A DNA stretch of 64,000 bases from Candidatus Saccharimonadota bacterium (GTDB taxonomy: Bacteria > Patescibacteriota > Saccharimonadia > Saccharimonadales > Saccharimonadaceae). The notes under the pieces were generated by a model. It saw only the letters and a list, made by a program, of their open reading frames with translations, did not search any database and was not told where the DNA came from. The stretch spans positions 1-64,000 of the forward strand of contig JAEEUB010000001.1 of assembly GCA_016286785.1 (NCBI GenBank), written 5' to 3'. Positions 1 to 64,000 of this stretch are shown here, in pieces. Positions within the stretch are counted from its first letter, which is position 1. Every line of letters begins with the position of its first letter. Position numbers and translations under genes: made by a program.

Positions 1-2126
1 TTATAATTTGTTTTTCCGTTTTCGTCAGAGGTTGCCGTTTTTTCCAAATAGCTTTTCATTCCACTCAAATCGCCAGCAGAAAATTCAAACTGCCAAAATT
101 CTGGTTTTGGACCTTTCTCGTCAAAATATTGCGCAATTTCTTGATTCGATAAACCTAAAACCTTTTTAGGCGTGTCAGTCTTGCGTAAAGTATCTAAATA
201 TCTTTGTTGAATCGGTGATAAAGTAGCATATATTTCAGGGCAAGAACATAAAAACCCTCTATTATTGCCGTAATAGCCGTCAGCAAACAAATCTTCTGCC
301 AATTTAGGTGTCAAATCACCATCCTCGTCAAAGTATTGTGCAAGGTCGGTAGTCCTAAGTGAACCAAGCTGATTACCTGGATGCTTTGCTATTAACTCTA
401 CTAGACTTCTTCTTCTTGGAGTTAATTCGCCCAATAAATCTGGATGCTCTAGCAGATAACTCTCCGTTTGGTAAGAATCTATGGCTTCCTGCATGCCGCT
501 AGAGAAATGACTTTTCCATATTGGGTCGAATTTTTCTATAATACTTCTAACACCATAATCAAAAATCGCCATTTCTCTTGCCGTATCAGATATCCCATCC
601 TCGTCAAATAATAGTCTGTATCCATCTCTATTTTGATATTGGAATCGGAGAACACTATTAACCGCTTCTTTCACGGAACGTCGTTTATCTTGCTCTTTAA
701 TGTCTCTATAGGATGAGTCATTCTCATCATAGAATGGATCTTCTGTCCACTGTAAGCCATTGGATGCTTCTGCTATAACTGAATTAAGCCCAATAACAAA
801 ACCTCTGTCTGGCCCACTTAGTAGGTCTGGATTATTGAGAATGAAATTTAGAGGATTATTTTCTTGGTCATCAGATTCACTATAGTCTCTGGCCATTTCC
901 GCAATCATAGAACCAGAAGAATGCTTATCCGCTTTCTTTGCTAGAGCACTTAATTCGTCTTCACCAGTTTCGCGTGAACGCTGTTCCCAAAATAGCGCAA
1001 AGGCATCTTTCCCGCTGCACCTTAAACTTCCTAATATTGGCATATCTTTACTGTATCTATGGTTGCTGATGGCATTGTTTAAGGCTTGGAATTTATATTG
1101 ATACATAGAATCGACAGTATCCTCACTTATCAAAGAGAACTTTTCCGCTATGCTTTGTTTTGTAATACAGTCATAATCTGAGAATAAAGAATCTACGCCG
1201 TTTCTAAACGGCTCGTACCCCATTTTACGCAAAAAATCAATCCCTCTTCTCGATTGTTCTATCTGTTTAGCCACAGAAGCAGATTCCTCCTCTATTTTAT
1301 AGTGGGACCATTCGAGGGCATAATCTATAGCCTTATCACCAAAAGACTGCACGTCAACGTTTTGCCGAATAATATCGCAAACTTCAGGGATATTATATCT
1401 TTCTACTATCTCAGACATCTCAGCCAAGGATGCTACATCGTCGCTTGAAGAAAATTTGTGGCGTCCTACTGCAAATTGTCGGTCGTAATAGCTGCTATTT
1501 TCTTTGTTTAGCGAATCATTCATCTTTGCAACGATACTCTCAGCAATTAGCAAAGCAGGTCTTTCTGGCTCTATACCAACCCTGGCCATGTCTTCTATTT
1601 TTTCTAAAGATGTCTTATATCTACGTTGACCACCTTCAGTAACAATATATTCTGGCTGTGACAGTTTTACTCTCATGTAGTTATTTGCGATACTAGGATT
1701 ATCTAGATTGACTTTTCCGCTCTCTACAAGGCTGATGACTTTTAACCTGTCTTTCCATTGACTGCGGCCAATCCCCCTATGGTTACCATTCACTAATTTA
1801 TCTATTTGTCTCACCTGCCTGTCTGATAGAAATCTTCTGATTATGCTACCTAGTATTGGCGCCGATGTCGCTGGAGTAGTTTCGGTACCGTAAATCTGAG
1901 AGACGGGCTGTTCTTTTTGCGCTTCTGTCCTACTGGCGAAGGATTCTCGCACCTTTGCTGCAGCCAATTGTAATTCTACTTCTTTTTGCTCAGGTGACTT
2001 TTGTTCGGAATTATTCGCTGGTTCTTTCTTGCCACGAAAACCTTCTTCACCTATTTTTTCTAAATCACTCCATTGGGTCTCTACGGTTGAATCTGGTATA
2101 TCATTCGATAATTCGTGGTTTTTCAT
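1..2126 (-). CDS. Large uncharacterised protein, C-terminus outside the window
   Basis: The reverse strand is open from an ATG at 2126 to the window edge: 708 codons without a stop, so the gene is partial at its 3' end. It is absent from the ORF track because it runs off the window. I do not recognise a family. The translation is hydrophilic and charged, with no signal peptide or membrane segment, so it is probably cytoplasmic. Near the visible end two segments repeat the pattern AQYFDE(D/K)G about 70 residues apart, suggesting short internal repeats. There is no clear Shine-Dalgarno (SD) sequence. A perfect -10 box (TATAAT on the minus strand, 2312-2317) lies about 185 nt upstream, so the mRNA would have a long hairpin-rich leader. 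Coding status is secure; function is unknown. Confidence 0.8.
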   Translation of the reverse strand, partial: MKNHELSNDIPDSTVETQWSDLEKIGEEGFRGKKEPANNSEQKSPEQKEVELQLAAAKVRESFASRTEAQKEQPVSQIYGTETTPATSAPILGSIIRRFLSDRQVRQIDKLVNGNHRGIGRSQWKDRLKVISLVESGKVNLDNPSIANNYMRVKLSQPEYIVTEGGQRRYKTSLEKIEDMARVGIEPERPALLIAESIVAKMNDSLNKENSSYYDRQFAVGRHKFSSSDDVASLAEMSEIVERYNIPEVCDIIRQNVDVQSFGDKAIDYALEWSHYKIEEESASVAKQIEQSRRGIDFLRKMGYEPFRNGVDSLFSDYDCITKQSIAEKFSLISEDTVDSMYQYKFQALNNAISNHRYSKDMPILGSLRCSGKDAFALFWEQRSRETGEDELSALAKKADKHSSGSMIAEMARDYSESDDQENNPLNFILNNPDLLSGPDRGFVIGLNSVIAEASNGLQWTEDPFYDENDSSYRDIKEQDKRRSVKEAVNSVLRFQYQNRDGYRLLFDEDGISDTAREMAIFDYGVRSIIEKFDPIWKSHFSSGMQEAIDSYQTESYLLEHPDLLGELTPRRRSLVELIAKHPGNQLGSLRTTDLAQYFDEDGDLTPKLAEDLFADGYYGNNRGFLCSCPEIYATLSPIQQRYLDTLRKTDTPKKVLGLSNQEIAQYFDEKGPKPEFWQFEFSAGDLSGMKSYLEKTATSDENGKTNY

Positions 2127-2317
2127 ATAAATATTCTCGGAAACTTTGCTGCCTCATAGCCGAGTGGAACATTCGCTATGAAGTGTTCTTAACTTCATTT
2201 TCTGCAGTAAGCGATTAAATCAACTGGAGCGAGTGCTCCACGCAGGGTTTAATTCTTTACTTGCCTTGTTTAGAGGCAACTTACAATAAAATTGAAATTC
2301 AGAACAACACAATTATA
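2127..2317 (-). promoter_or_regulatory. Promoter and long structured 5' leader of the gene at 1-2126
   Basis: A TATAAT box (2312-2317, minus strand) precedes about 180 nt of non-coding leader. The leader carries three short inverted repeats: TTGCCT/AGGCAA, GGAGC/GCTCC around a GAGT loop, and GAACA/TGTTC. Most other genes here have no leader at all, so this one stands out. I do not recognise a riboswitch class. Confidence 0.4.
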
Positions 2318-2363
2318 CCATGAAGGCGAGGTTATATACATAAACATAATAAAATGTGACGCT

Positions 2364-2633
2364 TTAAATCTCACACCAGATACTTTTTAGTTCTTCGAGC
2401 TTTTTAATCCTAGCCTCAAACTCGTCTTTCATTAACTGCTTATACTCTTTTTCGTTTAAGCTTTTAATCCAGAGTTTTTCTTCCATATCACCTGCAAAGA
2501 GCATTTCTTCAGCTTCTAGCTCCATCAAATCTATACGGGCTTCTTCGACTCCGGGAGCTTCGTCCTCAGTTATGCGGCTATAGCAAGGATGGTCTTTGCT
2601 ATTTAAGTATTTCATTAGAACTAGTTTTTTCAT
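2364..2633 (-). CDS. Small acidic protein of unknown function (89 aa)
   Basis: A complete 89-codon ORF starting with MKKLVLMKYLNSKD. It is Glu/Lys-rich, with a predicted helical C-terminal half (repeated EE/KE pairs) that could form a coiled coil; there is no signal peptide or membrane segment. A TACAAT box lies 17 nt before the ATG and no SD is visible. Position 7 offers an alternative Met. It stands alone between two spacers. No family recognised; coding potential is judged only from length, composition and the absence of a better frame. Confidence 0.5.
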   Translation of the reverse strand: MKKLVLMKYLNSKDHPCYSRITEDEAPGVEEARIDLMELEAEEMLFAGDMEEKLWIKSLNEKEYKQLMKDEFEARIKKLEELKSIWCEI

Positions 2634-2666
2634 AAACTATTTTTTGTTCTATTGTAATTTTGATTG

Positions 2667-2771
2667 TTAGACGAGGCCCGGTAGCATATCAGGAGTTAGC
2701 TTCGCAATCGTTCCATCGCAAAGCTCTGCTTCACCATCAATCTCGCACAACTCGCATTCCATATTCAACAT
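2667..2771 (-). CDS. Possible 34-aa peptide with Cys-rich N-terminal half
   Basis: A short ORF in the 2634-3117 spacer, below the ORF-track cutoff. It begins MLNMECELCEIDG, contains a CxxC pair plus a third Cys, and ends with a TAA. An upstream in-frame stop fixes the ATG. An AAGGGAG sequence lies about 30 nt upstream, too far for a normal SD. Could be chance; listed because the composition is protein-like. Confidence 0.25.
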   Translation of the reverse strand: MLNMECELCEIDGEAELCDGTIAKLTPDMLPGLV

Positions 2772-2884
2772 AGTAAATTAATTATGCCTCACTTATCTCC
2801 CTTAATATATCGGGCAAACGCTAAAGCGACAAAACGGCACAGATAGGATACTTTTGCCTGTATGATATAACATGGGATAGCCAG

Positions 2885-3001
2885 CTACTCTTCGTATATA
2901 CGACGTCGGAGTTTTTCCTCTATGTCCTCTTTATACGCGAGTAAAACCTGGTTAATTAAGCCCCACCATTCGGGGGTTGTAAATATTTTTCGGTTATTTT
3001 G
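2885..3001 (-). pseudogene. Decayed coding fragment, related to the 5' flank of the 5564 gene
   Basis: A 38-codon open stretch without a start codon reads ...TPEWWGLINQVLLAYKE... The flank just upstream of the gene at 5564-6643 reads ...FW*GLLSQVLKIYRE..., in the same orientation, with an amber codon in place of the second Trp. The shared pattern WxGL(I/L)xQVLxxYxE and DNA similarity (GGGCTT...TTAA.CCAGGTTTTA) suggest two relics of one ancestral gene end. Neither appears translatable as it stands. Confidence 0.35.
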
Positions 3002-3117
3002 TTACGCTATTAATATAAGATTTAATGATGGGCATTCTTAGTTTGTCTTTCCCTCTATTGCTAGCATTTAGATAATTTAACGATATAAAAACCGTCGCCT
3101 TTAGGATGCAGATAATA

Positions 3118-5088
3118 CTACCAGCCGCCCCCTCCGCCTCCGCCGCCCCCTCCGCCGGAGAATCCACCACCGCCAGATGATCCGCCTCCGCCGCCGCTGC
3201 TAGAAGAAGACCAACTCCCACTACCGCTGCTGATGTTGACTGGCTCATGGTAGTTCGTAGAAGACACTATTGCCCTGCTAACCTCACGAGAAATATCTAA
3301 TAATACCACACTGCGCAATATATCGGAGTTTATGGTTTCATCAATATTCTCGATTTGATAGTACTTCTCCAGCTCCTCCATCCAGCTTTCTTCCGCGCCA
3401 AACAAGCTTGCCCATGGCAACAATTTCTCGTACAATTTTATGATTCCTTCGCTAGATGTGTCCGCCCCCTTCACCGATTGCAAAAATTTTAGTCTGTCTG
3501 CTTCTGCCATCTTAATATACAGTTCCAACCCCTCCAGGTATTTTGCTAACTTAATACCTTTTTCGGTGTATCGTTTGTACTTATTTGTTTGCCGTTTCAA
3601 TACGCTAGATGTTATACAAGAAGCAATGAATACTATGAGTATCGCCAATAATGCATTATTGCCACCCACGATGATTGCATTTCTGCTCTGCACCGACAAA
3701 ACATTCGCAATACTCATCAAAGCTCCTACTTCCCTAAACACCATAAACAAATAGGGCCCCACTATAATCAATAAATAACCCCCCATTATAACTGCCAAAA
3801 TCGGATGCATTGCTGTGAATTTGTTCTTAGTTCCGCTCTTCTCTCTTATAAGATATCCATGCCCCTCTAATTTCCTTATAGCATCCTTTTTATAATCTTC
3901 TGCGCATGATGCTAAATATCTTGATGCTTTATGTTTTTGAATTGGGTATTCCTCCCCTTTGGCCAGCTCGCCATTTCCGGCTATGATGTTCAGCATTTCT
4001 CTTTGTGAACCGCTCAGCTCTTCTGGCGCTACATTTAGTGTCGCCGCCCAATTGTATTTTTTGTTATCTTCGATTTTTCTAATGGTTATGGCTTTATTAA
4101 CTGCCAGCTCTAGCAATGTTGCCACATACGACGATTGTGTCTTTTTTAGATATATCTGTTCGCCATCTGCTACATATATATTATCTGGCGGCAGATATTG
4201 TGGTGCTACAAATGTATTATTATATAAATCATGCTGCGCCTTCGCAGTCTTTCGCCACTTGTAATATTTTTTGATTAAAAATATCGCAGCCAACGCTATT
4301 TCACCAACCAGCAAAATTATTAATATATAATTTTTTTCCAATACTACTCTGAACGTATCTGGCTGGAACTGTGTGACGAAAGTTAGATTTTCCCCAGCTT
4401 TCAAATTTACCGCCTCAAAACTATAGCCATCTTCAGTAGGTGTAATTGCACACCTGTCTTTGCCTTGCTCGCCGTAACGCCCCACGTAGCACCAGGCTTG
4501 ATCAAACATATTTTTATGAATATCTTCTGGCATGTGTAGCCTAGCTGTCACTTGACCGAAACCCTGTTTCCATCCTGTACCATTAGTGTCCCAATACAAC
4601 TCTTGAAAAGCCTTTTTTGCATTATCTATTCCACTCACATTTTCGCCATCCGCTGTAAATTCTGTAATTACATCGGTATAATCATACTCTAGGGTGTAAA
4701 CTTGTTTATCATGCACATATTCGCTCGCGCTGCCTATATACACCGTAAAATACCCGTCATCCTCTACAATTTTGTTTATGTTTTCTGGTTTGCCGTTGCG
4801 GAGCACTGTTAAATTCAGAGCACTCCTGCTCGTTACGGTCCTGTTTTTCCCGCCTTGATTAGTGTAGGGTATCATCCGCGTAATGCCGTGGTTTTGGTTC
4901 GTCTCCGGAAATATCGCGGTCAGCACTTCCTTTACATGCAAGTTGCTCGTCCCGTCTTCTAGTTTTGTCAGATAATAGTCTGCTGTAAAATCTTCAAAAT
5001 AAAAACTCTGGGCGTCTGCAAAAGTGTTATGAATTGGCGTCAAAATCAGTGCAAGTACTACGCCTAGAAACAAGTGTTTTATTTTCAT
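3118..5088 (-). CDS. DUF2207 family membrane protein (656 aa)
   Basis: Matches the layout of DUF2207 predicted membrane proteins: a signal peptide (about residues 1-25), a long extracytoplasmic domain, a membrane helix near residue 265, a cytoplasmic region, two more helices near 440 and 480, and a C-terminal tail of Ser then Gly runs ending in GGGW. The glycine-rich tail is a family hallmark. The biochemical role of the family is not established; a cell-envelope function is inferred. The start is leaderless: a TATGAT box (5095-5100) ends 6 nt before the ATG. The shadow ORF at 2994-3248 overlaps the glycine-rich end and is not a gene. Confidence 0.85.
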   Translation of the reverse strand: MKIKHLFLGVVLALILTPIHNTFADAQSFYFEDFTADYYLTKLEDGTSNLHVKEVLTAIFPETNQNHGITRMIPYTNQGGKNRTVTSRSALNLTVLRNGKPENINKIVEDDGYFTVYIGSASEYVHDKQVYTLEYDYTDVITEFTADGENVSGIDNAKKAFQELYWDTNGTGWKQGFGQVTARLHMPEDIHKNMFDQAWCYVGRYGEQGKDRCAITPTEDGYSFEAVNLKAGENLTFVTQFQPDTFRVVLEKNYILIILLVGEIALAAIFLIKKYYKWRKTAKAQHDLYNNTFVAPQYLPPDNIYVADGEQIYLKKTQSSYVATLLELAVNKAITIRKIEDNKKYNWAATLNVAPEELSGSQREMLNIIAGNGELAKGEEYPIQKHKASRYLASCAEDYKKDAIRKLEGHGYLIREKSGTKNKFTAMHPILAVIMGGYLLIIVGPYLFMVFREVGALMSIANVLSVQSRNAIIVGGNNALLAILIVFIASCITSSVLKRQTNKYKRYTEKGIKLAKYLEGLELYIKMAEADRLKFLQSVKGADTSSEGIIKLYEKLLPWASLFGAEESWMEELEKYYQIENIDETINSDILRSVVLLDISREVSRAIVSSTNYHEPVNISSGSGSWSSSSSGGGGGSSGGGGFSGGGGGGGGGGGW

Positions 5089-5129
5089 ATTTCTATCATA
5101 CCATATTCAAAAAAGTGCGGGCTCCGAAC

Positions 5130-5580
5130 TCATTTCTTTTTGATGGCTGTCACTTCGATTTCGATTTTCGCACCTTTTCTTGTCATGCCGTTCACTTCGA
5201 TCATTGTCGAGACTGGCACGGATTTTTTGAAGTATTTGTCTCGTATCGGCGATACTACAGAAAAATCATTCATGTCAGTTAAATATATGACTGCCTTGAC
5301 GACATCATCTAGGCTCGCTCCGGCTTGCTCCAATACGCGCTCGATTTCTCCAAATACTAGTTCCGTCTGTTCAGCTATATCACTCGTGATAATTTCGTCA
5401 TTGTCGTTTTTTTGGCGCCTGAAAGCCTGAAACGAATACGAGATAAGAATCTCCAAGCGTATTGCTTGACACGAAATCTCCAGAAAAAGAAATCGTAAAG
5501 TTAGTTAAATATATTTTGAAGTATTTGAAGCTAAAAGGCGGACTCTGGAAGCATACGCTGTTTTTAACTTCCGTCTTCAA
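5130..5580 (-). pseudogene. RidA/YjgF-family gene split by a frameshift at an A7 tract
   Basis: Two overlapping frames together make one Rid-type protein. The upstream frame (start 5580) encodes the family's ...YLVFVSGFQAPK segment and then runs into TGA at 5398-5400. The downstream frame (to 5130) continues with ...EIITSDIAEQTELVF and LDDVVKAVIYLTDMNDF. They meet at CCAAAAAAACGAC: removing one A gives a continuous reading ...APKNDNDEI. The Arg that deaminating RidA enzymes use near the C-terminus (PARS-like context) is replaced (VPVSTMIEV), so imine deaminase activity is doubtful even if the frame is restored. The ATG overlaps the end of the upstream gene by 17 nt. It may be a pseudogene, a homopolymer sequencing error, or transcriptional slippage. 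Confidence 0.65.
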
Positions 5581-6643
5581 TTCGCTCTTTTATTACTACT
5601 ATTCCATCTTGGCCTAGTATAGCTATAAGGTTTTTAACAAATTCTTCTTCAGTAGAACTCGCTTCCTTTACGATTCGCAATTTATCTTCGTAATTGCCTA
5701 GATATTTTGTGATTCGTTCTCCAACTTCTCCAGTTTTAAAGAAAGATTTTACTTCTTCGAGAAGGGCGCTTCTTTCTTGTTTTATTCGTCCGGAAACAGG
5801 GTTGTCTCTATTTGCCCAAAATTCTTTAACATTTTCAGAAACTTCTCTGTCGTCATGTCTATCGGTGGGTTCGCCATAAATATCTGTTCGAATCAAATAA
5901 ATCGGCGCTCCAAAAAACTCTGCTGCTTTTTTAGCCTCATCACTTATTGCATCTCGTGAGTCTCCAAAAATGATTATTGAATCTGGTCTTGTTCTGCCAT
6001 TTATCTCTACTTCATTCCAGGGGGTTAAGCTATCCATAGTGCCAGTAGATTCTAACAATTCATCTGGGCTCATCACTTGGTCTTTGTATTGTCCCATTTT
6101 GCCAATATCCCTCAATATCCCATGGTCAACTGGTGCTGCACTCAAAAAATCACCATCATTTAGGTTATTAAAGCCGAATATCAGACCGCTTTTATTAAAC
6201 AAATTCATCTTTTTATCCGAGATTAAAGATGTTGAAATACAATCTCTAGATGCATTAGTCCACCGCTCTAAATCAATATTTTTTGGCTGATTTCCAAGCG
6301 ATTGCCCTACTGCTCCAATAACAGAAACAAGCATTTTAAAGTCTGAGCCAACAAATTCATATCCGTCAATTGTCTTACCGTCAACTTCGATAGGAAATTT
6401 TATCACGCCTTCTTTATCGGTTTCGTATGCTCTAGTCAATTCACTCTGGTATTGTTTTTCTGCCTTCGATCTAGCAACCTCTCTATTATTATTTTTGATA
6501 TTCTTATCTGCCTCTAAATGCATAACTTCTCCCCTGAAATTAGGGAACTCACCTGGATTTTGCCATAACGCGCCTTCAGGCGGCAAAGGCTCAACATTGT
6601 CTGTTTGCTCAGATCGATCAATCGTTCCCTCGGAATTGTTCAT
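5564..6643 (-). CDS. Uncharacterised 359-aa protein
   Basis: The ORF track begins at 6718, but I prefer the ATG at 6643 (MNNSEGTIDRSEQ): a TATAAT box (6653-6658) lies 9 nt before it, matching the leaderless pattern seen across the window, and the upstream 25 codons resemble a decayed fragment at 2885-3001. There is no signal peptide or membrane helix. The N-terminal 60 residues are polar and probably disordered. A C-terminal part contains a beta-strand/helix pattern (RPDSIIIFGD... AAEFFGAPIYLIRTD). I do not recognise the family. It overlaps the RidA-like gene start by 17 nt, so the two are probably co-transcribed. Confidence 0.7.
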   Translation of the reverse strand: MNNSEGTIDRSEQTDNVEPLPPEGALWQNPGEFPNFRGEVMHLEADKNIKNNNREVARSKAEKQYQSELTRAYETDKEGVIKFPIEVDGKTIDGYEFVGSDFKMLVSVIGAVGQSLGNQPKNIDLERWTNASRDCISTSLISDKKMNLFNKSGLIFGFNNLNDGDFLSAAPVDHGILRDIGKMGQYKDQVMSPDELLESTGTMDSLTPWNEVEINGRTRPDSIIIFGDSRDAISDEAKKAAEFFGAPIYLIRTDIYGEPTDRHDDREVSENVKEFWANRDNPVSGRIKQERSALLEEVKSFFKTGEVGERITKYLGNYEDKLRIVKEASSTEEEFVKNLIAILGQDGIVVIKERIEDGS

Positions 6644-7027
6644 ATCATTTATATTATATAATACTTTTAGCTTCTCTTGCCGACCTTCTCTATATATTTT
6701 TAAAACCTGGCTTAACAAGCCCTACCAAAATACCTCGAACTTAACATTTCTCACCTAATAGTGTGGCCATTCAAAATCCTTGTAAATATGCCGCAATAAA
6801 ACAATGAGCACACTCTCTCTATGATCGTCTGACGCTATCATCGCTAATACGCTCTAGTAACCACATCGCCATCATTATCGCTATTGGTTCTATGCTCATT
6901 ATCGCTAGCCTCGTCGCATCTTTCATCTACTGGAATCATTTACTCATCCACTCCCATATTTTGCCTCTTTAAACCCACGTAATACTAGGAGGTTATTATT
7001 TTTTACGTCAAAACAGACATCAAAAAC
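6644..7027. other. Spacer with decayed coding fragments, no intact gene
   Basis: About 380 nt between the 5564 gene and the promoter at 7028. On the plus strand 6808-6972 is open and would encode one hydrophobic helix (IAIIIAIGSMLIIASLVASFIYW), but has no usable start. A nearby ATG (6804) is in another frame and stops after six codons. It shares the 17-mer ACGCTATCATCGCTAAT with the GtrA region at about 22434. I read it as a broken small membrane-protein gene. The minus-strand end holds the FW*GLLSQVL relic. Confidence 0.3.
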
Positions 7028-7055
7028 TTGACATTTTGGCAAAATAATTTATAAT
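7028..7055 (+). promoter_or_regulatory. Sigma70-type promoter of the beta-helix gene
   Basis: TTGACA (7028-7033) and TATAAT (7050-7055) separated by 16 nt, both perfect consensus, about 50 nt before the start codon. Confidence 0.8.
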
Positions 7056-7104
7056 ATAAAACCAATAGTCCTACATATCTAAAAAAAGATTGGAGGAGAG
7101 TACA

Positions 7105-7836
7105 TTGGCAAAAAAGTACATCTTACTAAAAGATGAAAGGATAACGTTTACGATTGACAGCGAGCGCATCATCGTGTACAGAATTCAGTCCCTGATTGAC
7201 ATACCAAAGCATGGCATAGAGAAGGGCCAGAAAGGAGGCTTCATCAGTAGCGAAGATAACCTCCCCAACACGAGCGAGAATAGCGCTTGGGTCGGCGATC
7301 TCGCAGTGGTCTGCGAGCGAGCAAAAGTCGAAGGCGATGCACTCGCTGCTGGAAAATCGTTCATTCGTGGCAAAGTTACAATCAAAGACAGCGCAAGGAT
7401 AACGGATAATGCCCAAGCCCGTGGCGAAGTCATAATCGAAGGCAATGCCATCGTAGGAGGCAACGTCAGATTGTCTAACAAAGTAGTAGTCTCTGGCAAC
7501 ACTCATCTTTCTGGCGATGCCGAGTTGTGGGATCATGCCGAAATCGGAGGGTCTTCGTCAATCGGCAAAAAAGCCAAAATCCACGGCTTTGCCAGAGTTA
7601 TTAACGCTCTGGTCCGAGGCAACGCAGAAGTATCTGGCAATGCCGAGGTACTGGATGGAGATGTTGGCGAAAACGCAGTCGTCACTGGCCACGCCGTGGT
7701 AGAAGAGAATGCGGCGATCGGCGGCGGCATTAGGCTTAAAGGCAAGGTAAAAGCCAGCGGTGCCAAGTTATTTGGCAAAGGCATCTTCACTCGTGGGGTC
7801 TTCACCAGACACCAATCGCTCCAACACCATCAGTAA
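7105..7836 (+). CDS. Left-handed beta-helix (hexapeptide-repeat) protein, YdcK-like
   Basis: I place the start at TTG 7105 (MAKKYILLKDERI), because GGAGGAG at 7092-7098 sits 6 nt upstream; the ORF track's TTG at 7090 lies before that SD. The 243-aa protein has an N-terminal 60-residue domain, then about 150 residues of imperfect hexapeptide repeats (GNA-V-G-V, G-A-I-G-S patterns) that fold as a left-handed parallel beta-helix, and a short basic/His-Gln tail. The closest named group I recognise is the YdcK-like set of repeat proteins, whose substrate is unclear; no acetyltransferase active-site loop is evident. It is a single-gene unit with a consensus promoter and its own terminator. Confidence 0.75.
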   Translation: MAKKYILLKDERITFTIDSERIIVYRIQSLIDIPKHGIEKGQKGGFISSEDNLPNTSENSAWVGDLAVVCERAKVEGDALAAGKSFIRGKVTIKDSARITDNAQARGEVIIEGNAIVGGNVRLSNKVVVSGNTHLSGDAELWDHAEIGGSSSIGKKAKIHGFARVINALVRGNAEVSGNAEVLDGDVGENAVVTGHAVVEENAAIGGGIRLKGKVKASGAKLFGKGIFTRGVFTRHQSLQHHQ

Positions 7837-7846
7837 GATAAAAGTT

Positions 7847-7871
7847 ACGCCCGCAGGAATCCTGCGGGCGT
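7847..7871 (+). terminator. Intrinsic terminator after the beta-helix gene
   Basis: ACGCCCGCAGG / CCTGCGGGCGT: an 11-bp GC-rich perfect stem with a 3-nt AAT loop, followed by a T-rich stretch, 10 nt after the stop codon. Confidence 0.85.
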
Positions 7872-7893
7872 TTCTTATGTTATAATATAAGAT

Positions 7894-8931
7894 ATGAATT
7901 TGGAGCAATATGAAAAAGAGCTAAAACAAATTGATGATTTTTTGGCACGGCCAGACTCATATACCGACCCCGATTTTGCGAGCAAAAATAAGCGCGCCGT
8001 CACCATACGCGAAATTCTTGAACTGAACAAAAAAATTGAACATTTTTCCACAAGCCTAACAGAGGCCGAAAGCTTAGTAAATGATCCCGAGCTAGGCGAA
8101 ATAGCAAAAGAAGACGTAATAAATCTTAAATCAGAAATTGAAGCAGCTAAGGCCCGTCTCGAAGAGCTTCTTATCCCACGTGACCCAGCCGATGATAAAC
8201 CGGCCATTATCGAAATTCGTGCTGGCGCCGGTGGTGACGAAGCTTCCCTGTTTGCTGGTGAGTTATATCGCATGTATCTTAAATATGCCGAATCTCACAA
8301 TCTAAAACCAGAACTTATTTCCGAAAACCTTAACGAAGCCGGCGGCACCAAAGAAGTAATCTTTAAACTATCCGGCGAAGATGCCTATGGTCAGCTTAAA
8401 TTTGAAGGTGGCGTTCACAGGGTTCAACGCGTTCCAGTTACCGAATCGCAAGGCCGCATTCATACCTCCACCGTAACAGTAGCAGTACTACCAGAAGCCT
8501 CTGAGCAAGAACTCGAAATCAATCCAGAAGATTTGCGTATCGATATTTATCGCTCAGGCGGCCATGGCGGCCAAGGAGTTAATACTACCGATTCCGCAGT
8601 CCGAATCACGCATCTACCAACCGGCATAGTAGTAGCAATGCAAGATGAAAGAAGCCAACAACAAAACCGCATCAAAGCCATGAATATTTTGCGCTCTCGT
8701 CTTCTAGAAAAGAAAAAGGAAGAAGAAATCAAAAATGCCTCCGAGGCGCGCAAATCTCTAATCGGTACTGGTGATCGTTCCGAAAAAATCCGCACTTATA
8801 ACTTTCCCCAAGATCGCGTCACCGACCATCGTATTCATTATTCCCGCTCGAATATTCCAGCTGTAATGAACGGCGACATCGAAGACATTATAAAAGAATT
8901 AGTAAAGCATGAACGAGGGCTCCAAAATTAA
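7894..8931 (+). CDS. prfA: Peptide chain release factor 1
   Basis: RF1 recognises UAA and UAG at the ribosomal A site and triggers hydrolysis of the peptidyl-tRNA. The 345-aa protein carries the universal GGQ motif ([15 protein letters not shown]), whose Gln is the target of PrmC methylation, and a PVT tripeptide ([11 protein letters not shown]) in the position of the RF1 PxT stop-recognition motif. The length is slightly below the usual 355-360 residues. The start is leaderless: TATAAT (7881-7886) ends 7 nt before the ATG. The end overlaps prmC by 23 nt, a common prfA-prmC arrangement that pairs the substrate with its methyltransferase. Confidence 0.97.
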
Positions 8932-9574
8932 TTTTTACGGACGTGATTTTATCATTACACCCGACGTTTTAATTCCCCGCCCCGAAACCGAAATGATAGT
9001 AGATGCGGTGCTAAATTTAGCGGGCAAATCCTATCTTCCGGGCGTAAAACCAGGACCCAAAATACTACCCAATAATCCACAAATCCTCGATGTTGGCACA
9101 GGCTCTGGATGCATTGCGATTACTTTAGCCCTAGAACTACCAGAAGCAAGCATCACCGCTTCCGACATTTCTGAATCCGCTCTAGCAGTTGCTCAGCAAA
9201 ATGCCGAGACTCTAAATGCAAAAATCGACTTTACCCAGTCAGACCTACTAGATAATATCTCTACCGATTACGATTTAATTGTCGCCAATCTTCCCTACGT
9301 AGACGAAAACTGGGATTGGGTAGACAAAGATGCTTTGGCGCGCGAGCCTGCGATTGCCTTGTACGCGAAAGATGGTGGGCTAGCAATAATCAAAAAACTA
9401 GTCAACCAAGCAAGCAAGCGCAAAATCAAATATCTCATCCTAGAAGCAGATCCCTGCCAACATAAACAAATAATAGAATGTGCATCAAATAATCACTATT
9501 TCCTGCGGGAAACCCGAGGATTCGTTCTAGTCTTAAAACAATCTATCGAGACGGACGCTGATAATTCCAATTAG
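8909..9574 (+). CDS. prmC: Release factor glutamine methyltransferase PrmC (HemK), short form
   Basis: An AdoMet-dependent enzyme that N5-methylates the Gln of the release-factor GGQ motif. The SAM-binding motif [13 protein letters not shown] and the catalytic-loop motif are visible; the latter reads ANLPYV rather than the classic NPPY. The upstream signature LIPRPETE is present at residues 21-28. At 221 aa the protein is about 60 residues shorter than E. coli PrmC and lacks most of the N-terminal helical substrate-binding domain. It also has a Pro/Gly/Lys-rich insertion before motif I ([12 protein letters not shown]). It overlaps prfA by 23 nt and its 3' end overlaps the convergent FHA gene by 32 nt. 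Confidence 0.93.
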
Positions 9575-10811
9575 GTGAATCTTCCTTCTTCCCTGTAAAA
9601 TGCTGCGCCACATCAATCACATAAACATCGTCACTAGACTCTGGTTGAAATGTCGCCCATTCATGCCCACCACCACCTTTATCATCTGGTCTAATATTCC
9701 TTTCTACATGAATAATACCATTCAAAACTCCATCGTCTTTTAGTTTTTCTAAAAGACAAGCTGACAATAATGCCTGCTCGCGACAAACTCCCGTCCTGTA
9801 ACGCACAAAAGCGCTCAAATCAGTCAATGACCTGCCAGTTGGTCCATCAAAATCAGATTCCAAATCGAAAACCCGTTTTTCGCCATCTCTACTGTAGCTG
9901 AGTGCTAAACCAACAGCTTTTTCTACCTCCTTTAATACAGACTCCGTATCGGCTCTCCCTAAAAATCGCATCCAATCCGTCTGCCTTTTTAATCTATTGT
10001 ATATGCTCGATATTTCAACAGATTCGCCATCAACACGAATAGTGCGCGGAGAAGCATATAAGTCTACTTTACCATTAAAAGACTCTGAGTCTCGATCCAG
10101 ACATTCATATTTGTTACCCAGTATCACAATATAAGTTTTTCCATTTTCTTCGAACAAGCCGTTTCTGTGAAAATTATCTGGTTTTAAAGTGTAATTCCAG
10201 AAAAAAGTCGATTCGGATTCTTCAGCCGGTGCGCCAATCGTTATTATTGTGCCGTTAGTAGAGTTAAGATCAGTTACCGCTAGTCCCATATTTTCATCAC
10301 ACGAAATTCGAAAGTGATTCCTAGAAACACGAAGAGGAAACGAAAACCTTCCATAATTACTGCTTCTACCAAAATCCAATGAATCACCCGGACGAATACC
10401 CTTAAATCCAATATCGTTCACGTCGTGGGCCGGATCGTATAAAACATACGCAGCGCCATCCCTCTGGAATCGATCCTCATCGCGCATATCCAAAACCCAT
10501 AGCTCTTTGCTTTGTCCCACATTAATCGTAGCCAGAATCCTGTGCTGCGTCGTAAACTCCGAAAACCACGGCTTCCCCTGACTATGTAAAAAACTTCGCA
10601 ATTTAGCGTCCGCAATAGCATTTGGAATAATAGAATCATGTGGTATCTTATATGGCTCACCCGGACGCAATACATGTTCAACCAGTGATTCTACCCGTGG
10701 AATCTCTTGCTTCGACTGCACCGACGCTGATTCAGCTATCTTTTCTCCGCGCCTCTTCATTATCTTCCTATCAGCATCTAAGTCCAGGTTTAATCTTTCA
10801 CGATTGCTCAT
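9543..10811 (-). CDS. FHA domain protein with C-terminal transglutaminase-like domain
   Basis: Residue numbers follow the 424-aa ORF-track version. The middle (about 140-205) has forkhead-associated signatures, a phosphothreonine-peptide reader: GRSS, SRNHFRI and LNSTNGT. The C-terminal part has the Cys-His-Asp pattern of transglutaminase/peptidase-like folds: Cys345 (GVCREQ), His385 (GGHEW) and Asp402 (YVIDVA). The reaction is unknown; peptide cleavage or crosslinking controlled by phosphopeptide binding is inference. No signal peptide, so cytoplasmic. Three ATGs follow GGGAGG directly; the third (10811) has normal SD spacing. The 3' end overlaps prmC on the other strand. Confidence 0.8.
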   Translation of the reverse strand: MSNRERLNLDLDADRKIMKRRGEKIAESASVQSKQEIPRVESLVEHVLRPGEPYKIPHDSIIPNAIADAKLRSFLHSQGKPWFSEFTTQHRILATINVGQSKELWVLDMRDEDRFQRDGAAYVLYDPAHDVNDIGFKGIRPGDSLDFGRSSNYGRFSFPLRVSRNHFRISCDENMGLAVTDLNSTNGTIITIGAPAEESESTFFWNYTLKPDNFHRNGLFEENGKTYIVILGNKYECLDRDSESFNGKVDLYASPRTIRVDGESVEISSIYNRLKRQTDWMRFLGRADTESVLKEVEKAVGLALSYSRDGEKRVFDLESDFDGPTGRSLTDLSAFVRYRTGVCREQALLSACLLEKLKDDGVLNGIIHVERNIRPDDKGGGGHEWATFQPESSDDVYVIDVAQHFTGKKEDSPNWNYQRPSR

Positions 10812-10844
10812 CATCATCCTCCCTATAGAAACATATCTATTAAG

Positions 10845-12029
10845 CTAATCTGGATACCCTTCAAGTGTTGCATTCACCGCAATCTCATTGCCTTCACGCA
10901 CCACGGTAAGCTGCACTGTATCTCCAGGCTTATATTCGCCAATCAAACTAGCAAGTGAACCGGCCGCTCCAACTTCTACTCCATTAATCTTTGTAATAAT
11001 ATCCTTGTCTTTTAATCCTGCCTTTGCTGCTGGACTGTCTTTTACAATTGCCGAATAACTAGACGCACTATAAAGATACGCACCAGTATCTACTGGTAAA
11101 TTATACGCCTTAGCAACTTCTGGCGTAATTTCCACGCTATAAATGCCAAGATACGTCCGCTCCGCCTTACCAGTTTCGATTAGTTGAGAAAGCATTCCTT
11201 TAACACTCGAAATAGGAATTGCAAATCCCATATTTTCGGCCGAAGTAGAAGTTGCAGTATTAATGCCAATTACCTCACCCGCAGCATTAACTAGAGGCCC
11301 GCCAGAATTACCGGAGTTAATTGCCGCATCAGTTTGAATCATGTCTGTAAGTTTTTCGGCATTAGCACCAGTGCCGTCCGAAGCGGTCACGGCGCGACCA
11401 GTCCCAGAAATAATACCAGAAGTTACAGTATTCTGATATTCGCCAAGTGCATTACCAATTGCGATTACTTGCTGTCCCACATTAATAGTCTTTGAATCAC
11501 CAAGCGTAGCCGCCGGCAAATCAGAAACATCTTTTATTTTTAAAAACGCCACGTCATTTAGCGGATCAGTTGTTACGACTTCAACATCCTCATAGGTAGT
11601 TCCATCATATAAAACAACCGTAACTTTATTAGCACCATTAATTACATGCTTATTCGTTACAATATACCCATCGCTAGTTGCAATAATGCCAGTCCCAGCA
11701 GCAGAAGCATCGTAACTTTGTCCAAAAAAGTTCGTAGCCTTAGTAGAAGTAATAATTGATACCACGCTTTTACTTACTTTACTTGCAATGTCCGCAATTG
11801 AACCTTCAACAAAATTTGCTGAATTCCCATCATTGCCACTATTTAAAAATGTAATTGGAGTGCTAGATTTGTCATACCCCATCCAACCGAGCACTAACCC
11901 ACTACCCCCTAAAACAACCGCAATCGCCGAAAGAATAATCGCTAAACTGTTACTACTAGACGTTTTATTCTCCCGCTCTTTAGGCGTAGCTTCCTGTACT
12001 TTTACTTCATTTTTTTCTTCTTCTTTCAT
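10845..12029 (-). CDS. HtrA/DegP-like serine protease with PDZ domain
   Basis: A membrane-anchored quality-control protease. Order of parts: a charged cytoplasmic tail (1-27), one membrane helix (about 28-50), a linker, a trypsin-like domain with the triad His128 (TNKHVI), Asp159 (PLNDVAF) and Ser242 (NSGNSGGPL), and one PDZ domain (about 300-390) that binds exposed C-termini. The 394-aa length fits single-PDZ DegS/HtrA-like members; the protease domain faces outward. A strong SD (AAAGGAGG) precedes the ATG. The gene lies directly downstream of the membrane protein at 12042-12827 with a 12-nt gap, so the two are probably co-transcribed. Confidence 0.95.
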   Translation of the reverse strand: MKEEEKNEVKVQEATPKERENKTSSSNSLAIILSAIAVVLGGSGLVLGWMGYDKSSTPITFLNSGNDGNSANFVEGSIADIASKVSKSVVSIITSTKATNFFGQSYDASAAGTGIIATSDGYIVTNKHVINGANKVTVVLYDGTTYEDVEVVTTDPLNDVAFLKIKDVSDLPAATLGDSKTINVGQQVIAIGNALGEYQNTVTSGIISGTGRAVTASDGTGANAEKLTDMIQTDAAINSGNSGGPLVNAAGEVIGINTATSTSAENMGFAIPISSVKGMLSQLIETGKAERTYLGIYSVEITPEVAKAYNLPVDTGAYLYSASSYSAIVKDSPAAKAGLKDKDIITKINGVEVGAAGSLASLIGEYKPGDTVQLTVVREGNEIAVNATLEGYPD

Positions 12030-12041
12030 TATTTACCTCCT

Positions 12042-12827
12042 TTAATGAATATTAAAAATCGGATCACTAAAACATAAAACAATAATGCCAATTAACGCAA
12101 CACCAAAAACCACCGGCACCAAAATATGTTTAAATCTAAAATCTTCTTGATACCTAATCATAGCCTGACGCGCATAGTTATAAACAAACGCAAAAATCGT
12201 CAAGATTATTGAAAGCTGCGGAATACGAATGCCAGCGGCTTCAAAAGGATAAATTATTTCCCAAGCATAACAAAGCCACGAAACTTCTGCAAACACAAGC
12301 CCACACACTAATGTAGTCAGTGTATAGTCCTTATCATCGCTCTGCGATAAAACGTGTCTACTAGCAGCGTACCCAATCAAAAACGCAAGAATCACAAGCA
12401 AGGTTACGCCAACACTTGCAGACATAATAGTAGCTGCCGACATCCCAAGAAACACCGCAATTAGAGACTGAGCCAAGGTAGCTCGCTCCGACGACATTGG
12501 CTTAATAATAATCAACCAAACAGAATAAAAAACCATTAAAAGAAAATGTACGGCAAGAAAAGATGATCCAGCGTAGTAAGACAAAAGCACCACACTAACA
12601 CCAACAATAATATCGACAAGGTTAGACTTGATATTTAACCAAAGATACCGCGCCCTTACCGCAAAAATGCGCCATTTGGAGATAAAGACCAACAAAAGCC
12701 CAAGAACCGGACCACCAGACAAAACCGTTACTAAAACCGCGCCTACTCCAAGCAACAAGTTTAAAAACACGTGCACAGCCGAGCTGGCAATATTGCGAGA
12801 TTTCCTCGCCAAAATATAATCAGCCAT
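12042..12827 (-). CDS. Polytopic membrane protein of unknown function
   Basis: 261 residues with about eight or nine hydrophobic helices (for example LLLGVGAVLVTVLSG and ILVPVVFGVALIGIIVLCF) and a short basic N-terminus (ARKSRN), consistent with an inner-membrane protein. I see no transporter or enzyme signature. The start is leaderless, with a minus-strand TATAAT (12836-12841) ending 8 nt before the ATG. It shares a 59-bp divergent promoter region with lepB and lies upstream of the HtrA-like protease, which may point to a role in envelope maintenance, though that is context only. Confidence 0.75.
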   Translation of the reverse strand: MADYILARKSRNIASSAVHVFLNLLLGVGAVLVTVLSGGPVLGLLLVFISKWRIFAVRARYLWLNIKSNLVDIIVGVSVVLLSYYAGSSFLAVHFLLMVFYSVWLIIIKPMSSERATLAQSLIAVFLGMSAATIMSASVGVTLLVILAFLIGYAASRHVLSQSDDKDYTLTTLVCGLVFAEVSWLCYAWEIIYPFEAAGIRIPQLSIILTIFAFVYNYARQAMIRYQEDFRFKHILVPVVFGVALIGIIVLCFSDPIFNIH

Positions 12828-12886
12828 ATGTATATATTATAGCAAATATTTCAAATTAAGCTTAAAATAATGATATAATATCCGAT

Positions 12887-13555
12887 ATGGAGGCAACTTT
12901 TTTCCAGAAACATCCCCTGTTAAAAGATTTGCTCAGCCTTGCTTTATTTATTCTAGCAATCGTACTGGGTACTTTATTTTTAAATACATATATATATCGT
13001 TCTTACAATGTTGTTGGTGGCAGTATGGAAAACACCCTTCACGGGGATGATCGCGTCATCGTCAACCGAGCAGCGGTATCCTGGTCACATTTTATTGGCC
13101 AAGAATATATTCCAGAACGCGGCCAAATAATTGTTTTTCTGAACGAAGACGAAGCTAAAGTCGCCGAATATAAGGCCCAGGGAGTCTCTAACCCAATGAC
13201 TTGTACCGTTCCCTCCGGAGTCAGCGATCAATACATTATCAAAAGAGTCATTGCCTTCCCAGGAGAACGCGTCGTAGTTAAAGATGGCACCATGACAATC
13301 TATAACGAAGAACACCCAGATGGCTTCGTCTATGACGATGGCTGGCGCACGTCCGAAACAGATGGCCCCAAAGAACACACTTCTGGAGAAGTTGACCTAG
13401 TTGTACCAAAAGGCGAACTTTTTGTATCTGGAGATAACCGCGAAGGCTCCAACTCTTGGGACTCCCGCAACGGCCTCGGCACCATTCCGTTTTGTCGCGT
13501 AATCGGTCCGGTAATCCTTAGAATCTTCCCATTCGATCACATCAAAATATTCTAA
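12887..13555 (+). CDS. lepB: Signal peptidase I
   Basis: Cleaves signal peptides from exported proteins at the outer face of the membrane with a Ser/Lys dyad. Visible: one N-terminal membrane helix (about residues 15-35), the nucleophile Ser46 in GGSMENTL, the general base Lys119 in YIIKRVIAFPGERV, and the C-terminal box SGDNREGSNSWDSR. The 222-aa length suits a one-helix enzyme. The start is leaderless: TATAAT (12874-12879) ends 7 nt before the ATG. It serves the many signal-peptide proteins nearby (DUF2207, the surface protein at 49645). Confidence 0.95.
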   Translation: MEATFFQKHPLLKDLLSLALFILAIVLGTLFLNTYIYRSYNVVGGSMENTLHGDDRVIVNRAAVSWSHFIGQEYIPERGQIIVFLNEDEAKVAEYKAQGVSNPMTCTVPSGVSDQYIIKRVIAFPGERVVVKDGTMTIYNEEHPDGFVYDDGWRTSETDGPKEHTSGEVDLVVPKGELFVSGDNREGSNSWDSRNGLGTIPFCRVIGPVILRIFPFDHIKIF

Positions 13556-13564
13556 ACTTAGTAG

Positions 13565-14413
13565 TTATTTAGAATCGTTCAATCTTTTTATTAATTCTTT
13601 CAAATCTTTTTCACTTTTGCATTTAAAAGTTAAGCTACGCCCACTAATTCGCGCCACTACGTCATATTTATTGCTCAAAGCATCCTCGTCTTTACGATAA
13701 AGATCTCTCTTTATTAAAGCCGTAGACGATTTTTTCTTGTGTTCCGCAAAATAACGTTCAACCTTGCGCGCCGTCCAACCCTCTTTGATTATTTTCGGCA
13801 AGACTTTTTTAATAGTAGTTTCGTCTCTGGATACAAGTGGCCGCATCACCCCCTCAGAAAGCTTTTCTTTAACCATAGTCTTTTTCACGTCATCAGGCAA
13901 ATTTAAAAGCCTCATCGTACTTTGAACCGAACCTTCGCTTTTTCCTACTTTTGCTGCAATATCTTTAGGACTAAGATTGAATTGGTTCTTGAGTTTTGCA
14001 TAAGCCGTAGCAAGCTCAATTGCATTTAAGTCTTCCCTCTGGGCATTTTCAATGATAGAAAGTTCCAAACGATTTTGCGAATCCAAAGTCCTCACTATTG
14101 CCGGCATCTTGTCTAATCCCGCAATTTTAGAAGCTCGCCAACGGCGTTCTCCAGCTACAATCTTATATTTACCATCCTCTTTCGTAACCACAATCGGCTG
14201 CAAAACGCCGTGCTCTTTGATTGACTGAGCCAACGCATTTATCGCGTCCTCATCAAATTCGCGACGCGGTTGTTCTTCATCGCGCACAATTTCGGATATT
14301 TTAATCTGTTTCAATTCACTGGTTTTCTTATCCTCGGCCGCCGTCGGATCAAATTCATCGTCAATTAGTTCAGTCGGAATCAAACTCTCAAATCCCCTAC
14401 CTAATCCTTTCAT
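13565..14413 (-). CDS. parB: Chromosome partitioning protein ParB
   Basis: A parS-binding CTPase clamp protein that works with ParA in origin segregation. The 282-aa protein shows the N-terminal ParB/Srx-like domain with GERRWRASKIAG (nucleotide-binding region; the family motif is GERRxRA), followed by an HTH (SPKDIAAKVGKSEGSVQSTM) and a C-terminal dimerisation region. It starts with an ATG overlapping the 3' end of parA by 4 nt, so the pair is translationally coupled. I did not find a parS-like palindrome in the window. Confidence 0.96.
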   Translation of the reverse strand: MKGLGRGFESLIPTELIDDEFDPTAAEDKKTSELKQIKISEIVRDEEQPRREFDEDAINALAQSIKEHGVLQPIVVTKEDGKYKIVAGERRWRASKIAGLDKMPAIVRTLDSQNRLELSIIENAQREDLNAIELATAYAKLKNQFNLSPKDIAAKVGKSEGSVQSTMRLLNLPDDVKKTMVKEKLSEGVMRPLVSRDETTIKKVLPKIIKEGWTARKVERYFAEHKKKSSTALIKRDLYRKDEDALSNKYDVVARISGRSLTFKCKSEKDLKELIKRLNDSK

Positions 14414-15180
14414 TTTGTCCTCCCTTCAACTTCTCTAGTAAAACTTTTGTACGCTTTCGCTCCCTTAGAAAACTTATCATAATCGCCCACCGGCACTCCA
14501 TGACTCGGCGCTTCGGCCACTCGTACATTTCGAGGAATCGTAGTTTTAAAAGTTAGATTCTTAAAGTATTTTTTAATCTCAGCATAAACTTGCGCCGAAA
14601 GACTAGTCCTTTTATCGTACATCGTCGCCAAAACCCCAAGCAATTTTAGCCCAGGATTAGCTTGCTTCATCACTAATTTCATTGATTCAAGTAATTGCGC
14701 TACACCCTCCAAAGCATAAAACTCAGTCTGTACGGGAAGTAAAAGGTAATTAGAGGCAATCATACCATTCACCGTGAGGAGCGAAAGTGACGGTGGCAAA
14801 TCAATAATTATATAGTCGTAATTTTCTTCCACCAAACGAATAGCATCTCTAAGGCGCGTAAATTTTCGCGGCTGATTTACTAGTTCCACTTCAGCATTAG
14901 CAAGCTCCGGCGTAGTTGGCGCCAAATCAAGATTTTTATACTTAGTAGACCTAATAACATCAGCTAGAGGCGAATTTTCGTTAATCACGTCTGTCATAGT
15001 CAGTCCAAGCGAATCGTCGTTTTTATCCACACCTAGTCCACTAGTCGCATTACCTTGTGGATCAAAATCAATCAGTAGAGTCTTATATTTGTCCTTTGCG
15101 AGATAATACCCCATGTTCACGGCCGTCGTAGTCTTCCCTACGCCGCCCTTCTGATTTGTAACACATATTACCTTCGCCAT
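14410..15180 (-). CDS. parA: Chromosome partitioning ATPase ParA (Soj)
   Basis: A deviant Walker-A ATPase that binds DNA non-specifically and is stimulated by ParB to move origins apart. The motif KGGVGKTTTAVN is at residues 11-22, with LIDFDPQGNATSGLG and the Walker B-like YIIIDLPPSLS. The 256-aa length is typical of chromosomal Soj proteins. A minus-strand TATAAT (15191-15196) lies 10 nt before the ATG, so the mRNA is leaderless or nearly so. It is first in a parA-parB operon, here about 37 kb from dnaA. Confidence 0.97.
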   Translation of the reverse strand: MAKVICVTNQKGGVGKTTTAVNMGYYLAKDKYKTLLIDFDPQGNATSGLGVDKNDDSLGLTMTDVINENSPLADVIRSTKYKNLDLAPTTPELANAEVELVNQPRKFTRLRDAIRLVEENYDYIIIDLPPSLSLLTVNGMIASNYLLLPVQTEFYALEGVAQLLESMKLVMKQANPGLKLLGVLATMYDKRTSLSAQVYAEIKKYFKNLTFKTTIPRNVRVAEAPSHGVPVGDYDKFSKGAKAYKSFTREVEGRTK

Positions 15181-15242
15181 AACACTTACGATTATAACAT
15201 AAATTGGCTAAAAGCAAAAACAATTTAAAATCCTCTGCACAA

Positions 15243-15270
15243 AAAATCCGCAACTGATATTGCGGATTTT
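15243..15270 (-). terminator. rplU terminator
   Basis: AAAATCCGCAA / TTGCGGATTTT: an 11-bp perfect stem, 6-nt loop and terminal T run on the minus strand, 4 nt after the rplU stop. It separates rplU from parAB. Confidence 0.85.
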
Positions 15271-15274
15271 AAGT

Positions 15275-15583
15275 TTAGGCGATCTTAGTAATTTCAATTT
15301 CGCTATATTTCTGGCGATGACCAGTTTCGGTATGCTCGCGTACCTTGGGTTTGTAATGGATTACGCGAATTTTATCACCCTTAACCTCGGGCGTTTTTAC
15401 CTTAGCTAAAACTTTTACGCCCTTTACCGTAGGTGTACCAACTTGCGTATTATCGCCGTCGATTACTAGTAAAGCGTCAAGTTCGAGCTCTTTGGTTCCT
15501 GCCGGGAGGAGGTCCACCCGTAGGGTCTCTTTTTCGGCAACGAGATATTGTTTCCCGCCAACCAGAATGACTGCTTTCTTCAT
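15275..15583 (-). CDS. rplU: Large ribosomal subunit protein bL21
   Basis: A 23S rRNA-binding ribosomal protein. The N-terminal VGGKQYLVAEKE and the C-terminal IHYKPKVREHTETGHRQ are bL21 signatures; the 102-aa length is standard. A GGAA-type SD precedes the ATG, and an AT-rich -10 (GATAAAAT) lies upstream. The usual downstream neighbour rpmA (bL27) is missing; the gene is followed at once by its own terminator and parAB. Confidence 0.96.
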   Translation of the reverse strand: MKKAVILVGGKQYLVAEKETLRVDLLPAGTKELELDALLVIDGDNTQVGTPTVKGVKVLAKVKTPEVKGDKIRVIHYKPKVREHTETGHRQKYSEIEITKIA

Positions 15584-15660
15584 ATTATTCCTTTATTAAC
15601 TTACTTATTTTATCATATATTTAGGTTTTTGAAAAGACCAAACAGCGCCGCACAGACTGC

Positions 15661-15697
15661 ATCAAAAAAACCGAACGCTCTGTTCGGTTTTTTTGAT
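15661..15697 (-). terminator. Terminator of the small-peptide transcript (bidirectional shape)
   Basis: ATCAAAAAAACCGAAC / GTTCGGTTTTTTTGAT: a perfect 16-bp stem with 5-nt loop and T7 on either strand. On the minus strand it follows the stop of the 37-codon ORF at 15699 by one base and insulates it from rplU. Confidence 0.9.
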
Positions 15698-15698
15698 A

Positions 15699-15812
15699 TT
15701 AAAGCAAACTGATGAACATTATGGCTAGTTCGTAAATTGTTTGATAGTTAGAGATACCTATAGAACTTACATTGGCAATCCTTTCCGTTAAAGCTAACGT
15801 TTGTTTACTCAT
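15699..15812 (-). CDS. Small ORF B, 37-aa peptide with hydrophobic C-terminus
   Basis: A 37-codon ORF below the track cutoff. It starts ATG (MSKQTLALTERIANV...) with AAGGAG 11 nt upstream and ends ...AIMFISLL followed by TAA and a strong terminator. The N-terminal half is polar, the last 12 residues mostly hydrophobic; there is no Cys. It is the second of two equal-length ORFs on one transcript with two -35/-10 promoters. The SD, promoters and terminator support a real gene. The function is unknown; bacteriocin or other modified-peptide precursors, signalling peptides and small membrane toxins are possibilities only. Confidence 0.55.
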   Translation of the reverse strand: MSKQTLALTERIANVSSIGISNYQTIYELAIMFISLL

Positions 15813-15844
15813 CTTTTAATATACTCCTTTTGGATTTGATACAT

Positions 15845-15958
15845 TTATGTGATGTTATTCTTTCCAAACAACGCGCCATGCCCTAGCTTTCTTATAGTAC
15901 CTTGTTTGGCCGATTCATTAGAATAACCGGACTCATCGTCAAATGTCTCAAACTCCAT
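15845..15958 (-). CDS. Small ORF A, 37-aa acidic-then-basic peptide
   Basis: A 37-codon ORF below the track cutoff: MEFETFDDESGYSNES..., an acidic Ser-rich N-terminal half, then a basic Gly-rich C-terminal half (IRKLGHGALFGKNN). AAAGGAAA lies 7-10 nt before the ATG. It is first on the transcript from the promoters at 16026-16088, with small ORF B 33 nt downstream. The leader/core-like division of charge resembles ribosomally made peptide precursors, but no maturation enzyme is next to it, so this is only a suggestion. Confidence 0.55.
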   Translation of the reverse strand: MEFETFDDESGYSNESAKQGTIRKLGHGALFGKNNIT

Positions 15959-16025
15959 TTTTATTTTTCCTTTGTTTATTTTTGTTATTTGTCAGAATTT
16001 TTATTTTATTTTCTAACTTAATTTA

Positions 16026-16088
16026 AGTCTAGCACACTTTGACGATTTTGTCAATAGTGTTTATGCTTATTTTTCTTAATTCTGTCAA
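16026..16088 (-). promoter_or_regulatory. Tandem promoters of the small-peptide transcript with an inverted repeat
   Basis: P1: TTGACA (16083-16088), 17 nt, CATAAA (16060-16065). P2: TTGACA (16049-16054), 17 nt, TAGACT (16026-16031). Both -35 boxes are perfect with optimal spacing. The P2 -35 forms part of the inverted repeat TTGAC-AAAATC-GTCAA, a possible operator. An untranslated leader of about 60 nt follows before small ORF A. Confidence 0.6.
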
Positions 16089-16171
16089 GTTAACAGATAA
16101 GAAATATGTAATTTTGGCCATCAAAAAATCACAGACCCCATCAAAAATAAAACTAAATTAGCCTAAAAACC

Positions 16172-19100
16172 CTACTGCTTTTCTAACGAAATAGTTACAA
16201 CTTCGCCGTTTAATTTAGCATCTTCCTTAAAAGAATAAACCTCTTTTTTGCTAACAGATTCCGCCCCAACCTCAGACTTTATTAGTCCCGTGTAATCCTT
16301 TGGTAAATCTATAGACACTGATAGTTTAATCTTATCTCCAGGAGCCAGTCCAGCGTGTTTGCGCGCCGATTGCACGGCACGAATCAGCTCGCGAGCCATT
16401 CCCTCTTCCCTAAGCTCCGGAGTCAAAGTCTTATCAAGTGCAAATTCTTTACCATTTTCAACTCTTTTAACGTTAACTTCCTCGGCAATAATTTGTTCAT
16501 AGAAACAATTTAATTTATCACCATCATAAATAAGTTTAGAAAGTGGCTGACGAATTTTAATCTGCTCTTCCTTCTCAGACTTCTGCATACGTAGAGCCAA
16601 AGCATCTGTAATAATCTGGCGAGTACGCGCCATATCAGACAAAACATCATCATGAGCCACCTCACCCGCCTCTGGCCAAGAAAGAAGATGTACGGACTCC
16701 CTACTCCCGGTTATCTTTTGGTATAGTTCCTCAGACAAAAACGGAGTAAATGGTGCTAGCAAGATAGCGGTCTTCTCAAGCATAAAGTAAAGCACACTAA
16801 AGGCCGCCTTTTTATCTACTAGGTCGTCATTCTTACTAAAACGTCGGCGTGAACGTCGTACATACCAGTTAGATAAATCATCAATAAACAAAATCACACC
16901 CTGAAGAGCTTTAGGAATATTATATTCTTCCATGCCAATCGTGATTTCATCGCGTAGTTGATAAAATCGATCAATAATCCATTCATCAAGCGGAGATTTA
17001 ATCTGAACCGAACCGTCAAAATCAGCAGAATCAAACCCTTCGACTTCGGCATAAGTAGTAAAGAAATCATATATATTCCAAAGCATCCCTAACTTTCGAC
17101 TAACATCAGATACATCCTTATCTAAAAGTGCAAAATCCTCACCCGAAAGCACCGGGCTAGAAAGCAGCAAAAAACGCAAAGCATCAGCAGAATATCGATC
17201 CATTAATTCATTAGGATCGGTAAAATTACCAAGAGATTTGCTCATCTTGCGACCATCATTCCCTGCCAAAGTTCCAGTCGTAATCACGTTCTTATATGCA
17301 TTTTTGTGGCCTTTTTTAGCCTCCGGGCCAAAAGCCCCAATATCCGCCAATGCCGTATTAACTGCGTGTAGATAATAGAACCACGCTCTTACTTGCCCCA
17401 CGTACTCCACAATAAAGTCAGCCGGATAATTAGCTTCAAACTTCTCTTTATTCTCAAACGGATAGTGTAGCTCGGCAAAAGGCATTGAGCCAGACTCAAA
17501 CCAGCAATCCAAAACTTTTTCAATGCGCGTAAAATGCTCGCCATTAATATCAAAGGTGATATCATCTACCCACGGCCGGTGATAATCCTCTAATTCCTTG
17601 CCTGATAATTCCTTTAATTCTGCATAACTTCCTACAACCTTAACCGACCCTTGGTCACCTTTCCAAACTGGCATCGCAGTAGCCCAAAACCTATCGCGTG
17701 AAAGGTTCCAATCTGGAGCAGCCTCAATATTATTTGCAAAGCGCCCATGTTTTAAATACTTTGGGAACCAGTTAATATTCTCGTTTTCACTTAGCATCAG
17801 CTGCTTTTGTCCCGCAACATCAAAGAACCAGCTCGGAAAAGCCCGATAAATAATGCGTTCCTTACTACGAGGGTTGAACGGATATTCGTGCTCAATGTAT
17901 TCAATCTTATAGATAATCCCCTTTTCCTCTAGGCATTTAGCGATAAACTTATTCCCCGCCCAAACTTGAATTCCGTTTTCATCCGTATCCCTAATTCCAA
18001 GCTCGTAAAGCTCTTTTGTCATCTCTGGAAGATAATAGCCATTTTCATCGAGACAATCCACAAAATCAACCTCATATTTTTGCACCAAATCGTAATCGTC
18101 TTCGCCATAAGCCGGCGCAATATGAACAATACCAGTGCCATCTTCGGCCGAAACAAAATCTCCAGGTAAAACCGTATAAGTGTCTTTACGGGCCACCGTC
18201 CCTTTATCACCACGCAGTCCAAGATCAAACAAACCATCAGCAACCTTGATAATGGGTTCATATTTTTCGCCAACCAAAGTCTTACCTTTAAAAGTTTTGA
18301 GTGGCTTTTTATCTTCAAACAATACTTTAGCTCGGTCCACAGCTAAGATATATTTTTCACCATTAACATCATATAGACCATATTTAAGCTCTGGACTAAC
18401 CGCGAGGCACATATTAGCAGGTAAAGTCCAAGGCGTAGTTGTCCAAGCCAAGAGATAAATATCTGAAGCTGGTAAATCTTTTTCTTCGGACCATAAGCCT
18501 GGGCGAGCGCCCTTGAGCGTGTCCGAAGAAAAATGATTCACGGCATCAGATAACTTAAACTTGACATATGCTGACGGATCCGTAACTTTCTGATAAGCAT
18601 CATTGTCCATCGTCACCTCAGCCTTAGAAACAGGAGTAGCAAATTTAGTATCATACATCAAAACCTTGCGACCTTCATAAATCTTACCCGCATCATAAAG
18701 CTGCTTAAATGCCCACCAAACCGATTCCATGTAATCTTTATTCATGGTGCGATAAGCATTATCAAAATCTACCCAACGCCCCACTCGGTCAATCGTATCG
18801 CGCCAGGTTTCCGAATTCGCCACCATCGATTCGCGCGCCTTTATAATATAATCTTCAAGACTCCATTTAGTGCCAATCTCGCGACGATCCGTAATACCAA
18901 GTTGTTTTTCCACAAAATTTTCAGCCGGTAGACCATGGCAATCCCAACCCCAACGCCGCTCTACCCTGTAGCCATTCATAGTCCAGTAACGTGGCACTGC
19001 ATCTTTTACGATAGAGCTAAGCAAAGTACCATGATGAGGATTCCCAGTAATAAATGGTGGCCCATCATAAAAAACATAAGATTTATCAATCGGTCTTAAT

Positions 19101-19198
19101 TCTACAGACTTCTCAAAAGTTTTATTCTTTTTCCACCACTTGCTGATGGCTTTTTCATATTCTACGGCCTTTCGCCGCTCTCCAGCTCTATATTTCAT
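16172..19198 (-). CDS. ileS: Isoleucyl-tRNA synthetase
   Basis: Charges tRNA-Ile. The 1008-aa class Ia enzyme shows a HIGH-type motif (GNPHHGTLLS), the editing-domain context WTTTPWTLPANM, KMSKS (GRKMSKSLGNF) and the anticodon-binding C-terminus. No zinc-finger Cys cluster is apparent at the end, typical of the eukaryote-like IleRS type. The start is leaderless: TATAAT (19205-19210) ends 6 nt before the ATG. In the CP1/editing region a perfect 13-bp-arm palindrome at 18479-18533 encodes an extra loop (FSSDTLKGARPGLWSEEK) between FKLSD and the DIYLLAW segment, an in-frame insertion that the family does not need. Confidence 0.97.
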   Translation of the reverse strand: MKYRAGERRKAVEYEKAISKWWKKNKTFEKSVELRPIDKSYVFYDGPPFITGNPHHGTLLSSIVKDAVPRYWTMNGYRVERRWGWDCHGLPAENFVEKQLGITDRREIGTKWSLEDYIIKARESMVANSETWRDTIDRVGRWVDFDNAYRTMNKDYMESVWWAFKQLYDAGKIYEGRKVLMYDTKFATPVSKAEVTMDNDAYQKVTDPSAYVKFKLSDAVNHFSSDTLKGARPGLWSEEKDLPASDIYLLAWTTTPWTLPANMCLAVSPELKYGLYDVNGEKYILAVDRAKVLFEDKKPLKTFKGKTLVGEKYEPIIKVADGLFDLGLRGDKGTVARKDTYTVLPGDFVSAEDGTGIVHIAPAYGEDDYDLVQKYEVDFVDCLDENGYYLPEMTKELYELGIRDTDENGIQVWAGNKFIAKCLEEKGIIYKIEYIEHEYPFNPRSKERIIYRAFPSWFFDVAGQKQLMLSENENINWFPKYLKHGRFANNIEAAPDWNLSRDRFWATAMPVWKGDQGSVKVVGSYAELKELSGKELEDYHRPWVDDITFDINGEHFTRIEKVLDCWFESGSMPFAELHYPFENKEKFEANYPADFIVEYVGQVRAWFYYLHAVNTALADIGAFGPEAKKGHKNAYKNVITTGTLAGNDGRKMSKSLGNFTDPNELMDRYSADALRFLLLSSPVLSGEDFALLDKDVSDVSRKLGMLWNIYDFFTTYAEVEGFDSADFDGSVQIKSPLDEWIIDRFYQLRDEITIGMEEYNIPKALQGVILFIDDLSNWYVRRSRRRFSKNDDLVDKKAAFSVLYFMLEKTAILLAPFTPFLSEELYQKITGSRESVHLLSWPEAGEVAHDDVLSDMARTRQIITDALALRMQKSEKEEQIKIRQPLSKLIYDGDKLNCFYEQIIAEEVNVKRVENGKEFALDKTLTPELREEGMARELIRAVQSARKHAGLAPGDKIKLSVSIDLPKDYTGLIKSEVGAESVSKKEVYSFKEDAKLNGEVVTISLEKQ
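18479..18533 (-). repeat. Palindromic element inserted in frame inside ileS
   Basis: 13-bp perfect outer arms (TTTTTCTTCGGAC / GTCCGAAGAAAAA) enclose a 29-nt core, CATAAGCCTGGGCGAGCG... with an inner GGGC/GCCC stem. The core matches that of the intergenic element at 47617-47675 in 24 of 29 positions, including a compensatory pair change in the inner stem, while the outer arms differ yet remain self-complementary. On the ileS strand the element is open and adds about 18 residues. Confidence 0.75.
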
Positions 19199-19353
19199 AG
19201 ATAAATTATAACAGATTTACAAGAAATATCCAGCAATCAATGTCATCCCGTGTCAACAACTATTTTTAATTTGCAAGCGTAAAGAACCTACCTGAATCTG
19301 GAGTTGCAGTAACCGAAGTACTTTCGCCGTAGAGATTTGAAGAAATAACAATT
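19199..19353 (-). other. Spacer between ileS start and uvrA end
   Basis: Holds the ileS promoter. On the minus strand 19265-19360 is open and reads like the tail of a surface protein (SSNLYGESTSVTATPDSGRFF), but has no start codon; possibly a remnant, possibly chance. Confidence 0.25.
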
Positions 19354-20652
19354 TTACAAATATTTCCTTAAATATTCTCCAGTAGGAGTTTTGGCGGATT
19401 TCGCCAGATCCTCAGGCGTGCCCTCGGCGCAAACTAATCCACCTTTTAGCCCCCCTTCTGGCCCCATGTCAATAATCCAGTCCGCAGATTTAATTACGTG
19501 AAGATTGTGTTCGATAATAATCATCGAATTTCCACCATCTACTAACCGATTCAAAATCGCAAGCAACCTCTTTACATCATCCGAGTGTAGCCCCGTCGTT
19601 GGCTCGTCCAAAATATACAGGGTCTTACCCGTAGATCTTCTAGCTAGCTCAGTCGCAAGCTTAATCCTCTGTGCCTCCCCGCCCGAAAAAGTTGTCGCTG
19701 GTTGTCCTAGCTTAATATACCCAAGCCCCACTTCCTGGATAGTCTTTAGTTTGTTACTAATCGAAGGAATATTGGCAAAAAACTCCGTCGCCTCATCAAT
19801 TGTCATGTCTAGCACTTCGGAAATATCTTTGCCTTTATATTTCACTTCCAAAGCCTCAGCATTGTACCTTTTACCGTGGCATTTGGGGCACGTTACATAA
19901 ACATCTGGCAAAAAATGCATCTCTATTTTATTTACACCATCACCTTGGCAATGCTCACATCTTCCGCCTTTTACATTAAACGAAAACCTACCTGCCTTAT
20001 ACCCACGCACCTCTGCTTCCGGCTGCCCCGCAAATAGTTCTCTAATCGCCGTAAACACACCCGTGTAAGTCGCTGGATTAGAACGTGGCGTCCGCCCAAT
20101 TGGTGACTGATCAATTACAATCGCTTTATTAATATTTTCTATTCCATCAATTCGCTCATGTGTACCAGATACTGTCTGTGCCCGATGCAACCTCGCTAGT
20201 AGCTCGTTAGCTAAAATCGTATTAACTAGCGTAGATTTCCCGCTTCCGGACACCCCACTCACTACTGTCATTACACCAAGCGGAAAGTGTACGTCAATAT
20301 TCTTTAAATTATTTTCGCGCGCACCTACCACTACTAACTCAGCCCCCTTCTTGGCTTTTCGCCTTTTTTTAGGCGTCGGAATCTTCATCTCGCCAGACAA
20401 ATATTTACCAGTGATTGAATTTGGATTCTTCATTACTTCATCCGGAGTTCCAGCGGCCACTAACCTTCCGCCTTGTTTCCCTGCCCCAGGTCCAATATCA
20501 ATAATATAATCAGATTCCAGCATAGTATCTTCGTCATGTTCTACTACTAATACTGTATTTTTTAAATCTCTTAGATGCTTTAAGGTTGCAATCAACTTAT
20601 TATTGTCTCTCTGATGTAAGCCAATCGAAGGCTCGTCTAGAACATAAAGCAC
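19354..20652 (-). CDS. uvrA: UvrA, C-terminal part (after in-frame amber codon)
   Basis: Continues the excinuclease subunit A from the GLTG segment: Walker B of the first ATPase ([11 protein letters not shown]), then the second ATPase with Walker A ([12 protein letters not shown]), zinc-finger cysteines ([16 protein letters not shown]), the ABC signature ([15 protein letters not shown]) and Walker B ([10 protein letters not shown]). It is in the same frame as the upstream part, separated by five codons starting with TAG. Independent translation from the GTG at 20652 is possible but no SD is apparent. Together the two parts have the usual UvrA length (about 958 codons). The sequence shows no further decay. 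Confidence 0.9.
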
Positions 20653-20664
20653 GCCCGTAAGCCC

Positions 20665-22233
20665 CTAACCAAGCTGAGTAGCCAAACGAATCCTCTGCGC
20701 CTCGCCACCAGAAAGCGTATTTGCTGCTCTTCCTAACTCCAAATACCCAAGCCCCACGTCTTGCATAAATTTCACTCGTTCGCGAATTTCTTTTAATATT
20801 GGAGCCGCAATCAAATTTTCAGCCTCCGAAAACCCTAAATCCTGCGACAAAACTTCAAGCGTAGCATCTACGTCCAAATTACACATATCCACGATATTTA
20901 AATCGTGTATTGTTACGGCTAGTACCGCCGGCTTTAATCTCGCACCATGACACTCTTGACACTCATGCACCCGCATAAAACGTTCAATATCTTTTTTCAT
21001 GAATTCAGAAATCTTCGGATCGTTGTATCTACGCTCCAGTGTCGGGATCACCCCCTCATACGTAGTTTCATACACAGTACCATCTGCAAATCTTCCCGAA
21101 CCACTAATCCTCATTTCATACTTTTCGTCGCCCGTACCATACATTATTAATTGCCGCTGTTCTTCCGTTAATTCGCCAATTGGTACATGTACCGAAAATC
21201 CATGTTTTTGCGCTACCTGCATCAGCCTTTTCATCCACCAAGAGTCCTGTTGTACCCTATTAAATGGTCGAATTCCACCTTCTGCTATCGTTAAATTTTT
21301 GTTAAACACTAGTCCCGGATCAATCTCCATTCTCGACCCAAGCCCCGTACATACCGGGCAAGCCCCCTCTGGCGCATTAAAACTAAAGAGTCTAGGAGTT
21401 AATTCTGGAATTAACTCATCAGGATGATCAGGGCAAGCATAACGCTGTGAATAAGTTAATACTTCAGTATTCTCTGCCGAAATTCTAGATTCCCCCACCG
21501 CAGTAGAATTATCTACTACGCGAAGTAGCTGAATAATTCCCTGTCCCATCTCAAGAGCCTGCTCGATCGAGCTAGTAATTCGACTTCTCAGCTCCGGATT
21601 TAGCACGAATCTGTCCACCACTATTTCTATATCATGACGTTCATTTTTGTTTAATTCCGGAAATTCGTCTAAAGCATAAATAATTCCATCCACCCTAACT
21701 CTTGAATAACCCTTAGCTGTGTATTGCTCTGGAATATGTAAAAACTCACCTTTTTTCGCCGATACAACTGGAGCAAGTAACATCAGTTTAGCTCCAAATG
21801 GCAATTTCATTACCTCATTTACGATATCCTCCACACTACGCCGACTCACCTCTTTATGACAAATTGGACAATGCGGCACCCCAACCCTCGCAAAAAGAAG
21901 CCTCAGATAATCATATACTTCCGTCACCGTAGCCACCGTAGAACGCGGATTTCTAGAAGTTGATTTCTGATCAATCGAAATCGCCGGGCTAAGCCCCGTA
22001 ATAGAATCCACCTCAGGCTTATCCATCACCCCAAGAAACATCCTCGCGTACGAGCTTAGTGATTCTACATACCGTCTCTGACCTTCGGCATAGATAGTAT
22101 CAAAAGCAAGGGACGATTTCCCCGACCCAGATAGTCCAGTAATAATTACTAGCTTATCTCGCGGAATATCCACATTAAGATCAGCTAAATTATTCTGCCT
22201 TGCTCCTCTTACTTTTATATAATTGTCATTCAT
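20665..22233 (-). CDS. uvrA: UvrA, N-terminal part (ends at in-frame amber codon)
   Basis: The damage-recognition ATPase of nucleotide excision repair. This 522-aa part has Walker A ([14 protein letters not shown]), the UvrB-binding region, zinc-finger cysteines (CPICHKEV) and the first ABC signature ([16 protein letters not shown]). It stops at TAG (20665-20667) exactly where relatives have the Ser of ...ATQIGSGLTG. If translation ends there the protein lacks Walker B and the second ATPase and should be inactive. An AAGGA SD is 6 nt upstream of the ATG; a TATAAT box (22276-22281) gives a leader of about 40 nt. A TCG-to-TAG change is the simplest origin. Confidence 0.92.
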
Positions 22234-22322
22234 ATATCGTCCTTTTTAGCTAACTACCCGTTTTTAAACGCGTATATTATATCAAAAAACTTAAGAGTTG
22301 TCCATATGATATAATAATGGAA

Positions 22323-23792
22323 ATGAAGAGAGAGGAATCAAAAACGGCCAAATCCGACATCAAAACTTCTAGACACGCCACTAGATATTTTTTCGTCGGC
22401 ATCGGCATTACGGCTTTCAACTATATTCTCTACGCTATCATCGCTAATCTTATTATTAAAAATAATGATCTTCTTTGGCTCTCCAATCTCATCGCCACCA
22501 CAATCACCGTCATCGTCGCTTATATCGCTCATTCAAAAATCACTTGGAAAGAGCGTAACGTCACCAAAGCATCTATTATCAGATTCTTCATCTGGAACGC
22601 TATGCTCGCCATCATAATTAGCCCTTCCCTCACGCAATTTTTTAGTATTTTTACACCACTCTACGAATTTGTCTACAACATCGCTTCAGCCATTCATCTC
22701 CCATTTTCTTACGAATTCGTACTCACCACTGGCGCCTTCGTTCTAACTTCAGTCGTTATTATGATTCTTAATTTCCTCTTCTATGATAAATTCGTTTTTC
22801 AAAAAGATGCTTCCGCCAAATTCGAAACCTACACCCCTAAACCCCAAAAATCCAAAGTCTCCGTCATTGTCCCTATCTATAATTCCGAAAAATATCTAAA
22901 AGATTGCCTTGATTCCATTATTAATCAATCTCACAAAAATCTCGATATCATCCTCGTAGACGATGGCTCTACTGATAATTCTGGCAAAATCGCCGACGAA
23001 TACGCCAAAAAGGATCCTCGCATTAAAGTTATTCACCAAAAAAATACCGGCCTTTCCGGTGCGCGCAATACCGGCCTAAAAAAGGCAACCGGCAAATATA
23101 TTACTTTTGTCGACGGCGATGATACCATAGAGCATTTCATGATCCAACACCTTCTTGACGCGACCACCTCAACCAAATCAGATATTGCCGCTTGTTCTTT
23201 CAAGGAGGTTTATCCAAATGGTAAAATCACCCACTTTAATCAAAGTTACCCAGAGAAAATCTTTACCACAGAGGAGGCCCTAAAAGCCATGCTAAAAGAA
23301 GAGGGCTTTATGGTCTCTTCTACTATGAAGCTATTCCCAAAAACCTATTTTAATAATATTAAATTCCCAATCAGCAAACTCCACGAAGACGTGAATACTA
23401 CGTATAAACTATTCCTAAAAGCCAAAAAAATAGTCTTTATCCCTCAAGAGTACTACAATTATTTGCAGCACAAAAGCAGTATCACCGCTAAAGCATTTAA
23501 TTCAAAAAAACTAGTTTTGATCACTTTTACTAACCAAATGTGTGATGACATCAATAAACTCTATCCCGATCTTAAAAATACTACAAACAAAAGACGTATG
23601 CGCGCAAGATTTTCAATTTTACGCCAGATTCCTCTTAGCCACAAAGAAGCCAAAGTCATTACAAATTACCTCAAAACCCACCAAGATTACATTACTAAAA
23701 ACCCCGAGGCTACCGCCAGAGACAAGCTCGCTCTACGCCTCGCACTATTTAGCCCTAAACTCTTCCAACTTGCTTATAAACTATTTAAGTAG
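22323..23792 (+). CDS. GtrA-like membrane domain fused to a GT2 glycosyltransferase
   Basis: Residues about 10-165 form a GtrA-type four-helix domain (RYFFVGIGITAFNYILY..., ending NFLFYDKFVF), associated with moving lipid-linked sugars across the membrane. Residues about 175-489 are a GT-A glycosyltransferase of family 2 (VSVIVPIYNSEKYLKDCL, VDDGSTDNS, SGARNTGL, VDGDD). The fusion couples sugar transfer to the membrane carrier. The track starts at 22317, but TATAAT (22310-22315) ends 7 nt before the second ATG (22323), so I take MKREESK as the start, giving 489 aa. The 3' end overlaps the convergent GT2 gene by 12 nt. Confidence 0.88.
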   Translation: MKREESKTAKSDIKTSRHATRYFFVGIGITAFNYILYAIIANLIIKNNDLLWLSNLIATTITVIVAYIAHSKITWKERNVTKASIIRFFIWNAMLAIIISPSLTQFFSIFTPLYEFVYNIASAIHLPFSYEFVLTTGAFVLTSVVIMILNFLFYDKFVFQKDASAKFETYTPKPQKSKVSVIVPIYNSEKYLKDCLDSIINQSHKNLDIILVDDGSTDNSGKIADEYAKKDPRIKVIHQKNTGLSGARNTGLKKATGKYITFVDGDDTIEHFMIQHLLDATTSTKSDIAACSFKEVYPNGKITHFNQSYPEKIFTTEEALKAMLKEEGFMVSSTMKLFPKTYFNNIKFPISKLHEDVNTTYKLFLKAKKIVFIPQEYYNYLQHKSSITAKAFNSKKLVLITFTNQMCDDINKLYPDLKNTTNKRRMRARFSILRQIPLSHKEAKVITNYLKTHQDYITKNPEATARDKLALRLALFSPKLFQLAYKLFK

Positions 23793-24596
23793 TTTTGCCC
23801 TCATCCAAGAGTAACGCCACCTCAGATAAATCATCATTAATAAACGTTTCTGATGCAGGTCGCCTGAATCAATCCATCTTTGCAAATTCTTATAGCTTTT
23901 TCTCCAATTATCCCAATTTCCCTCTAATCTTTTGGCCGTACTTGTGCTCGTCCCTACATTATATATGTAGAGTGGCTCCAAAATCTGCACAATTTCTCCG
24001 TTCATTTTACTGATATAATCTAGCACAAATTTTGTATCTTCGCCAAAACTCATCGTCTCATCAAATCTTATTCTATATCTTTTTATAATATCCATTTTAA
24101 ACATTTTATTAAAAGCCGGATACATTCTTCCGTCACTCAGCATACTCCGCAGCGCAAAAGATTTTATTTTTTCATTTTTCTCACGTTTAAACTCATCCAA
24201 AAATTCATCTTTTTTCATCCTTCCATTATCTCTAATAAACTTAACTCCACTCATTGCTAAATCTATACCGGGTTTACAAATCGCATCAACCATTTTGGAT
24301 ACAAAATCATCTTTTACGTCGTCGTCAGAATCCACAAATAATATATATTTTCCCTTAGCAACATTAACTCCGTAATTTCGCGCCGAACTTGGGCCACCAT
24401 TTTCTTTACCAAATAATCTCAATTTTTTCGATTTTATTTGTTTTAGCAATTCAAGAGAATTATCCTTTGAGCCATCATCCACCACAACCAATTCAATATT
24501 CTCATATTTATCATTCAAAAATTTATTGATTAATTTACTCGCGGTTTCACCAGTATTATAAACCGGTATCACAATACTTACTAAGGGCAAGTTCAT
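23781..24596 (-). CDS. GT2 glycosyltransferase
   Basis: A GT-A fold family 2 enzyme with the usual landmarks: VSIVIPVYNTGETA at the N-terminus, VVDDGSKDNSLEL, PSSARNYGV, and the metal-binding LFVDSDDDV. The acceptor and sugar cannot be read from sequence. 271 aa. The start is moved from 24611 to the ATG at 24596 because the minus-strand TATAAT (24603-24608) overlaps the upstream codons and ends 6 nt before it. No membrane helix, so it acts on the cytoplasmic face. It converges on the GtrA-GT2 gene and diverges from the ABC exporter. Confidence 0.88.
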   Translation of the reverse strand: MNLPLVSIVIPVYNTGETASKLINKFLNDKYENIELVVVDDGSKDNSLELLKQIKSKKLRLFGKENGGPSSARNYGVNVAKGKYILFVDSDDDVKDDFVSKMVDAICKPGIDLAMSGVKFIRDNGRMKKDEFLDEFKREKNEKIKSFALRSMLSDGRMYPAFNKMFKMDIIKRYRIRFDETMSFGEDTKFVLDYISKMNGEIVQILEPLYIYNVGTSTSTAKRLEGNWDNWRKSYKNLQRWIDSGDLHQKRLLMMIYLRWRYSWMRAKLLK

Positions 24597-24643
24597 ATCC
24601 TCATTATACAATAATAACTGTTTTTATGATAAAATAGCATGGT

Positions 24644-25456
24644 ATGGGTATACCAAAAGTTCTTAATCGTAAAAATCGCATCCTACTAAAAGAGCTTACT
24701 AAAACAGATTTTAAGTTAAGGTATCAGGGCTCTGTCTTAGGCTATCTTTGGGCTCTACTTCGCCCACTTTTAATGTTTGCGATTCTCTACGTTGTATTTG
24801 CAAAACTCCTTCGCATTGGCGGTGACATTCCCCATTATTCTGTCTATCTCTTATGCGGAACCTCAATGTGGAGCTTTTTTACCGAATGTACTTCCCAAGG
24901 CATTCAGGCAATAGTTAACCGCGGCGACTTATTGCGTAAAGTTAGTTTTCCAAAATACATAGTCGTTGTTTCAGCCACTCTTACAGCAGTTATTAATATG
25001 CTTATCAATCTAGCGGTTATTATAATCTTTGCCCTTATTAATGGCGTAGAATTTAACCTTTCTTGGTTTTTGGCCATCCCGGCAATTCTCGAATTATATC
25101 TCTTATCACTAGGCCTTGCTTTCTTCCTAGGAGCAATCAACGTTAAATATCGCGACATCACCTCTATTTGGGATGTCCTCACTCAAGCCCTATTCTATGC
25201 CGTCCCAATTATTTATCCAATCTCAATGGTAGCTTCCACAAGTGCTTTAGCGGCTAAAGTCATCCTTCTTAACCCAATCTCGCAAGCAATTCAAGACATA
25301 CGCTTTGGCCTCATCACTCACGAAACCATTACTACCTGGAATTATCTCGGCAACCCCTTCTTATCACTTATCCCAATCACTCTAGTACTTATAATACTTA
25401 TTATTGGAGCCATTTCTTTTCGTCGCAAATCTAAATTCTTCGCGGAGGAAGTATAA
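24644..25456 (+). CDS. Polysaccharide ABC exporter, permease (Wzm/TagG-like)
   Basis: An ABC-2 type permease of 270 aa with about six membrane helices, an amphipathic N-terminus and the family segment TDFKLRYQGSVLGYLWALLRPL. Together with the ATPase that follows (start/stop overlap TAATG) it should export a lipid-linked glycan or teichoic-type polymer. A TAAAAT box (24630-24635) lies 8 nt before the ATG, fitting a leaderless start; an ATG 5 nt upstream is out of frame. Confidence 0.92.
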   Translation: MGIPKVLNRKNRILLKELTKTDFKLRYQGSVLGYLWALLRPLLMFAILYVVFAKLLRIGGDIPHYSVYLLCGTSMWSFFTECTSQGIQAIVNRGDLLRKVSFPKYIVVVSATLTAVINMLINLAVIIIFALINGVEFNLSWFLAIPAILELYLLSLGLAFFLGAINVKYRDITSIWDVLTQALFYAVPIIYPISMVASTSALAAKVILLNPISQAIQDIRFGLITHETITTWNYLGNPFLSLIPITLVLIILIIGAISFRRKSKFFAEEV

Positions 25457-26232
25457 TGAAAAGACAAATCGGTACTCGCACAGAAATCAACGACGATTCA
25501 GATTTAGCAATTAAAGTTAAGAATCTCCATAAGAGTTTTAAACTGCCAACCGAGCAAGCTTTCGGCCTAAAACAAGCTTTCTTTAATCGCCTACGTGGCA
25601 TCAAGGGATATAAAGAACAAAAAGTTCTAAAAGGTATAGATTTCGAAGTTAAAAAAGGAGAATTCCTAGGTATCGTCGGCCGCAATGGCTCCGGTAAATC
25701 TACCCTTCTTAAAATTCTAGCCGGCATCTATTATCCAGAAAAAGGCGAAATCACAATTAATGGCACCTTAGTTCCCTTTATCGAATTAGGCGTAGGCTTT
25801 AATCCGGAGCTCACTGGTCGCGAAAACGTTTACATGAATGGTGCTCTACTTGGCTTCTCCAACGAAGAAATGGACAAAATGTATGATGATATTTGGGATT
25901 TTGCCGAACTTAAAGATTTTCAGGATCAAAAACTCAAAAACTACTCATCTGGCATGCAAGTCCGTCTTGCCTTCTCTATCGCTATTCGCGCTAAGGGCGA
26001 CATCCTTCTCTTAGACGAAGTCCTTGCCGTCGGCGATGCCGCTTTCCAGCAAAAATGTTCAGACTATTTTAATTCCTTAAAAGACAGAAATCAAACCGTT
26101 ATCCTTGTTACCCACTCAATGGAAAACGTTCGCAAATTCTGTACCCGCGCCATCCTTATCGATAACGGTCTCATAGTTAAAGAAGGTGACCCCAACAAAA
26201 TCGCCGACGCCTACACTAAATTGTGGCAATAG
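25456..26232 (+). CDS. Polysaccharide ABC exporter, ATPase (Wzt/TagH-like)
   Basis: The ATP-hydrolysing partner of the upstream permease. Walker A (GRNGSGKSTLLKILAG), a Q-loop-like IELGVGFNPELTGREN stretch typical of Wzt/TagH, the signature YSSGMQVRLAFS, and Walker B (ILLLDEVLAVGDAAFQQK). 258 aa, without the extra C-terminal carbohydrate-binding domain of some Wzt proteins, so substrate choice probably does not depend on a terminal-sugar tag. It overlaps the permease stop by one base. Confidence 0.94.
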   Translation: MKRQIGTRTEINDDSDLAIKVKNLHKSFKLPTEQAFGLKQAFFNRLRGIKGYKEQKVLKGIDFEVKKGEFLGIVGRNGSGKSTLLKILAGIYYPEKGEITINGTLVPFIELGVGFNPELTGRENVYMNGALLGFSNEEMDKMYDDIWDFAELKDFQDQKLKNYSSGMQVRLAFSIAIRAKGDILLLDEVLAVGDAAFQQKCSDYFNSLKDRNQTVILVTHSMENVRKFCTRAILIDNGLIVKEGDPNKIADAYTKLWQ

Positions 26233-26240
26233 TTATAAAA

Positions 26241-27170
26241 CTATATTTTACGAAATATCTTATACAATAATCCACCAAACCTAGTGCTCATTAGATTATA
26301 GGTTTTTAATTTAGCCGTCATATATTTATTGTTCTTATAATTAGCCACATTCTGCTTAAACCAAACTAAAGTTTCTTTTTCATATTTTTCATCAATTTCT
26401 TTTTTTAGAGCATAATTCAAAAAATTGTATTTTGCCCAAAGCAGACCCACCTCCGCCGCTGCTTTCAGATCTTTATCGTTTCCCAAATATTCCACCGCCT
26501 CTTTTGCCGCTTTTTCTCTCATTAATAAACGTTCTTCAATTTTTTCGCTAGCAGTTATACTTCCCTTTCTCTCAACATATATATATAAAGATTCGTCTAT
26601 GTAGGTAACCTTTTTCGCTTTTGACATCAATTTATAAGTCGTTAAGGTATCCTCATGCTTCTTTCCTTCCGGAAAGATAATATTATTATCGGTAAACAAT
26701 TTCTTTTTATATAACTTATTCCAACTAATGATGTCGATATTTTCTTGCTTCGTTAACAAACGAATTGTGGCTTCTTTCCCACTTATTGTTTCGTTTTTCG
26801 GTTTTTCATTATTGTAACCACATATCACAATATCCGCATTACCAGCCTGCATTCCTCTGTATAAATCTAAAACAAAACCATCCTTCACATAATCATCCGA
26901 ATCAACAAACGCAATAATATCGCCCTTCGCCTTCTTTATTCCATAGTTTCTCGCACTAGATAATCCACCGTTTTTTTTATGAAAAACTCTTATTCTATCG
27001 TCTTTTTCTTTAAACTCATCGCAAATCTTCCCAGATTCATCGGTCGATCCATCATCCACTAATATTATTTCAATTTGCTTATAATTCTGTTTAATTAAAG
27101 AGTTTAAACATTTCAAAATATAATTTTCTACATTATAAACTGGTACAACGATAGATATTAAAGGCTTCAT
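26241..27170 (-). CDS. GT2 glycosyltransferase
   Basis: 309 aa, with ISIVVPVYNVENYILKCL, VDDGSTDESGKICDEF, LSSARNYGI and AFVDSDDYV, the normal family 2 donor- and metal-binding motifs. The C-terminal 80 residues are basic and may contact membrane or acceptor. ATG overlaps the stop of galE (ATGA), so it is the last gene of the minus-strand operon GT8, GT2, glf, galE, GT2. Acceptor unknown; position suggests work on a galactose-containing chain. Confidence 0.9.
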   Translation of the reverse strand: MKPLISIVVPVYNVENYILKCLNSLIKQNYKQIEIILVDDGSTDESGKICDEFKEKDDRIRVFHKKNGGLSSARNYGIKKAKGDIIAFVDSDDYVKDGFVLDLYRGMQAGNADIVICGYNNEKPKNETISGKEATIRLLTKQENIDIISWNKLYKKKLFTDNNIIFPEGKKHEDTLTTYKLMSKAKKVTYIDESLYIYVERKGSITASEKIEERLLMREKAAKEAVEYLGNDKDLKAAAEVGLLWAKYNFLNYALKKEIDEKYEKETLVWFKQNVANYKNNKYMTAKLKTYNLMSTRFGGLLYKIFRKI

Positions 27171-28171
27171 TTTTCTTCAAGGCAATTTAGGTAATTTATA
27201 GTATCATTCATCGCATCTTCAATTGTTAATTCAGCCGTCCAACCTAAATCCTTCTTCGCTTTATCAGGATTAGCATACACCTCTGCCAAATCACCAGCTC
27301 TTCGCCCTACAATCTCATATGGTAATTTTTTGCCGCTCGCCTTTTCAAAAGCCGTCACCATTTCAAGCACCGAAGTTCCCTTTCCGGTCCCTAGATTATA
27401 GATCGAAACGCCAGGCTTCATTTTGTTTACGGCCGCCACATGACCCTTAGCAAGATCCACTACGTGAATATAATCTCTCACACCAGTCCCATCGACCGTA
27501 TCGTAGTCGTCGCCAAAAATCCTTAATTTTTCAATCTCTCCAGTCGACACTTTCATGATGATTGGCATTAAGTTATTAGGGATATCGTTTGGATCTTCAC
27601 CAATCAGCCCAGACGGATGCGAACCTACCGGATTAAAGTATCTTAAAATCGTCACCTCAAATTCCGGCTCCGCCTCTGCTACATCTTTCAAGATTTCTTC
27701 AATTATATGCTTTGTTTCACCATATGGATTCGTAATCCCTACGCCAGTTTGCATATCCTCCGTAAGTTCCGCAACCCCCTGGTCGCCATACACCGTCGCC
27801 GAGGATGAAAAGATAATTTTCTTAACACCATGCTTTTTCATGCACTCTAGCAGATTAATCGTTCCACAAACATTGTTTTCATAGTACTTTAAAGGCTTTT
27901 CTACCGACTCACCCACAGCCTTTAGGCCAGCGAAGTGAATTACCAAATCATATTGACCTTCAGAAAACACATCGTCCATTCCTTCCTTATCAAGCAAATC
28001 CACTTTATAAAACTTAGGCTTCACACCAGAGATTTTTTCGATTTTATCGAGCACCGTAATTTTGCTATTAAACAAATTATCCATTATCTCCACTTCATAA
28101 CCAAGCTTGATTAGCTCGATAGCAGTATGAGATCCAATAAATCCAGTCCCTCCAGTTAGTAAAATTTTCAT
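27167..28171 (-). CDS. galE: UDP-glucose 4-epimerase
   Basis: Interconverts UDP-Glc and UDP-Gal with tightly bound NAD. The 334-aa short-chain dehydrogenase-like protein has the Rossmann motif GGTGFIGSHTAIEL, the catalytic YGETK (Tyr-x-x-x-Lys, in NPYGETKHI), SSSATVYG and the C-terminal ...NLGTGKGTSVLEM. A GGAGG SD precedes the ATG by 7 nt. Next to glf it would supply UDP-galactopyranose for conversion to UDP-Galf. Confidence 0.95.
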   Translation of the reverse strand: MKILLTGGTGFIGSHTAIELIKLGYEVEIMDNLFNSKITVLDKIEKISGVKPKFYKVDLLDKEGMDDVFSEGQYDLVIHFAGLKAVGESVEKPLKYYENNVCGTINLLECMKKHGVKKIIFSSSATVYGDQGVAELTEDMQTGVGITNPYGETKHIIEEILKDVAEAEPEFEVTILRYFNPVGSHPSGLIGEDPNDIPNNLMPIIMKVSTGEIEKLRIFGDDYDTVDGTGVRDYIHVVDLAKGHVAAVNKMKPGVSIYNLGTGKGTSVLEMVTAFEKASGKKLPYEIVGRRAGDLAEVYANPDKAKKDLGWTAELTIEDAMNDTINYLNCLEEK

Positions 28172-28201
28172 TGTTTTTCCTCCTTTTTCTTATATAAACA
28201 A

Positions 28202-29344
28202 TCAAGATAATTCACCGACTAAATCCATAGCGTTCTTTATCGCTTTGTCCATATCCCAGTATTGGTAAGCTCCAAGCCTCCCGCCCAGAATCATATTTGG
28301 ATATTTTTTATTACACAACTTAACATATTCATCGTACAGTTTTCTTGATTCTTCATTGTTCACTGGATAATATGCTTCTCCGCCCTTACTAAAATCAGTT
28401 GGATACTCTCGCGATATATAAGAAATCTTTTGTTTCACAATCTCAGGTTGATGAATCTGATAATACTTATAATCGTGCGTTCTAGTATAAGGAACATCAC
28501 TATCAGCTTCATTTATTACCGCTTCTCCAAGTCCGTTTTCCGTCTTCTCACTCTCAAATCTTAACGACCTCCACGGCAAAACACCCAATTCATAATCTAG
28601 TAATTCATCCACCTGACCACAATAAATAATCGTTATTTCGTCAGGCAAAGTTTCCTTGATATCCTTAAAATCTATGCCTAGTTTTACATCGATATTCCTA
28701 GACTCTAACATCTTTTCAACCATTCTAGTATATCCCCCTTTCGGGATTCCTTGATATTTAGCCGTCATAAAATACCTATTATTATGCGAAAATCTTACCG
28801 GTATTCTACTGAGTATTTCTGCCGACAGATTAATTGCTGAAGTATTCCACTGTTTTTCCGTATAGTTTTTCAAAAAGGCTTTATAAAGTTTTTCACCAAC
28901 TAAACTAATTCCCTTCTCCTCAAAATTTCGCGGCTCAACTATTCCATATTTTTTCTTACCATCTTCCGCTTCTTTAGTTACAAATTCTTCAGCCTCATCT
29001 GCCGTCATGTTTGTTTCGTATAATAAATTTATCGTATCAAGATTAATCGGTATAGGATAAAGTTTTCCTTTGTGTCGGGTATTTACTGTATGAACATAAT
29101 CATTAAACTCAGCAAATTGAGTAATATATTTCCAGACTTCATCTATTTCCGTATGAAAAATATGAGATCCATATTTATGCACTTCTACTCCAGTTTCTTC
29201 ATCTGTATATGAATATATATTTCCTGCTAAATGTGGACGCCGATCAATTATTAACACCTTTTTGCCAGCACTAGACAATCTTTCCGCTACCGTAGCACCA
29301 AAAATCCCTGTTCCCACTACTAAATAATCATATTTTTTAATCAT
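28202..29344 (-). CDS. glf: UDP-galactopyranose mutase
   Basis: A flavoenzyme that converts UDP-Galp to UDP-Galf. I start at the ATG 29344 (MIKKYDYLVVGTGIFGA): GAGGAGGGAG lies just upstream, and the track's longer N-terminus is unlike the family. It has the FAD-binding GTGIFGATVAERL, HKYGSHIFHT, the NTSAINLSAEI region and the C-terminal GGRLGAYQYWDM. The 380-aa length is normal. The ATG overlaps the stop of the upstream GT2 gene (ATGA). With galE it argues for galactofuranose in the exported glycan. Confidence 0.95.
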   Translation of the reverse strand: MIKKYDYLVVGTGIFGATVAERLSSAGKKVLIIDRRPHLAGNIYSYTDEETGVEVHKYGSHIFHTEIDEVWKYITQFAEFNDYVHTVNTRHKGKLYPIPINLDTINLLYETNMTADEAEEFVTKEAEDGKKKYGIVEPRNFEEKGISLVGEKLYKAFLKNYTEKQWNTSAINLSAEILSRIPVRFSHNNRYFMTAKYQGIPKGGYTRMVEKMLESRNIDVKLGIDFKDIKETLPDEITIIYCGQVDELLDYELGVLPWRSLRFESEKTENGLGEAVINEADSDVPYTRTHDYKYYQIHQPEIVKQKISYISREYPTDFSKGGEAYYPVNNEESRKLYDEYVKLCNKKYPNMILGGRLGAYQYWDMDKAIKNAMDLVGELS

Positions 29345-30416
29345 TACTCTCCCTCCTCTTGCTATGTTTTGCCATTTTCCTGCAAGCATTTAGCAACTTC
29401 GTCTTTACTTTATCGTTTAATTCATATAAAGATCTTATCTTTATAAACTTTTCTGGATTCACAACTGCTAAATTGTTTACAATAAATTCTGCATCTTTTT
29501 CTAATCCTTTTACATCTAAGTATCCAGCCTTCTTATATCTAGAATAATCTTCCTTAACTACGCTACTAAACTCTAAGGCCGCTTCCTTTGTTAATCTTCG
29601 CATATTCCAAATATATCCACTCATCCTCACAATCGCAAGCGTTGTTCCATATTCATCCATCAAATCTCGTTCTTTCAAATAATCTTCTACCTCATCATAT
29701 TCATCTTTCACTGCATATATTTTTCCTGCAGATTTCACGGATGAATTCGGATTATCTTGTCGATAAAACAAAAATGCTTCGTCCATAAAAAAGACTCTTT
29801 TCGCCATAGCAAATACTTTAAAATTGAACCCAGCATCCTGATACGATGCTCCAGCCGAAGGCAAAAATCTTATTTTGTTATTGTTTAAAAAAGTACGCCG
29901 ATAAATCGCACTCCAAATACTTGGCTGCTGATAAAAAATATGACGATATTCCCTAGGATTAACTATCCTCCCAATTTCGTTCTTTAAAAAAAGTTCACTT
30001 GTCCCAGTGCTACCACCTTTTTTTGTTACATATTTATGAAAATTCGCTTTAACTACATCAACGTCATTTTCTTTAGCGATTTTGTACATCTCATAAAATG
30101 CATTTTGCGCTATAAAATCATCCGATTCCACAATTCCAACATACTCGCCCGTCGCTTTATCTAGCCCCATATTCATACTTTTACCATAACCAGAATTTTC
30201 TTTATCAATTATTACTATTCGTTTGTCCTTTTTGGCAAAACTCTTAATGATTTCCAAAGAATTATCTGTTGAACCATCATTTATGCATATTATTTCAATC
30301 TCTTTCAAAGTTTGCCCAACCAAACTGCTCAAGCATTCATCTAAGTATTTTTCCACATTGTATATTGGCACCAATACCGATATTTTTGGTCTTAATGCTT
30401 TAGAATGTTTTACCAC
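29337..30416 (-). CDS. GT2 glycosyltransferase
   Basis: 359 aa with the motifs KISVLVPIYNVEKYLDECL, CINDGSTDNS, GYGKSMNMGL and IVESDDFI. The GYGKSMN and ESDD variants occur in the wider EpsE/CpsIaJ-like group of surface-glycan GTs. A GTG start with GGAG about 7 nt upstream; it overlaps the 3' end of the GT8 gene by 17 nt. The C-terminus ends in a Lys/Arg-rich tail (KMAKHSKRRESND) that may bind membrane lipid heads. Acceptor unknown. Confidence 0.88.
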   Translation of the reverse strand: MVKHSKALRPKISVLVPIYNVEKYLDECLSSLVGQTLKEIEIICINDGSTDNSLEIIKSFAKKDKRIVIIDKENSGYGKSMNMGLDKATGEYVGIVESDDFIAQNAFYEMYKIAKENDVDVVKANFHKYVTKKGGSTGTSELFLKNEIGRIVNPREYRHIFYQQPSIWSAIYRRTFLNNNKIRFLPSAGASYQDAGFNFKVFAMAKRVFFMDEAFLFYRQDNPNSSVKSAGKIYAVKDEYDEVEDYLKERDLMDEYGTTLAIVRMSGYIWNMRRLTKEAALEFSSVVKEDYSRYKKAGYLDVKGLEKDAEFIVNNLAVVNPEKFIKIRSLYELNDKVKTKLLNACRKMAKHSKRRESND

Positions 30417-32280
30417 GCAATCTCCTTAGTGTTCGCCACCTTTTTGATCCATAAGGGATAACTGCAAAATAAGCTTTTACCGCTTTTTCCTTCATTTTAC
30501 CCTTAATCCCTCGCCGCATCATTTTACTATTCATCCCCTCCATCTTTAACCAAAACTTCGTAATATGCTGCAGAAGTTCTTCATAGTAAACCGTCTTCCT
30601 CGCATATTTCCAGAATTCCTGCGCGTAATCTTCAGTCGGGTCATACCATGGCTTTTTGAAGCCAGCATAGTGAATAATCATTGGATTAGTATGAGCTATC
30701 GCATATTCTTTCTGAACTTTATCCGGCGCATAACTAATAACATCCCTAACTCTACTATGATCATGGTCGACAATCATCCCCCACTTCATATCAATATATT
30801 TTACTTCACCCTCACACTCCAAATTCAATACATCCTGGTCGTTATATAGATGCGGTATTGAAGCAAGATCCAGCCACTCCGCCAAAGAATGCTTTTTGCG
30901 CATTCTATCTTCATTGAATAACAAGACGCCAGCCTGGAAATAATTATATGGATCTTTCATCTTAAAATCAGTTTTAACATATTCCATCGTTTCTCGATTG
31001 GCGTCATTTATTTGACCCAGAAAATCAGGATCACGAGTCGCCGCCAATATATAATCGCTAATATCGGTTTCATATAAGTCTGCGATGTCACCATTTATCA
31101 CTAAATCGCTGTCTAGATATAATACCTTCTCATAATCTGGCAACACCTCTTGAATCAAGAATCTGTAATATGTCTCTTCACTAATATGCGCATTTGCCTT
31201 TAGTTTGTATCCAGACAGTAAGCATGCCGCGTCGAAAAATCTAAGCGACAAATTATTGTATGATCCACACATACTTTGTAGAATCTTTTTATTATCATCA
31301 CTTACATCTGTCTGAATCAAAACTACATCATAGTTATAATTTTTATTCAAATGGTCAATTAACGACTGCAAGCAAGTCGCAAAAATCGCCATATAATTAT
31401 TACCAGCTGCAAAAACTATCGGAATCGTTTTCTTTTTGTCATCAAAAGCTGGAGCCAATACTTCTTGCGGTTCTGTTTTTTCAAAATAAACAGTCTGTAG
31501 CTCGAGTACTTTCAAATCATGATCATCTTTCTCGAGCTTCAAAAGAAAGATATTAAATAGTCTTTCCGCCAAATGACCTGGTGTCCTTAAAGCTTCAGTG
31601 TCATATCGTTCCATATTGGCGCGTTCGCAAAACTCTTTTAAAACACCAAACACAAACTCTGAGTATTTAAAGAATAATTCTTTCTTTAAAATATACATAT
31701 TGCAAAAACACATTGTGTGCCCATCTGCAAAATCATGCGCAACTTTACTATACTCTGGATATTTCTTATCAATAATATCAAGCATTAAATCAAAATCCTC
31801 AACATGAAGATGCGGCGCTGTCTTATAATGCTCTCGAACAGAATTCCATCGTCCTTCTAATCTTTGCAGATTCTTTCTTTCCGGTATCACTACGTCATAT
31901 CTCTTCACTAATGATTCAATTATCTTCTCATCGAAACCATATTTTTTTATCATGGCATCACTTGGGTAAGCTTCTATCACATTTCCAAATTCATCTTCTA
32001 TAAATCTCTTCCTATTAAAGCTAAGATACCGCCTGTAATGGAAGAAACCATAATAATCTAAATCAACATTTTTCCATGCATAATACTGCGCCGTCATTTC
32101 ACAATACATAGAATTTAACTCTGAAATATTATCTCCCGCATCATCCTGAATCATGCCTTTAATTTTCGTTTTAGCCTCTGAAGCCCCCAGTTGTATTGGG
32201 ATAAGATGTTTATTTGAAATTATCTTTGCAGGCTTGTGGCATGAAACAAAGATTTTTAGCTTAAACTCACTCTCACTCAT
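30400..32280 (-). CDS. DUF4422 domain fused to a GT8 glycosyltransferase
   Basis: The N-terminal 260 residues match DUF4422 (KIFVSCHKP, ELNSMYCEMTAQYYAW, YYGFFHYRRYL), found in capsule loci and thought to be a glycosyltransferase. The C-terminal part from about residue 285 is a GT8 domain (IPIVFAAGNNYM, the metal-binding DxD in VLYLDSDLVINGD, HYAGFKKPW). Two transfer domains in one chain suggest consecutive sugar additions. I place the start at 32280 (MSESEFK): TATAAT (32288-32293) ends 7 nt before that ATG and overlaps the longer track start. First gene of a five-gene operon. Confidence 0.88.
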   Translation of the reverse strand: MSESEFKLKIFVSCHKPAKIISNKHLIPIQLGASEAKTKIKGMIQDDAGDNISELNSMYCEMTAQYYAWKNVDLDYYGFFHYRRYLSFNRKRFIEDEFGNVIEAYPSDAMIKKYGFDEKIIESLVKRYDVVIPERKNLQRLEGRWNSVREHYKTAPHLHVEDFDLMLDIIDKKYPEYSKVAHDFADGHTMCFCNMYILKKELFFKYSEFVFGVLKEFCERANMERYDTEALRTPGHLAERLFNIFLLKLEKDDHDLKVLELQTVYFEKTEPQEVLAPAFDDKKKTIPIVFAAGNNYMAIFATCLQSLIDHLNKNYNYDVVLIQTDVSDDNKKILQSMCGSYNNLSLRFFDAACLLSGYKLKANAHISEETYYRFLIQEVLPDYEKVLYLDSDLVINGDIADLYETDISDYILAATRDPDFLGQINDANRETMEYVKTDFKMKDPYNYFQAGVLLFNEDRMRKKHSLAEWLDLASIPHLYNDQDVLNLECEGEVKYIDMKWGMIVDHDHSRVRDVISYAPDKVQKEYAIAHTNPMIIHYAGFKKPWYDPTEDYAQEFWKYARKTVYYEELLQHITKFWLKMEGMNSKMMRRGIKGKMKEKAVKAYFAVIPYGSKRWRTLRRLRGKTF

Positions 32281-32412
32281 GCTTTTCATTATACCATACA
32301 CACAAATACTTTATATACCCTATTGCTGCCCTACCCTAGTCATACCGCTCATTACAACACAAATAAATTTTTGGTAAACTAATCCACTAAAGTATGGTAC
32401 AATCTAATTCAT

Positions 32413-34056
32413 ATGAAGGGAGTTATAAAAACAAAAGAACTTATTTATGCATGCCTAATATCGTGTGCTATCGGCTTTATGCTATTTATAAATGAGCCAA
32501 TAACACTATATGCAAACAATATAAACGATTTCTGGTTCGACTTCTACGTGCTTATATTTCCATCATTATTATTTTTTTCATTAACCACCATAATACTTTT
32601 CATTATATTTACTGCATTTTTCTTTCTGTCAAAAAAAACAGCTCTTAAAAAGACGTATTATTGGGCTATCATTTTTGCAATATTTTGCTTTCTATGTGCA
32701 TATATTCACAGCAATTTCCTTGCTGGATTTTTGCCACCTTTAGACGGCACTAATCCAGACTGGAGTAGTAAAACTGCAAATATAATTTCAATAGCAACCT
32801 GTGCCATAATTGCTATCGCACTAATTGTTTCAATAAAAAAAGCTGGCTATCATAAAACTATCAAATACGCGTCCACTTTAGTTGCGGCCATCGTCTTTAT
32901 TCTATTCTTATCACTGGCTTCCACCGCAATGACAACCGACGTTTTTAAGCCAAAAGAATTCATTGCTACTTCTACCACAAAAAATATTAATCTTATTTCC
33001 AATAGAAATAACTTCGTCATATTACTTCTTGACGCTGTTGATTCTGTACAATTCGATAAAGTAGTTTCAGCTAATGAATCCTACCAACAAGCATTAAAGG
33101 ATTTTTCCTATTACCCAGATACCGTATCGGCATACTCCTATACAAGAGATTCAATTCCGTTTATTTTTTCGAATACTTGGAATGAAAATCAAACATCTTT
33201 TGCCGAATACTCGACTAATGCTTATAATAATTCCGAGTTTTTCAAAAAGCTCTCAGAAAAAGGATATAACAAAAATTTTTACGAATATGAACTGACTTGG
33301 AATAATCAAAAAGCTACAGAGTTCAACAATATAGAAAGTCCGTCAAGCGGAAGTATTAAAAAGAAAGCATTACTAAAACAAGAAATTAAATATATTCTTT
33401 ATAAATCACTGCCTTTTCCACTTAAATATCTTTCCAAAATTGAAACCTTAGACTTCTCAGAAACAAAACCGATTAATGACGTTTTTCAATGGGATAACTT
33501 GATTTTTTATAATGACTACCTCAGACGACCCACAGAAAAAACCGACCAAAACTACTTCAGTTTTATACATATCGAAGGCGGCCATACGCCATTTAATGTC
33601 ACCGAGAATCTCGAACCCATCCCAGAAAATGATGGCACCTACGAACAAAAACTTGAAGCAAATATGAAAATAATCGAAAATTATCTAAACAGACTAAAAA
33701 ACAATAACGCGTATAATAATTCCACTATCATCATTATGGCCGATCACGGGTTTTGGTATGGAACAAGTAGCCGTGCCAATCCAATTCTCTACATTAAGGG
33801 AACCAATGAAAAACACAACAAAATGACAGTCTCTCAAAAACAAATATCCTTCGAAGATCTCAGCGATGCATTTATAGAGCTACTTAACAATAAAAAAAGC
33901 GATGAAATATTTGAAAACATACCAACCTCAGGTCGGATTCGACGCCACATATATAATGGATTTGGCGAAGAAGATAGATTAATCGAATATAATCAAACTG
34001 GTAACGCTTGGGAAGACAAAAAGCTACAACCAACTGGAAGGGAGTATAATCTATGA
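32413..34056 (+). CDS. Sulfatase-fold membrane protein, LTA synthase-like
   Basis: About five N-terminal membrane helices (1-180), then an extracytoplasmic alkaline-phosphatase-superfamily domain: the first metal motif NFVILLLDAVDS, a candidate nucleophile in SYTRDSIPFIFSN, HIEGGHTPF, and the metal-binding IIIMADHGFW. Enzymes of this design transfer phosphoglycerol or phosphoethanolamine groups to polymers outside the cell; which group here is unknown. 547 aa. TACAAT (32398-32403) lies 9 nt before the ATG. Its stop overlaps the ATG of the YidC-TagF fusion, so the two products are made together. Confidence 0.85.
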   Translation: MKGVIKTKELIYACLISCAIGFMLFINEPITLYANNINDFWFDFYVLIFPSLLFFSLTTIILFIIFTAFFFLSKKTALKKTYYWAIIFAIFCFLCAYIHSNFLAGFLPPLDGTNPDWSSKTANIISIATCAIIAIALIVSIKKAGYHKTIKYASTLVAAIVFILFLSLASTAMTTDVFKPKEFIATSTTKNINLISNRNNFVILLLDAVDSVQFDKVVSANESYQQALKDFSYYPDTVSAYSYTRDSIPFIFSNTWNENQTSFAEYSTNAYNNSEFFKKLSEKGYNKNFYEYELTWNNQKATEFNNIESPSSGSIKKKALLKQEIKYILYKSLPFPLKYLSKIETLDFSETKPINDVFQWDNLIFYNDYLRRPTEKTDQNYFSFIHIEGGHTPFNVTENLEPIPENDGTYEQKLEANMKIIENYLNRLKNNNAYNNSTIIIMADHGFWYGTSSRANPILYIKGTNEKHNKMTVSQKQISFEDLSDAFIELLNNKKSDEIFENIPTSGRIRRHIYNGFGEEDRLIEYNQTGNAWEDKKLQPTGREYNL

Positions 34057-35951
34057 TTTTCGTTGATTTTCTCGGCTGGATTATGAAATTATGCTACAGT
34101 GTCGTAAGTAATTATGGCGCAGCAATTATCTTATTCACTTTAATTAGCAAAATAATCCTTCTACCAATTTCGATTTGGGTTCAAAAGAACTCTATCAAAA
34201 TGGTAAAAATGCAACCCGAAATCAATCTCCTCAAAGTAAAATATTTTGGCGACAAAGATACTATCGCAGAGGAAGAATCAAAAATATACAAAAAATATAA
34301 ATATAATCCCTTAGCCTCCCTCGTGCCGCTTATCGCGCAAATCGTTCTACTCCTGAGTATAGTAGAAATCGTTAAAAACCCTACTCTATATATTGGAGTT
34401 GAGAATCTCGACTATTATTTCCTTGGCTTTAACCTACGCTGGATTGCCTCCGAAAATGGTGGAACTGCTATCTGGATTCCTATTATTGCCGGTCTTTCTG
34501 CCCTCGCACTTTGTATTAGCCAAAATATCATGAATGTTCTTCAAGCCGAACAATCTAAATGGAATAAATACGGCATGCTTGTTTTATCGGTCGGATTGTC
34601 GGTTTATCTAGGCACATTTGTTACAGCAGGAGTAGCCCTCTATTGGACTGCCAGCAATCTCATGGCTATCTTCCAACAATGGATTCTTAACATTTTCATT
34701 AATCCTAAAAAGCATGTCGACTATAAAGCGCTAGACAAATCACGCCAGGAATTAAAAGAACTCGAAAACATCGCAAAATCCCACAAACGTACCAAGGAAC
34801 AGATAAAAAAAGAAAAAGATGATTATAAAAGATTCTTTTCTATCGCCAATAAAAAACTTGTTTTCTATTCTGAAAGTAACGGTTTTTATAAGTATTACAA
34901 AGGTATAATAGAATACATCCTCAACAATACCAATCTTACAATTCACTATATTACTAGCGATTACAACGATCAAATCTTTGAGCTCGCCAAAACCGAAAAA
35001 CACATCAAACCATATTATATCGAAGAGAAAAAACTTATTACCCTAATGATGAAAATGGATGCTGATGTTGTCGTAATGACTATGCCAGATATTAATAATT
35101 ATCACATCAAACGCAGTTATATCCGAAAAGATATCGAATATATTTATGTGCCTCACGGAATTGATAGTCTAAATCTCACCATGCGTAAAGGGTCAATGGA
35201 TAATTATGATTCCATTCTTGTAACCGGTAAACATCAACGCGAGGAATGCGAAAAGACCAATGAAGTCTACAATTTAAAAAATCGCAAAATTATAGACTGG
35301 GGTTATTCACTACTAGACGACATGATCTCAGAATATAAGAAAACCAAGAAAAAATCCAGCAAAGAGAAAACCGTCATGATTGCTCCATCGTGGCAAAAAG
35401 ATAATATTATCGACTTATGTTTGGATAAAATATTAAAATCCGTCAAAGGTAAAAAATATAAAGTCATTGTAAGACCACACCCTCAACAAGTTCGCCATAT
35501 GAAAGATCTATTTGAAAAGATGAAAGAGAAATACAATAATACTAATATCGTCATTCAGACAGATTTTTCCAATACGGATTCAGTGTTTAATGCAGACTTA
35601 TTAATTACGGATTGGTCTAGTATTGGATACGAATATGCCTTCACTACCAAAAAGCCGGTTATATCTATAGATACGCCCATGAAAGTCATGAACCCTGAAT
35701 ACGAAAAAATCAAGGTTGAACCATTCAATATCTGGGCGCGAGAACAAATCGGCGAAGTCATCAAGGTCAAGGACGCTAAGAATATTGACTCTATTATTAA
35801 AAAAATACTCAAAGATCCCACAAAATATCAGAAAAAAATATCCGCCCTTAGGAAGAATTCGGTATATAATATAGGGAATAGTGCGGAAATAGGCGCTGAA
35901 TATATTATCAAATGCGTGCAAGCTAAAGTTAAAGAAAGGAAGAAAAAATGA
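34053..35951 (+). CDS. YidC/Oxa1-like insertase domain fused to a TagF/TagB-like transferase
   Basis: Residues about 1-220 resemble YidC/Oxa1: SNYGAAIILFTLISKIILLPIS, an amphipathic KMQPEINLLKVKY helix, later helices around 95, 150, 180 and 205. A charged coiled linker (225-265) joins them to a CDP-glycerol glycerophosphotransferase-type domain (265-620): YVPHGID, APSWQKD, RPHPQQV and LLITDWSSIGYEYA, corresponding to the HG, RPHP and TDxSS motifs of TagB/TagF. A stand-alone yidC exists at 48155, so this copy is free to specialise. Both copies carry Lys where the groove Arg usually sits. 632 aa; overlaps both neighbours by 4 nt. Substrate not known. Confidence 0.88.
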   Translation: MIFVDFLGWIMKLCYSVVSNYGAAIILFTLISKIILLPISIWVQKNSIKMVKMQPEINLLKVKYFGDKDTIAEEESKIYKKYKYNPLASLVPLIAQIVLLLSIVEIVKNPTLYIGVENLDYYFLGFNLRWIASENGGTAIWIPIIAGLSALALCISQNIMNVLQAEQSKWNKYGMLVLSVGLSVYLGTFVTAGVALYWTASNLMAIFQQWILNIFINPKKHVDYKALDKSRQELKELENIAKSHKRTKEQIKKEKDDYKRFFSIANKKLVFYSESNGFYKYYKGIIEYILNNTNLTIHYITSDYNDQIFELAKTEKHIKPYYIEEKKLITLMMKMDADVVVMTMPDINNYHIKRSYIRKDIEYIYVPHGIDSLNLTMRKGSMDNYDSILVTGKHQREECEKTNEVYNLKNRKIIDWGYSLLDDMISEYKKTKKKSSKEKTVMIAPSWQKDNIIDLCLDKILKSVKGKKYKVIVRPHPQQVRHMKDLFEKMKEKYNNTNIVIQTDFSNTDSVFNADLLITDWSSIGYEYAFTTKKPVISIDTPMKVMNPEYEKIKVEPFNIWAREQIGEVIKVKDAKNIDSIIKKILKDPTKYQKKISALRKNSVYNIGNSAEIGAEYIIKCVQAKVKERKKK

Positions 35952-36154
35952 ATATAATATCAACTTTTGGCTATATCGATCCATCAGTTATGACCTATGC
36001 CATTCAAGCTGGGGCCGGCATCATTATCGCAGTTGGCGCATTCGTTGGTCTCTACTTTAGAAAGGCAAAGAAGAAAGTCAACAAAAAACTTGGCGTCGAC
36101 GAAAACAAGAAAAAGGAAGTCGAATCCGACGATATCGAAATTAAAAAAAGGTAA
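35948..36154 (+). CDS. Small single-helix membrane protein with YIDP motif (68 aa)
   Basis: Starts MNIISTFGYIDPSVMTY, followed by one membrane helix (AGAGIIIAVGAFVGLYF) and a Lys/Glu-rich cytoplasmic tail. Small proteins with a YIDPxxxS-like start next to one helix recur in envelope-polymer loci as I remember them, but I know no function. The ATG overlaps the stop of the YidC-TagF fusion, so it is an operon member and a plausible accessory or client of that protein. Confidence 0.75.
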   Translation: MNIISTFGYIDPSVMTYAIQAGAGIIIAVGAFVGLYFRKAKKKVNKKLGVDENKKKEVESDDIEIKKR

Positions 36155-36160
36155 ATTACT

Positions 36161-37993
36161 ATGCAAGCGTTAATTCTAGCCGCCGGCATGGGCAAGCGTC
36201 TCGGCAAGTATACGTCCGACAACACAAAATGCATGTTGAAAGTAAACGGTAAAACACTAATCGAACGCGCAATTGAAGCTCTGGTGGGCGCCGGAATTAA
36301 TAAATTAATTTTAGTCCTAGGATATAAAGGTGAAAACGTCAAGCAATTCCTTTTGCATGACTGCGATAATCCAGCAGTTAAGCAAATAAAATTAGTTTTC
36401 ATCGATAACCCTATTTATGATAAAACTAACAATATTTGCTCATTATTCTTAGCAATTGATGAATTCAAAAAAGAAGACACTATCCTCCTAGAATCTGACT
36501 TAATTTACGAACCAGAGCTAATCAAAAGAATTGTCGAAGATGAAGAACCAAATCTGGTTTCTGTGGCCAAATATGAACAGTGGATGGATGGAACCGTCGT
36601 AAAGCTCAACCAAGACACCAATAGTATTGTAGAATTTATTGAGAAAAAAGATTTCAACTATCGTGATATTGAAAAATATTATAAAACCGTCAATATCTAC
36701 AAATTTAGCAAACATTTTATCAACAAGGAATTCGTTCCTTTTCTTAAAGCCTATATTGAAGCGTATGGCGAAAACGAATATTACGAATTAATCCTTAAAA
36801 TCATTGCACATCTATCCAGAAGTAGCCTAAAAGCATTGGATGTTTCCGACTTAAAATGGTATGAAATTGACGATTCTCAAGACCTAGATATTAGTACCTG
36901 TCTCTTTTCGGAAGGCGAAACCAAACTTAATAATCTTCAAAAACGTTTTGGTGGTTATTGGCGTTTCGACGAGCTACTAGACTATTGTTATTTGGTTAAC
37001 CCATATTTCCCTACCAAAGGTTTACTTAATAAAATCAATTATTTCTCCCAAACTCTCATTTCAGAGTATCCTTCTGGGCAAAAAGTGAATTGCATTTGCG
37101 CAAGCCGTCTATTTAATGACGTAGATACTAACCACCTCGTGGTTGGTAACGGCGCCGCAGAATTAATATCAACCCTCGGTAATATTCTTACTGGTAAAAT
37201 GCTCCTTTCAAAGTCCGTCTTTAATGAATATGCTCGTTGTTTTAATAAGTGTAAACTACATAAATTAAACTTAGCGAAGACTAATTATTCATATGATATT
37301 GACGCCCTAAAAGAAGCTCTTCAAAACCATGATTGTTTGTGCATTGTAAATCCAGATAATCCTACTGGAGCTTTCATAAAAGAAAAAGATATGCTTTCTC
37401 TTTTAAACCAAGCTAAACTCCAAAACAAAACCATCATTTTCGATGAATCGTTTATTGATTTTTCCGAACCCGACAAACGCTATACTTTCATTACCGACGA
37501 TATTCTCAATTCATTCCCCAACCTAATCGTTATTAAGAGTATCAGCAAATCTTACGGAGTACCAGGTATCCGTTTGGGTGTTTTAGCTTCTAGCAACGAA
37601 GCTCTCATCCAAGAAATTAAACAGAAAATACCAGTCTGGAACATCAATTCTTACGGCGAATACTTCCTACAAATCGCCAATCTATACAAAAATGATTACA
37701 TTCTATCCTGCGATAAAATCGCCGAAGAACGAAAGCGCATGATAAAAAAGCTACAAGAAGCGCTCCCTAAAAAATGTCATGTTTACTCATCAGAAGCTAA
37801 CTTCCTAATGGTAGACCTAGGCAATATCGATTCCACAAAGTTAGCCATCGAGCTGCTAAACAAGAAGATATTCATTAAAGATCTCAAAACTAAAGATGCA
37901 TTTAAAAACAAAAACTTTATTCGCCTCGCAGTCAGAACCGATAAAGAAAACGATAAACTAATTCATGATATCGTATCAACTTTAAATATATAA
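36161..37993 (+). CDS. Cytidylyltransferase-aminotransferase fusion (LicC/PntC-like)
   Basis: Residues 1-240 form a sugar-nucleotidyltransferase-like domain (ALILAAGMGKRLG, DNTKCMLKVNGKTLIERA, DNPIYDKTNNICSL) of the LicC type that activates phosphocholine or related amino-phosph(on)ates with CTP. Residues about 255-610 are a fold-type I PLP aminotransferase/decarboxylase (NPDNPTGAFI, the Lys in SISKSYGVPGIRLG, LRxAVRT-like end FIRLAVRT). The same order is described for PntC-type enzymes that make CMP-aminoethylphosphonate. Here it probably makes a CMP-activated amino alcohol phosphate or phosphonate to decorate the surface polymer; the exact substrate is open. No phosphonate synthase (PepM) is in the window. 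Confidence 0.85.
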   Translation: MQALILAAGMGKRLGKYTSDNTKCMLKVNGKTLIERAIEALVGAGINKLILVLGYKGENVKQFLLHDCDNPAVKQIKLVFIDNPIYDKTNNICSLFLAIDEFKKEDTILLESDLIYEPELIKRIVEDEEPNLVSVAKYEQWMDGTVVKLNQDTNSIVEFIEKKDFNYRDIEKYYKTVNIYKFSKHFINKEFVPFLKAYIEAYGENEYYELILKIIAHLSRSSLKALDVSDLKWYEIDDSQDLDISTCLFSEGETKLNNLQKRFGGYWRFDELLDYCYLVNPYFPTKGLLNKINYFSQTLISEYPSGQKVNCICASRLFNDVDTNHLVVGNGAAELISTLGNILTGKMLLSKSVFNEYARCFNKCKLHKLNLAKTNYSYDIDALKEALQNHDCLCIVNPDNPTGAFIKEKDMLSLLNQAKLQNKTIIFDESFIDFSEPDKRYTFITDDILNSFPNLIVIKSISKSYGVPGIRLGVLASSNEALIQEIKQKIPVWNINSYGEYFLQIANLYKNDYILSCDKIAEERKRMIKKLQEALPKKCHVYSSEANFLMVDLGNIDSTKLAIELLNKKIFIKDLKTKDAFKNKNFIRLAVRTDKENDKLIHDIVSTLNI

Positions 37994-38015
37994 ATACAAC
38001 TTAGACTAAACAAGC

Positions 38016-40211
38016 TTAATCTATAATTATGTCAAGGAATGCTTGCCATGAGTGACGTTTATTCAGAAGCCTCTGTGCTGATTTTGCTAGTTTACTTAGT
38101 TTTTTAGGATTCTTCGAGATCTCATTAATACGCTCAATATATTCTTTAGGATTCTTATAATCCTCCACTAAGATCCCGGTCTTTTCGTTCTGCACAAACT
38201 CACCCACTCCCCCATCGTTACTTGCCAAAATTGGTATTCCAGCCGCTGCCGCTTCCAAAACAACATTTGGCATACCATCAGATAACGAAGTATATAATAA
38301 TAAATCATATTCAAAAATCGGAAGTGACTCAAATCCATTATATACTCCACAATATTTTAATGCCGGAATATCATCAAATATATCTTTATTGACAGTTTTA
38401 TCAATTTCACCATAGACGTCTATTGTTACCTTATTTTCGTCCAAACGCTTTCCTATTTCTGCCACCAATTCCGGCATTTTCACCGAAGTTACACGACCAG
38501 CCCAAAGAATCTTAATCTTTCCTTCTTCTACCAATTCTTCGTGCGGAGAGACAACTTCCATGTCTTTAATTGGTTGATATAGTACTTTTATCTTCTTTTC
38601 ATCAAAAGCATTTACATCTATCAAATAATCCTTCATATTCTGATTGTCAGTAAAAATATATCTAACCGCCGAATAAATATCAAATAAACGAGGATTAGCA
38701 TACGATTCTACAGCCTCAAAATTACTTCCCTCAATATATCCCCATGCAAAAATTGATACATCTAAACGATATTCCGCTTCAATCAGCTTTTTATGCTTCT
38801 TAATCCATAGATATCCAAAATCAGAATTTATTATATGTAATTTATTGCATTGCAGTTGGACTATCAGTCTTGACATTAATTCATCTCTCGCTTCATCAGA
38901 CCAAAGCTCGGCGGCCACATTTCCATAATCAATGAAATCGACACAATCCGGAAGTTTATCGGCCCAAGTGTTTTTTACTGGCAACGTAGAAATAACCGCA
39001 AAATGCCATTCGGGATGCTTTTCTTTTAGAGCTTCAATATAATTGAATAATACTTTATCCGCACCACCACGCACTACCCATGGCACAATAAAAACATAAT
39101 CCGGTTTCTTTTTAACCATTTTTGCCAATCTGCAAAAAGCTTCACCAATTAATGATTGTGCGTCTGCTTCGTATAAAGTAGCATCTATAAGCAATTGCTT
39201 ATATGGATATAATAGAGGTTCGGTATGGTTTGCAGCTACCCACTCCTTTATCACCCAGTCCGGCACTATCGTTTTAAAGCTGCCTATTTGCGAATCGTCT
39301 TTCGGCAAACGACCCATCGTCCACAACGTAAACTTTGCTACGGGCGTAATGAAAAAATTCAGATATTTATTATTTCTAATTCCCTTGTATACCCTTCTCG
39401 CCGTCCATTTCTTTTTAGCTTGATCTTCGTCTTGCTCCGCTTCTGCACGTTTTAGTCTCTCATCCATTTCCGGTGTCGGCACAGTAGCCATCTGCTTCAA
39501 ATCAAACAAATCCATGGCGGGTATCACTACCCCATCATTATTTCCAGACGATAATCTCGAGTTTTCCGAACGACGATAAAAAAGTACCGTATTACCCGCA
39601 ATTCTATGCGGGATATTCTTTTGAATAGTATCGATATTAAAAATCCAATCCTCATGACCATAACCAATACCTAACCTTCTATATGGAGTCGAAATAAAAA
39701 CACTGCGCCTCGCAAGTGAGACAGAGCACCATAAATTTCCACTAGCCAGTATAGTAGCTTCTTCTTTAGGTAATCTTGAGTTGCGTTGAATTGTTAAAAT
39801 GTTAGGCTGATCCATCCCAAATGTTAAAATTGCTTCCGGATGCACGATAATATCTTTTTTTGATTTCTTCACTAGTTTTAAAGCTTCCAAGAACCAATTT
39901 GGAGAAATCAAATCATCCCCATCCATAAACGCAATCATATCGCCCCGTGCTTTATTGGCGGCGAAGTTCCTGGAAGAACCAGTATCACCAAAACTATTCT
40001 GAAAAATCCTAATTCTTTTATCACTCTTATATCTATCCAAATAGTTAATCGTTGCATTATCCCCATTATCAACATGGATAACAATCTCATAACCATATCC
40101 AGATTTTTCTACCCTATCCAACGCTTCAAAAATACTCATCATTGTTTTGTGTAATATTAGGCCCTCAGTATGTGTAGTTATCGCAACGGTTAAATCAATC
40201 TTTTTCTTCAT
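38016..40211 (-). CDS. Bifunctional glycosyltransferase, GT2 plus GT4
   Basis: 731 aa. The N-terminal 230 residues are GT-A/GT2 (LTVAITTHTEG, HVDNGDNAT, SSRNFAANKA, AFMDGDDLI). The region from about 360 is GT-B/GT4: VPWVVRGGADKVLFNY, ILWAGRVTSVKMPELVAEI, and the donor-site SDGMPNVVLEAAAAGIPILAS. The two catalytic domains could add two different sugars in turn. It follows the GT2 gene at 40208 with an ATGA overlap and converges on the cytidylyltransferase fusion with a 22-nt gap. Confidence 0.9.
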   Translation of the reverse strand: MKKKIDLTVAITTHTEGLILHKTMMSIFEALDRVEKSGYGYEIVIHVDNGDNATINYLDRYKSDKRIRIFQNSFGDTGSSRNFAANKARGDMIAFMDGDDLISPNWFLEALKLVKKSKKDIIVHPEAILTFGMDQPNILTIQRNSRLPKEEATILASGNLWCSVSLARRSVFISTPYRRLGIGYGHEDWIFNIDTIQKNIPHRIAGNTVLFYRRSENSRLSSGNNDGVVIPAMDLFDLKQMATVPTPEMDERLKRAEAEQDEDQAKKKWTARRVYKGIRNNKYLNFFITPVAKFTLWTMGRLPKDDSQIGSFKTIVPDWVIKEWVAANHTEPLLYPYKQLLIDATLYEADAQSLIGEAFCRLAKMVKKKPDYVFIVPWVVRGGADKVLFNYIEALKEKHPEWHFAVISTLPVKNTWADKLPDCVDFIDYGNVAAELWSDEARDELMSRLIVQLQCNKLHIINSDFGYLWIKKHKKLIEAEYRLDVSIFAWGYIEGSNFEAVESYANPRLFDIYSAVRYIFTDNQNMKDYLIDVNAFDEKKIKVLYQPIKDMEVVSPHEELVEEGKIKILWAGRVTSVKMPELVAEIGKRLDENKVTIDVYGEIDKTVNKDIFDDIPALKYCGVYNGFESLPIFEYDLLLYTSLSDGMPNVVLEAAAAGIPILASNDGGVGEFVQNEKTGILVEDYKNPKEYIERINEISKNPKKLSKLAKSAQRLLNKRHSWQAFLDIIID

Positions 40212-41158
40212 TTCAGTTTCTCCATCATTCTCTTAAGTTTCCTTCTTATTTTACTTCGCCTCGTTTCACTTAAGATTGCAATCTCAGTTTTCAGCTTTTC
40301 ATTATCCGCCATTAAGTCTTCATTATACTTCGTTAATCTTTCTATTTCCTCATTCAAACTATAATATTGTTTATCTAGCCAATCCTTCCCCTCTTGTAGC
40401 TCTGCTAGTACCTCGAATAACTGCCGAATAATATCCATATGATATTCATCAAACACCCCACCATACCGTTTTATTAATTCTTCCCTAAAAATTTTATCGT
40501 CTTCTTTTTTACCAATATGCGACAATGATGTTTCAACTTGCCTATAATAGAACAAAGGTTCTTCGACTAATCCCAATTTCCAATTATTCTTCAACATAGC
40601 ATTCCATCTATTCCAATCGTATCGAGTCCTCATCGGCCAATTTAGATTTAAGCCTTCCAAAGCCTCTCGTCGCATCAAAGAAGACCCTAACATATTGCAA
40701 GATACAAGCATATATGGGAATTTCATAGTATTTTTGTCGTACTTTTTCTCGTAATAATAATCGCTTGGATTATCGCGAAACAATCGCAAATTTGTGCACA
40801 CAGCGCCATATGAAGGATGCTTATCTAAAAACTTTACTGTTTTTTCAAGAAAAGTCGGGTCCAAAACATCGTCACCACAAAAATCTATTATATACTTATT
40901 TTTCATCAGTTCATCACACTGCCTACGACGTTTCGGACTTCCAAGATTCGTTTTGTATAAACGTTTTTCTGAAATTTTGTCATATTCTATCGACTGTAAC
41001 TTTTCTCTCGTAAATCCATCATTAGAACCATCGTCAATCAATATAACTTCAAAATCTTGAAAAGTTTGTTTTCTTAATGACTCAATAGCGTCGTCAACAA
41101 ACTCTCCCTGGTTATAGGCAAGTAAAGCAACACCAACCTTTGGTTTTTTCTTCTCCAT
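40208..41158 (-). CDS. GT2 glycosyltransferase with C-terminal coiled coil
   Basis: 316 aa: VGVALLAYNQGEFVDDAI, LIDDGSNDG, RRRQCDELM and DFCGDDVLDPTF mark family 2. The last 60 residues form a heptad-rich coiled coil (EEIERLTKYNEDLMADNEKL) ending in a basic tail, likely for oligomerisation or membrane contact. Leaderless start: TATAAT (41166-41171) ends 7 nt before the ATG. It heads a two-gene operon with the GT2-GT4 fusion and is divergent from the nitroreductase gene across 39 bp. Confidence 0.88.
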   Translation of the reverse strand: MEKKKPKVGVALLAYNQGEFVDDAIESLRKQTFQDFEVILIDDGSNDGFTREKLQSIEYDKISEKRLYKTNLGSPKRRRQCDELMKNKYIIDFCGDDVLDPTFLEKTVKFLDKHPSYGAVCTNLRLFRDNPSDYYYEKKYDKNTMKFPYMLVSCNMLGSSLMRREALEGLNLNWPMRTRYDWNRWNAMLKNNWKLGLVEEPLFYYRQVETSLSHIGKKEDDKIFREELIKRYGGVFDEYHMDIIRQLFEVLAELQEGKDWLDKQYYSLNEEIERLTKYNEDLMADNEKLKTEIAILSETRRSKIRRKLKRMMEKLK

Positions 41159-41197
41159 TGTTTACATTATAACACACCAATATGATATAATTACGTA

Positions 41198-41737
41198 ATG
41201 GAAAATGATATATATCAAGAAAGATATTTAAAACATCAACTAGATAAAAAAGAAGAACTCATAAAGATTATGAAGGAACGTCACTCGAATCGTCGTTTTG
41301 ATGATAAGCCAATACCACAAGAAATAATCGATGAGTTAATTTCCGTCGTAGAATTGGCCCCTTCAAGTTGTGATCGTAAAGCAATCAAAGTCGAAGTTAT
41401 AACCGATCGAGACAAAAAAGCACTTCTTGGAGGAATTCTAGTTGGTGGAGTAGGTTGGATTCATAGAGCACCAGCCATCTTGCTAATTACGGCAGATCCC
41501 AAAGCTTACAAAGCCGAAGGTGAAATAAAGTTTATGCCTTATCTAGATGGCGGAGTCGTTTCTCAGCAACTTGCACTTACTGCCACTTCACTCGGAATTC
41601 ACGGCTGTTTTGCCAATCCGAATATTAGAGATTTTAATGTAGATCATTACCACAAAATTTTTGGTCCAAATATCCTTACGATGGCATTCGCTATCGGATA
41701 TCCTATCGAAGAAGACTCATCCGATAAAGAAAAATAG
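41198..41737 (+). CDS. Nitroreductase-family flavoprotein
   Basis: 179 aa with the family pattern ERHSNRRFDDKPIPQEIIDELI near the start, LAPSSCDRKA in the FMN-binding region and a Gly-rich TATSLGIHGCF helix cap. Members reduce nitro compounds, quinones or flavins with NAD(P)H; the natural substrate cannot be told. Leaderless start: TATAAT (41186-41191) ends 6 nt before the ATG. It lies inside the glycan locus without an obvious link to it and its last 35 nt overlap the convergent SLH gene. Confidence 0.88.
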   Translation: MENDIYQERYLKHQLDKKEELIKIMKERHSNRRFDDKPIPQEIIDELISVVELAPSSCDRKAIKVEVITDRDKKALLGGILVGGVGWIHRAPAILLITADPKAYKAEGEIKFMPYLDGGVVSQQLALTATSLGIHGCFANPNIRDFNVDHYHKIFGPNILTMAFAIGYPIEEDSSDKEK

Positions 41738-43412
41738 CAATCTGTCGTCTTGTAATTATTACACCGTCTGCAAATTCACCTTCTCTGGCGTAATACTTTG
41801 TTATTCCTTTAGTGTAAGCCCAGTTTATAGCATTCGCCATTTCAATATTGCTTGGTAAATCTTCCAAATTACTATCATAAGCCAACGGTTCATCTTCGTA
41901 TCTCCATAAGAATATCGCAACTTCTCTTCTAGTTATCTGCATATATGGTGCATATTCACCAGGCGAACTATAGTATTTTGTAGTACCGTTGTTGTAAGCC
42001 CAAATAATAGCCTTTGTTCCCAACTCATCATTAACTGATAAATCTTCAAATATTTCACTAGCATTTGAAATATCAACATCTGGTGAACCAGCAAGTCTCC
42101 ATAAGAATATCGCAACTTCTCTTCTAGTTATCTGCATATATGGTGCATATTCACCAGGCGAACTATAGTATTTTGTAATACCGTTGTTGTAAGCCCAATC
42201 AATCGCTAACCGGCCATAGTAGTCATCTGGTAAATCATTAAAAGTCTCATCAGCATCAACTGGTATATCATTTAATAAATACAATGCCAAGGCCGTCTCA
42301 CCTCTCGATAATAATCCTGGCGTTTCCTTATCGACAGTTTCTAATATATTATCAATATCATCAACCTTCTTATCGGGATATTTATTTTGAAATCTAATTA
42401 AGAATTTGTTTAATTGTGCAGTGTCAACTTTTGTATCGGGAGAAAACTCACCCCTTTTGGAATAATAATTCGTTATACCATTTTCATACATCCATCTTAT
42501 AGCTTCAGCACTAAGATTGTCTTCTGGCATATCACAAAAGATATCACAACCAGAAAGTTCATCCTCGTCGGTTATTCCACCAAACCAATCCTCAAATAGC
42601 TTATAAAAATTCAAGTTTCCATACGCATTACAACCATCACTCCATCCACTAAGTGTTGCTGCATTTGGCTGATAAGGCGTATAACGATACAATGCAGAAG
42701 TCGCCAAATTTCTAATATTCACCACCGAACCACCACAAGAAGCTGACGGATTATATTGTACATAGTTGTTTCCAAGCGGATAATTTGTCCATCCTCCATT
42801 AAGTACGGTTCTAAATAGTGCAGCTGCATTTCGAATCTGATTTTTTAATCCATAATACTCCGATGAGCATGCCGCCGTATCAGGACATCCGTAACCAGTA
42901 GCCGATCTATACTGCTGACTATGCGGGAAAGTGTCTGTTACTAAACTTTGCTCTTTTTCAAGCAGTACCAATAAAACCTGCGGATTAATTCGATAATCCT
43001 GCGCCGCTTGATAAATTATATGAGCAGCCGTCCCACCATCAAATACTTCATCTGCCATACATACGAAATGACCATCTCTTACGTGCCAAGTTCTAGGTGG
43101 AGATATCTCCGAGAAATAAGAGACCTTATCTCCAGCCGTATATCTTCCAAGACTCGTATCCCAACAAGAATTCTTAGATTCGAGAAAAGACTGAATCTGA
43201 GATTCACTCATTGAATCATAATTACTCATCTGAAAATCCGAAATAATATAACCCGGATCAAATGCAGATACATTTGCCGCACCTGCATCATTATTTAATA
43301 TTTCGTGTTTTTGCGCCAAAATAGTAAAACTAAATACAGCAACAAAAACCCCACCCACTAGATACCATATTCTTTTATCTCGTCGCTTTATTATACTATG
43401 CTTTATACTCAT
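41703..43412 (-). CDS. Cell-wall protein: lysozyme-like domain plus four SLH-type repeats
   Basis: 569 aa. A membrane anchor or uncleaved signal (residues 17-35) is followed by a region with SFLESKNSCW, INPQVLLVLLEKEQSLV and ATGYGCPD, resembling lysozyme-like/glucosaminidase-like wall proteins of actinobacterial type. From about residue 300 come four SLH-like units, each with AI.WAY.NGITKYYS..GE(Y/F)AP...ITRREVAIFLWR. SLH units bind secondary cell-wall polymer, so the protein may hold on to the glycan made by this locus. Units 2 and 3 are nearly identical in DNA. Its stop is 35 nt inside the nitroreductase gene. Confidence 0.85.
   Translation of the reverse strand: MSIKHSIIKRRDKRIWYLVGGVFVAVFSFTILAQKHEILNNDAGAANVSAFDPGYIISDFQMSNYDSMSESQIQSFLESKNSCWDTSLGRYTAGDKVSYFSEISPPRTWHVRDGHFVCMADEVFDGGTAAHIIYQAAQDYRINPQVLLVLLEKEQSLVTDTFPHSQQYRSATGYGCPDTAACSSEYYGLKNQIRNAAALFRTVLNGGWTNYPLGNNYVQYNPSASCGGSVVNIRNLATSALYRYTPYQPNAATLSGWSDGCNAYGNLNFYKLFEDWFGGITDEDELSGCDIFCDMPEDNLSAEAIRWMYENGITNYYSKRGEFSPDTKVDTAQLNKFLIRFQNKYPDKKVDDIDNILETVDKETPGLLSRGETALALYLLNDIPVDADETFNDLPDDYYGRLAIDWAYNNGITKYYSSPGEYAPYMQITRREVAIFLWRLAGSPDVDISNASEIFEDLSVNDELGTKAIIWAYNNGTTKYYSSPGEYAPYMQITRREVAIFLWRYEDEPLAYDSNLEDLPSNIEMANAINWAYTKGITKYYAREGEFADGVIITRRQIAIFLYRMSLLR
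41901..42003 (-). repeat. Direct repeat copy A (SLH unit)
   Basis: 103 nt that differ from 42096-42198 at a single base, with a 195-nt (65-codon) period. The one change gives Thr versus Ile (NNGTTKYY / NNGITKYY). Indicates a recent duplication or gene conversion within the SLH gene. Confidence 0.95.
42096..42198 (-). repeat. Direct repeat copy B (SLH unit)
   Basis: Partner of 41901-42003; identical at 102 of 103 positions. The rest of the unit between the copies has diverged, so identity is concentrated at the motif that faces the polymer. Confidence 0.95.
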
Positions 43413-43969
43413 TAGATTTCAACCTCACCTTTTATAATTCCGCTCTTTTCACCCGACGTTATTCTTATTTCAATCCCATAAGCCCCAGTTCCAACATTCG
43501 AAACAGGAACATCAAATCCTTCACAAGTAGCCGTAGAAGCTGAGTTTACAATATTAGCACTCTCATCATAAACTGTATCCCCATTACTCATTAAATTTAA
43601 AACACAAATACCATCACTTAAATATTGATCAATATTTACTCTAATAGCAATTTTGTCATTTAAAACCCCAGCATAAGTCACCGATCCAGATAATTCTTCA
43701 CTTAGATTTGGATCATCACCTTCATATTGTATTACTTTCTTGTCATCAACCTCATCATTGTTTTCTTCCGTAATATTATCTATTACTTCTTCTTTTTCTT
43801 TCTTCTTTTCTTCGCTAATAGTCTGTTCCTGTTCTTCTTGCTCATTGGGCTTATTATTAAAATAATTATCCCAAACTAAATAACAAACTATAGAAGCAGC
43901 AATTAGAAGTATTAAAATAATTAACCATGAAATCCATTTTTTACTGCGTCTACGTTTTTTTGATATCAT
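43412..43969 (-). CDS. Membrane-anchored protein with acidic linker, unknown function
   Basis: 185 aa: a basic N-terminus (MISKKRRRSKKW), one membrane helix (about 14-34), a long Glu/Lys/Asn linker (35-85) and an extracytoplasmic beta-rich domain of about 95 residues with two cysteines (GICVL, ATCEGF) that could pair. I recognise no family. Its stop meets the ATG of the SLH wall protein (1-nt overlap), so it is probably made with it and may assist it at the cell surface. Confidence 0.72.
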   Translation of the reverse strand: MISKKRRRSKKWISWLIILILLIAASIVCYLVWDNYFNNKPNEQEEQEQTISEEKKKEKEEVIDNITEENNDEVDDKKVIQYEGDDPNLSEELSGSVTYAGVLNDKIAIRVNIDQYLSDGICVLNLMSNGDTVYDESANIVNSASTATCEGFDVPVSNVGTGAYGIEIRITSGEKSGIIKGEVEI

Positions 43970-44019
43970 TACAAAATTCCTATTATTATCATACCATAAC
44001 CCTTATAAAAGAAAAGATA

Positions 44020-45345
44020 TTATAAGAAGTTTACGGAGTTTTCTAAACCCACACCATATTCTCGTTCAAAGAAATCATACCTCTTCATTATCCATTCAAT
44101 CATCTCATTTACCTCCTTATAATAATCACCTTTATCCCACTTTTCATTATCTATCTCTGCAACTTTAGCTATTTCTTCTGCTTGCTTCCTCACACGAGTT
44201 ACATATTCCACTTTGCGGCCAGACATTTTTCGTTGAAACTCTGCTTTAATCACGTCAATAAACTCAGGTATTTCCGTTAATCTAAACATTATCTCAGAAA
44301 GAAAACCACTTCCACTAGTTACATCATCGCTTGATTCTCTTTCATATTCTTCTCTTAATGGCAATTCTCGTTTTCTTACCATAGTTTCTTCCGTAGAATA
44401 AAAAACCACTCCAATCCAATTACCCCAATTCTTATTACAAAAAGCCAAATCAAAATCCCATCCGGGACCAACGTGAATTTTATCATTAAATCCATCTTTA
44501 TAAAAATAAAAACTAGTCCAGTAAGCATCTGGATTAACCGAAAATTCAGAAAGTAAATAATAATCAGCCCATGAATTAACATCAATTAGCTTTTCAATCT
44601 CTGTGTAATCTTTTTTCGAAACAGCATCTTCAAGCTTGTTATATGTGACCATAAAATCGCTTACCGCTATTTCTCTTTTATCCTCATCTAACACATCTTT
44701 TACTACTAATATATCGCCATTACTAGTTACATAATAATCTTCCCCAAGACCATAAATATTATCAAGTTCCACTAATATACCCATGGAATCTTTTAGATTA
44801 ACAGAGTTTTTACTGATTTCAATTGCATTAGTTAAAAAATATAGCCCCTCATATTCTCCATTTATATATAGCTCCGTAAAGCTACCCCTAAAAGAATAAT
44901 CAATCTCAAGCATTGTTTCCAAATCAAAAGCTATTGCATTTCTAATATACGCATCGTCTAACTCATTGTTTAATAGATACCACTTCCTCGCCTCCCCCAT
45001 CCCAAACATATCCACTTTATTCTCAAACTTTATCTGAAAAGGTTTTTTCTCTTGTACCCAAGTACCATTCCCCCTCCCCTTCACCTCCACTCCACCATAT
45101 TCCAAAATTTCACCACCATTATATATTTGTAAATCATTCCCCTCATACTTCGTTTCTTTAGAACCACTCTTGATTTCATCCAGGCTCACCCCATTTAAAT
45201 CAATATTAATCCTTGGTACCCCTCTGTCTGGAAATCTATTGTATAAAGCATTGTCTATAATTCCCTTAATCAAAAACCCGACCGCCGTCGAAATCACCAA
45301 AAAAAACCCAATCCAAACAGCCACCCACCTTCCCTTATTATTCAT
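44020..45345 (-). CDS. CotH-like protein kinase family, membrane-anchored
   Basis: 441 aa with an N-terminal membrane helix (about 7-28) and a CotH-type domain: VKGRGNGTWVQEKKPFQIKF (with the conserved KKP..IKF), KWYLLNNELDDAYIRN, YINGEYEGLYFLTNAIEI and the metal-site-like GPGWDFDLAF. CotH proteins are atypical secreted kinases, first known from Bacillus spore coats; here a surface protein or glycan would be the target. Leaderless start: TAAAAT (45352-45357) ends 6 nt before the ATG. A separate transcription unit next to the wall-protein pair. Confidence 0.85.
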   Translation of the reverse strand: MNNKGRWVAVWIGFFLVISTAVGFLIKGIIDNALYNRFPDRGVPRINIDLNGVSLDEIKSGSKETKYEGNDLQIYNGGEILEYGGVEVKGRGNGTWVQEKKPFQIKFENKVDMFGMGEARKWYLLNNELDDAYIRNAIAFDLETMLEIDYSFRGSFTELYINGEYEGLYFLTNAIEISKNSVNLKDSMGILVELDNIYGLGEDYYVTSNGDILVVKDVLDEDKREIAVSDFMVTYNKLEDAVSKKDYTEIEKLIDVNSWADYYLLSEFSVNPDAYWTSFYFYKDGFNDKIHVGPGWDFDLAFCNKNWGNWIGVVFYSTEETMVRKRELPLREEYERESSDDVTSGSGFLSEIMFRLTEIPEFIDVIKAEFQRKMSGRKVEYVTRVRKQAEEIAKVAEIDNEKWDKGDYYKEVNEMIEWIMKRYDFFEREYGVGLENSVNFL

Positions 45346-45459
45346 GTCTATATTTTACCATATTATCTTAGATCAAAATCAACCACTAGAAACCAAAAAT
45401 CAAACATAATCAACCAGTTAGCCTACCATGTGCCAAGTTCTAATCCCAAACCAGTTGGT

Positions 45460-45792
45460 TTATTCCCCTTCAAGCTCCAACCCTAAAATATCCGCAGCCT
45501 TCTCTAAAACCTTCTTTTGCTCCTCCGTACACCCAATCATTCGCTCTTTAAACAGTTTTACGGTTTCCTCGTGTTTATAATCTAGAATTTCTAGAGACCT
45601 CGCCGCACCTGGCACCTTTCTCAATGCTCCCTTAGCCACTAAATTATCTACATGCTCAGCCACCGCCGACACAGACGATAGTCCAAGTCCAGCCATAATT
45701 TCACGATAAGATGGCGAATAATCGTTTGTCTCTGTAAATTCCTGCAAAAAGTTTAATACCGCTAATTGTTTTTTTGTTAACTTTAAACCCAT
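45460..45792 (-). CDS. LexA-type winged-helix DNA-binding protein without peptidase domain
   Basis: 110 aa. Residues 1-70 match the LexA N-terminal domain (LTKKQLAVLNFLQEF, YSPSYREIMAGLGLSSVSAVAEHVDNLVAKG). The C-terminal 40 residues are a Lys/Glu helix, and the Ser-Lys self-cleavage domain of LexA is absent, so it cannot be a normal SOS repressor. It is divergent from the LCP gene with only 18 bp between start codons and a shared palindromic -10, so it is well placed to control both genes. Gene name left blank because the LexA function is not supported. Confidence 0.82.
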   Translation of the reverse strand: MGLKLTKKQLAVLNFLQEFTETNDYSPSYREIMAGLGLSSVSAVAEHVDNLVAKGALRKVPGAARSLEILDYKHEETVKLFKERMIGCTEEQKKVLEKAADILGLELEGE

Positions 45793-45796
45793 ATGC

Positions 45797-45806
45797 TATA
45801 ATTATA
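45797..45806. promoter_or_regulatory. Overlapping divergent -10 boxes (TATAATTATA)
   Basis: Plus-strand TATAAT (45797-45802) serves the LCP gene (8 nt before its ATG) and minus-strand TATAAT (45801-45806) serves the LexA-like gene (8 nt before its ATG). The boxes share two bases in the palindrome TATAATTATA. Each -35 must lie inside the other gene's coding sequence, and simultaneous use is sterically impossible. Confidence 0.6.
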
Positions 45807-45810
45807 AACA

Positions 45811-47553
45811 ATGGAAAAAAATAAATCAATTGATGGACTACGTCCTCGTCGTGTCTCAAAAAATACGGCCACCCCTAATAGTTCTGTAAAAAAGGTCGTA
45901 AAAAAATCCTCGCCTAGTAAAAAAACCACCGTTAAAACTGCACTAAAAACCAAGAGTTCTGCAAAAACTACAAAACCCCGCAAAACCACATCAATCAAAG
46001 TTCAGTCCAAAACTCCTAAGTCAACTAAAACTAAACCAGAAGAATCAACTAATTTAATCGAGACCGAATCTTTAAATACTATAAAAGAATCAGAAGCCGT
46101 AGAAGATTTTTTAAAACCAGTACAAGCATTTGACTTTAATAGCGAAAACGGCAAACTAGAAGTCGCCGAAAATAATCCAAAAAACAATCTGGTCCAGAAA
46201 AAACAACTAGAAAAAAATAAAAAACAGAAAAAACCTATGTCTAAAAAACGTAAAATTACCCTTTCGATCATCCTAATTATTCTACTCCTAGTCCTTGGCG
46301 CCGGCATCGCGTTTATCATTTGGGGTAACGATATTATCGCTAAAATCACTGGCGGCCAAGGCAATATCCTAGATTTAGTCTTCCAGGAAGAAAAATACGA
46401 ACCCCTAAAAACCGACGAAAACGGCCGCACCAATATTCTAGCATTTGGTACAAGCGGCTATAATATGGACGGCGAAGAAGGTAACGGCACCCATGACGGA
46501 GCCCAACTTACCGACTCCATTATGGTAATCAGTCTAGATCAAGAAACTGGCGATCTCGCCATGCTTTCCCTTCCCCGCGATCTTAAAGCTTCCCCCACTT
46601 GCACCGCTACTGGCAAAATCAACGAAGTTTACTGGTGTAATAATATGAATAACGACAACGAACAAGCCGGCGCCGAAGCTCTCATGGAAGAAGTAAGCCG
46701 AATCTTAGGAATCGATTTCCAATATTACGCTCACCTTAACTGGGGTGCTCTCGTACAAATCGTAAACACACTAGGCGGCATTAATGTTACTCTAGACGAA
46801 GACATCGCTGACTACGGTTGGACAAATGCCGTATTCGAAGCCGGCAAAGAATACACAATCGACGGAGAACAAGCCCTTGGTCTTGCCCGTGCTCGCCACG
46901 GAACCGCTTCTGGCGATTTTACCCGTGGTGCCTCTCAGCAAAAAATTCTCATTGGTATCAAAGACAAGATTTTCGAAAATGGCCTCGCTATTACCGATAT
47001 TATTAATTTAGCCGGCACTCTAGGTGACAATCTACGCACCAACTTTTCTCTTGATGAAATGAGGACCCTTGCACACCTTATGTCGGATTTTGATTTTGAT
47101 TCCGCCCGCCAAGTTTCTCTTATCGAACCAGAAATGCTCATGACGACCGGTACAATCAATGGTATTTCTTACGTCCTACCTGCTGGCGGTGCCAACTATT
47201 ATACAAGGATTCAAAATCATGTTGCCAAAATGTTTAGTAGCAATCCAAGAGATTACGAAGATTATTCTATTCTAGTTCTTAACGCAACCGAAACTCCTGG
47301 TCTTGCTACAGCCGAAAAGAACAACCTAGAAGAAGACGAATACCAAAACATCTATATAGACGACGCCCCAGAAGGTGAATACGAAGGCGACTATATATTA
47401 TATATGGTTAAAGACACTGCCCCAGGCGTCAAAAAACTCCTCGAACAAAAATATAACACCACCGCCAAATCACTCGAAGAGCTTCCGACTAACATCAGTC
47501 AAGATTATCATTTCGTAATTATCATCAATAAAACAGAATCTGAAGCCAAATAA
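45811..47553 (+). CDS. LytR-CpsA-Psr (LCP) family wall-polymer ligase
   Basis: 580 aa: a Lys/Ser/Thr-rich cytoplasmic tail (1-140), one membrane helix (about 148-170), an LCP catalytic domain (about 195-400) with ILAFGTSGYN, TDSIMVISLD, MLSLPRDLKA, GLARARHGTASGDFTRGASQQ (the Arg cluster that binds the pyrophosphate), and a C-terminal LytR_C-like domain (about 480-575). LCP enzymes move undecaprenyl-linked glycans or teichoic acids onto peptidoglycan; here the likely donor is the polymer made by the 22-45 kb locus. The long basic tail is unusual and could bind nucleic acid or phospholipid. Leaderless start; divergent from the LexA-like gene. Confidence 0.93.
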   Translation: MEKNKSIDGLRPRRVSKNTATPNSSVKKVVKKSSPSKKTTVKTALKTKSSAKTTKPRKTTSIKVQSKTPKSTKTKPEESTNLIETESLNTIKESEAVEDFLKPVQAFDFNSENGKLEVAENNPKNNLVQKKQLEKNKKQKKPMSKKRKITLSIILIILLLVLGAGIAFIIWGNDIIAKITGGQGNILDLVFQEEKYEPLKTDENGRTNILAFGTSGYNMDGEEGNGTHDGAQLTDSIMVISLDQETGDLAMLSLPRDLKASPTCTATGKINEVYWCNNMNNDNEQAGAEALMEEVSRILGIDFQYYAHLNWGALVQIVNTLGGINVTLDEDIADYGWTNAVFEAGKEYTIDGEQALGLARARHGTASGDFTRGASQQKILIGIKDKIFENGLAITDIINLAGTLGDNLRTNFSLDEMRTLAHLMSDFDFDSARQVSLIEPEMLMTTGTINGISYVLPAGGANYYTRIQNHVAKMFSSNPRDYEDYSILVLNATETPGLATAEKNNLEEDEYQNIYIDDAPEGEYEGDYILYMVKDTAPGVKKLLEQKYNTTAKSLEELPTNISQDYHFVIIINKTESEAK

Positions 47554-47616
47554 AATATATTTAACCAGCAATAAAACCCCATTCATTATAATTGAATTTC
47601 AATAAAGAAGTAGAAC

Positions 47617-47675
47617 AATACTTTTTGGAACCATAAGCTTGGCCGAACGGCCTTGAGTGTGTTCCAAAAAGTATT
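47617..47675. repeat. Palindromic element between LCP gene and jag (terminator-like)
   Basis: 15-bp perfect outer arms (AATACTTTTTGGAAC / GTTCCAAAAAGTATT) around the 29-nt core CATAAGCTTGGCCGAACG..., with an inner GGCC/GGCC stem. Lies between the convergent ends of the LCP gene and jag, where it can act as a two-way terminator. Its core matches the element inside ileS (18479-18533) in 24 of 29 positions. Confidence 0.75.
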
Positions 47676-47686
47676 ATTTACTTCGC

Positions 47687-48151
47687 TTATTCAACATCCA
47701 CCTTACTAATAATAAGCTTTCTTTCTCTTCCCTCCCCTTCCGAATGAGTCTCAATATCCGAATAATCCTGTGCTACCTTATGTACAATCCTTCTATCCGC
47801 CGCATTAAGATCGAGTATCATATTTTCACCGGTCTTACGTACTTTCGCAATCCACCCTTCTGCTTTTTCCGCAATCCTGTCAGCCCTCTGCTTCTTGTAG
47901 TTTGCTACATCTACATTTACCCTCGTAATCTCAGCTTCTTTCGATACTAAAGCCATCGAAACAATATGCTGCAACGCTCTTAGATTATCCGCATTTCGCC
48001 CAATTAAGAGCGAATTAAGCGATGTAGACGGTACCGACAGTTGAATCACCTCATCGTCAATCGTAGAATACACTGCTACATTAATCCCAAAGAAACTAAG
48101 CAGGTCCTCCAGGTATTTTGCTGCAAATCTAATTGATTCGTCTTTATTCAT
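47687..48151 (-). CDS. jag: Jag/KhpB RNA-binding protein (KH-R3H)
   Basis: 154 aa: a type II KH domain (about 25-85) with SLLIGRNADNLRALQHIV, and an R3H domain (about 90-150) with the diagnostic NAADRRIVHKVAQ. The N-terminal Jag_N domain of larger homologues is missing. KhpB binds many RNAs and influences cell-wall growth in Gram-positives. The ATG follows the yidC stop by 3 nt, the conserved rnpA-yidC-jag order. Confidence 0.93.
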   Translation of the reverse strand: MNKDESIRFAAKYLEDLLSFFGINVAVYSTIDDEVIQLSVPSTSLNSLLIGRNADNLRALQHIVSMALVSKEAEITRVNVDVANYKKQRADRIAEKAEGWIAKVRKTGENMILDLNAADRRIVHKVAQDYSDIETHSEGEGRERKLIISKVDVE

Positions 48152-48154
48152 TTG

Positions 48155-49255
48155 TTATCTCCTTTTCTTTTTAATATCTTTTGCGGAGATTCTAGTTATT
48201 TTTGTTCCTGTTTTTTTATTTTCCACCACTTCAGCTTCTTGAATTTTTCTAAGCTCTTTTAATACAGCCTTATCAGTCATATCATCGATCTCTTTATCGA
48301 TGCTCTTTAAAATAATTCTCTGTTGCACTACAGTAATTATATTACTAAGGAAATAATAAAAAGCCAGAGCCCCATTTAGATTAAACATGATTACAAACAT
48401 CATTATTGGCATCATCATAGACATTTGTCCGGTAGCCATACTACTAATGTCCGAATCATCAATCTCTTTTCCATCTTTAGCTTCTTTTAAGAGTTCACGG
48501 AATTTCTTTTTCTTTTCCGACTTACCAGATGGCATTTGTTGTTTTGTGGCTATATATTGTATTACAGATGCCAGGATGGCACATACTAGTATAAATAGAG
48601 CACTCCACGAAAACTTACCAGTTAAAACATCGCTCGCTTTCACATCTAGATTAATTACACCTAGCAGTTGCGGGTGAAAATCGTAGGCTATCTTATCTTC
48701 TTTTGCAACTTCGTCATTAACTAAATCAGCAAGATAAACTTCTTGTTTTTCTTCTAATGCCCTAATTTCTGAACCTTCATAAGCTACAATATCATATGCA
48801 CGGTTCATTAGGTTATCAGTCGGAAGTGGTGTTGCTATCACCCGAATAGCCGAAAAAATTGCAATAAATATAGGTAATTGTATTAATATAGTCAATATCG
48901 AAGCAAAAGGCTTTACATTGTATCTCTTATAAAGATCCATGGTTTGCAAAGATTCTAACTGCTTATTTCCTTTACAATTCTTTTTTATCTCCGTTAATTG
49001 TGGCTGCAGCTTGCGCAGTAGTTTAGTTTGATTTAGTTGTTTTCTAGAAAGTGGCCACATGCAAAGCTTTACAATTAAAGTAAAGATTATAATAGCAAGC
49101 CCAAAATCATGCACCAGATTAAAGATTACAAACAGTATATTTACAATTGGTCTTACCACTATCAAATCAATAAAATTAAATGGCCCGCCAGTAATGATTG
49201 AGCCTACTACAAAAGCCACAAACAACGACCAGTAGATAAACTTTTTCACACTCAT
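48155..49255 (-). CDS. yidC: Membrane protein insertase YidC
   Basis: 366 aa with N-terminal helix, the Oxa1 core (HDFGLAIIIFTLIVKLCMWPLSRKQL), the amphipathic LLRKLQPQLTEIKK segment, PFASILTILIQLPIFIAIF, and later helices (MMPIMMFVIMFNLNGALAFYYFLSNII). Inserts proteins into the membrane, alone or with SecYEG. The groove Arg of most homologues is Lys here. It lacks the large periplasmic P1 domain of Gram-negative YidC. A second Oxa1-like domain is fused to a transferase at 34053. Operon rnpA-yidC-jag. Confidence 0.96.
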   Translation of the reverse strand: MSVKKFIYWSLFVAFVVGSIITGGPFNFIDLIVVRPIVNILFVIFNLVHDFGLAIIIFTLIVKLCMWPLSRKQLNQTKLLRKLQPQLTEIKKNCKGNKQLESLQTMDLYKRYNVKPFASILTILIQLPIFIAIFSAIRVIATPLPTDNLMNRAYDIVAYEGSEIRALEEKQEVYLADLVNDEVAKEDKIAYDFHPQLLGVINLDVKASDVLTGKFSWSALFILVCAILASVIQYIATKQQMPSGKSEKKKKFRELLKEAKDGKEIDDSDISSMATGQMSMMMPIMMFVIMFNLNGALAFYYFLSNIITVVQQRIILKSIDKEIDDMTDKAVLKELRKIQEAEVVENKKTGTKITRISAKDIKKKRR

Positions 49256-49271
49256 AATTAATCTAATTATA

Positions 49272-49610
49272 TCACAACTTACTCTGCTCTACTAGTAACC
49301 CCAATGTTTCCTCGAGTTCATTAAAAGGTATTTTGGCAAGTTTTTTCGAATAAACCACAAAAACATAGTCCGTCTTTTTAGGAAACTTATCGAAATTGAG
49401 CCTTACTGCTTCATAAATTCTTCGCCTAATTCTATTTCTACCTACCGCAGTTTTCTCCACTTTTTTTGACACTACGACACCCACCCTAGTAAAACCTCTT
49501 TCATTTTTCACAAAAACTAGAGACATCCTAGGCGTCCTTACTGTCTTTCCCTTTTGGTATACATACCTCACTCCCCCACGCGAATGAAACCGATACTTCT
49601 TACTCAGCAT
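49272..49610 (-). CDS. rnpA: Ribonuclease P protein component
   Basis: 112 aa, with the RNase P protein signature VGVVVSKKVEKTAVGRNRIRRRIYEAVR (RNR motif) in the middle and the N-terminal aromatic/basic YRFHSRGGVRYVYQKG substrate-binding strand. Helps the RNA subunit mature tRNA 5' ends. Leaderless: TATAAT (49618-49623) ends 7 nt before the ATG. The usual neighbour rpmH is 2 kb away, separated by a large surface-protein gene. Confidence 0.95.
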   Translation of the reverse strand: MLSKKYRFHSRGGVRYVYQKGKTVRTPRMSLVFVKNERGFTRVGVVVSKKVEKTAVGRNRIRRRIYEAVRLNFDKFPKKTDYVFVVYSKKLAKIPFNELEETLGLLVEQSKL

Positions 49611-49644
49611 ATTATATATTATACATCAAAATAGAAAGTACATC

Positions 49645-51567
49645 TTAAGTACCGGCCGTACACCTAATACTGGAGCCGAGGTACTTATAGCCGCCACTGG
49701 TACCTGGGTACACGCTGGAACTACCCAGGTACAGGTAGTAGCTAGTGTCGCTATCGCTCGCAGTCGCAGTAGACGACCAATAGTCGCCGTAGCTACCTCT
49801 ACCGCGGGCGGACGACGTAGTGAAGCTGCCGGAATAGAGGAAATTATTAGGATAAGCTCTTATAGCTTTAGACATATCAGAAGCTTCAGGAGAACCAGTA
49901 TAGTAAGGTTGAGTACTACTTCCATAATTAGCTGGATTTGTTCCCCCATTAATTCCAGTAACTACTAGTGACCAGAAATCATTATTGGCTTCATTGGATT
50001 TATCACCTCCTTTTGGTAAGTACCAACCAGCTGGACAAAGTGAAGTATTTGATACACTACTATTATTGGTGCCATTGTAGGTGAGATCTGCTATGGCTGC
50101 GTGCCAGGTGTAGTAGTTGCCATAACTATACATACCTACCGTAGTGTTATTGTTTGTAAATGTATTGCTAGTAGGGTTCTGTGGTCTATTACTAGCATTA
50201 GCAGGAGTATTAAGGTTATTATAACGTGGTATACGATCACCTGGATTATTTGATGTGCCGATGTTTATACTAGCAGTACCTGACTGAGTACCACTGTAAT
50301 AGAGGGAGTTAGCGGTGGTGGAGTAGGTGAAGTTAGCTGATTCTGCATCAGCGAGACCGGAGAAGTTGCCATAAGTAGTACTAGTACCATAGCCTTGGGC
50401 TAGAGCAATATCTTCTGCACTAGTGGTGTCGTCTGCTTCTAGCCTTAAGTTTTCTATCATCCAGCATTTATCATCAGCTAGTTTAGCGATAGCATAGGTT
50501 TCATTGTCTCTGCTATCGGTTAAAGCAGATACAGATGCTAGATTTGCAGTACCATTAGTAGGAGCAGTGGTTAGGCTTCCGGCACCAGTACCACAAAGCT
50601 GTGCTACTTTAGTAGAATCTTGTAAGCTACCTTGTGATTTAATCCATACAGCATATAGGCTAAGTCCATTAGTAGTAGTTCCAGTAGGTACAGTAATGGT
50701 TTCTTGTGGACCATAAAAATGAGCATTCTGGTTGGTAGCATAATCAAAAGCATCAGACCATCCTGCAAAGCCATAACCTTCCCTACTGAAGTTGGAGGCA
50801 AGGAGAACTATATCATTACCATCAGACGCAGACTGACAGCCCATAGTACCTAGTACATTAGAGCCATTCGGGAAGTAGTTGATGCATCCTGCTGTAGCTG
50901 GTTGTGGCTGTAGTGGTGTTTCATTTGCTGGATGTACTAGTGTGTATTTAACTTTACCTTCATATGTATCAGCAGGTTGGGTTCTGGATACATAAGCTGC
51001 ATATGTAGTAGTAAGAGTTGAGCCTTCTGCATTAGTTCCTATATCAGTACCAGAATCTCTATGTGCTACTTTAGTATAAGTAGATGGTACTATACTATAG
51101 CTTCCATAGCCATTGTCTAGTGTAATAGGATATGTTGGTGTTGGAGATGATACTGCCGTTAGTTTCATAGCCCAGTTAGATGTGTCAGGATTTCCTGCAG
51201 ATGTAGCTGTTCCTGTAACTATAGTATTACTAGTACTTTGTCCTATTAGTGTAGTAGTACCATATGTATCATCAGTGTATCCTATAGTATATATAGAAAA
51301 ACCATTACTATCATTACAATAAGCTTTAAGTGTGGTAGTACCTATATCTGCAGTATATGTACCATTAGTAATTTCTGCAGTATGTGAGTTCATGCCAGTG
51401 CCGGTCATAGTACAAGATTCTGGCACATTGATGGTCACTTGGTCTACTATGGAGTCGTCAGCAGAGACGTTACTAGAATTAAGTATGATTCCGGAAAGAA
51501 ATGTAAAGCTAATTAAGACCACAAAAATATATAATGAAAAGTTAGTTTTACTGTATGACTTTAGCAT
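49645..51567 (-). CDS. Large secreted surface protein with InlB-like repeat and FISUMP-like domain
   Basis: 640 aa. Signal peptide (about 1-37, ending VSADD), then Thr/Ser-rich beta domains resembling pilin/adhesin modules (residues 40-215), an InlB-type beta-grasp repeat (LASNFSREGYGFAGWSDAF ... LYAVWI), and a C-terminal FISUMP-like domain (ETYAIAKLADDKCWMIENLRL, CPAGWYLPKGGDK, DYWSSTATASDSDTSYYL). Such proteins sit on the cell surface; adhesion to a host cell is plausible but unproven. Promoter TTGACC (51597-51602), 17 nt, TATAAT (51574-51579), start 6 nt further on. Repetitive GTA/AGT-rich codon use differs from the housekeeping neighbours. It sits between rnpA and rpmH. Confidence 0.85.
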   Translation of the reverse strand: MLKSYSKTNFSLYIFVVLISFTFLSGIILNSSNVSADDSIVDQVTINVPESCTMTGTGMNSHTAEITNGTYTADIGTTTLKAYCNDSNGFSIYTIGYTDDTYGTTTLIGQSTSNTIVTGTATSAGNPDTSNWAMKLTAVSSPTPTYPITLDNGYGSYSIVPSTYTKVAHRDSGTDIGTNAEGSTLTTTYAAYVSRTQPADTYEGKVKYTLVHPANETPLQPQPATAGCINYFPNGSNVLGTMGCQSASDGNDIVLLASNFSREGYGFAGWSDAFDYATNQNAHFYGPQETITVPTGTTTNGLSLYAVWIKSQGSLQDSTKVAQLCGTGAGSLTTAPTNGTANLASVSALTDSRDNETYAIAKLADDKCWMIENLRLEADDTTSAEDIALAQGYGTSTTYGNFSGLADAESANFTYSTTANSLYYSGTQSGTASINIGTSNNPGDRIPRYNNLNTPANASNRPQNPTSNTFTNNNTTVGMYSYGNYYTWHAAIADLTYNGTNNSSVSNTSLCPAGWYLPKGGDKSNEANNDFWSLVVTGINGGTNPANYGSSTQPYYTGSPEASDMSKAIRAYPNNFLYSGSFTTSSARGRGSYGDYWSSTATASDSDTSYYLYLGSSSVYPGTSGGYKYLGSSIRCTAGT

Positions 51568-51573
51568 AAGCTA

Positions 51574-51602
51574 ATTATATATAATATATTGTGGATGGTC
51601 AA
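51574..51602 (-). promoter_or_regulatory. Promoter of the surface-protein gene
   Basis: TTGACC, a 17-nt spacer and TATAAT, then the ATG 6 nt later: a near-consensus promoter for a leaderless mRNA, implying high expression. Confidence 0.75.
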
Positions 51603-51642
51603 GAAACTTTAATGGCATTGAAAAATATGAAAAATCATTATT

Positions 51643-51780
51643 TTACGCAGTAAGTCTCGCGCGTCCCTTAATGCGGCGACGTGCTAATACCTTGCGACCA
51701 CTTTTAGTCGCATTTCTTTTCATAAAACCATGTTCAACTTTACGTTGCTTTTTGTGGGGTTGGTATGTTCGCTTTGGCAT
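51643..51780 (-). CDS. rpmH: Large ribosomal subunit protein bL34
   Basis: A 45-aa ORF too short for the track: [20 protein letters not shown]..., with the family's KRTYQP start and the basic [15 protein letters not shown] end. It is a 23S rRNA-binding ribosomal protein. A GGAATAAT sequence precedes the ATG and a TATAAT box (51816-51821) lies 35 nt upstream. Divergent from dnaA across the candidate origin, as in most bacteria. Confidence 0.95.
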
Positions 51781-52006
51781 ATTATTCCTTAAATTTTAAC
51801 TTATTTCAAAAACTTATTATAGTATACTCCATTTTTCCACATTTTTCAATATCTTTTCCACACCTTTTATAGATATATATCAGTTTCTGTGGAAAACACT
51901 AACCTGTTTTATTAAAACCATATTTCAACATATTTTTCCAAAATAAAACCTGTGGAAAACTTCATTTTTTCATGCTATACTGTTTGCAGTAAGGAGGTTT
52001 ATATCA
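51781..52006. other. oriC: Candidate oriC: rpmH-dnaA spacer with four DnaA boxes
   Basis: 226 bp, very AT-rich, with four copies of TTTTCCACA: plus strand at 51833-51841 and 51854-51862, minus strand at 51888-51896 and 51951-51959. Flanked by rpmH and dnaA, with gene direction diverging from it. The dnaA -10 (TATACT, 51976-51981) and SD (AAGGAGG) lie at the right end, so the boxes could also mediate dnaA autoregulation. Confidence 0.75.
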
Positions 52007-53362
52007 ATGTTTGACGTCTGGAAGAACGTTTTAGCTGAGATCGAACAGCAAATATCCCCAGCAAATTTTGCCACTTGGTTCCAAGATACTTCGCTTGTTA
52101 CCACTAAAGACGGCCATGTTATCGTCGGTGTTAAAAATTCCTTCTATGTCAAACAATTACGCGCCCGTTATTACGATCTAATCGAAAAATCCCTCAAAAA
52201 TAATGGCGTAGATGTAAAGGATATAGATTTTGAAGTTGTCTGTAAAACTAAAAACAGAGTCCGCTCCCGTGAAGTCACAACACCAAAACCAATCAAAGAA
52301 CAAATTAGGACCATTCGTGATAAAACCGAAACCAAGTCAAGAAGTGATGGCTTAAATCCAAAATACACTCTAGATAACTTTGTTGTGGGTTCCAACAATG
52401 AACTTGCCGTTGCAGCGGCTCGTAGTATTATCAGCTCTCCAGGTACCAGATACAATCCATTTTTCCTTTATGGCGGCCCAGGTCTTGGTAAAACCCACCT
52501 GGTTCAAGCCATCGGCAATGCCCTTCTAAAAGACAATCCAAATTACAAAATTTTTTACACTCCAATTTCCCACTTTTATTCTGACTTTATCGACGCCATT
52601 CAAAAAGGCAAAGGTAAAGAATTTAATCTTCGCTTCCAAAAATTAGACTGCCTCATAATCGATGATTTTCAATTCATCGTTAATAAGGAAAAATCCCAAG
52701 AAGAATTCTTTAATATTTTTAACGACCTCTACCAGCTTAATAAACAAATCATCATTACCTCAGATCGTCTGCCCTCCCAAATTAAAACCGTTGATGAACG
52801 TCTTGCTTCGCGCCTCACATGGGCCGGAGCCTTCGACCTTCAACTTCCAAAGTTCGAAGACAAATGCGCTATCCTTCGCGCCAAAGCCGAACTCATCGGT
52901 GCCGAAATCGAACCAGAAGCAATTGAATATATCGCCGAAAATGTTAACACAAATATTCGTGACCTAGAGGGTGAATTTTCTACTCTTCTTTTAATGTCCG
53001 AAGTTCGCGGGCTCACCCCATTACAGCTTATCGAAAACGGTTCCGTATCGGTTAATAAAACCTCAAAACATCGTCCCACCTCTCCTAAACAAGTCGTAGA
53101 TAAAATTGCAAAGTATTATCAACTTACTAGCAAAGAATTATGTAGCAAATCTCGTGTGTCCAACATCAAAAACGCTCGCCAAGTTGCCATGTTCATTCTA
53201 TCCGAAGAGCTAAACCTAAGCACCAATAAAATCGCCGCCGAAGTCGGAGTAAAAGATCACACCACAGTTATGCATGGAATAAAAAAGATCAAAAACGACC
53301 TCAAGCTCAACTTCCTCTTAAGGGAGCAAATCGATGAAATCAAGGAGAAAATTTATGGCTAA
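52007..53362 (+). CDS. dnaA: Chromosomal replication initiator DnaA
   Basis: 451 aa: domain I (1-80, FDVWKNVLAEIEQQ), a short variable domain II, the AAA+ domain III with Walker A (GGPGLGKTHLV) and Walker B (CLIIDDFQF), and domain IV with the DnaA signature VGVKDHTTVMHGIKKI that reads DnaA boxes. Binds the boxes next to it and opens the origin. A strong SD (AAGGAGG) 9 nt before the ATG and a TATACT box upstream; unlike most genes here the mRNA has a leader. Confidence 0.98.
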   Translation: MFDVWKNVLAEIEQQISPANFATWFQDTSLVTTKDGHVIVGVKNSFYVKQLRARYYDLIEKSLKNNGVDVKDIDFEVVCKTKNRVRSREVTTPKPIKEQIRTIRDKTETKSRSDGLNPKYTLDNFVVGSNNELAVAAARSIISSPGTRYNPFFLYGGPGLGKTHLVQAIGNALLKDNPNYKIFYTPISHFYSDFIDAIQKGKGKEFNLRFQKLDCLIIDDFQFIVNKEKSQEEFFNIFNDLYQLNKQIIITSDRLPSQIKTVDERLASRLTWAGAFDLQLPKFEDKCAILRAKAELIGAEIEPEAIEYIAENVNTNIRDLEGEFSTLLLMSEVRGLTPLQLIENGSVSVNKTSKHRPTSPKQVVDKIAKYYQLTSKELCSKSRVSNIKNARQVAMFILSEELNLSTNKIAAEVGVKDHTTVMHGIKKIKNDLKLNFLLREQIDEIKEKIYG

Positions 53363-53619
53363 AAAAAGAATAAAAAATGTGAACAACCTGTGTAAAAAGG
53401 TGTTAAAATCTTCGTGTAATATTAAAGCAAAACTTAGTGCAAAAAAAATATCACCAAAATATTTAGTGCAAAACTATAGTTTTCTACAAACTTTTTCAAC
53501 ATTTTCCACCCCGTTTCCCACCATTAGTCGCCCCCTGTTCTCTACCTTATTTTTCCACTATTCCACAGACCCTACTACTAATACAACTATAAATAATTTA
53601 ATAGAAAGGAGGAAGAAAA
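53363..53619. other. dnaA-dnaN spacer, possible second origin segment
   Basis: 257 bp, AT-rich, with several degenerate DnaA-box-like words (TTTTCCACC, TTTTCCACT, TTCCACAGA) and GTGTAAAAAGG motifs. No convincing gene: the track ORF 53334-53630 has no SD and a low-complexity composition. Many bacteria place oriC or its unwinding part in this interval. GAAAGGAGGAAG at its end is the dnaN SD. Confidence 0.4.
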
Positions 53620-54720
53620 ATGAAAATTAAAGTTACACAAGAAAAACTTAGTAAAGCCCTAAATAATATTAGTAGGATAGCAATTAGCAAAGTTACTCTT
53701 CCAATATTAAACAACGTACTAATAAGAGTAGACCAAAAGAAAGTATCTCTAACCACCACTAATCTTGATATGGCTATAGTTGATTATTTACCAGTATCTA
53801 GTTCCGAAGATGGCGTAATCACTGTACCAGCTAAGCTATTAGCGGAATTTGTCTCTAATCTTCCAAAAGGCGAAAATACAGAAATTAGTTTAAAAAATAA
53901 CAAAGTAACCATTAAAGCTGGTGATTATTCTTCTATTATCAATGGTACTCCAGCCGATGACTTTCCAGAACTCCCAGAAATAGACGAGAAAAAAGCCGTT
54001 GTTTATAAAGTTGGAGTAGACGAATTTAAGACGAGTCTTGCTGAGGTAATCATTGCTACCTCAAACGACCTCACTCGCCCTGCCCTTACCGGAGTTTATT
54101 TTAATACAAGTGATAATATTTTAAGAATTGCTGCTACGGATGGTTACCGACTAGCCGAAAAAAAGCTAATCGATAAAGTAGAAAGTGAAGTCCAGGCCGT
54201 AGTTCCGGCTAGTTCCCTACAAGAGGTTCTTCGTTCAATAAGTGATGATGTGGAGGAAGTAGAAATATCTTTTAATGAAGATTTAGTTAGGTTCCGTCTT
54301 GGCGAAGTCGAGATAATCTCTAAATTAATTGACGCTAGCTTCCCTGATTATCAAAGATTAATTCCTAAAGATCCAGAAATCAAAATTAAACTAAGTCGCG
54401 AAGAGCTGGTCCGTGTTACGAAACTCGCAGCCCTCTTTTCTAAGTCTGTTGGCGGCTCCATTGTATGTGAAGCCATAGAACCAGATACTTTCTCTGTTAA
54501 ATCAATCGCAAACGAATTCGGCGAAAACGACTCTAAGATTAATACCAAGGTAGAAAAAAGCGGTAAAGTTAATCTAAACTCTAGATTTTTACTTGACGCC
54601 TTGAACGCCCTAGAAGAACCAACCATTAGTTTTGAGTTCTCTGGTCATGTTGCGCCAATTTTACTTAAAAACCAGAAGAAAAATAATTATATTCACATTG
54701 TAATGCCCCTAAATTCATGA
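53620..54720 (+). CDS. dnaN: DNA polymerase III sliding clamp (beta)
   Basis: 366 aa, three repeated clamp domains, with the N-terminal KIKVTQEKLSKALNNISRI and the C-terminal ...YIHIVMPL(N) hydrophobic-cleft ending typical of beta clamps. Dimerises round DNA and tethers the polymerase. A strong SD (AAGGAGG). Its stop overlaps the ATG of recF (ATGA). Confidence 0.97.
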   Translation: MKIKVTQEKLSKALNNISRIAISKVTLPILNNVLIRVDQKKVSLTTTNLDMAIVDYLPVSSSEDGVITVPAKLLAEFVSNLPKGENTEISLKNNKVTIKAGDYSSIINGTPADDFPELPEIDEKKAVVYKVGVDEFKTSLAEVIIATSNDLTRPALTGVYFNTSDNILRIAATDGYRLAEKKLIDKVESEVQAVVPASSLQEVLRSISDDVEEVEISFNEDLVRFRLGEVEIISKLIDASFPDYQRLIPKDPEIKIKLSREELVRVTKLAALFSKSVGGSIVCEAIEPDTFSVKSIANEFGENDSKINTKVEKSGKVNLNSRFLLDALNALEEPTISFEFSGHVAPILLKNQKKNNYIHIVMPLNS

Positions 54721-55703
54721 TTATAAAATCAATCGAACTCACTAATTTTCGTAATCATTCCGATTATAATTTGGAATGTAATGATGAAACTACCCTTATT
54801 ATCGGTAAAAACGGCTACGGTAAAACATCTGTCCTAGAAGCTATTTATATTTTAACTAGAGGTAAAAGCTTTCGCGCTACAGATAAAGAAATCATAAAAA
54901 GAGGAACATCGTTCTATCGTATCAAGTTAGATTTTATTGATGGTAAGACGAATGTTGCTACGTACGATAATAAAACTAAGACTTTTATTATTAATGAGAA
55001 AAAGAGCAAACGCCTCCCAGTTAAGAATAAATATCCCGTAGTTCTTTTCTTGCCATCCGATCTTAATCTAATCAGTAGTTCACCAACTCGTAGACGAGAC
55101 TATTTTGACCGTATTTTTAGCGAATTTAATGAAAAATACCATCAATCTCTCCTTAAATACAATAAAGCTCTAAAACAACGAAATGAAATCCTAAAAAAAG
55201 ATAATATTTCAAAGGATATGATTTTCTCTTGGAATCTAATTCTTGCCAAATATGGAGTAGAGCTATATAGTTACCGTTCTAGCTATATTGACGAAATTAA
55301 TCAAAGCTACAGCGACCTCTATTATTCGATTACAAATCATAGGGATGATATTGTGATTAATTATAAAACAGATTTAGCTCATACCTCAACCGAAGAATAT
55401 TTACGTAATTTAGAGCAAAACTTTACCAGGGATTCTTATCTGGGGCATACGAGTTTTGGCGTTCATCGTGATGACTATATTTTTATGTTTAATAACAAAA
55501 TAGCCGATGGCTCGGCCTCACGTGGAGAATCTCGTTCTATGATTTTAGCCTTAAAATTTATCGAAGCAAGCCTTATAGAACAAAAATTAAATCTAAAACC
55601 AATCATCTTGCTTGATGATGTTTTTTCTGAATTGGACGAGATGCATCGCGAAAGCCTAGTTAAAAATTTTAAAGACCACCAAATTATTATTACGAGCGTA
55701 TGA
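54717..55703 (+). CDS. recF: RecF recombination/gap-repair ATPase
   Basis: 328 aa, somewhat shorter than the usual 360. Walker A (IIGKNGYGKTSVLEAIY) followed by LTRGKSFRA, a shortened coiled arm region, and Walker B/D-loop (IILLDDVFSELD). An SMC-like ATPase that helps load RecA at single-strand gaps with RecO and RecR. Overlaps dnaN by 4 nt. The end (HQIIITSV) lacks the last residues often seen (…TTT...). Confidence 0.94.
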   Translation: MIIKSIELTNFRNHSDYNLECNDETTLIIGKNGYGKTSVLEAIYILTRGKSFRATDKEIIKRGTSFYRIKLDFIDGKTNVATYDNKTKTFIINEKKSKRLPVKNKYPVVLFLPSDLNLISSSPTRRRDYFDRIFSEFNEKYHQSLLKYNKALKQRNEILKKDNISKDMIFSWNLILAKYGVELYSYRSSYIDEINQSYSDLYYSITNHRDDIVINYKTDLAHTSTEEYLRNLEQNFTRDSYLGHTSFGVHRDDYIFMFNNKIADGSASRGESRSMILALKFIEASLIEQKLNLKPIILLDDVFSELDEMHRESLVKNFKDHQIIITSV

Positions 55704-55715
55704 TATAATCACAGA

Positions 55716-56954
55716 GTGATAAAAATAGAGAAAATTATACCAGGCGGACAAGCTCTTGGCACCATGGATAATGGACTAAAGGCTTTTTTTTGGAATGCTC
55801 TTCCTGGCGAAATAGTTACAGAATTCGAAATCACCAAAAAGAAATCTCATTATATAGAAGCAATAGCTACAAAAATAGATCAAAGTTCTAGATATCGCAT
55901 TAAGCCAAAAGATGATTGTTTTCTCTCTACATCGCCTTGGCAAATTATAGATTGGCAGTATGAAAATCAATTAAAAGCAGAGTTGGTAACCGAAATCTTT
56001 CGCGAACATCAAATTACGATTCCCTGTCCTCCCATTATTACAGATAATAAAGAATACTTCTATCGCAATAAAATGGAGTATGCTCTTTATTGGGATAACG
56101 AAGAATCAATTATCAAGCTAGCATTTCATAGTCGTGGCTCGCACCGTAAAATACCTGTTAATAGTTCTTCTATTGAGCGCCCAGAAATCTTTTCTGCGGC
56201 TAAAAATATCATATATGAGTTAAACAATGCGCATGATGAAGCTCGTAAGTATCAATCATTACTGTTACGATGTAACCGAAATGGTGAAGTTTCTGGTGGT
56301 CTCTACAAAAACAAAAAGCCTCATCCTCGCTTTAAAAATCTCAAAGATGATATATTAGGGTGCATGTATTCTTATTCACCTAATGGCTTTTTCCAAATAA
56401 ATTTGCCAGTTTACGAATTAGCCTTAAAGGAGATTAAAAAACATATCAATACTAATAATATTCTTGATCTCTATGCTGGTGTTGGTACTATAGGCCTCTC
56501 CGTCGCTAGCTCTAGTAATCTCACTTTGGTTGAATGTGATAAATTCGCTTTTTCTGAATTATCTAAAAATTGCAATGCGAATGGTTTTGAGGGGATCCAG
56601 AGCTACGGCGAGGATGAGTACGGCGGCCCCGCAGCTACAGGAGCTGTCGACGCGCCCCGAACAAAGCATCCGCGAGCAATCTTAGCTAAATCAGAAGAAG
56701 TAACTGATTATATTCAACCAGATCAAACCGTCATTTTAGATCCCCCTCGCGCTGGCTGCGATAAGAAACTAATAGAAAAGCTTCTAGAAACTCAACCAGA
56801 ATCAATCATCTATCTCTCGTGCAATCCCGCTACTCAAGCCCGAGATGTTAAAAATTTGCTAGAAAAATACTCGCTTATAGATATTAAAACCTTTAATTTC
56901 TTCCCCCGGACACCACATATCGAAAATCTAGTAATTTTAAAAAAATCATGCTAG
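55716..56954 (+). CDS. 23S rRNA/tRNA uracil-C5 methyltransferase (RlmD/TrmA family)
   Basis: 412 aa: an N-terminal TRAM RNA-binding domain (1-55, PGGQALGTMDNG), a central domain, and a SAM methyltransferase domain with LDLYAGVGTIGLSVAS, ILDPPRAGCDKKL and the catalytic Cys in IYLSCNPATQARD. Makes 5-methyluridine in rRNA or tRNA; which RNA is not clear, so no symbol. Between NGFEGIQ and the AKSEEV segment there is an extra 25 residues encoded by a GC-rich stretch (56591-56677). Leaderless GTG start: TATAAT (55704-55709) ends 6 nt before it. Confidence 0.92.
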   Translation: MIKIEKIIPGGQALGTMDNGLKAFFWNALPGEIVTEFEITKKKSHYIEAIATKIDQSSRYRIKPKDDCFLSTSPWQIIDWQYENQLKAELVTEIFREHQITIPCPPIITDNKEYFYRNKMEYALYWDNEESIIKLAFHSRGSHRKIPVNSSSIERPEIFSAAKNIIYELNNAHDEARKYQSLLLRCNRNGEVSGGLYKNKKPHPRFKNLKDDILGCMYSYSPNGFFQINLPVYELALKEIKKHINTNNILDLYAGVGTIGLSVASSSNLTLVECDKFAFSELSKNCNANGFEGIQSYGEDEYGGPAATGAVDAPRTKHPRAILAKSEEVTDYIQPDQTVILDPPRAGCDKKLIEKLLETQPESIIYLSCNPATQARDVKNLLEKYSLIDIKTFNFFPRTPHIENLVILKKSC

Positions 56955-56968
56955 AATGAATCAAAGAC

Positions 56969-57058
56969 GGAAGTGTGGCCGAGTGGTTGAAGGCGCACGC
57001 TTGGAAAGCGTGTAACGGTTTGCGCCGTTCGCAGGTTCGAATCCTGTCGCTTCCGCCA
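56969..57058 (+). tRNA. tRNA-Ser (anticodon GGA)
   Basis: A class II tRNA with long variable arm. Acceptor GGAAGTG pairs with CGCTTCC, D-arm GGCCGAGTGGTTGAAGGC, anticodon loop TTGGAAA, T-loop GGTTCGAATCC, discriminator G and an encoded CCA. Reads UCC and UCU. Confidence 0.97.
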
Positions 57059-57059
57059 T

Positions 57060-57099
57060 AAAATAGACATAGAAGAGCTTGCTCTTCTAGGGCTATTTT
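57060..57099 (+). terminator. Hairpin after tRNA-Ser(GGA)
   Basis: AAAATAG ... CTATTTT enclosing AGAAGAGC-TT-GCTCTTCT. Strong stem two bases past the CCA; may terminate the tRNA transcript or mark a processing end. No long U tract follows. Confidence 0.55.
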
Positions 57100-57102
57100 C
57101 AA

Positions 57103-57138
57103 GGAAGCAAGGGGATGAATATCCTGTCGCTTCCGCCA
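57103..57138 (+). repeat. tRNA-Ser 3'-end duplicate folding as a minihelix with CCA
   Basis: GGAAGC-AAG-GGGAT-GA-ATATCC-TGTC-GCTTCC-GCCA. The last 18 nt (TCCTGTCGCTTCCGCCAT) repeat the end of the tRNA 80 nt upstream, and the 5' part supplies a matching GGAAGC arm, so it can fold like an acceptor/T-arm minihelix with an encoded CCA. Confidence 0.55.
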
Positions 57139-57167
57139 TAATAGATGTAAACACTTATGGAGAAAAG

Positions 57168-57923
57168 GTGGAAGAAAACTTAATCGAACTAAAGGGTTTG
57201 ACTAAAAGCTACGGCTATGGCGACGCCAAATATTTCGCTTTGAAAGATTTCGATCTCTCAATCAAGCGCGGCGAGTTCATCATGATTATGGGCCCATCCG
57301 GCTGCGGCAAAACTACCCTTCTAAATATTATTGGTCTATTAGACCGTGCCACAAGAGGCGAATATCTCTTAAACGGCGAAAATGTTATTAGTATTTCATC
57401 AAGGCGTCAGGCAAAACTGCGGGCCAAAAAAATTGGCTTTATCTTTCAAAATTTTAATCTTATAGAAGATTTGCCTGTAATCGAAAACGTTGCTCTTCCC
57501 CTTGTATATACTGGATATTCTAAAACCGCGCAGCTAAAAAACGCTTCATCAATTCTAAAACGATTCCATTTGCAAGAAAGAGAATATTATCTCCCCTATC
57601 AGTTATCCGGTGGTCAACAACAGCGTGTTGCGATAGCTCGCGCAATTGTTGGCGATCCAGAAATCATCCTAGCAGATGAGCCAACCGGTAACCTTGATTC
57701 ACGCTCTTCCCGAATTGTTATGGAAGAACTAAAAGCTATTCACGAAGAAGGCAATACTATCATTATGGTTACCCACAACCCGGCTCTAACCGTTTATGCT
57801 ACCCGTGTAATTAATATGCTTGATGGCCAAATCGATACCGACGTCAAAACTGTTGCAGATCAAAACTTACCTCAGCCAGTAAATGTCAAAATTAAAAAAC
57901 GCAAGAAAGCTCGGAGGAAATAA
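57168..57923 (+). CDS. ABC transporter ATPase, MacB/LolD type
   Basis: 251 aa with Walker A ([12 protein letters not shown]), [15 protein letters not shown] typical of the MacB/LolD/FtsE group, signature [14 protein letters not shown] and Walker B ([12 protein letters not shown]). A basic tail follows. GTG start with GGAG 5 nt upstream. Works with the permease encoded 3 nt downstream; these mechanotransmission transporters act on envelope substrates such as lipoproteins or peptides. Confidence 0.92.
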
Positions 57924-57925
57924 TC

Positions 57926-59158
57926 GTGGCTTCATTATTAAGAACAAATCTTAGATTGGCTCGCATATCTATCAAAGAAAACCGTACGCGTTCATTCCTA
58001 ACATGTCTAGGCATAGCAATAGGTGTAGCGAGTATCGTTTTAATTTTATCCCTAATGGGCGGTATTTCTAACCTAGTAAAAAACGAAGTAAACGAAATAG
58101 GCTCAGATCTTATTGTGGTTAGACCAAACTCTAGTAAAGATTCTGTAACGAGTGTAATAGAAGAATTAACTTCGTCTAATTCATTCCAAAACAGTAGCTT
58201 AAATGTTTCAGATGTAGAAGCTATTTCAAAAATTGAAGGTGTAAATGCCGTTGCTCCAATTGCAATTTCAAGAAACATGATTAACTCAGAAAAAAACAAC
58301 TTACCTTCGACTCAGATTCTCGGCACAAACTTAGACTTTATTAAAATTGAACCCTTAGCGATGCACTACGGTTCATTTTTAAGTGAAAACAATGAAGAGA
58401 AATCAGTCGTTCTTGGCCGCACATTATCTCTTGCTTTATTTAATACAATCAATAGTACGATTGGTAAAACCATTGAGATAATGGGCGAAAAGTTTATGAT
58501 AGTTGGTGTGTTAGAAGAAGTTGATAAATCAATTAACTTCGATAATGTTGATTTTGATAACGCTGTCATTATGGATATTAAAAGCCTAAGCAAGATTACG
58601 GATTCTGTTCAAATTCAGCAGATTAATATTAAAGCTGCTAACACCGATGTTTTAGGTCAAGTTTCAAACGAAATATCGGATGCTTTAGTAAAACAAAAAT
58701 TAGGAGACCGAAATTTTACAGTTTCCTACGGCGATCAAATTTCGCATCCGGCTAGTTCACTCTTTACGATTATTTCTGGTATGCTTACCTTAGTGGCGGC
58801 CATTTCCTTAGTAGTTGGAGGCATTGGAGTTATGAATATTATGCTAGTTTCGGTAGCCGAACGTTCTCACGAAATAGGCGTTAGAAAGGCTGTGGGCGCA
58901 TCGTCTCGCAATATCTTAATGCAATTCTTATTTGAAGCACTGATTCTTTCAATCTTGGGCGGATTATTTGGCCTAATATTAGGATATATTCTAGCATTTA
59001 TAATCTCCACGATTACTCCATTTGCTCCATATATTAGCTGGTCTATTATTGCGCTGACTTTTTTAACTACACTAGCTGTCGGTATTATCTTTGGTATTTA
59101 TCCAGCCCTTAAAGCCGCCTCCAAAAACCCTATCGATTCCCTCAAACATTACAGATAG
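57926..59158 (+). CDS. ABC transporter permease, MacB/FtsX type
   Basis: 410 aa: an N-terminal helix (TRSFLTCLGIAIGVASIVLIL), a long extracytoplasmic MacB-PCD-like domain (45-275), and three C-terminal helices in the FtsX core (GGIGVMNIMLVSVAERSHEIGVRKAVGA). GTG start with GGAGG upstream. No membrane-fusion (MacA-like) gene is next to it, so the pair may work as a stand-alone envelope or peptide-resistance transporter. Substrate unknown. Confidence 0.92.
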   Translation: MASLLRTNLRLARISIKENRTRSFLTCLGIAIGVASIVLILSLMGGISNLVKNEVNEIGSDLIVVRPNSSKDSVTSVIEELTSSNSFQNSSLNVSDVEAISKIEGVNAVAPIAISRNMINSEKNNLPSTQILGTNLDFIKIEPLAMHYGSFLSENNEEKSVVLGRTLSLALFNTINSTIGKTIEIMGEKFMIVGVLEEVDKSINFDNVDFDNAVIMDIKSLSKITDSVQIQQINIKAANTDVLGQVSNEISDALVKQKLGDRNFTVSYGDQISHPASSLFTIISGMLTLVAAISLVVGGIGVMNIMLVSVAERSHEIGVRKAVGASSRNILMQFLFEALILSILGGLFGLILGYILAFIISTITPFAPYISWSIIALTFLTTLAVGIIFGIYPALKAASKNPIDSLKHYR

Positions 59159-59199
59159 AACTTTTTAGAACAGTTCGCTAGCGTGCTATAATATTTGAT

Positions 59200-60441
59200 A
59201 TGAAGAAATTACTACAGAAATTACCTTTTTATAATAAACTTGTTCTTCCCTACCACTTTAGTCAATCGGTAGCAGCAAATATTAAATATCGTTCACCTAG
59301 CAAGAATTTACATATTATTGGTGTTACTGGCACTAACGGCAAAACAACTACTTGTTTCATGATTTGGCATATGCTAAATCAAGCCGGCATTAAAACCGGC
59401 CTTATGACTACCGTAGCTTGGGGCGTAGATAAGCTTACGCCAGAGTTAAACCACATGACTACCGTCGATGCTTTTACCCTTAATGAGCGTATTTCTAAAA
59501 TCAAAAACCAAGGCGCAACTTACCTGGTTTTAGAAGTCACCTCTCATGCACTTGCCGAATATCGTACTCGCGGTATAAAATTTGATATTGCAGTTTTCAC
59601 TAATCTTACTCACGACCACCTAGATTACCATAAAACTATGGAAAACTACCGCGCTGCTAAAGGTAAACTCTTTAAAAAAGCCAAGTTTTCTATTTTTAAT
59701 GCAGACGACTCGGCTACTACTTATTACAAGAAACTTTCCCAAAAATATACCACATATGGTATAAAACGTGGAGAAAACCGCGCAAAAAACATAAAACTCT
59801 CAACTTGTGGCGTAAAATATTCGTATGATGATATAAATATTGAAACAAGAATCCCAGGCGAATTTAATGTTTATAATTCCCTGGCTGCTGCAGTTGTAGG
59901 CAAAAAGCTAGGCTTATCAAAAAAGCAAATAGAAGAAGGTATAAAAAGTCTCGATTCTGTTGAAGGTCGTATGAATATAATAGACGAGGGACAGCCTTTT
60001 ACTGTTATTGTAGATTATGCTCATGCCCCAGACGCTATAGAAAAAGTCTTTGATTCTGTAAAAAACCACAAAGGCAGAGTGATATCTGTCCACGGTGGTG
60101 CTGGTCGCCGCGACCCATCAACGCGTTCTATTCGTGGCGAAATCCTAGCTAAAAACTCCGATATTGTGATTATTACCGAGGATGATTCTCGTGACGAAGA
60201 TCCAGAAATTATCGCCTCCGAATTTATTAAGGGCGCAATTAAAGGTGGTAAAAAACTAGATAAGGACTTATTTAAAGAACTAGATCGAGAAAAAGCGATT
60301 AAGTTTGCCATCGATACGGCAAAAAAAGGCGACCTTGTATTAATACTAGGCAAAGGTCACGAGAAAACCATTCTTCGTGCCGACGGCCCTCACGAGTTTG
60401 AAGATATTAAAGTTGCAAGAAGAATTCTTAAATCTAAATAA
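59200..60441 (+). CDS. MurE-like UDP-MurNAc-peptide ligase without N-terminal domain
   Basis: An ATP-dependent Mur ligase of 413 aa. Central ATPase motif GVTGTNGKTTTCFM, carbamoyl-Lys region (VLEVTSHALAEYR, FTNLTHDHLDYHKTMENY) and C-terminal domain with VDYAHAPDAIEKV, EDDSRDEDPEII (aligned to the DNPRxE substrate loop) and GKGHEKTI. The N-terminal uridine-binding domain (about 80 residues) of full MurE is reduced to a short lead-in. Adds the third residue of the peptidoglycan stem; which amino acid cannot be decided. Leaderless start: TATAAT (59187-59192), 7 nt. Convergent with a second Mur-type gene. Confidence 0.9.
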   Translation: MKKLLQKLPFYNKLVLPYHFSQSVAANIKYRSPSKNLHIIGVTGTNGKTTTCFMIWHMLNQAGIKTGLMTTVAWGVDKLTPELNHMTTVDAFTLNERISKIKNQGATYLVLEVTSHALAEYRTRGIKFDIAVFTNLTHDHLDYHKTMENYRAAKGKLFKKAKFSIFNADDSATTYYKKLSQKYTTYGIKRGENRAKNIKLSTCGVKYSYDDINIETRIPGEFNVYNSLAAAVVGKKLGLSKKQIEEGIKSLDSVEGRMNIIDEGQPFTVIVDYAHAPDAIEKVFDSVKNHKGRVISVHGGAGRRDPSTRSIRGEILAKNSDIVIITEDDSRDEDPEIIASEFIKGAIKGGKKLDKDLFKELDREKAIKFAIDTAKKGDLVLILGKGHEKTILRADGPHEFEDIKVARRILKSK

Positions 60442-60448
60442 TTTCTAG

Positions 60449-61186
60449 CTACTCTGGCATATATTCAGCAATACCGTCAACAATCTTATCGTTTTTAATT
60501 CCAAGTGAAGCAGCTATCGCCGCGGCGCAAGCCATGTAGGATACTGCAGTTTCCCCTGGAATAAATGTAGCCACGTTAACCACCTCAGACATAACAGAAA
60601 GCTTGGCTTCCGCACCTTTGTTATATAGCTTAGAACTTAAGATTTTAACGTCATTACTTGCTTGTCCAAAAGTAATAGTCTTTTCTTTTCCCTTAAACTC
60701 TGTAAAAGTATCGTAATTTGCATCATCCTGATTAAGTATAACGATTTTGGGGTTCATATCAAAGAGGGTTTTTTCGTTATCAAGGTATTCTTTTGGCTCC
60801 ATATCGTTTAAACCGGTAGTTAGAAAATTAGTCATGGCCGCTACAGTGACGGGAAGTCCATAAAACACATTATCTCTTAAACTTTCTGCCGGAACAGTTA
60901 ACACTATATAATTAGCGCCAGCTTTCCATGCATCACTTAAAAATTTATGGAGCATTCCAACTTTAAAAGGTTTATCCGAAGCAAGTACCGCTACTTTTTC
61001 ATTAGCGGCGCGCAGTATCTCATGCACATAGTGTGCCACTGTTGTTTTGCCAGTCGTCCCTGTAACGGCAATCAACTTCATATCGCGCATTGGATTGCCG
61101 TAGTAAGTTTTAAGTATCTTTGCGTGTAGTTTTTGTCGTTTTGCTTTTAGCCCACCGTTCTTCTTTGATAATTCCCTCTTTTCCAT
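60449..61186 (-). CDS. Short Mur ligase-like protein lacking the C-terminal domain
   Basis: 245 aa. A basic N-terminal 32 residues (KKNGGLKAKRQKLHAKILK) precede the Mur ATPase core (AVTGTTGKTTVAHYVHEIL, TVPAESLRDN, MTNFLTTGLNDMEPKEYLDNE, AAAIAASLGI). It ends at ...KIVDGIAEYMPE, where full ligases continue into the catalytic C-terminal domain, so amide ligation by itself is unlikely. Possible roles: partner of the MurE-like protein encoded opposite, or a diverged paralogue. TAGAAT (61193-61198) lies 6 nt before the ATG. No stop or frameshift suggests decay: the sequence past the stop does not resume the domain. Confidence 0.8.
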   Translation of the reverse strand: MEKRELSKKNGGLKAKRQKLHAKILKTYYGNPMRDMKLIAVTGTTGKTTVAHYVHEILRAANEKVAVLASDKPFKVGMLHKFLSDAWKAGANYIVLTVPAESLRDNVFYGLPVTVAAMTNFLTTGLNDMEPKEYLDNEKTLFDMNPKIVILNQDDANYDTFTEFKGKEKTITFGQASNDVKILSSKLYNKGAEAKLSVMSEVVNVATFIPGETAVSYMACAAAIAASLGIKNDKIVDGIAEYMPE

Positions 61187-61223
61187 AGCTTAATTCTATC
61201 ACCTTTCCTTAATTTTAAAAACA

Positions 61224-62267
61224 TTACTCAAGAAGCTTACAGACCAAGCTTACGATTAAATCTTTTTCTTTTGGCTCGCTCTCTGCAATTAAAAGCGCAA
61301 TAGCTGTTAAAGCTTGGTCCGAAATCTTAGTTTCTCCATTAGAAGTTAAATGATAGTTATTTAACGTCAAAAAAAGCACAAAAAGTAGCGCCCCAATTCT
61401 CTTATTTCCATCGTAGAACGGATGATCTTTAATAATGAAATATAAAAGATTGGCTGCCTTTTGCGGAATGTTTGGATAAAGTTCCTTCCCGTCAAAACTC
61501 TGAAAAATCGCCGTCAAACTTCCGTCAAAAATCTCACCCCTCTTCTTACCAAACAACTCACCCCCCTTAACGCTAGTTTTTAATTGTTCTACCGCTGATG
61601 CACAGTATTCAATCGTTAATTCCTTAATTCCCTTTTCTTTATTTAAAAAACTTAAATCAATCCGCCGACTATCAAATTCTTCTAGTGTTTCAAAACTTCC
61701 AGCATATCTAGAAATTACCTCTAGTACACCAGTTGCCTCTCCTGCATTTAGTACGTTTTGCATGGTTAACCTGCGCACAATTGCCATCATATTTTCTACA
61801 TCATGTAGCTTCTTTAGTTCTTTCCTTTCGCGCATTGCCTCCAGTCGGGGCCGATTTATTGCCACACCGTCAGTTACATACCTCTTTAAAACGGAGGTAG
61901 CCCAAATTCTAAAATTAGTTGCTTTTTTAGAATTCACACGGTAACCAACAGAGATAATCATGTCTAGATTATAAACTTTTACTTTACGTGAAATACTCCG
62001 ACCGCCCTCGTTTTGCACCTGCACTATCTCTTTGCAAGTTGTATTTTGAACTCGTGCATTTTTTACACTAGTTGCTCGCAATACTTCTTTTAATTCGCCC
62101 TCAGCATAAATATTTCGTATATGTCTAGAGACAACAGTCCTGTCGACTTCAAAAAGTTTAGCCATCTGCGCCTGAGTAGCCCAAATTGTTTCTTCTTCCG
62201 TATCTATATCAAAAATCACTTCGCCAGTTAGTCCTTTATATATCTCGATACTCTTCTTCTCGCTCAT
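61224..62267 (-). CDS. RhuM-family protein with C-terminal Fic/Doc domain
   Basis: 347 aa. The N-terminal two thirds match RhuM (virulence-associated) proteins: TQAQMAKLFEVDRTVVSRHIRNIY (HTH-like), VYNLDMIISVGYRVNSKKATNFRIWA. The C-terminal part has the Fic/Doc motif HPFYDGNKRIGALLF; Fic enzymes AMP-ylate or phosphorylate target proteins. No antitoxin-like small ORF is next to it, though the RhuM part may itself bind DNA and control expression. An SD (GGAGAGG) precedes the ATG. Related genes are often carried by mobile or phase-variable regions. Confidence 0.9.
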   Translation of the reverse strand: MSEKKSIEIYKGLTGEVIFDIDTEEETIWATQAQMAKLFEVDRTVVSRHIRNIYAEGELKEVLRATSVKNARVQNTTCKEIVQVQNEGGRSISRKVKVYNLDMIISVGYRVNSKKATNFRIWATSVLKRYVTDGVAINRPRLEAMRERKELKKLHDVENMMAIVRRLTMQNVLNAGEATGVLEVISRYAGSFETLEEFDSRRIDLSFLNKEKGIKELTIEYCASAVEQLKTSVKGGELFGKKRGEIFDGSLTAIFQSFDGKELYPNIPQKAANLLYFIIKDHPFYDGNKRIGALLFVLFLTLNNYHLTSNGETKISDQALTAIALLIAESEPKEKDLIVSLVCKLLE

Positions 62268-62314
62268 TACCTCTCCTATAGCTTTATTATATCAAAGATT
62301 TAAAGAGAAAAATA

Positions 62315-62343
62315 TTGTACTTCCCTTTAGGAAATGCTAAAAT
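62315..62343 (+). promoter_or_regulatory. Promoter of the uORF and 62412 gene
   Basis: TTGTAC (62315-62320), a 17-nt spacer and TAAAAT (62338-62343). The GTG of the 16-codon uORF follows 8 nt later. Confidence 0.55.
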
Positions 62344-62351
62344 CTCAACAA

Positions 62352-62402
62352 GTGGAGCACGTTAAGAAAGGAGCAAATAGTTTGTTGGCCAATTCCTGCT
62401 AA
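62352..62402 (+). CDS. Possible leader peptide (16 aa)
   Basis: GTG-started ORF MEHVKKGANSLLANSC, whose TAA overlaps the AAGGAGG SD of the next gene. With the -10 box 8 nt upstream the mRNA would begin at its GTG in the same leaderless way as many genes here. Its translation could couple or modulate that of the 62412 gene. No repeated control codons are evident. Confidence 0.4.
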   Translation: MEHVKKGANSLLANSC

Positions 62403-62411
62403 GGAGGAAAA

Positions 62412-63200
62412 ATGTCAATTGTAAGACTCAGTAACCCTGGAGCAAAACAAGAGGTACATAGTATCTTCCACGACCTAGACAGTATTAAGTCTCAACACCA
62501 AAAGGTTCGAACCCTTAATGGCTCTGTAGAAAACCGTTTGCATATCGACAACGGCAGTCAATCGGTTGACTATTGTTGCGATGGCGAAACTCCTGAAGAA
62601 AAAGCTAAGGAGATAATTCAGGCGATTCCATGGTTCATTGGCGACCTTATCGGTCGTCCAATTAAATTAACCGTCGAAAAAGAATCCGAGTTTATCATCG
62701 TGGAGAAACCTGAACACGCCAGCGTAGCAGCTTTCCTGCTCTCGGAGTTTCTGGAGGAAGGCTATTATTCCCCAAGCAATAAGGATGGAGAAACTGTGCA
62801 GGCCTTCAAGTTGCCAAATCCCAACCTCGAGAAGTACCAAGCAATAGACATAGAAAAGAAGCATCCCAACTTCTTTTCATATGCTACTCGCATTCTGGAG
62901 CAACTTGATACCGAGAAGCCTTGCCTAGCTTACGACTGGAGCTGGAATTCGGAGGGGATTCTGTTTCGAAATTTGGGATATCAATTACAAATCCCGCTCA
63001 TTTTTAATATGAGCCTTGCTATTCAGAAAGAACCACCGAACAACGCTATCTGCTATCTAGACTACCAGCAGGAAGGTAGTCCTTATTCGTTCATCAATAG
63101 CATGTATGGCTACCGCATGTATATGCTACCAGATCCAGGTAAAATCATTTCCTGGGACCATCTAATGGAATGCGTTCAAGGGGCTAGTAACCTTGAGTAG
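62412..63200 (+). CDS. Uncharacterised 262-aa protein
   Basis: Starts MSIVRLSNPGAKQEVHS with a strong SD (AAGGAGG, 5 nt). Mixed alpha/beta composition, no signal peptide or membrane helix. A Trp/Phe-rich segment (YDWSWNSEGILFRNLGY) and a Pro-rich stretch near the C-terminus (QKEPPNNAICYLDY) are visible. Codon use is more balanced, with more G/C third positions than the AT-rich neighbours, which may mean recent transfer. No family recognised. It is a single-gene unit after a short uORF and is followed by a 13-bp hairpin. Confidence 0.75.
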   Translation: MSIVRLSNPGAKQEVHSIFHDLDSIKSQHQKVRTLNGSVENRLHIDNGSQSVDYCCDGETPEEKAKEIIQAIPWFIGDLIGRPIKLTVEKESEFIIVEKPEHASVAAFLLSEFLEEGYYSPSNKDGETVQAFKLPNPNLEKYQAIDIEKKHPNFFSYATRILEQLDTEKPCLAYDWSWNSEGILFRNLGYQLQIPLIFNMSLAIQKEPPNNAICYLDYQQEGSPYSFINSMYGYRMYMLPDPGKIISWDHLMECVQGASNLE

Positions 63201-63230
63201 TTCGCCGATGTCGTAGTTTCACTAGTACCT

Positions 63231-63261
63231 TAAGTCCCCACAGTTTATCTGTGGGGACTTA
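63231..63261 (+). terminator. Hairpin after the 62412 gene
   Basis: TAAGTCCCCACAG / CTGTGGGGACTTA: a perfect 13-bp stem with a 5-nt loop, 30 nt past the stop. Only a weak T run follows (GTTCTTT), so it may instead protect the 3' end. Confidence 0.6.
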
Positions 63262-63424
63262 CCGTTCTTTAGAAAGGTAGGTAGAACTAGAGACCGGCGT
63301 AAAAGTTCCCGAAATAAAACTCGGGAAAAACGAAAGAATAGAGATTGCGGATAGACCTTGGTGGATTAAGGAATACCTACAGTACGTTATGGCGCTTTAG
63401 TAGCCACCGCTATTGCGCCCCCAC
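63262..63424. other. Structured non-coding spacer, possible RNA
   Basis: 163 nt without a credible gene but with several inverted repeats: GTTCT/AGAAC, TTCCCGA/TCGGGAA (8-nt loop) and GGCGC/GCGCC. It lies between two strong hairpins. I do not recognise SRP RNA, tmRNA, RNase P RNA or a riboswitch in it. Could be a 3' UTR or a small RNA. Confidence 0.3.
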
Positions 63425-63450
63425 AAAACCACCCCGCAAGGGGTGGTTTT
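63425..63450 (-). terminator. Terminator of the tRNA-Ser(CGA) transcript
   Basis: AAAACCACCCC-GCAA/TTGC-GGGGTGGTTTT: 11-bp perfect stem ending in T4 on the minus strand, 12 nt beyond the last tRNA-tail repeat; symmetric, so it can also stop plus-strand transcription. Confidence 0.8.
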
Positions 63451-63461
63451 CAAATGCAACT

Positions 63462-63627
63462 TGGCGGAAGAGAGAGGATTCGCACCAAAGGTCCGAATCC
63501 GTATACTTTTTTCAAATGAAATTTGGCGGAAGAGAGAGGACTCGCACCGAAGGTCCGAATCCGTATCTTTTTCATCTTGTTATATCTAGCGGAAGAGAGA
63601 GGATTCGCACCAAAGGTCCGAATCCGT
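63462..63627 (-). repeat. Three tandem copies of the tRNA-Ser(CGA) 3' end
   Basis: Copies at 63462-63502, 63524-63564 and 63587-63627, 62-63 nt apart, continuing the period to the tRNA end at 63650. Each has, on the minus strand, ACGGATTCGGACC(T)T(T/C)GGTGCGA(A/G)TCC and then TCTCTCTTCCGC(C/T)A. The last 21 nt equal the tRNA 3' end; the preceding part forms a GGATTCG/CGAATCC hairpin that the tRNA lacks. Confidence 0.9.
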
Positions 63628-63649
63628 ACTTTTTTCATCTTGTTATATC

Positions 63650-63740
63650 TGGCGGAAGAGAGAGGATTCGAACCTCCGAACGGGTCAACCCCGTCACACG
63701 ATTTCGAGTCGTGCGCCTTCAACCACTCGGCCACTCTTCC
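63650..63740 (-). tRNA. tRNA-Ser (anticodon CGA)
   Basis: Class II tRNA: acceptor GGAAGAG/CTCTTCC, D-arm GGCCGAGTGGTTGAAGGC, anticodon loop CTCGAAA, long variable arm, T-loop GGTTCGAATCC, discriminator G and encoded CCA. Reads UCG. Followed by three copies of its own 3' end before the terminator. Confidence 0.97.
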
Positions 63741-63845
63741 ATACCTAATTCTAGCATAATCTACCCCTTTCTTCAACTTCACTCCTTTAAGTAAGAAATA
63801 ATTATACTGAGTATTTTAACAAGCCATCAATGATATAATCTAACT

Positions 63846-64000
63846 ATGCTAATAAATTTTGAAACTATTAAAACACGAGTCATTCATCCACCAAAGGATA
63901 GTATTACAGATATTCTTGATAATTTAAAAATAAAAGACGGCGACATTATTTTTATTACTTCTAAAATCTTAGGCATCGCAGAAGGGCGCACCGCAAAAAT
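63846..64000 (+). CDS. CofE-like (F420-0:gamma-glutamyl ligase family) protein, partial
   Basis: Open from the ATG at 63846 to the window end (51 codons), so missing from the ORF track. MLINFETIKTRVIHPP... followed by DGDIIFITSKILGIAEGR corresponds to the family's ...DGDVLVVTSKVVSKAEGR start. Family enzymes add glutamate to F420-0; CPR homologues are of uncertain function because F420 synthesis is not known there. Leaderless: TATAAT (63834-63839) ends 6 nt before the ATG. Confidence 0.75.
   Translation, partial: MLINFETIKTRVIHPPKDSITDILDNLKIKDGDIIFITSKILGIAEGRTAK

Follow-up and report, generated by a model that had tools for sequence, protein, structure and literature searches.

A YidC/Oxa1-TagF fusion operon of a gut Saccharibacterium as a candidate system for envelope phosphotransfer

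Introduction

The known role of Oxa1-family proteins is that of insertases, and to our knowledge the lipid scrambling that they perform in vitro has no assigned cellular use in bacteria. What might an Oxa1-type domain be doing on the same polypeptide as a TagF-like phosphotransferase? The question is raised by an operon of a gut Candidatus Saccharibacteria genome, found in a window of 64,000 nucleotides (the whole stretch of DNA that was analysed) and outlined in Table 1. Its four open reading frames all lie on the + strand: genes 1 and 2 share a 4-nt ATGA overlap, genes 2 and 3 another 4-nt overlap, and a 6-nt gap separates genes 3 and 4, the same layout that an earlier note on this DNA had described. 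That note read the operon as a self-contained envelope phosphotransfer system, which the results below support, and knew of no described system of this kind. No published description of a YidC-TagF system was found in the open-access literature, where searches on YidC with CDP-glycerol glycerophosphotransferase, on sulfatase, teichoic and Saccharibacteria terms, on the Pfam pair and on AlkP had nothing relevant.

Table 1. Features of the operon (positions in the window)
Feature	Position (nt)	Strand	Remarks
Gene 1, AlkP-superfamily enzyme	32413..34056	+	547 aa
Nucleophile-position Thr of gene 1	33142..33144	+	T244
Gene 2, YidC/Oxa1-TagF fusion protein	34053..35951	+	632 aa
Oxa1/YidC membrane domain	34113..34691	+	residues 21-213; PF02096; YidC structure matches; groove lysine K33
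Charged helical linker	34692..34844	+	residues 214-264; from sequence; model helices 224-238 and 248-263
TagF-like CDP-alcohol phosphotransferase domain	34845..35885	+	residues 265-611; PF04464; GT-B fold
Gene 3, YIDP peptide	35948..36154	+	68 aa
Gene 4, LicC-like + CobD-like PLP fusion	36161..37993	+	predicted donor-making enzyme
LicC-like cytidylyltransferase half	36161..36895	+	residues 1 to about 245; PF12804/PF00483
CobD-like PLP half	36968..37978	+	residues about 270-606; PF00155, class I/II

Gene 2 Joins an Oxa1 Fold to a TagF-Like Domain

The fusion of YidC/Oxa1 to TagF in gene 2 is genuine, as first proposed from the letters alone, and on this point Pfam and AlphaFold/Foldseek agree. 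Both domains exceed their Pfam cut-offs (60KD_IMP, E 6.5e-31; Glyphos_transf, E 4.4e-14). An AlphaFold2 model made with 58 sequences (pLDDT 89.9, pTM 0.72) matches B. halodurans YidC (3wo6; TM-score on target 0.75, rmsd 3.3) and, on the same chain, TagF (3l7l; E 1.1e-10); the TagF-like domain also matches the capsule enzyme 8qoy/8a0c. The model confirms an Oxa1 fold in residues 1-220, a test that the earlier note had set. A merge of two genes by assembly error is ruled out by the full-length fusion at 85-89% identity in three genomes of the same genus, and of 80 further loci nearly all encode a complete or almost complete fusion protein. With the YidC/Oxa1/Alb3 family the protein shares the five-helix fold, the groove lysine and a YW pair in the last helix, and the positive groove charge of an insertase is present (position 33 is Lys in 57 of 58 alignment rows and Arg in the other). 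It differs in that its Oxa1 domain is covalently tied to a phosphotransfer enzyme, while a separate canonical YidC is encoded elsewhere in the same genome. That YidC also has a groove Lys, and a change from Arg to Lys was therefore dropped as a mark of specialisation.

The second domain belongs with TagF, with which it shares the GT-B fold and two catalytic-type histidines, H368 and H476. The HG, RPHP and TDWSS motifs seen earlier are conserved throughout the alignment (H368 in PHG, R474/H476 in RPHP and D520 in TDWSS, each in 58/58 rows). Unlike TagF, gene 2 has an Oxa1 domain in place of the usual membrane-binding part, and its neighbours suggest ethanolamine-, choline- or phosphonate-type donors.

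An AlkP-Fold Enzyme and a Small Membrane Peptide

Gene 1 encodes five N-terminal helices followed by a domain predicted to lie outside, with a PF00884 match (E 3.2e-8). Its AF2 model (pLDDT 92.6, pTM 0.85) matches PbgA/YejM, 3lxq and MCR-1 in Foldseek, and the best PDB match in a profile search is LtaS 2w5q. Six residues, D207, T244, H386, H391, D444 and H445, are invariant in an alignment of 42 relatives. The earlier note had called this a sulfatase-fold enzyme; the AlkP ("sulfatase") fold stands and is membrane-anchored, but the reading shifts to a catalytic Thr of the LtaS/EptA kind. A true type I sulfatase was rejected on the absence of the Cys/Ser-x-Pro/Ala-x-Arg formylglycine motif, where T244 is found instead (in YTRDSIP). 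Gene 1 shares with LtaS, EptA-MCR and PbgA the N-terminal TM helices, the AlkP fold, the Thr at the nucleophile position and the metal-site Asp/His residues, and differs from them in its low identity and in having relatives fused to YIDP or YidC. Sequence and model thus support a membrane-anchored, Thr-type AlkP-superfamily protein like LtaS/EptA, with headgroup transfer from a lipid donor as its predicted activity. The peptide encoded by gene 3 has a short N-tail carrying a YIDPSVMTY motif, one TM helix and a Lys/Arg-rich C-tail, and its predicted topology is N-out, C-in.

Distribution and Re-Fusion of the Core

The YidC-TagF fusion occurs in about 80 species, chiefly gut Firmicutes. In the tree, the 15 Saccharibacteria fusion proteins form a single clade nested among those of Firmicutes, so Saccharibacteria acquired the system from gut Firmicutes by one transfer. 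The GC content of the operon is that of its surroundings; foreign base composition was accordingly dropped as a mark of transfer, and the claim rests on the tree. A phage or viral origin was rejected, as a scan of viral contigs gave no relative.

Co-occurrence of YIDP and sulfatase genes with the fusion was borne out. A YIDP peptide, recognised by motif, lies within 4 kb (≤4 kb) of the fusion in 72/80 loci, and its gene is directly downstream in 46/77, most commonly with a 4-nt overlap. An AlkP gene on the same strand is directly upstream in 37/77 loci, and some AlkP gene is nearby in 57/77. The parts are also fused to the fusion protein or to each other: YIDP peptide, AlkP-fold enzyme, Oxa1 domain and TagF domain form a recurrent set that has been re-fused in five ways. 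For example, AlkP-YidC-TagF is a single chain at four loci in two places in the tree, and YIDP is fused to AlkP in 18 proteins. YidC has an N-out, C-in topology, with which the outside-membrane-inside domain order of the triple fusion agrees. At the level of sequence comparison and structural models, then, the identities of the parts, their intact catalytic residues, their co-occurrence and re-fusion, and the swapping of donor modules (below) are shown.

A second architecture, in Lachnospiraceae, places YIDP-TagF beside YidC-AlkP. Here the groove Arg/Lys position is neutral in 17/17 proteins (Asn in 15, Gln in 2), and this sister architecture so departs from the YidC/Oxa1/Alb3 family in lacking the groove charge of an insertase. 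This bears on whether the Oxa1 domain is a dedicated insertase for the YIDP peptide and/or the AlkP enzyme, setting them in the membrane next to the TagF enzyme, a reading that we regard as unlikely. The groove lysine kept in the first architecture fits it, as does the build of YIDP, whose short N-tail, single TM and positive C-tail are like those of a YidC-only substrate and which has a weak, sub-threshold match to the inovirus coat protein (PF05356, E 0.0017), and the overlap of fusion and YIDP genes would suit coupled expression. Against it, a neutral substitution of the groove residue inactivated S. mutans YidC2 (PMC8920935), most Firmicutes YIDP peptides have a signal-peptide-like start, and the genome already encodes a standard YidC. 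The earlier suggestion that the domain acts as a scaffold or a channel for a lipid-linked substrate rather than as an insertase is strengthened by the Asn/Gln groove.

Interchangeable Donor Modules

Gene 4 does join a LicC-like half to a PLP enzyme, as had been noted, but the PntC/phosphonate assignment made from this was not supported for the window. PntC is a CMP-2-aminoethylphosphonate synthase with a fused aminotransferase (PMC6697681) and shares with gene 4 the joining of a LicC-like nucleotidyltransferase to a PLP enzyme. The N-terminal half matches both PntC 6pd1 and LicC 1jyk, and the C-terminal half matches 6oux, 3ftb and CobD 1lc5. The PLP half is CobD-like and of class I/II (PF00155), however, whereas that of PntC is of class V, and PepM was found neither in G518, the closest sister genome, nor among the window proteins scanned; the PntC identity was therefore rejected. 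TIGR01140 (CobD) is the best NCBIfam model for this half (E 4.7e-50), but its score of 170.6 is under the equivalog cut-off of 290.6, so the half is named CobD-like only. A half of this kind, resembling a phospho-amino-acid decarboxylase, predicts CDP-ethanolamine or CDP-aminopropanol rather than a phosphonate. No GHMP kinase was found in the Saccharibacteria genome.

Across the family, the donor genes near the core interchange between LicC-CobD, LicC-choline kinase, aminoethylphosphonate synthesis or import, and hydroxyethylphosphonate synthesis. The cytidylyltransferase-PLP fusion stands outside the fixed core and is one of several such modules. In 50 fusion genomes LicC-CobD is found in 18, PepM in 10 and TagD-MocA in 7, with none of the three in 17. 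LicC-CobD and PepM never share a genome (Fisher p 0.0085; median p 0.125 after tree correction). Three close relatives have TagD-MocA and a HisC-like enzyme in place of LicC-CobD, some loci pair a 2-aminoethylphosphonate importer with LicC, and most second-architecture loci adjoin LicC-choline kinase, AEP or HEP operons. Each module gives its own route to phosphoethanolamine, phosphocholine or their phosphonate look-alikes. A "phosphodiester- or phosphonate-decorated" product, as first put forward, is thus apt for the whole family, relatives having phosphonate versions, while its phosphonate part is not supported for this window. An unbiased Lachnospiraceae sample removed LicC-CobD as a marker peculiar to the system: 19 of the 21 genomes carrying it had no fusion, and several have it near LicD genes. 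Lic-type phosphocholine decoration likewise uses a CDP-activated aminoalcohol donor and LicC-like enzymes, with LicD genes at some of our loci; the TagF-Oxa1-AlkP-YIDP set replaces LicD or adds to it.

Could the system be of the CDP-glycerol teichoic-acid type, with TagF polymerising glycerol-phosphate and the aminoalcohol genes serving other steps? The TagF fold, the TagD-like domain in 7/50 fusion genomes and a separate TagD gene in L188 speak for this, yet we consider it highly improbable: most loci lack tagD, many carry ethanolamine, choline or phosphonate donor genes, and a standalone relative (33% identity) sits within a PepM/Ppd/Fe-ADH phosphonate operon. The neighbouring donor genes argue for donors other than CDP-glycerol.

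A Proposed Transmembrane Headgroup Relay

We consider it plausible, if somewhat short of probable, that the four genes form a relay carrying phospho-headgroups across the membrane, from a cytosolic donor enzyme through TagF and Oxa1 to AlkP outside. The donor chemistry of such a relay is well supported. The CobD-like half would decarboxylate O-phospho-L-serine or -threonine to ethanolamine- or aminopropanol-phosphate, which the LicC half would activate with CTP to a CDP-aminoalcohol. At the cytoplasmic face, the TagF-like domain would then take the phospho-aminoalcohol off CDP and place it on an acceptor in the membrane, probably a lipid; across the family, its cargo would be (phospho/phosphono)ethanolamine-type groups drawn from CDP/CMP donors within the cell. 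The headgroup, as a lipid-linked intermediate, would cross the membrane by way of the fused Oxa1 domain with its polar groove fold. At the outer face, the AlkP-fold enzyme would hand it on, by way of a covalent Thr intermediate, to a surface glycan or other acceptor, and the YIDP peptide may act as a small N-out subunit in the membrane, coupling the parts or helping them assemble. LtaS and EptA transfer groups from lipid donors by such outer-face chemistry, and YidC scrambles lipids in vitro (PMC10491306). A Psd-type route to phosphatidylethanolamine was found neither in the Saccharibacteria genome nor in 29 of the 35 genomes examined overall, so a lipid donor would need another source. The exact substrate, the lipid intermediate, the roles of Oxa1 and YIDP, and the final acceptor are what we infer from these parts. 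In the Saccharibacteria bearer of the operon, the surface groups are probably ethanolamine-phosphate-like.

Several points count against the relay. The acceptors of functionally characterised TagF relatives are glycerol-phosphate or sugars, so one would not by default expect this domain to use a lipid; some AlkP-fold enzymes are hydrolases; and insertase activity is possible in the first architecture, where K33 is retained. The weak tree-corrected exclusion, the non-specificity of LicC-CobD, the 17/50 genomes without a main donor module and the negative search for a GHMP kinase, a possible source of the phospho-amino acid, were also counted against it. A possible alternative, to be taken seriously though we doubt it, is that decoration is completed inside: TagF would add phosphoethanolamine-type groups or polymer directly to a lipid-linked glycan at the cytoplasmic face, with Oxa1 only as anchor or scaffold, a separate exporter, and AlkP editing the finished polymer outside. 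TagF and its capsule-polymerase relatives, to judge by the fold matches, work at the cytoplasmic face, many loci have glycosyltransferase genes and an ABC pair of the ABC-2 type near the fusion, and LicC-CobD elsewhere lies near LicD genes. Such a scheme leaves unexplained both the fusion of AlkP to Oxa1 in two arrangements and the constant choice of an Oxa1 domain as the anchor.

Significance

With the relay in mind, we tentatively propose that the Oxa1/YidC domain, in two differently fused architectures, may be the crossing step of a make-flip-transfer machine for a lipid-linked phospho- or phosphono-aminoalcohol, found widely among gut Firmicutes and handed on to an episymbiotic Saccharibacterium. 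Repeated gene fusion of an Oxa1 domain to enzymes on both sides of the membrane makes a physiological non-insertase role directly testable and, if the proposal is true, the insertase superfamily would gain a role in lipid-headgroup transport. In many uncultured gut Firmicutes the system leads one to expect surface groups of phosphoethanolamine, phosphocholine or aminoethylphosphonate type, of the kind recognised by hosts and phages, and it was from such bacteria that Saccharibacteria obtained envelope phosphotransfer machinery.

The YidC-TagF fusion and its operon

The gene 2 fusion, in which a YidC/Oxa1 domain (PF02096, residues 21-213) and a TagF domain (PF04464, residues 265-611) share one chain, is real. 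Its AlphaFold2 model, built with 58 aligned relatives, reached a pLDDT of 89.9 and a pTM of 0.72, and in Foldseek the same chain matched B. halodurans YidC 3wo6 (TM-score on target 0.75, rmsd 3.3), TagF 3l7l (E 1e-10) and 8qoy, a capsule multienzyme containing a TagF-like portion (E 3.5e-11). Since the host genome (766,527 bases, 97% complete) also has a separate, ordinary YidC, the fusion appears to be an extra copy with another job. Its operon is spaced by two ATGA overlaps and one 6-nt gap, and the flanking neighbours on either side lie on the opposite strand. Glycosyl enzymes, the DUF4422-GT8 and GT2-GT1 fusions, border the operon. The window also encodes an exported-looking protein with 'ITKYYSSPGEYAPYMQITRREVAIFLWR'-type repeats and a weak SLH match, whose gene overlaps a convergent nitroreductase gene at its 3' end.

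Coordinates of features in the window and in relatives' loci
Feature	Sequence	Position	Strand
Gene 1, AlkP-fold enzyme	window	32413-34056	+
Gene 2, YidC-TagF fusion	window	34053-35951	+
Gene 3, YIDP	window	35948-36154	+
Gene 4, LicC-CobD donor gene	window	36161-37993	+
Bordering glycosyl enzymes	window	30400-32301, 38016-40211	
Nitroreductase	window	41198-41737	
Exported-looking repeat protein	window	41703-43412	
Ordinary YidC	window	48155-49255	
Unfused TagF relative in phosphonate operon	L039	2090-6943	
TagD-MocA fusion	L042	13221-14543	
Signal-peptidase-like gene	L085	7921-8358	
AlkP-YidC-TagF triple chain	L104	888-4481	
Second architecture	L149	5769-11626	

Within the genus, the fusion is carried by the window's genome and 3 of 89 relatives. 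Scanning 84,980 species gave 107 relatives, of which 80 were kept; in nearly all of these the match covers both domains. The hosts are gut Lachnospiraceae, Erysipelotrichaceae, Oscillospiraceae, unplaced Bacilli and Clostridia, and Saccharibacteria. Many of the records are metagenome bins; the pattern repeats across projects, including the complete genome of Lachnospiraceae GAM79. In the fusion tree the 15 Saccharibacteria proteins form a single clade (SH-aLRT 100) inside Bacillota, which points to one transfer from Firmicutes to Saccharibacteria.

Core modules

The fixed core is four modules: YIDP, AlkP, YidC/Oxa1 and TagF. An AlkP-fold gene lies near the fusion in 57 of 77 loci and a YIDP gene in 47 of 77 by clustering, or 72 of 80 by motif search, where some misses are contig ends. 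The modules are found joined as YidC-TagF, AlkP-YidC, YIDP-AlkP, YIDP-TagF and a triple chain, and we regard these joins as the strongest sign that all four function together. The AlkP-YidC-TagF chain (~1,190 aa; L081, L103, L104 and L106) occupies two places in the tree, and YIDP-AlkP occurs in 18 proteins, mainly from Erysipelotrichaceae. In Lachnospiraceae, a second architecture sets YIDP-TagF (~420 aa) beside YidC-AlkP (~860-1,040 aa); its TagF query matched in 16 of 397 sampled genomes, and at its loci (L149, L178, L180-L183, L185, L187, L190-L193) the YIDP motif is YIDPGTGS.

The gene 1 model combines five N-terminal helices with an AlkP fold (pLDDT 92.6). Its structural matches include PbgA/YejM, 3lxq and MCR-1, and its best profile match is LtaS. 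Invariant in the alignment are a Thr at the nucleophile position and the metal-site Asp/His, which indicate a phosphotransferase or phosphodiesterase type and rule out a sulfatase. In most Firmicutes, YIDP opens with a signal-peptide-like segment that ends in AxA-YIDP; the Saccharibacteria versions have a short N-tail. The predicted topology is N-out, C-in with either. Small signal-peptidase-like genes lie near the fusion in 18 of the loci L041 to L120, and fit the AxA-YIDP cleavage site of Firmicutes YIDP.

Donor modules

The N-terminal half of gene 4 resembles LicC 1jyk and the PntC nucleotidyltransferase 6pd1, and the C-terminal half 6oux, 3ftb and S. enterica CobD 1lc5; the top NCBIfam model is CobD, at a score well under cut-off. 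A Sulfurospirillum relative of CobD decarboxylates phosphoserine. Gene 4 is therefore predicted to make CDP-ethanolamine or CDP-aminopropanol; a search of the window's genome found no GHMP kinase that might supply the phospho-amino acid.

Where the window has LicC-CobD, three close relatives carry a HisC-like aminotransferase together with a TagD-MocA fusion. Elsewhere this place is held by a 2-aminoethylphosphonate (AEP) pathway (PepM, Ppd, PhnW-type transaminase, LicC) or a hydroxyethylphosphonate (HEP)-type pathway with Fe-ADH. At L085, L110, L113 and L117, genes for a PhnS2/T2/U2-like AEP importer and LicC lie beside the fusion or close to it, an arrangement that would suit scavenging of AEP for re-use at the cell surface. 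Next to the second architecture are AEP or HEP operons, LicC-CobD, or LicC-choline/ethanolamine kinase genes. The chemical resemblance among phosphoethanolamine, phosphocholine, AEP and HEP is a pointer to the class of donor used by the TagF domain. At L042 and its relatives, a TagD-like cytidylyltransferase joined to a Gfo/Idh/MocA oxidoreductase is paired with an aminotransferase of HisC-like or class V type. In a distant Patescibacteria genome (L039, G215), a TagF relative stands unfused within a HEP-type operon of PepM-cytidylyltransferase, Ppd and Fe-ADH.

Among 50 fusion genomes, 18 have LicC-CobD, 10 have PepM and none has both (Fisher p 0.0085); after tree correction all informative pairs run in the same direction (median p 0.125), and mutual exclusion is suggestive. 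TagD-MocA occurs in 7 of the 50, two of them also with LicC-CobD. Of 200 Lachnospiraceae genomes sampled without bias, 21 carry LicC-CobD (several near LicD), 8 the fusion and 2 both, adjacent in each case; LicC-CobD thus also serves other enzymes.

Mechanism

Because the Oxa1 domain links an enzyme inside the cell to one outside, something must cross the membrane. The analysis shows the parts, folds, catalytic residues and linkage, and we infer the substrate, lipid intermediate, direction and acceptor. In a make-flip-transfer relay, a donor group would be made inside, flipped via the Oxa1 domain and transferred outside. This relay is tentatively favoured over both rivals. AlkP-fold membrane enzymes such as LtaS and EptA draw headgroups from lipids. 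Searches for the Psd route to phosphatidylethanolamine came back negative for the window's genome and for 29 out of a total of 35 genomes examined. YidC and other Oxa1 proteins can scramble lipids in vitro (PMC10491306). Decoration on the inside only, with the Oxa1 domain as an anchor, is a somewhat less probable reading. A dedicated insertase is improbable: the YidC groove residue, described as a strictly conserved positive charge (PMC8920935), is kept as Lys in the window's architecture but is replaced by Asn or Gln in all 17 YidC domains of the second, a finding that speaks against simple insertase function in that architecture.

The open-access papers searched gave no description of the YidC-TagF fusion or of the module set. 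CDP-activated envelope decoration is chemistry of a known type; the architecture is new to us.
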